A DNA stretch of 13,980 nt from Desulfonatronospira sp. (lineage in GTDB: Bacteria; Desulfobacterota; Desulfovibrionia; Desulfovibrionales; Desulfonatronovibrionaceae): contig PWSL01000410.1 in assembly GCA_003563255.1 (NCBI GenBank), positions 1 through 13,980 of the forward strand, in the 5' to 3' direction. The notes below the pieces were generated by a model. It was not told the origin of the DNA and did no database searches. It saw nothing but the letters and a program-made list of their open reading frames with translations. The position numbers and the translations under genes were made by a program. Of the stretch, positions 1 to 13,980 are shown piece by piece. Every line of letters starts with the position of its first letter. Positions within the stretch are counted from its first letter, which is position 1.

Positions 1-1
1 A

Positions 2-145
2 GTTGATCCTTTGGGCAAAGGCGACCACATCGCCCAAGGGGCAGAGAAGGCCTTATTGAACATGATTGATGAATTCCTTTACACTTCGCGTCAAGCGCGA
101 AATGTAAACATCATCTTTACACATCGCGTCAAGCGCGAAGTGTAA
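2..145 (+). CDS. C-terminal end of an unidentified protein (partial)
   Basis: Frame 2 of the plus strand is open from the left edge to a TAA at 143-145, giving 47 residues that begin VDPLGKGDHIAQGAEKALL. The other two plus frames are broken by stops within the first 75 bases. The first 25 or so residues look like a normal protein end, with an amphipathic helix around AEKALLNMIDEF. The last 20 or so residues are encoded by the 38-bp palindromic repeat, so the repeat array may have been added to the end of an older gene and supplied a new stop. I do not recognise the family. It is the only apparent plus-strand gene in the window. It could also be a chance open frame. Confidence 0.35.
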   Translation, partial: VDPLGKGDHIAQGAEKALLNMIDEFLYTSRQARNVNIIFTHRVKREV

Positions 146-184
146 ACATCATCTTTACATATCGGGTCAAGCGCGAAGTGTGAA
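78..184. repeat. Three tandem copies of a 38-bp palindromic repeat
   Basis: Units at 78-108, 116-146 and 154-184 repeat every 38 bp. Each is a 31-nt imperfect palindrome: arm TTTACACTTCGCG, loop TCAAG, arm CGCGAAATGTAAA. Units are joined by a constant 7-nt CATCATC. The third copy has drifted (TCGGG for TCGCG, and TGTGAA at the end). A fourth, solitary copy lies at 3386-3416. Constant linkers exclude CRISPR spacers. No T-run follows, so this is not an obvious terminator. Confidence 0.85.
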
Positions 185-280
185 GATGCTTGCTTGTCAA
201 TCACAATGAGAATTGAGAATATTGTATACTGACCTGCGTGAAATACCCAGACGCCGGGCTATCTCGGTCTTCTTCACGCG

Positions 281-385
281 GTTCATGGTTCGGCATCTGC
301 GCTGCGGTTCTTAGTTCCTGGTTCGGCTTCGCCGCTGTTCCTGGTTCGTGGTTCCTGGTTAACGAAGAACGAGGAACTGTTCCTG
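281..385. repeat. Low-complexity GGTTCCTGGTTC-type intergenic repeat
   Basis: The stretch is built from variants of a short unit, GTTCCTGGTTC or GTTCATGGTTCG, repeated six or more times with small interruptions, then its inverse (GAAGAACGAGGAAC). Reading frames through it give only N-H-E-P and N-Q-E-L type peptides, so I do not call a gene. A shorter run of the same unit lies at 12229-12258 and a related one at 9361-9390, so it is a dispersed intergenic repeat of this genome. I see nothing else in 185-436. Confidence 0.7.
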
Positions 386-436
386 TACTCAAATTGAGGG
401 TTAAAGGTTCAAGATTACCATAGCTTATCCCTCAAT

Positions 437-898
437 CTACAATCCTGCTGCTTTTAAAAATCTTGCTGCCACCGCATGGGGAGCAATGAGCTTTTTGATT
501 GGCATGGAGAGTTCCAGACGCCCCTCCTGTTCAAAGGCACTGTTCTCATATGCAGTCACCAGGACCTGTTCATAAGCCTGGCGCAGGTTCAAAAAAGACT
601 CTTCCACCTCGGGGTAGAGCCTGGTTTCCCGCATGGGAAGTGTCAGAACTTCTTCCAGTTGCTCTGTTTTATGTGAAGGTGTAAAAATATCATAGTATTC
701 GGTCTCATAGCCAGGTGCCAGTTCGTTGGTCCCTGGCCACGCATGAGCCTGCCATGAATCCACAGGCTTTGGTATACTGCTGGATATTCTGACCATAGGC
801 ACTGCCAGATCCTTTTCAAAGTCTTCCAGCCGCACCTTATAACGCAGTTTAGGCCGCATATGGCCTGACTTCTTAATGATCTTCCACTCAAGGATCAT
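437..898 (-). CDS. Hypothetical protein, third gene of the MoxR/VWA cassette
   Basis: This 153-residue protein has no signal peptide and no membrane segment, so it is probably cytoplasmic. It starts at an ATG preceded by AAGGGGGAAGC, a good ribosome binding site, and lies 38 bp after the VWA gene in the same direction, which suggests one transcript. The N-terminal half is basic (KKSGHMRPKLRYKVR) and the C-terminal half is helical with acidic stretches. I do not recognise the family. From context it is a candidate partner of the MoxR/VWA pair. With the MoxR gene truncated upstream, the protein may no longer have a working partner. Confidence 0.7.
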   Translation of the reverse strand: MILEWKIIKKSGHMRPKLRYKVRLEDFEKDLAVPMVRISSSIPKPVDSWQAHAWPGTNELAPGYETEYYDIFTPSHKTEQLEEVLTLPMRETRLYPEVEESFLNLRQAYEQVLVTAYENSAFEQEGRLELSMPIKKLIAPHAVAARFLKAAGL

Positions 899-936
899 GC
901 TTCCCCCTTTTAACTTGAGAAAAATGTTGTCAGAGT

Positions 937-2244
937 TCAGTTGATTGAAAGAACACGGCCAAAGGGTGGTCTGCTGTCAAGCCTTCCAGTACAGGCCCAC
1001 AGCACCGGATAAGCGGGCTGGACCGGAAAACGGCTGCAGGCCAGGTCGGTCAGATATACAAGACACATGGGCTGGGGCACATGCTTTTCAACCCAGTCAA
1101 ATACCGGCCTGAAATCCGTTCCTCCGCCGCCGGTAAACGCAATCTTCAGGGGAAAATCCTCCCTGCGCACGAATGATGATCCATTGACCCTGGCATCACA
1201 GTAAATTAAATGCGCTCCCATTGTACACACATCCAGAATTGCTGAAAGCTCGGCACTGAACCGGTCCAGTTCCGGCCCGGAGATGCTGCCTGAGGTATCC
1301 ACTGCCACCACCATCTCCCTGGGATCATGACTGCGCATGGAAGGCAGATAAATGCCTTGATGCACAAACCTGCGATTGGGCGGAGTCCATGAATAGTTTT
1401 GCCTGACAGAATCCAGAATGAAGCGGCTCAGGATTTCCCGCCAGTCAAGCACAGGGCTCAGGATCTCCTGAATCATCCTGGCCAGTTCCCCTGGAAGATC
1501 TCCCATGGATCTGGCAGCAGAAGCTGCCCGGGCCAGGCTGATTTTCCACTGTTCCTCATGATTTTTGCCCTGGTCAGGGTCAGGTGATCCGGCGTTCTGC
1601 TCTGCGTCCAGGTCCCTGACCTCTCCTGCCCCGCCCGGGTCTTTCCCGGGCTGCCGGGCGTCTTCATGGGAATTTTGCTCAGGATCCTGCCCGGAAGCAA
1701 TATCCTGCTTTTCCCGGTCCTCTGAAGGTCCGCCTGGTTTAGACCCTGTTGCACGCAGGTCCTGTGCGTCAAAGTCGTCGCCCTGGGGTTCGGCTTTTTT
1801 TTGCACTGGATTGTTTGCCCCGTTTTGCCGGCTACCGCCTTCCAGCAACCCGGAATAGATTTCCTCGGCTGTTTTGTTCCTGAGCTTTTCATCGTCCAGA
1901 TAGCCTTGAGGCAGGTCCAGTCCGGCTTCCACCAGAATCCAGTTTATGGAGTAATCGCAGGCCATGTTCCACAGCCTGGCATCTCTGCCGTTTCTGCGGA
2001 TATGATGACCGCAGGCCGGGTGGGTGACCACATGCCCCAGCAGCCCCTTGAGCTTTTCATGGGGCAGCATGTCCACATACAAGGGATTGTAGCCCAGGGT
2101 AATGCCGTCTGACCAGGCTGTATCGCAGTTGTGATCCTCCACAAGATTCATGCTTAGAGCCAGATGCCCGAAAAACGGATGATCCAGAACCAGCCTGGTC
2201 CTGGCCCGGATAATCCTTTGATAGACCTCAATGTTTCTGATCAT
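937..2244 (-). CDS. VWA-domain protein with DUF2201-type metallopeptidase-like N-terminus
   Basis: The protein has 435 residues. Residues 1-135 match the putative metallopeptidase domain seen in DUF2201/VWA-like proteins (COG3864 type): a helical start, then GHVVTHPACGHHIRR at 70-84 and the LWNMACDYSINWIL stretch at 91-104. Residues 136-232 are a polar, Q/D/E/G-rich linker. Residues 310-435 are a von Willebrand A fold with an intact MIDAS: DTSGS at 316-320, the GGGGTD loop at 372-377 and TD at 399-400. In this family such proteins are paired with MoxR AAA+ ATPases, as here, where the ATG lies 2 bp after the MoxR stop. The oddity is HVVTH where the family normally has HExxH: the catalytic Glu is Val. 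The metal-binding His residues remain, so a binding rather than proteolytic role, or decay, is possible. Confidence 0.8.
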   Translation of the reverse strand: MIRNIEVYQRIIRARTRLVLDHPFFGHLALSMNLVEDHNCDTAWSDGITLGYNPLYVDMLPHEKLKGLLGHVVTHPACGHHIRRNGRDARLWNMACDYSINWILVEAGLDLPQGYLDDEKLRNKTAEEIYSGLLEGGSRQNGANNPVQKKAEPQGDDFDAQDLRATGSKPGGPSEDREKQDIASGQDPEQNSHEDARQPGKDPGGAGEVRDLDAEQNAGSPDPDQGKNHEEQWKISLARAASAARSMGDLPGELARMIQEILSPVLDWREILSRFILDSVRQNYSWTPPNRRFVHQGIYLPSMRSHDPREMVVAVDTSGSISGPELDRFSAELSAILDVCTMGAHLIYCDARVNGSSFVRREDFPLKIAFTGGGGTDFRPVFDWVEKHVPQPMCLVYLTDLACSRFPVQPAYPVLWACTGRLDSRPPFGRVLSIN

Positions 2245-2246
2245 GG

Positions 2247-3029
2247 TTAGAGAAGTACGTCCGCGTTGGCTGTGGCCCAGCGGTTGAACTCAGGAGTGAA
2301 TACAATATCCCTGTTGGTCCTGGCAGCGTCCCGGATCAGCAGCACGCTGAACTCAGGAGGCAACCGGCGGGCATAGGCCATGACCCGGGACAGGTTGTCC
2401 AGGCTGGTCCTGGCTGACAACAGTTCACACACTGCATACAGGGTGGCCGGATCTTCAGGCACATCAGCGGTTTCAGGGGCTTCAAGCAGCTCGTCCGGAT
2501 CAGGAAGGCTCCTGAATATTTTCAGAAAACCGCAGAATTCCGTGGCAGCTCCCTGGCCCACCATTCCGGCAATGAACTCCAGTTCTGGAAACTGAGAATT
2601 TATACCTTTCATAGCCTCTGAGACAAAGGACCATGACCTGGGAGTGGGAAAAGCCCGATCATCCCTGGCAGGATCAAAGGCATGGAGTAGATTGGGTCGA
2701 AAACGGACAAAAGCACTGACCTCCGGGGAAATCCGGTATTCCTGGGCCCAGTCAAGCCATTCATCCACGTCCACTTCAAAATCGAGGTGGGCAAAGCGGT
2801 TGGCCAGGGCGGAAGGCATCCTGTGGGTGACCGCCCGGTCTGTTTCCCGGTTCCCTGCTGCTATAATGCTCCAGCCATCCGGCAGAACATACTCTCCCAG
2901 ACGCCGGTCCAGGATCAACTGGTAGCACGCGGCCTGAACCAGGGGCGGTGCCGCATTCAGTTCATCAAGAAACAGGACACCCCGGCCCTGGTCCGGCAAA
3001 AAATCAGGCGGGCACCAGGAAGCGCGTTT
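2247..3029 (-). pseudogene. MoxR-family AAA+ ATPase, 5'-truncated (Walker A missing)
   Basis: The frame is open from a stop at 3066-3068 down to the stop at 2247. The first usable start is a TTG at 2999 (250 aa), but recognisable MoxR sequence begins about ten codons earlier, at RASWCPPDFLP. What remains is Walker B (GVLFLDELNAA), the AYQLILDRR-like segment (here CYQLILDRRLGEYVLPDGW), sensor 1 (IIAAGNRETDRA), the ANRF arginine-finger region and the C-terminal lid. Family members carry about 60-80 more N-terminal residues with the nucleotide-binding GxxGxGKS loop. No such loop occurs in the 350 bases upstream in any frame I checked. Without Walker A it should not hydrolyse ATP. The rest of the frame is clean, so truncation may be recent. 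Confidence 0.75.
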
Positions 3030-3065
3030 TTCACTGAGCCGGTCAGACCTTCCCGAGATTATGGG

Positions 3066-3326
3066 TTAGTTAATAAGACCACTGCTCCATGCAGCTTCAA
3101 CTGTGTGACTCGGATTAGTTGCGAACCTCCAATCATCAAGCTCGTCGGTTTCCGGCCAGGAGTTGCCTTCGGGGCAAGCAGGGTAGAAATTCCAACCATG
3201 GGTCGTGGTCAGGTCGATGTTGTTGCGGATGATGCCTTTGCCTTCATCGGCCCTGGTGGATACGTTGTTTATAAAGCCTTCAAGAGTAGTATTATACCTG
3301 GCTACAGCCGCACTATTCCACCAATA
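3066..3326 (-). pseudogene. Open-frame fragment upstream of the truncated MoxR gene
   Basis: The 355-bp gap between the MoxR remnant and the TPR gene holds an 86-codon open stretch on the minus strand, bounded by TGA (3327-3329) and TAA (3066-3068). It reads YWWNSAAVARYNTTLEGF near the start and AAWSSGLIN at the end. Composition is protein-like, rich in W and N. It lies in the same frame as MoxR, separated only by the TAA. Codons above the TGA also look plausible (MYESLLQRC), so an older longer frame may have acquired the stop. I do not recognise it. It could be the end of a gene joined to MoxR by the event that removed the MoxR 5' end, or simply non-coding sequence. Confidence 0.3.
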
Positions 3327-3385
3327 TCAGCATCTCTGCAGCAAGCTTTCGTACATGTCCGTTAAAGCTGTTACGAAAAATCTAT

Positions 3386-3416
3386 TGCACACATCGCGTC
3401 AAGCGCGAAATGTAAA
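3386..3416. repeat. Solitary fourth copy of the palindromic repeat
   Basis: This 31-nt copy (arm TGCACACATCGCG, loop TCAAG, arm CGCGAAATGTAAA) matches the units at 78-184. It lies 5 bp after the stop of the TPR gene, so it forms the 3' boundary of the long minus-strand train and could act as a transcript-end hairpin. It is not followed directly by a T-run; a T5 comes 13 nt later. Together with the left array it brackets the MoxR/VWA cassette. Confidence 0.75.
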
Positions 3417-3421
3417 CATGT

Positions 3422-4666
3422 TTATCCCCTGTCCAGGATCTCTATCCAGTACCTGGCCCGACTGCGCAGTTCCGGATCATTTTCTGCCTGGCGGAACGCT
3501 TCTCTGGCGCTGTCTAAGCGTCCTTGATGATATTGGGAGATTCCCAGCAGAAACAGGGCATCCCGGCGTGCTTTCGGGCACTGGGACTCAGTGGCGAGAC
3601 GCAAATGCTCACTGGCCTCATCCCAGTCTTCTATCTGCATGAAAATTCTGCCCAGGCGCAGCCTGCACTGGCAATTATTTTGACGCGTTAACTTTTCCTG
3701 CATGGCATTGGCTGCAAGGCGCAACTCACTGGCCTGGTGCCAGGCATCAGCCAGAATCTGATAGTATCCGGGTCTGTCCGGAATTTTTCCGTCTTCAAGA
3801 GCCTGCTGCAGAATCAAGGCTCCCTTGCGGGGCACTCCGGCCTGGCGGTAGAGCTGCGCCAGCCGGACGATGTCATCTGAGCTGTCAAACACTCCACTTT
3901 GATACCCGGCTGACAAAACAGCTGCTGCCTTATGGTCATTGCCCAGGTGCATGTGCACCCCTGCCAGGTGCTCCCAGTAGCGTCTTTCACCTGGATTACG
4001 CTCCAGGAGCACAGGCAGCCATTTTAAAAGCCCTGCATAATCATCAGCACTATGCATGGCGGCCACCAGCATTTCCATCCAACTGTCCCGGGGCTTGTCC
4101 GCATTCTGAATAGCAGCTTTCATGTGCTTAACAGCTTCCTGATAGCTTCCGGCCTGGTAATGTATCCAGGCCACTCCGGCATGCTCATCTGGGGTTAGTT
4201 CGCCAGCCATATCGGTCCACTTGCTGATCCTTTTCAGGGCCTCATCATAATATTCCAGAATAATCAGAACCTGAGCAGAATTATACAAAAGCCGGCTTCT
4301 AATGGACTTATCAATCTCATCATAGCCAAGGGCATTGTCAAAGGCGTTCAAAGCTTCCTGGTGACGGCCTGATTCACTAAGCAGGTATCCGCGCATCTGC
4401 CAGGCGGAAACCAGCGTGTGGGGATCATTGCTGAACCTGTCTATAACCTGCAATAAAATTGTGTCTGCATCTTCCCATTTTTGTTCACCCACAAGCTCTC
4501 TTGCCTCATTGAGCGCATTGAATGCTGCCTGAGGTATTGTGGCTTGTTCATTCCCGGCCTGGGCTGCGGACTGCCAGCAAAAGAGTGCAAACAAACCAAG
4601 AACAACAGACAAAAACAAGTGCCCTGATTTACCGGGTTTGCTGATGGACTTTTGGAAGGTACTCAT
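3422..4666 (-). CDS. Secreted tetratricopeptide-repeat protein of the TonB2 cluster
   Basis: The protein has 414 residues. It starts at an ATG 7 nt after GGAG. An N-terminal signal peptide or anchor (basic start, hydrophobic core LFLSVVLGLFALFCW, then SAAQA) sends it to the periplasm. The rest is an array of about ten helical hairpins with TPR spacing, for example WQMRGYLLSESGRHQEALN and WIHYQAGSYQEAVKHM. A periplasmic TPR protein is the usual last gene of Vibrio-type TonB2/TtpC clusters, where it is thought to assist TonB2-dependent transport. Here it follows tonB, with a 152-bp mobile element between them. It is a scaffold by family; the partner is not visible from sequence. Confidence 0.85.
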   Translation of the reverse strand: MSTFQKSISKPGKSGHLFLSVVLGLFALFCWQSAAQAGNEQATIPQAAFNALNEARELVGEQKWEDADTILLQVIDRFSNDPHTLVSAWQMRGYLLSESGRHQEALNAFDNALGYDEIDKSIRSRLLYNSAQVLIILEYYDEALKRISKWTDMAGELTPDEHAGVAWIHYQAGSYQEAVKHMKAAIQNADKPRDSWMEMLVAAMHSADDYAGLLKWLPVLLERNPGERRYWEHLAGVHMHLGNDHKAAAVLSAGYQSGVFDSSDDIVRLAQLYRQAGVPRKGALILQQALEDGKIPDRPGYYQILADAWHQASELRLAANAMQEKLTRQNNCQCRLRLGRIFMQIEDWDEASEHLRLATESQCPKARRDALFLLGISQYHQGRLDSAREAFRQAENDPELRSRARYWIEILDRG

Positions 4667-4705
4667 ATTTTTTCTCCTGCACTATGTTTATGCGATGTCT
4701 GGCGG

Positions 4706-4857
4706 GTATCTGTTTAGCGCTTTTGAGGAAAGCAGGGGACAGGCAACTCCGGGACCCACTTGAGCATCATTTTGTGCTTAAAATGACTCATTTTCCGGGA
4801 CAAGCGGGTCCCGGAAGAGCCAGTCCCCGTGCCACATGCAAAGCGCTAAACAGATAC
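4706..4857. mobile_element. 152-bp MITE-like element E2 between tonB and the TPR gene
   Basis: Perfect 18-bp terminal inverted repeats (GTATCTGTTTAGCGCTTT at 4706-4723, its complement at 4840-4857) are flanked by a perfect 8-bp direct repeat TCTGGCGG at 4698-4705 and 4858-4865, the mark of a target-site duplication. Inside are the boxes GGGGACAGGCA (4735-4745) and AGAGCCAGTCCCC (4816-4828), and within them an inner palindrome CCGGGACCC/GGGTCCCGG (4749-4757, 4806-4814) that extends through CTTG/CAAG. There is no coding sequence. The insertion lies 4 bp beyond the tonB stop. Its RNA would fold into a long nested hairpin in the operon transcript. Confidence 0.85.
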
Positions 4858-4869
4858 TCTGGCGGGAGT

Positions 4870-5547
4870 TTAGTCATCCAGCCTGAATGATATGGTAATG
4901 GTGGCCAGAGCCGGGACCGGCTCCCCCTCTCTGGTCTGAGGGTGAAATCTCCACCTGCTTAATGCCCGGACAGCTTCCTGATCAAAAACACCGCGCCTTG
5001 GAGAGGCTTCCAGGACCTGTACATCCTTGACTGATCCATCAACATCTACGATGAACTCCAGCCTGACCCATCCGGATATACCTGCTAACTGGGCCCGCCT
5101 GGGATAGCGGGGCGGGACCTGGCTCACCGGAGTCAGGGATCTTGTGTAACGTACGGGGCCCTGGGCTGCTTCAGGACTCTGAGCCATGGGAGTCGCCGCC
5201 ACGGGCAGGTCAGCCATGCTTAGATCCGGTCGAATATTCGGAATCAGGGGATCAATGCTCAAGGCAGGAGGTTTTGGCTCCTGTGGTATGGAGGTGGCTT
5301 CCACGGGTGGGACTGGTTCAGGTTCTTCCAGAGGTTCAGGTTCATTTCTCTGGCGCTCCCTGATTACTTCATCAGGAGCATCAAGCCGAATGAATTCAGG
5401 GATAGGTGCAGATCTGTCCAGGTAAAGACTGACATCACGCTGGGAAATCAGGCCCTGCATAAGCAGAAAAAGCCCTACAGCAACTCCTATCCCCATGGTC
5501 ATGGATATTGCGTGTCTTGCAGCTGCTTTAGAAGACAGGGAATACAT
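4870..5547 (-). CDS. tonB: TonB energy-transducing protein (TonB2-like, short linker)
   Basis: TonB couples the ExbB/ExbD proton motor to outer-membrane receptors. The 225-residue protein has one membrane anchor at 14-33 (ISMTMGIGVAVGLFLLMQGL), a short P/E-rich spacer at 68-95 (EPEPLEEPEPVPP), and a C-terminal TonB domain from about 140 to 225. That domain has YPRRAQLAGISGWVRLEF, VDGSVKDVQV, the FDQEAVRALSRWRFHP helix-strand and a final ATITISFRL strand. I chose the ATG at 5547, preceded by AAAGGAAAAATAGTT. A start at 5715 would add 56 residues encoded by the adjacent mobile element and its flank, and would bury the membrane anchor. The short spacer fits TonB2 rather than classical TonB. Confidence 0.9.
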   Translation of the reverse strand: MYSLSSKAAARHAISMTMGIGVAVGLFLLMQGLISQRDVSLYLDRSAPIPEFIRLDAPDEVIRERQRNEPEPLEEPEPVPPVEATSIPQEPKPPALSIDPLIPNIRPDLSMADLPVAATPMAQSPEAAQGPVRYTRSLTPVSQVPPRYPRRAQLAGISGWVRLEFIVDVDGSVKDVQVLEASPRRGVFDQEAVRALSRWRFHPQTREGEPVPALATITISFRLDD

Positions 5548-5601
5548 AACTATTTTTCCTTTAGGCGTAGCCCTTATACCCTGATACAAAAAGGTTTTAA
5601 C

Positions 5602-5754
5602 GGGAGCATTACGCGTTTCTGACAACCAGATAGGGGACAGTCCCGAAGCCAGGGACAGTCCCCGTGCCAAGCCATGATAAACCGCTTTTAACCCCAAAAA
5701 AGCTGTGACAAACACATCATTTTTTTTCAGTTGTCAGAAACGCGTAATGCTCCC
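5602..5754. mobile_element. 153-bp MITE-like element E1 between exbD and tonB
   Basis: Perfect 24-bp terminal inverted repeats at 5602-5625 (starting GGGAGCATTACGCGTTTC) and 5731-5754 are flanked by the perfect 8-bp direct repeat GTTTTAAC at 5594-5601 and 5755-5762. The interior has GGGGACAGTCCC (5633-5644) and GGGACAGTCCCCGTGCCA (5652-5669), the latter sharing CAGTCCCCGTGCCA with element E2. There is no transposase frame. Its right end resembles the relic at 6419-6437. It separates exbD from tonB, which are normally adjacent or overlapping. Confidence 0.85.
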
Positions 5755-5827
5755 GTTTTAACAACAAAGATATAATGTTAACAAAGTAAAAATGCACAGA
5801 ATCACCCACTGTCTTTCCTTTGCGGCC

Positions 5828-5918
5828 TTTGCGAGAGACAAAGAAAAGAGGTGGCACGCTAAGCCGCTAAGTTTTAAAGTATTTCTTCTTATCGCTTTTG
5901 CGTGAGAAAAAGAATCTG
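5828..5918. repeat. Imperfect direct repeat, TTTGCG(A/T)GAGA type, in the exbD-tonB gap
   Basis: Two copies of a roughly 20-nt unit, TTTGCGAGAGACAAAGAA at 5828-5845 and TTTGCGTGAGAAAAAGAA at 5897-5914, are separated by AAGCCGCTAAG-type sequence. This resembles the dispersed 'CTTTGCG...TTAGCG' intergenic repeats common in such genomes. With E1 it fills the 402-bp gap 5548-5949. I see no gene there. Confidence 0.5.
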
Positions 5919-5949
5919 AGTTGCTGGTGTAGCCAGAACTGGGTTACTT

Positions 5950-6360
5950 TCAAGGCCGACTGGCTGCCACAGCCACGTTCTGCACCCCGGCCTGACGGAC
6001 CTGGTCCATGACCTGGATAAGAATCCCTGTCCGGGACTCCTCGTCAGCCTGAATCACCACTGATCCCTCGGGATTTTCAGCCCTGAGTCTTTCAACATTG
6101 GCCCTGACCGCCCGGATATCAACCTGACGCCCGTCTATCCAGATGGCTCCGGCATCAGACACTGCTATCATAATATTGGCCAGTTCCTGGCGCTGGGCTG
6201 TGGAAGCTGCAGGTCTGTTTATCTCAATGCCAGCTTCTTTTACAAAGGATGTGGTCACAATAAAAAATATGAGCATGATAAACACCACGTCCATCATGGA
6301 AGTCATATCTATCTGGGCGGATTCAAGTTCCATCCTCTCCCGTCTTTTTCGCAATCTCAT
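5950..6360 (-). CDS. exbD: ExbD/TolR-family proton-channel subunit
   Basis: ExbD forms the proton pathway with ExbB and drives TonB. The protein has 136 residues: a short basic cytoplasmic start (MRLRKRRERM), one membrane helix at 23-41 (MDVVFIMLIFFIVTTSF) with the conserved channel Asp at D24, and a periplasmic domain ending in the DQVRQAGVQNVAVA motif. The IDMTSMMDVVFIMLIFFIV stretch is typical of TonB2-associated ExbD. The start at 6360 lacks a good ribosome binding site (only AAGG about 12 nt upstream), and the preceding 73 bp contain a mobile-element relic that may have displaced the native signal. Confidence 0.9.
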   Translation of the reverse strand: MRLRKRRERMELESAQIDMTSMMDVVFIMLIFFIVTTSFVKEAGIEINRPAASTAQRQELANIMIAVSDAGAIWIDGRQVDIRAVRANVERLRAENPEGSVVIQADEESRTGILIQVMDQVRQAGVQNVAVAASRP

Positions 6361-6381
6361 AGATTTATTCAGCCTTTTTCA

Positions 6382-6437
6382 GGGGGTGCCTGTCACCAGT
6401 ATCAGAATGGTGCTGTTTACAAACGCGGTAATGCTAC
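6382..6437. mobile_element. Half-element relic between exbB and exbD
   Basis: The stretch 6419-6437 (ACAAACGCGGTAATGCTAC) matches the right terminal repeat of E1 (GAAACGCGTAATGCTCCC) apart from one inserted G and small changes. The stretch 6382-6397 (GGGGGTGCCTGTCACC) is the complement of the inner box seen in element E3 (GGGGACAGGCACCCCC) with one change. The other outer repeat is absent, so this is a one-sided remnant. It supplies the TAG stop of exbB at 6434-6436. Confidence 0.55.
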
Positions 6438-6982
6438 GGTTTCAGAGAGTGTACAGGGCACTGCTGAAGTTTTTTCAGCAGTTCATCCCTGAGCTTGCTG
6501 CCTTTTTGCCTTCCGCCCCTCTGCAGACGGATGCTGAACACAAAGCCTGACAAAGCTACAACAAGCCCGGCCATGGTGGGGATGGTAGCCATTGACACTC
6601 CAGCTGCCATGGCCCTGGGATTACCTGTTCCCAAAAAGCTAATGGTCTCAAAAACATGGATCATGCCTGTAACTGTCCCAAGAAGCCCCAAAAGAGGACA
6701 AACAGCAATAAGAGTTCTAATCATGGCGAGATGAGCATCCAGCCTCTGCCTGATCCTTGAGACATCCCTGCGCAGCAGCATATCCACGGTTTTAACATCA
6801 GATCCTGGCTGAGACTTCCATCTGGAGCAAAGCTCTGCAAACTCTCTCGGAAAGATCCGCATGTGATACCAGTATCTTTCAATAATAAGAGACCAGAGAA
6901 CTGTTGCCACCCCAAAGATGAGCCACAGCACAGGGCCTCCGGCATCAAAAAAACGTCTGAGCTCAAGTACAGGGTCAACCAT
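6434..6982 (-). CDS. exbB: ExbB/TolQ-family proton-channel subunit (short ExbB)
   Basis: This is the inner-membrane proton-motor subunit that stabilises TonB and ExbD. The 182-residue protein has three membrane helices at about 17-34, 88-108 and 130-150, including the family core CPLLGLLGTVTGMIHVFETI, the LGTGNPRAMAAGVSMA loop and TMAGLVVALSGFVFS. The length suits TonB2-type ExbB, which lacks the long N-terminus of E. coli ExbB. The start overlaps the end of the TtpC-like gene by 8 bp, so the two are probably translationally coupled. The C-terminal residues HSLKP and the TAG stop fall at the border of a mobile-element relic, so the native end may have been altered. Confidence 0.9.
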   Translation of the reverse strand: MVDPVLELRRFFDAGGPVLWLIFGVATVLWSLIIERYWYHMRIFPREFAELCSRWKSQPGSDVKTVDMLLRRDVSRIRQRLDAHLAMIRTLIAVCPLLGLLGTVTGMIHVFETISFLGTGNPRAMAAGVSMATIPTMAGLVVALSGFVFSIRLQRGGRQKGSKLRDELLKKLQQCPVHSLKP

Positions 6983-8336
6983 GTTCCGCCCTTTCCCGGT
7001 ATTTCTGCATATGTTCGGCCAGATATCCTGCGCCCTGCTCCTCCATAATGCCGATCAGCCGCCTGCTCTTGGATGAAGCAATGCTGTGCAGAAAAAGCAG
7101 GGGGATAGCCACGGTCAACCCCAGGGCCGTAGTCACTAAAGCCTGGGATATGCCTCCGGCCATAAGCTTTGGATCTCCGGTTCCAAACAGGGTAATGGAC
7201 TGAAAAGTCTCAATCATGCCCACCACCGTGCCGAGAAGGCCCAGAAGCGGAGCCACTGCAGCCAGGATCTTAATGGTGGTCAAGCCCTTTTCCAGACGGG
7301 GAGACTCCTTCATGATGGTTTCTTCGAGCCTGATCTCCAGAGTCTCTGGATCTACTTTTTTATTTCGAAGGTATTGATCCATTAAACGACCCAAAGGGTT
7401 ATTCCGGATAATCTCTTCTGATCCCAGCTGACTGCGAACCCGCCTCTGGATCAAGATTAGAGCTGCAAATCTAACCACAAAGAGAATTGCGCCCAGTGCG
7501 CCCAGGCAGATTATTATCAGCCCGATGACCCTGCCCTGCATGACTCGCTCTGTAACAGACGGGGACTGGACCAGCTGGGCCAGGATGGCCCCTCTGGACG
7601 GATCCAAGGCAAAAGGCACAATGTCACCCGGTGCTGCTTCATCAAGAGCGGCTGCCTGTCGCAGATAAGCTGATCCGGGTTGCCTGGGAAGCTCTAAAAA
7701 CTGGTTTCTGCCCTGAACATGGGACAGATAATGTCCCTCTGCAACCGCATTAAATGATCCCACCCGGACAATCTGTTTTTCAACCTTATTTCCATCAGGG
7801 CGAACAACTTCTGCACTTAGTCTTGTCACCCGCCCTGCTTCTACCATTTCTTCCAGAATCAGCATCCAGAACCTTTCCAGATCACTTATTGCGGGCAAGC
7901 TTCTGCTGTCTGCCAGCTCATTTAGAAAAACCAGGTCACCGGGTCGATCGGCCATGGTCAGAGAACTCATAAACAAAGCATGAAAGTCCCCGGCGTTCTG
8001 GCGAACAACACCAAACATTTCACCAAGGCCCCCCTGTTCTTCACGCAGATCTTTTTCCAGCCCGGAAAGCAGGGATTCATTCTGTTCATAGACATCCAGC
8101 AGATGCTCCTGCCTGGCTTGCTCACTGCTTAAAGCCTCACGCATCTGTCTGACCCGTTCCCGGGCCCCTTCAAGATCAGACCTGAATTCCTGCTCCCGTT
8201 CCCTGTTAAGGGCTTCTTCAACTGCCGCCCGCTGGCGGATCTCCTGAAGCAAAGTATCAAGATCAGTCCCGGCCTGGGCAGAACCAGTCATGAAAAGACC
8301 CATGATCAGGGCAGTCAAAACAAACAGATATCTCAT
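6975..8336 (-). CDS. TtpC-like long ExbB protein (MotA/TolQ/ExbB domain with periplasmic coiled coil)
   Basis: The 453-residue protein carries a signal peptide (MRYLFVLTALIMGLFMTGSAQA), a charged coiled-coil region at about 28-105 and a periplasmic domain to about 265. A membrane helix follows at 271-296, then a MotA/TolQ/ExbB channel domain at about 310-445 with APLLGLLGTVVGMIETF, FGTGDPKLMAGGISQAL and a last helix near 400-420. This is the layout of TtpC, the extra component of TonB2 systems described in Vibrio, which uses a second ExbB-like protein beside ordinary ExbB. ATGA overlaps join it to the DUF3450 gene upstream and an 8-bp overlap joins it to exbB downstream. All channel-domain motifs look intact. 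Confidence 0.88.
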   Translation of the reverse strand: MRYLFVLTALIMGLFMTGSAQAGTDLDTLLQEIRQRAAVEEALNREREQEFRSDLEGARERVRQMREALSSEQARQEHLLDVYEQNESLLSGLEKDLREEQGGLGEMFGVVRQNAGDFHALFMSSLTMADRPGDLVFLNELADSRSLPAISDLERFWMLILEEMVEAGRVTRLSAEVVRPDGNKVEKQIVRVGSFNAVAEGHYLSHVQGRNQFLELPRQPGSAYLRQAAALDEAAPGDIVPFALDPSRGAILAQLVQSPSVTERVMQGRVIGLIIICLGALGAILFVVRFAALILIQRRVRSQLGSEEIIRNNPLGRLMDQYLRNKKVDPETLEIRLEETIMKESPRLEKGLTTIKILAAVAPLLGLLGTVVGMIETFQSITLFGTGDPKLMAGGISQALVTTALGLTVAIPLLFLHSIASSKSRRLIGIMEEQGAGYLAEHMQKYRERAEHG

Positions 8337-9178
8337 GGCTGTTCCATCATTGCCGGCGTTGAATATTCATCAAATCCTTCATCTTCGTACACAGGAACAA
8401 AAACCGGCAAAGACATGGTCACAGGTACCTGAATGAGCTCAGGTGCCGCCTGTCTGCCGGCTATGCGCATACCCTGCCGGACAGCCTGATTATATCTCCT
8501 GTCCAGAGGCAGCCACGCTCTGTCGCGGGCGCTCCAGAAACCGGTTTCACTTCGGTCCAGAGTCTGATACGCCAGGATTAGACGTCCAATGCGCAGAAAC
8601 TCAACGCTTCTCTCCTGCCCGTCCAGGACAAGCTCACCCTGGAAGGCCTCCATACTCCGTCCAAAGTCAGACTCAGTCTGATAAGCCAGCATGATCTGCC
8701 GGAACTTTTCCGGAATATCCACATCTGCTCTGACCATGAGGTTTCTCAGGCCTTCCACCCTGGCCCGGCGCTCATCCTGCAGAAAAGGCAGATCAGCATG
8801 GACAAAGTCTTCCAGAGTATCCAGCATGCGCAGCATAAGGGGGACTATTTCCCGCTTGGTAATCTGGATGTCATTGATCTGTCTTTCCAGGGAGAGCACC
8901 TCTTCCTGTTGTGAGTTGACCATGTCGTTCAGGTTGTCATTGTAAACAACCAGGTTTCTGTGCTGCCGGGAAAGATCTCTGTATTCGTTCAGCAACTGCC
9001 TGGTTTCTTCAGACATCTTGTCAATCCTGTCCTGGGACTGTCTTCCCTGGTCAATGATAATGGATTCTTCCTGCACAATCTGCTGAACTTTATCCCCGGC
9101 CATCAATCTTGCCGGAAAAAAAGCTGCAAATAGAATAATCAAAATTATTATCAACTTATTCAAAACAGATTTCCTCAT
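8333..9178 (-). CDS. DUF3450 periplasmic coiled-coil protein of the TonB2 cluster
   Basis: The 281-residue protein has a signal peptide (MRKSVLNKLIIILIILFAAFFPARLMA), a long coiled coil at about 30-110 (heptad-rich, QSQDRIDKMSEETRQLLNEY) and a helical domain. That domain holds the DLPFLQDERRARVEGLRNLM signature, the FGRSMEAFQGEL stretch and FLRIGRLILAYQTLD, as in the DUF3450 family. DUF3450 genes are typically first in TonB2/TtpC clusters, as here. The stop overlaps the next start (ATGA). No clear ribosome binding site precedes the ATG at 9178. Exact role unknown; a periplasmic partner of TtpC is the usual guess from gene order. Confidence 0.85.
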   Translation of the reverse strand: MRKSVLNKLIIILIILFAAFFPARLMAGDKVQQIVQEESIIIDQGRQSQDRIDKMSEETRQLLNEYRDLSRQHRNLVVYNDNLNDMVNSQQEEVLSLERQINDIQITKREIVPLMLRMLDTLEDFVHADLPFLQDERRARVEGLRNLMVRADVDIPEKFRQIMLAYQTESDFGRSMEAFQGELVLDGQERSVEFLRIGRLILAYQTLDRSETGFWSARDRAWLPLDRRYNQAVRQGMRIAGRQAAPELIQVPVTMSLPVFVPVYEDEGFDEYSTPAMMEQP

Positions 9179-9360
9179 AAGATGTCATTTGGTATGCAAA
9201 AAACACAGCTGGGAGTTTGCAGCTGCAGAAAACTACTCAGGATGCAGGTTAACATCGCTGCATGGTGAATAGTTACAAAACACATATTAAAGATTTTCAT
9301 GCAAAAAGTCGGACAGAAACTTATTCTACAAAAAACATCGCCATAACTCTTTGTTTTTAC

Positions 9361-9416
9361 TGATTCCTGATTCCTGACTTCTGACTCCTGCGACTGCAAA
9401 AGGTGTTTTTGCAGTC
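9361..9416. repeat. Short direct repeat and stem-loop in the receptor-DUF3450 gap
   Basis: The gap 9179-9422 (244 bp) contains near-repeats of TGATTCCTGA/TGACTTCTGA at 9361-9390, then a perfect 10-bp stem at 9392-9401 and 9407-9416 (GACTGCAAAA, loop GGTGT, TTTTGCAGTC) 6 bp beyond the receptor stop. On the transcribed strand no T-run follows the stem, so it is more likely an RNA-stabilising or processing hairpin than a full terminator. A promoter for the TonB2 genes could lie in the AT-rich remainder, but none is convincing. A 74-codon frame here is made partly of the repeat and is not called. Confidence 0.5.
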
Positions 9417-9422
9417 AAATCA

Positions 9423-11321
9423 TTAAAACCGGTAGCTCAAACCGCCATAAAAGGTTGTCGGCTCTATCTGGGTAACGTTATTACGCTCAAAGGTTTTGTT
9501 GAAAATATTGTCCACTCCGGCAAAAATCTCAAAGTTTGGGCCGAAACCTTTGGAAATATAGGTTCCAAACAGTGTGTATGAGTAGCGGTCCCCTTCGGCG
9601 TATTCCATTCTGCCGGTATAAGACATGCGCAGGTTGGCCTTGAGCCTCCAGTCCGGATATTCGTATCCGAGCTTTACAAACCCCTTATACTTGGGCTGGG
9701 CCCCGATATCCTCGCCTCCGGACTTGTTATCAATATCCATCCAGGTCAGGTTTCCGTCCACTGAAAAACCATGGGGAAGTCTAAGGCCTGCCTCAGCTTC
9801 AATCCCTTTGATTGTTGCTTTGGCAATATTATCCCACTGATAATAGCTTTTCCTGTTGCGGCCGCTCCCTTCAACCCGGTCAAAAATGGATTCAATGAGG
9901 TTCTCGACATCAGTATAAAAGCCGGTCAGTCCTGCATAAACAATATCAAAATCTCCTTCGATTCCCAGTTCGTAGCTTGTAGACTTCTCTGCCTTGAGAT
10001 CCGGATTGGCTTCATATACCTCCTGGCCTCTGCGGCGCAGTGAAGTGACGTACAGTTCAGTATGGGAGGGAGCCCTGAAACCCTGGCCAAAAGATGCCCT
10101 GACCCTGATGGAGTCAGACAGGCTGTAAATGGTGGAGGCTCTGGTTGTCCACTGATCTCCATATTCAGAATGATTATCATAGCGCAGCCCGAGAACCAGA
10201 TAAAGCGGATCAAAAATATTAAATTCATCCTGCAGAAATACGCTGAAATTATTCACATGTTCCTTGTTGCGCAGCTCGCCCATCTGGGTATCATCCAGTT
10301 CATCCCGTCGGAAATCAAAACCCAGGGTTACCAGATGGCTGTCAAAGTAAAGGCCTGAATATCTTGCCTCAGCCTGATTCACATACTGGCTGGTATTTCT
10401 TCTGCCTGACCGGGCGTCCGGATCGAAACGCATTTTATTTTCATATTCCGACCTGTTCACCCTGAGCATAATGTCATGCACGTCTGAAAAATGAGCATCA
10501 TACTGGGCAAAATATCCTCTTCGTTCTTCATCAAAGTTTCTTGTCCTGTCCATTCTCTCATAAAACTGACCACCCTCATATTTATTGTCTGTATACTCTA
10601 CCCCGGCTGACAGCATCTGGCTGTCAGTCAAATCAAATGAAAAGCGTCCGGAAAGCAGCAAAGGGGACTCTTCAAACCCGTCATCAGGCAATGAACTGGT
10701 TTTATTCCATCCATCTTTTTTTCGCTTTTCAGCTGACAGTAAAAATCGAAAGCGGTCCAGGGGTCCGCCCACCATGGCGCTGCCTACATACTCTTTGGCA
10801 TCGCCGTCCTTATTAATTCCAAACTGGGTTCTGGCTTCACCGCTCCACTCGTACGGGGCTTTTCTGGTAATAATATTAACAACTCCGCCAAGGGCATCAC
10901 TGCCGTACAGCGCTGAAGCAGGTCCACGCACAATTTCAATGCGATCCACCATAACCACGGGAATCTGGCGCAGATCAATCATGTCATTAAAGCCAAATGC
11001 CAGTCTGCGGCCATCCATGAGCACCAGAGTATGCTTGCTTCTGGCACCGCGAATGCTGGGAACCCTTGTTCTGCCGGACTCTCTGGAAACTATCAGGCCT
11101 ACTGAGTTTTCCAGAGCGTCGGCTACTGTCAGGGCATTCATTTCCTCCATCTGCTTAGAGGTAATGACTTCAATGGACCCCGGTGCATCAGATAAATACT
11201 TCTGAGTCATGGTTGCAGAAACCACAAACTCTTCAAGCCTTGCAGGTTCCTCTTCAGCAGCCGGAGCAGGGCCGCCGGCCATAGTCAGTAACAAAGCCAT
11301 GATAATTATTTTTTTTGCCAC
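9423..11321 (-). CDS. TonB-dependent outer-membrane receptor (BtuB/CirA-like)
   Basis: This is a TonB-energised outer-membrane importer of 632 residues. It has a signal peptide (basic start, IIIMALLLTMAGG, PAPAA), a TonB-box-like LEEFVVSA just after it, and a plug domain from about 35 to 155. Family motifs in the plug are TVADALENSVGLIV, TLVLMDGRRL, DRIEIVRGPASALYGSDALG and GVVNIITRK. A 22-strand-type barrel follows (DSIRVRASFGQGFRAPSHTELY, LRYDNHSEYGD) with the terminal aromatic GGLSYRF. I chose the GTG at 11321, preceded by GGAGAGAG; a start at 11597 would overlap the upstream gene by 230 bp and hide the signal peptide. Plug sequence is closest to the CirA/BtuB group, which does not fix the substrate. 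Confidence 0.9.
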   Translation of the reverse strand: MAKKIIIMALLLTMAGGPAPAAEEEPARLEEFVVSATMTQKYLSDAPGSIEVITSKQMEEMNALTVADALENSVGLIVSRESGRTRVPSIRGARSKHTLVLMDGRRLAFGFNDMIDLRQIPVVMVDRIEIVRGPASALYGSDALGGVVNIITRKAPYEWSGEARTQFGINKDGDAKEYVGSAMVGGPLDRFRFLLSAEKRKKDGWNKTSSLPDDGFEESPLLLSGRFSFDLTDSQMLSAGVEYTDNKYEGGQFYERMDRTRNFDEERRGYFAQYDAHFSDVHDIMLRVNRSEYENKMRFDPDARSGRRNTSQYVNQAEARYSGLYFDSHLVTLGFDFRRDELDDTQMGELRNKEHVNNFSVFLQDEFNIFDPLYLVLGLRYDNHSEYGDQWTTRASTIYSLSDSIRVRASFGQGFRAPSHTELYVTSLRRRGQEVYEANPDLKAEKSTSYELGIEGDFDIVYAGLTGFYTDVENLIESIFDRVEGSGRNRKSYYQWDNIAKATIKGIEAEAGLRLPHGFSVDGNLTWMDIDNKSGGEDIGAQPKYKGFVKLGYEYPDWRLKANLRMSYTGRMEYAEGDRYSYTLFGTYISKGFGPNFEIFAGVDNIFNKTFERNNVTQIEPTTFYGGLSYRF

Positions 11322-11367
11322 ATCTCTCTCCAACAATAATAATTTCTGGATAATTGTTTCAGCAGGG

Positions 11368-12090
11368 TTAGTTCTGAGCCTGTTCCCTGGCCTGGCGGCG
11401 CTGTTCCCTGATTTTTCGGTCCATTTCGCCTTTTTCCATGTGTCCCCAGGCGATGAAGGTGAACAGATCAGGGTCTTCAAAGAGCTCCTCAAACTCCATG
11501 GCCGGATAATTCTCCAGTATAAACCTGCGGTCCTGGCTGCGCTTTTTCCTCTGGGCCTCGGTAATGGTCCCGTCATGCTGCTTTTCCCGCAGTTCAAACC
11601 AGTCCTCGGGCCACACTTTATCTTTAAGCCGGATGGTCACGGCCTGCAGGGTGGACTTGCGCAGGAACTGGTAGACAAAGTTGTCCGCGCTGCGGGTGAT
11701 GCCGGCCGGGGGCCAGGTCTTGTCCCGGGGATTGTCCCCCTTGAATATAAAGTCCAGTGCTCCCATGGACCCCCCGGCTGCAGGGCTGAAGGCCACTACA
11801 TCCTCAATGACCGGGGTTTCCCCGCCGTACAGCATCTCCAGCCCGTACCTGGCCGCCTGAAAGGCCACGGTGGCCGTGAGGCAGGGATGCTCGAGGAATT
11901 CGTAAGTATCCACCAGGCTGAGATTATGGGTCTCACCGTCCCTGATGACTATGATGGGCTCCAGATCCATGGCGGCCTGAGTGTATCCCCCGTCTCCTGC
12001 ACCGCAGCCAGCGGCGGCCGGCAGGGCTGATCCGCAGACCAGCAGCAGGAACACCATGAGCCCGGTCAGTGCTCTCAATTGCAGATTCAT
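11368..12090 (-). CDS. Secreted FmdE-like protein, paralog A
   Basis: The protein has 240 residues. It starts at an ATG 5 nt after AGGAGG. A signal peptide (LTGLMVFLLLVCG, PAAAG) exports it; AAGC at residues 26-29 is a weak lipobox, so a lipoprotein is possible. Residues 60-110 resemble the FmdE fold: TYEFLEHPCLTATVAFQAARYG aligns with the family FHGHxCPGxxxxYRA motif, keeping the second His (H68) and Cys (C70) but losing the first His. Then comes a core shared almost exactly with paralog B (TWPPAGITRSADNFV, RKSTLQ), a degenerate EF-hand-like loop (EKQHDGTITEAQ) and the tail IAWGHMEKGEMDRKIREQRR. FmdE proteins bind metal in known structures. It precedes the receptor gene by 46 bp. A periplasmic metal-handling role is inferred. 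Confidence 0.75.
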   Translation of the reverse strand: MNLQLRALTGLMVFLLLVCGSALPAAAGCGAGDGGYTQAAMDLEPIIVIRDGETHNLSLVDTYEFLEHPCLTATVAFQAARYGLEMLYGGETPVIEDVVAFSPAAGGSMGALDFIFKGDNPRDKTWPPAGITRSADNFVYQFLRKSTLQAVTIRLKDKVWPEDWFELREKQHDGTITEAQRKKRSQDRRFILENYPAMEFEELFEDPDLFTFIAWGHMEKGEMDRKIREQRRQAREQAQN

Positions 12091-12285
12091 TCATACCTCC
12101 TGAAATCATAATATCCTGGCAGTCAAAAGTTTCTTGTAATCATTTATTTTTATAAGCTTTTTTGGCAGATATATATGTCTTTCGGCCCAGACCAGATATC
12201 TATCCAAATATGTTGACCTTATTTCCTTCAACCAGGAACCAGGAACGAAGAACCAATAACTTTGAACTCTCAAGACAATATGTTA
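12091..12285. other. 195-bp gap between the two FmdE-like genes
   Basis: The gap is AT-rich near paralog A and holds the CAGGAACCAGGAACGAAGAACC repeat-type sequence at about 12229-12258, the inverse of the unit at 281-385. I see no terminator. A TATTAT lies just upstream of the paralog A ribosome binding site, but no -35 at suitable spacing, so read-through from the upstream gene is the simplest view. Confidence 0.4.
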
Positions 12286-12993
12286 TTAGTCCCTGTCCCG
12301 TTGAGCTCTCCTCTGCTCCCGGATATGCCTGTCCATCTCACCTTCTTCTATGTGGCCCCAGGCTATAAAGAAAAAGGGCTCAGGCTCGCCGAAAAGCTCG
12401 GCATAAGATTTTTTGGGAAACTCCCGGATGACATAGTTTCTGTCCTGCTGGCGCTTTTCCTGCTCAGCATCGGTGATGCTGCCATCCCGGTGCCTGTCCC
12501 GCAGCACAAACCAGTCATCCGGCCAGAGACCGTCCTGCAGCTTAAGCTTTACGCCCTGCAGAGTGGACTTGCGGTAGAACTCGAAAACAAAGTTGTCCGC
12601 ACTGCGGGTGATGCCGGCCGGGGGCCAGGTCCGGTCAAGATCGCTTCCACCTTTCATCATGAAATCCATTAGATCCAGGGGACCGCCGGGAGCCCTGACC
12701 AGGATGATCAGATCATCAGCAGCCGGGGTATCTCCGTCCGGATAAAGGAGATCAAAACCGTACTGCGCCGCCCGGTAAGCCATGGTGGCCCCCGGGCAGG
12801 TTCCCCCATGGAAGTCGTAGACATCCTGAATGGTTATGATTCTTTCTTCCCCGTCACGGATAACCTCTATGGGATCAAGATTCTTGACCGAGTCCGGCAG
12901 GTCATCGCTGTAAACAATTCCTGAACCGATAATGAAAAAGAAAAACACTATCATACCCAATATCTTAGGCCTCTTCAGGCAGAAAAACAGCAT
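12286..12993 (-). CDS. Secreted FmdE-like protein, paralog B
   Basis: The protein has 235 residues. The ATG at 12993 lies 9 nt after AGGAGG. An N-terminal hydrophobic segment (ILGMIVFFFFIIGSGIVYS) is a signal peptide or anchor. Residues 58-90 (DVYDFHGGTCPGATMAYRAA) match the FmdE signature FHGHxCPG, with first His H62 and Cys C66 kept but the second His replaced by Gly. The second half shares TWPPAGITRSADNFV and RKSTLQ with paralog A. It contains an EF-hand-like loop DRHRDGSITDAE at 166-177 with acidic residues at positions 1, 5 and 12, and ends IAWGHIEEGEMDRHIREQRR. The two genes are a tandem duplication. FmdE-like proteins are known as metal-binding; the ligand here is not shown. Confidence 0.78.
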   Translation of the reverse strand: MLFFCLKRPKILGMIVFFFFIIGSGIVYSDDLPDSVKNLDPIEVIRDGEERIITIQDVYDFHGGTCPGATMAYRAAQYGFDLLYPDGDTPAADDLIILVRAPGGPLDLMDFMMKGGSDLDRTWPPAGITRSADNFVFEFYRKSTLQGVKLKLQDGLWPDDWFVLRDRHRDGSITDAEQEKRQQDRNYVIREFPKKSYAELFGEPEPFFFIAWGHIEEGEMDRHIREQRRAQRDRD

Positions 12994-13139
12994 CTATGTA
13001 AACCTCCTAGCTTCAAGCCCGATTTTCCGGGCCGGTTTCTGGCAAAGCTTGACGTCCTGCATTCCCGGGAAAACGACATCCGCCCGGGATAAAAAGCCGC
13101 ATAAGGCATTTTCAGGCAGGGCCGCCTGGATCAAAAGAA

Positions 13140-13460
13140 CTACCTGATGTCTTCACCGGACAGTTCCACCTGGTGGCCTTCACCACCGTCGAAAAGGATG
13201 GAAAACTCCCCTTCCGGCTTTTCCAGCTCAATCTCACCGTATTCGCAGAGCGTGCCGTACTGGAGGAGTTCACCGCCGGGGCCTCTGACGAAAATCGGTG
13301 TTTCCAGGGCTGAAGAACCATCGGAATAGGCACCTTCACACAGAATGCTCCCGTCTGGTTCCTCGTAACACATAAACAGCGGGGAATGAGCCATGGCCCC
13401 GGAGCTGAAAAAGATCAGACCCGCGACCGCCACCGGAAGAAAAAACCTCTTGCTAAACAT
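13140..13460 (-). CDS. Small secreted Cys/His protein at the head of the gene train
   Basis: The 106-residue precursor starts at an ATG 4 nt after AGGAGG. A clear signal peptide (FFLPVAVAGLIFFSSGAMA) would leave an 80-residue mature protein beginning HSPLFMCY, so the N-terminal residue is His. It has three Cys (MCYEE, ILCEG, TLCEY), a CEGAYSDGSSA motif and a GGEGHQVELSG end. By memory this resembles small Desulfovibrio-type periplasmic proteins with CEGGFSDGS and GPGH motifs and a carboxypeptidase-regulatory-like beta fold, which I cannot verify here. The first position in the train and the Cys/His content suggest metal or ligand binding in the periplasm. It is followed by a 146-bp gap before paralog B containing only weak hairpins. 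Confidence 0.75.
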   Translation of the reverse strand: MFSKRFFLPVAVAGLIFFSSGAMAHSPLFMCYEEPDGSILCEGAYSDGSSALETPIFVRGPGGELLQYGTLCEYGEIELEKPEGEFSILFDGGEGHQVELSGEDIR

Positions 13461-13511
13461 GTCACCTCCTGTTCTGGTTGCATTTGAGTGAAAACAATAA
13501 CGACCTTCAAC

Positions 13512-13542
13512 ATCATAGCTTTCTAAAAATCAGCCTGTTCAA
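13512..13542 (-). promoter_or_regulatory. Candidate proximal promoter P2
   Basis: On the minus strand TTGAAC (13542-13537) is followed after 19 nt by TATGAT (13517-13512), a near-consensus -10. A transcript would start near 13505, leaving a leader of about 45 nt before the small Cys/His gene. The spacing is longer than ideal. The -35 overlaps the proximal hairpin. Confidence 0.4.
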
Positions 13543-13563
13543 GCCATGTTTGAAGACACAGGC
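13533..13563 (-). other. Proximal leader hairpin
   Basis: On the minus strand GCCTG, a 4-nt bulge and TTCAA pair with TTGAA and CAGGC around the loop ACATGGC, followed 3 nt later by TTTTT (13529-13525). It could be a weak terminator or the alternative partner in an attenuator with the stronger hairpin just upstream. Confidence 0.4.
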
Positions 13564-13565
13564 AC

Positions 13566-13631
13566 AAAAAAAGGCGCAACTTCAGGGCACAGGTCCAGCC
13601 GGGACCCAGTATGCACCTCAAGTCACGCCTT
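13566..13631 (-). terminator. Intrinsic-terminator-like long hairpin in the leader
   Basis: On the minus strand AAGGCGTGACTT (13631-13620) pairs over 12 positions with AAGTTGCGCCTT (13582-13571), two of the pairs being G-U wobbles. Inside, GGTGCA pairs with TGTGCC and GGTCC with GGACC around CGGCT. A run of seven T follows (13572-13566, the first two inside the arm). It lies between promoter candidate P1 and the first gene, so it would act as an attenuator, or end a small RNA of about 115 nt. Confidence 0.6.
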
Positions 13632-13688
13632 CACTTTCTTCACGACTAAACTGAAGACCGTAAAGCGTTCCCGCACCAATAGCTGTAA

Positions 13689-13718
13689 TGTCTACTCAAA
13701 GCGCAATGGACTTGTCAA
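13689..13718 (-). promoter_or_regulatory. Candidate distal promoter P1
   Basis: On the minus strand a perfect -35 TTGACA (13718-13713) is followed after 18 nt by a weak -10 TAGACA (13694-13689). An AT-rich stretch upstream (13734-13756) could be an UP element. The -35 lies inside the 11-bp palindrome ACTTGACAAGT (13710-13720), a possible operator. Transcripts would carry a leader of about 220 nt. Confidence 0.45.
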
Positions 13719-13832
13719 GTACTTTTTTGATGTTAATTTTCAAAATTATAAAATTTCCTGCTGATTTCTCCACCAGTACTTTCACAGCCTGACAAAAAAC
13801 TGTTCTCACACAATCATTTCCGGCCCTACCAC

Positions 13833-13980
13833 TACAGCGAAACTTATAAAATATTATACCTGCCTCAATTGGGGACAGGCACCCCCGCACTTATTTTTAT
13901 TACAAATGATCTTGGTTTTATTGGAAAAAATAAGTGCGGGGAGAGCCAGTCCCCGGAGGTTAATAATAAGTTTCGCTGTA
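13833..13980. mobile_element. MITE-like element E3, possibly running past the right edge
   Basis: TACAGCGAAACTTAT (13833-13847) and its perfect complement (13966-13980) form outer inverted repeats that reach the window end, so the true ends may lie further out and no target duplication can be checked. Inside are GGGGACAGGCA (13871-13881) and AGAGCCAGTCCCC (13942-13954), the same boxes as in E2, enclosing a perfect 16-bp inner palindrome CCCCGCACTTATTTTT (13883-13898, complement 13926-13941). There is no coding sequence. It lies upstream of the leader, and 13461-13832 holds only the leader elements listed. Confidence 0.7.

Follow-up and report, generated by a model that had tools for sequence, protein, structure and literature searches.

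A conserved receptor cluster of the TonB2/TtpC type with exported FmdE-fold proteins and a probable metal substrate in Desulfonatronospira sp.

The window analyzed here, a stretch of 13,980 nucleotides, is the entire contig C381; the assembly comprises 532 contigs. Ten genes run on the minus strand from 13460 down to 3422, as an earlier note made from the sequence had described, and its family assignments were confirmed by Pfam (FmdE twice, receptor plug and barrel, DUF3450, MotA_ExbB twice, ExbD, TonB_C and TPR); nine of the ten genes are clear Pfam members, the small protein at the head of the cluster being the exception. The features, in the direction of transcription, are the following.

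13727..13743, minus strand: candidate Fur box TTGAAAATTAACATCAA, three mismatches to the consensus
13140..13460, minus strand: small secreted Cys/His protein, 106 aa; NF058648 (NikL), E 5.8e-8
12286..12993, minus strand: FmdE1, exported FmdE-like protein, 235 aa; PF02663, 31.0 bits
11368..12090, minus strand: FmdE2, exported FmdE-like paralogue, 240 aa; PF02663, 25.5 bits
9423..11321, minus strand: TonB-dependent outer-membrane receptor, 632 aa, GTG start; PF00593 and PF07715
8333..9178, minus strand: DUF3450 protein; PF11932, E 7.5e-81
6975..8336, minus strand: TtpC-type protein, 453 aa, with a long N-terminal part and a MotA/TolQ/ExbB domain; PF01618 at 312-432
6434..6982, minus strand: ExbB; PF01618
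5950..6360, minus strand: ExbD; PF02472
5565..5949, unstranded: stretch between exbD and tonB, its inner part with inverted arms of 33 nt at 5594-5626 and 5730-5762
4870..5547, minus strand: TonB, 225 aa, corrected start; PF03544
4707..4862, unstranded: short inverted-repeat element between tonB and the TPR gene
3422..4666, minus strand: TPR protein that closes the TonB2-type set, apparently with a signal sequence at its N-terminus; TPR families

Comparison with the homologue in region L038, from genome G408 of the same family, placed the start of TonB at ATG 5547 and not at GTG 5715, and the start of the receptor was revised to GTG 11321. Neither the stretch between exbD and tonB nor the short element is present in L038; the latter has an 8-base direct repeat on its flanks, as judged by eye. 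A scan of Rfam returned no match at gathering scores, and weak upstream matches to microRNA and lncRNA families were treated as noise.

The TonB2/TtpC energizing system was described from Vibrio. The window matches it in the order and domains of DUF3450, TtpC-type ExbB fusion, ExbB, ExbD, TonB and TPR protein, but here the set forms a single run together with a receptor, the two FmdE proteins and the Feo-companion protein. As no inner-membrane importer lies within the cluster, its earlier description as self-contained is not supported, and the inner-membrane step must therefore use another transporter. One full FecCD permease with an ABC-type ATPase and a periplasmic binding protein is encoded in the same genome on contig C284, unlinked to the cluster. 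Searches for FeoB at E 1e-15 and 1e-12 found none in this genome including the window (completeness 99%, in a fragmented assembly that can miss genes); among 21 genomes searched, 20 gave a match, several being an atypical 600-aa FeoB or other GTPases.

FmdE is a poorly understood family; its two exported members here are 46-48% identical to each other, and both exceed the curated PF02663 cut-off of 22.9 bits. A PDB profile search with a 17-row alignment returned 2gvi (7e-4) and 2glz (0.01) plus two unrelated weak rows, while a seven-row alignment gave nothing at E 0.01. FmdE1 has the alpha+beta core fold of the FmdE family (PF02663), and the absence of such a fold, which would have spoken against the earlier proposal, was not what we found. 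For the metal site the picture is divided. Of the four 2glz ligands (His15, His17, Cys19 and Cys55), FmdE1 keeps the equivalents of His15 and Cys19 as H62 and C66, FmdE2 retains His and Cys at the places of His17 and Cys19, and the Cys55 position is Gly in both; since each copy thus retains only two of the four ligands, loss of the metal site, a second result that would have spoken against the earlier proposal, did appear in part. The ligand set is not strictly defining, as 3d00 itself lacks two of the four. With the solved family structures 2glz, 2gvi and 3d00 (PMC2954224), FmdE1 has the fold and the conserved first Cys in common, whereas the window copies are exported, carry Gly in place of the second ligand Cys and have each lost one ligand His. 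No formylmethanofuran dehydrogenase gene is found among the 13 genes scanned in the window, whose contig stops 520 bases upstream of the cluster; in a published count, 13 of 208 FmdE genes adjoin such genes.

The closest solved chains to the receptor are Cir, then the FepA/PfeA type (ferric enterobactin), then PhuR and BtuB, and on NCBIfam it reaches 231.2 bits with the heme model and 230.7 bits with the B12 model, both below the respective cut-offs; sequence similarity does not settle its ligand. At E 1e-130, orthologues occur in three of 395 genomes, namely its own, G046 and G252. In G252 (region L048; 41% over 644 aa), the orthologue is preceded by a feoA-like gene, feoB and the small-protein gene; a peroxidase also lies upstream, as does a Fur-family gene, 2.6 kb ahead of the feoA-like gene. 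Similar parts make up the fepA-feoA2-feoB2 operon of Desulfovibrio desulfuricans, which joins an outer-membrane receptor with a ferrous transporter and is listed with candidate Fur sites in a table on the Fur regulon in the 2004 delta-proteobacterial study (PMC545781); in contrast to that operon as listed there, the window has no FeoB and carries FmdE proteins and a TonB2-type set instead.

A link to feoB is also evident for the small protein, which has no Pfam match at E 0.1. Its sole named relative is NikL, with 32.9 bits over model positions 3-90 of 180, short of the equivalog cut-off of 100 bits. The protein occurs in 65 of the 199 genomes of the order (own genome included). We fetched 40 listed places, picked by score and variety, and found it by tblastn in 39; 35 of these have FeoB on the same strand no more than 1 kb upstream, 34 have a DUF4198 gene no more than 1 kb downstream, and 33 have both (named by Pfam on representatives and by tblastn for the remainder). 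The four regions without FeoB have an ABC transporter (L089 and, by eye, L090), a Fur-family gene close by (L101), or FeoA-like and DUF4198 genes (L109). Residues H25, C31, D36, C41 and H96 are identical in all 44 sequences compared, H25 adjoining an A-x-A cleavage-type motif. A single-sequence model predicted a seven-stranded beta structure (pLDDT 82), for which Foldseek returned general beta-sandwich matches only and none at E 0.001. NikK is a DUF4198-like protein. With NikK/NikL, companions of NikMQO (Nickel section of PMC545781; NF058648), the small protein shares its size, its export, a DUF4198-type partner in its relatives and the NikL half-match, whereas those relatives adjoin FeoB in most regions checked and the second half of NikL is missing.

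For the upstream region we used the delta-proteobacterial Fur consensus WTGAAAATNATTTTCAW, the NikR consensus GTGTTAC-N13/14-GTAACAC and the Desulfovibrio ModE consensus CGGTCACG-N14-CGTGACCG, as given in the Iron, Nickel and Molybdenum sections of PMC545781, respectively. The candidate Fur box lies 283 bases upstream of the small-protein start, and a -35-like TTGACA (13718-13713) follows 8 bases past it. This box was equalled in 3 of 200 shuffles (P 0.022 for a 370-base stretch and 500 shuffles), the best NikR site in 197 and the best ModE site in 152 of 200. Among the metal regulators that the earlier note had considered, Fur has this candidate box with three mismatches, and no NikR or ModE site beat the shuffles. 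Over the whole window, four Fur-type sites with at most three mismatches were counted against 0.33 expected, the other three being intragenic. In G395 (region L036), the equivalent place holds a perfect Fur box (0 of 200 shuffles) with TTGACA 7 bases after it, located between small protein-FmdE1-FmdE2 and a divergently oriented gene for an atypical FeoB. The Fur-type site of G408 has four mismatches and was equalled in 35 of 200 shuffles, which is not significant, and the upstream stretches of L042, L048 and L018 have no Fur-type site beating shuffles. Upstream of feo operons, the best Fur-type site averages 4.8 mismatches (36 stretches) versus 6.1 in shuffled sequence.

At E 1e-5, FmdE1 had matches in 11 of the 395 phylum genomes and in 5 of the 199 from the order (own genome counted), and a scan of a named-genome collection added one locus, in Syntrophobacteraceae bacterium isolate T3Sed10_239, with the order FmdE, receptor (64%), DUF3450, TtpC, ExbB, ExbD, TonB and TPR. 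G408 carries the small protein, FmdE and receptor (98%) followed by the TonB2-type set, and G046, from a distant family, carries FmdE, receptor (47%), small protein, receptor pieces, DUF3450, TtpC, ExbB and ExbD, where the contig nearly ends. FmdE and receptor (68%) are found in G411, and the small protein with both FmdE genes in G395, which has no such receptor at E 1e-80. Overall, receptor and FmdE-like gene recur together in L038, L039, L042 and L020, followed by the TonB2-type set in L038 and L042 and, up to ExbD near the contig end, in L020. The neighbourhood is therefore conserved, and the loss of linkage by which the earlier proposal could have failed did not appear.

To place exported FmdE proteins in a wider context, we examined 59 regions side by side, of which 19, the window among them, came from earlier searches and 40 from a search with the 17-row FmdE profile, which had matches in 162 of 395 phylum genomes; the added places were mostly top-scoring, a few being picked for length. 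Regions were split by eye into 28 with an exported FmdE (hydrophobic N-terminus; twin-arginine type in L182) and 31 others, and in some, L152 and L153 among them, FmdE was recognized by our own profile while Pfam gave no match at E 0.001. Feo, Fur or small-protein genes accompany 9 of 28 exported versus 1 of 31 other FmdE genes (p 0.004), TonB-system genes 9 versus 3 (p 0.05), either of these kinds 14 versus 4 (p 0.004) and tetrapyrrole genes 5 versus 2 (p 0.24); these p-values are descriptive and not proof, because 19 regions were seeded by the window protein or its kin, region lengths are unequal and kinship is uncorrected. The FeoB fragment of L039 fell under the script threshold and was counted because L039 has a full FeoB match (6.2e-57), some 11.5 kb away from its FmdE gene. 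In 19 of the 28 exported regions, genes of the Feo, Fur or small-protein kind are lacking; among these is L019, which belongs to the FmdE subgroup of the window and whose FmdE is accompanied by a solute-binding protein and a tetrapyrrole methylase. The most telling of the regions compared is L152, where an exported CbiX-FmdE protein, a FeoA-domain protein and feoA-feoB-small protein-DUF4198 lie within 7.5 kb, the fusion being 1.4 kb from the feoA-feoB group, whose feoB is read as two pieces. A CbiX-FmdE fusion also occurs in L022, with feoB 3.0 kb off, and the exported FmdE of L018 has Fur and FeoA-domain gene neighbours. A separate exported group (L145-L149, L174 and L177) has varied neighbours by eye, among them ArsR, TauE-like and efflux genes.

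We conclude that the window holds a conserved TonB2/TtpC-type receptor cluster with exported FmdE-fold proteins that probably serves a metal. Iron is favoured because of the Fur-type box, the feoB linkages of the small protein and of the receptor orthologue, and the failure of any NikR or ModE site to beat shuffles. The cluster thus probably imports iron across the outer membrane, and we regard it as reasonably likely that it forms a Fur-linked iron acquisition operon. Its receptor would carry an iron complex across the outer membrane, powered by the TonB2-type set of the cluster; the small Cys/His protein and the two FmdE-fold proteins may then bind, release or pass on iron in the periplasm, and the inner-membrane step would fall to another transporter, for which the unlinked FecCD-type ABC system is a candidate. 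Computation supports the genes, the fold of FmdE1, the linkages and the promoter motif, whereas iron as the metal, its chemical form, the steps beyond the receptor and the part played by FmdE are deductions. Several findings weigh against the iron reading: the three mismatches of the window box, the non-significant site of G408 and the lack of sites beating shuffles upstream in L042, L048 and L018; NikL, a nickel/cobalt protein, as the sole named relative of the small protein; the 19 exported-FmdE regions devoid of Feo, Fur and small-protein genes; the ModA-type ABC genes near the FmdE of L025; the varied neighbours of the separate exported group; and the similar heme and B12 scores of the receptor. 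The earlier idea of periplasmic metal capture by exported FmdE proteins is retained to the extent that a metal is probable and FmdE-fold proteins are exported, without its hint at molybdenum or tungsten.

That hint does not suit the window cluster, as the Fur-type box and the feoB linkages point to iron and the ModE search gave nothing beyond shuffles. Capture of molybdate or tungstate, or of their cofactor, as the FmdE name would have it, is very improbable to us: an exported FmdE does stand between TonB and two ModA-type ABC sets in L025, and L023 encodes an Oxidored_molyb plus tetrapyrrole methylase protein, but both belong outside the FmdE subgroup of the window, and the small share of FmdE genes near formylmethanofuran dehydrogenase genes weakens the argument from the name. 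Within the subgroup, a solute-binding protein (PBP_like_2/SBP_bac_11) is encoded two genes from FmdE in L019. Uptake of nickel or cobalt, in which the small protein would be a free-standing version of the periplasmic domain of NikL and the metal would be delivered by the receptor together with the FmdE proteins, is an unlikely reading, although a nickel-binding role in the periplasm was proposed for nikK and nikL (Nickel section of PMC545781), the NF058648 match strengthens to between 1.3e-9 and 2.1e-14 in four relatives tested, and the metal in 2glz is mixed zinc and nickel. The match of the window protein stays far below the cut-off and covers the first half of the model only, the best site for the published NikR consensus was equalled by nearly all shuffles, and FeoB adjoins the small-protein relatives in most regions checked.

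A special case of the iron reading is the import of heme or another metallo-tetrapyrrole, with FmdE serving in periplasmic capture or metal removal. The exported CbiX-type chelatase-FmdE fusions of L022 (Pfam recognizes both domains) and L152 (Pfam recognizes CbiX, and our own profile alone recognizes FmdE) are consistent with it, as are tetrapyrrole methylases with apparent export signals adjoining FmdE in L019, L023 and L026, a CxxCH motif in the FmdE of L018, L019 and L020, and the heme-model score of the receptor, itself under the cut-off. The window, however, has neither chelatase nor methylase, the excess of tetrapyrrole genes near exported FmdE is slight, and the closest solved receptors are not heme receptors, and we consider this case rather improbable. 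Returning to iron in general, a broader and still doubtful proposal is that exported proteins with an FmdE domain generally serve to release or transfer iron in the periplasm as part of Feo- and TonB-linked uptake in the phylum, fused in some lineages to a chelatase that would free metallo-tetrapyrrole iron outside the cytoplasm, and that here a receptor-TonB2 module with FmdE and a Feo companion replaces FeoB. The repeated exported, iron-linked FmdE context offers a direct test, as does the small protein, a feoB companion common in the order; the outcome would show how an outer-membrane receptor can join a ferrous-iron pathway.

Sequence comparison further suggests that the receptor-TonB2 block was exchanged between genera. 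Insertions apart, nucleotide identity to G408 is 94-100% in most 200-base steps from receptor to TPR gene and about 78% across most of fmdE2, the shift falling at the 3' end of that gene, near 11400; it is this difference that points to exchange. G408 has a single FmdE match, its small protein is 53% identical to that of the window, and FmdE2 is 79% identical to both G408 and G395. FmdE1 had no match in plasmids, nor had either FmdE copy in viral contigs, and the VWA gene, used as a gene-transfer test, had no match in G408. On the other side of the cluster, homology to G395 ends near 3033, and the MoxR-like gene (2999-2247) lacks the start bearing the nucleotide-binding loop that is present in the G395 homologue. 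The feo-small protein regions L086, L108, L112 and L113 also carry the trio of MoxR-like, VWA and third gene, and L036 has it close to its small-protein gene.

Exported FmdE-like proteins, judged so by eye from a hydrophobic N-terminus, occur in several variants and contexts among the genomic regions (L-numbers) fetched for comparison:

L022 9185-10729 and L152 7700-9082: exported fusion of a CbiX-type chelatase domain with an FmdE domain
L019 10059-10928, L026 1628-2566 and L023 13895-15697: tetrapyrrole-methylase-family proteins adjoining exported FmdE

In both regions encoding the fusion, feoB lies close by. The tetrapyrrole-methylase-family proteins apparently bear export signals themselves; the periplasm is not a compartment where SAM-dependent chemistry would be expected. 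The exported FmdE proteins of L018, L019 and L020 feature an N-terminal CxxCH, possibly a c-type heme site. A distinct exported subgroup was observed in L145-L149, L174 and L177, several members of which start with an NTPDWFYP-type sequence, and its neighbours are mixed (e.g. ArsR, TauE-like and efflux genes).

The window's own genome carries a second small-protein gene, in L089 (contig C155), where the stretch 393-4301 also encodes, next to it, a DUF4198-type protein and an ABC transporter accompanied by a DUF4857 protein. By eye, region L090 of genome G395 likewise encodes the small protein, along with comparable transporter genes.

Within the window, repeats and a truncated gene were located:

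4707-4862, 5594-5762 and 13843-13980: short elements, each with terminal inverted repeats
68-187 (three copies) and 3376-3419 (one): 44-nt repeat
2247-3033: MoxR-like gene, 5'-truncated by comparison with its G395 homologue

The first two elements lie within the operon and are missing in L038, the G408 region with a homologous receptor-TonB2 cluster; L038 4530-4669 is a copy of element 4707-4862 (82% alike), which shares a core like GAGCCAGTCCCCG with element 13843-13980. The core of the 44-nt repeat (CGCGTCAAGCGCGAA) resembles a palindrome; the copies at 68-187 are arranged in tandem with a step of 38 bases, and the fourth copy directly follows the TPR gene on its 3' side. The MoxR-like gene gave no Pfam match and lacks the nucleotide-binding loop of the G395 homologue, homology to which ends at ~3033, close to the TonB module edge.
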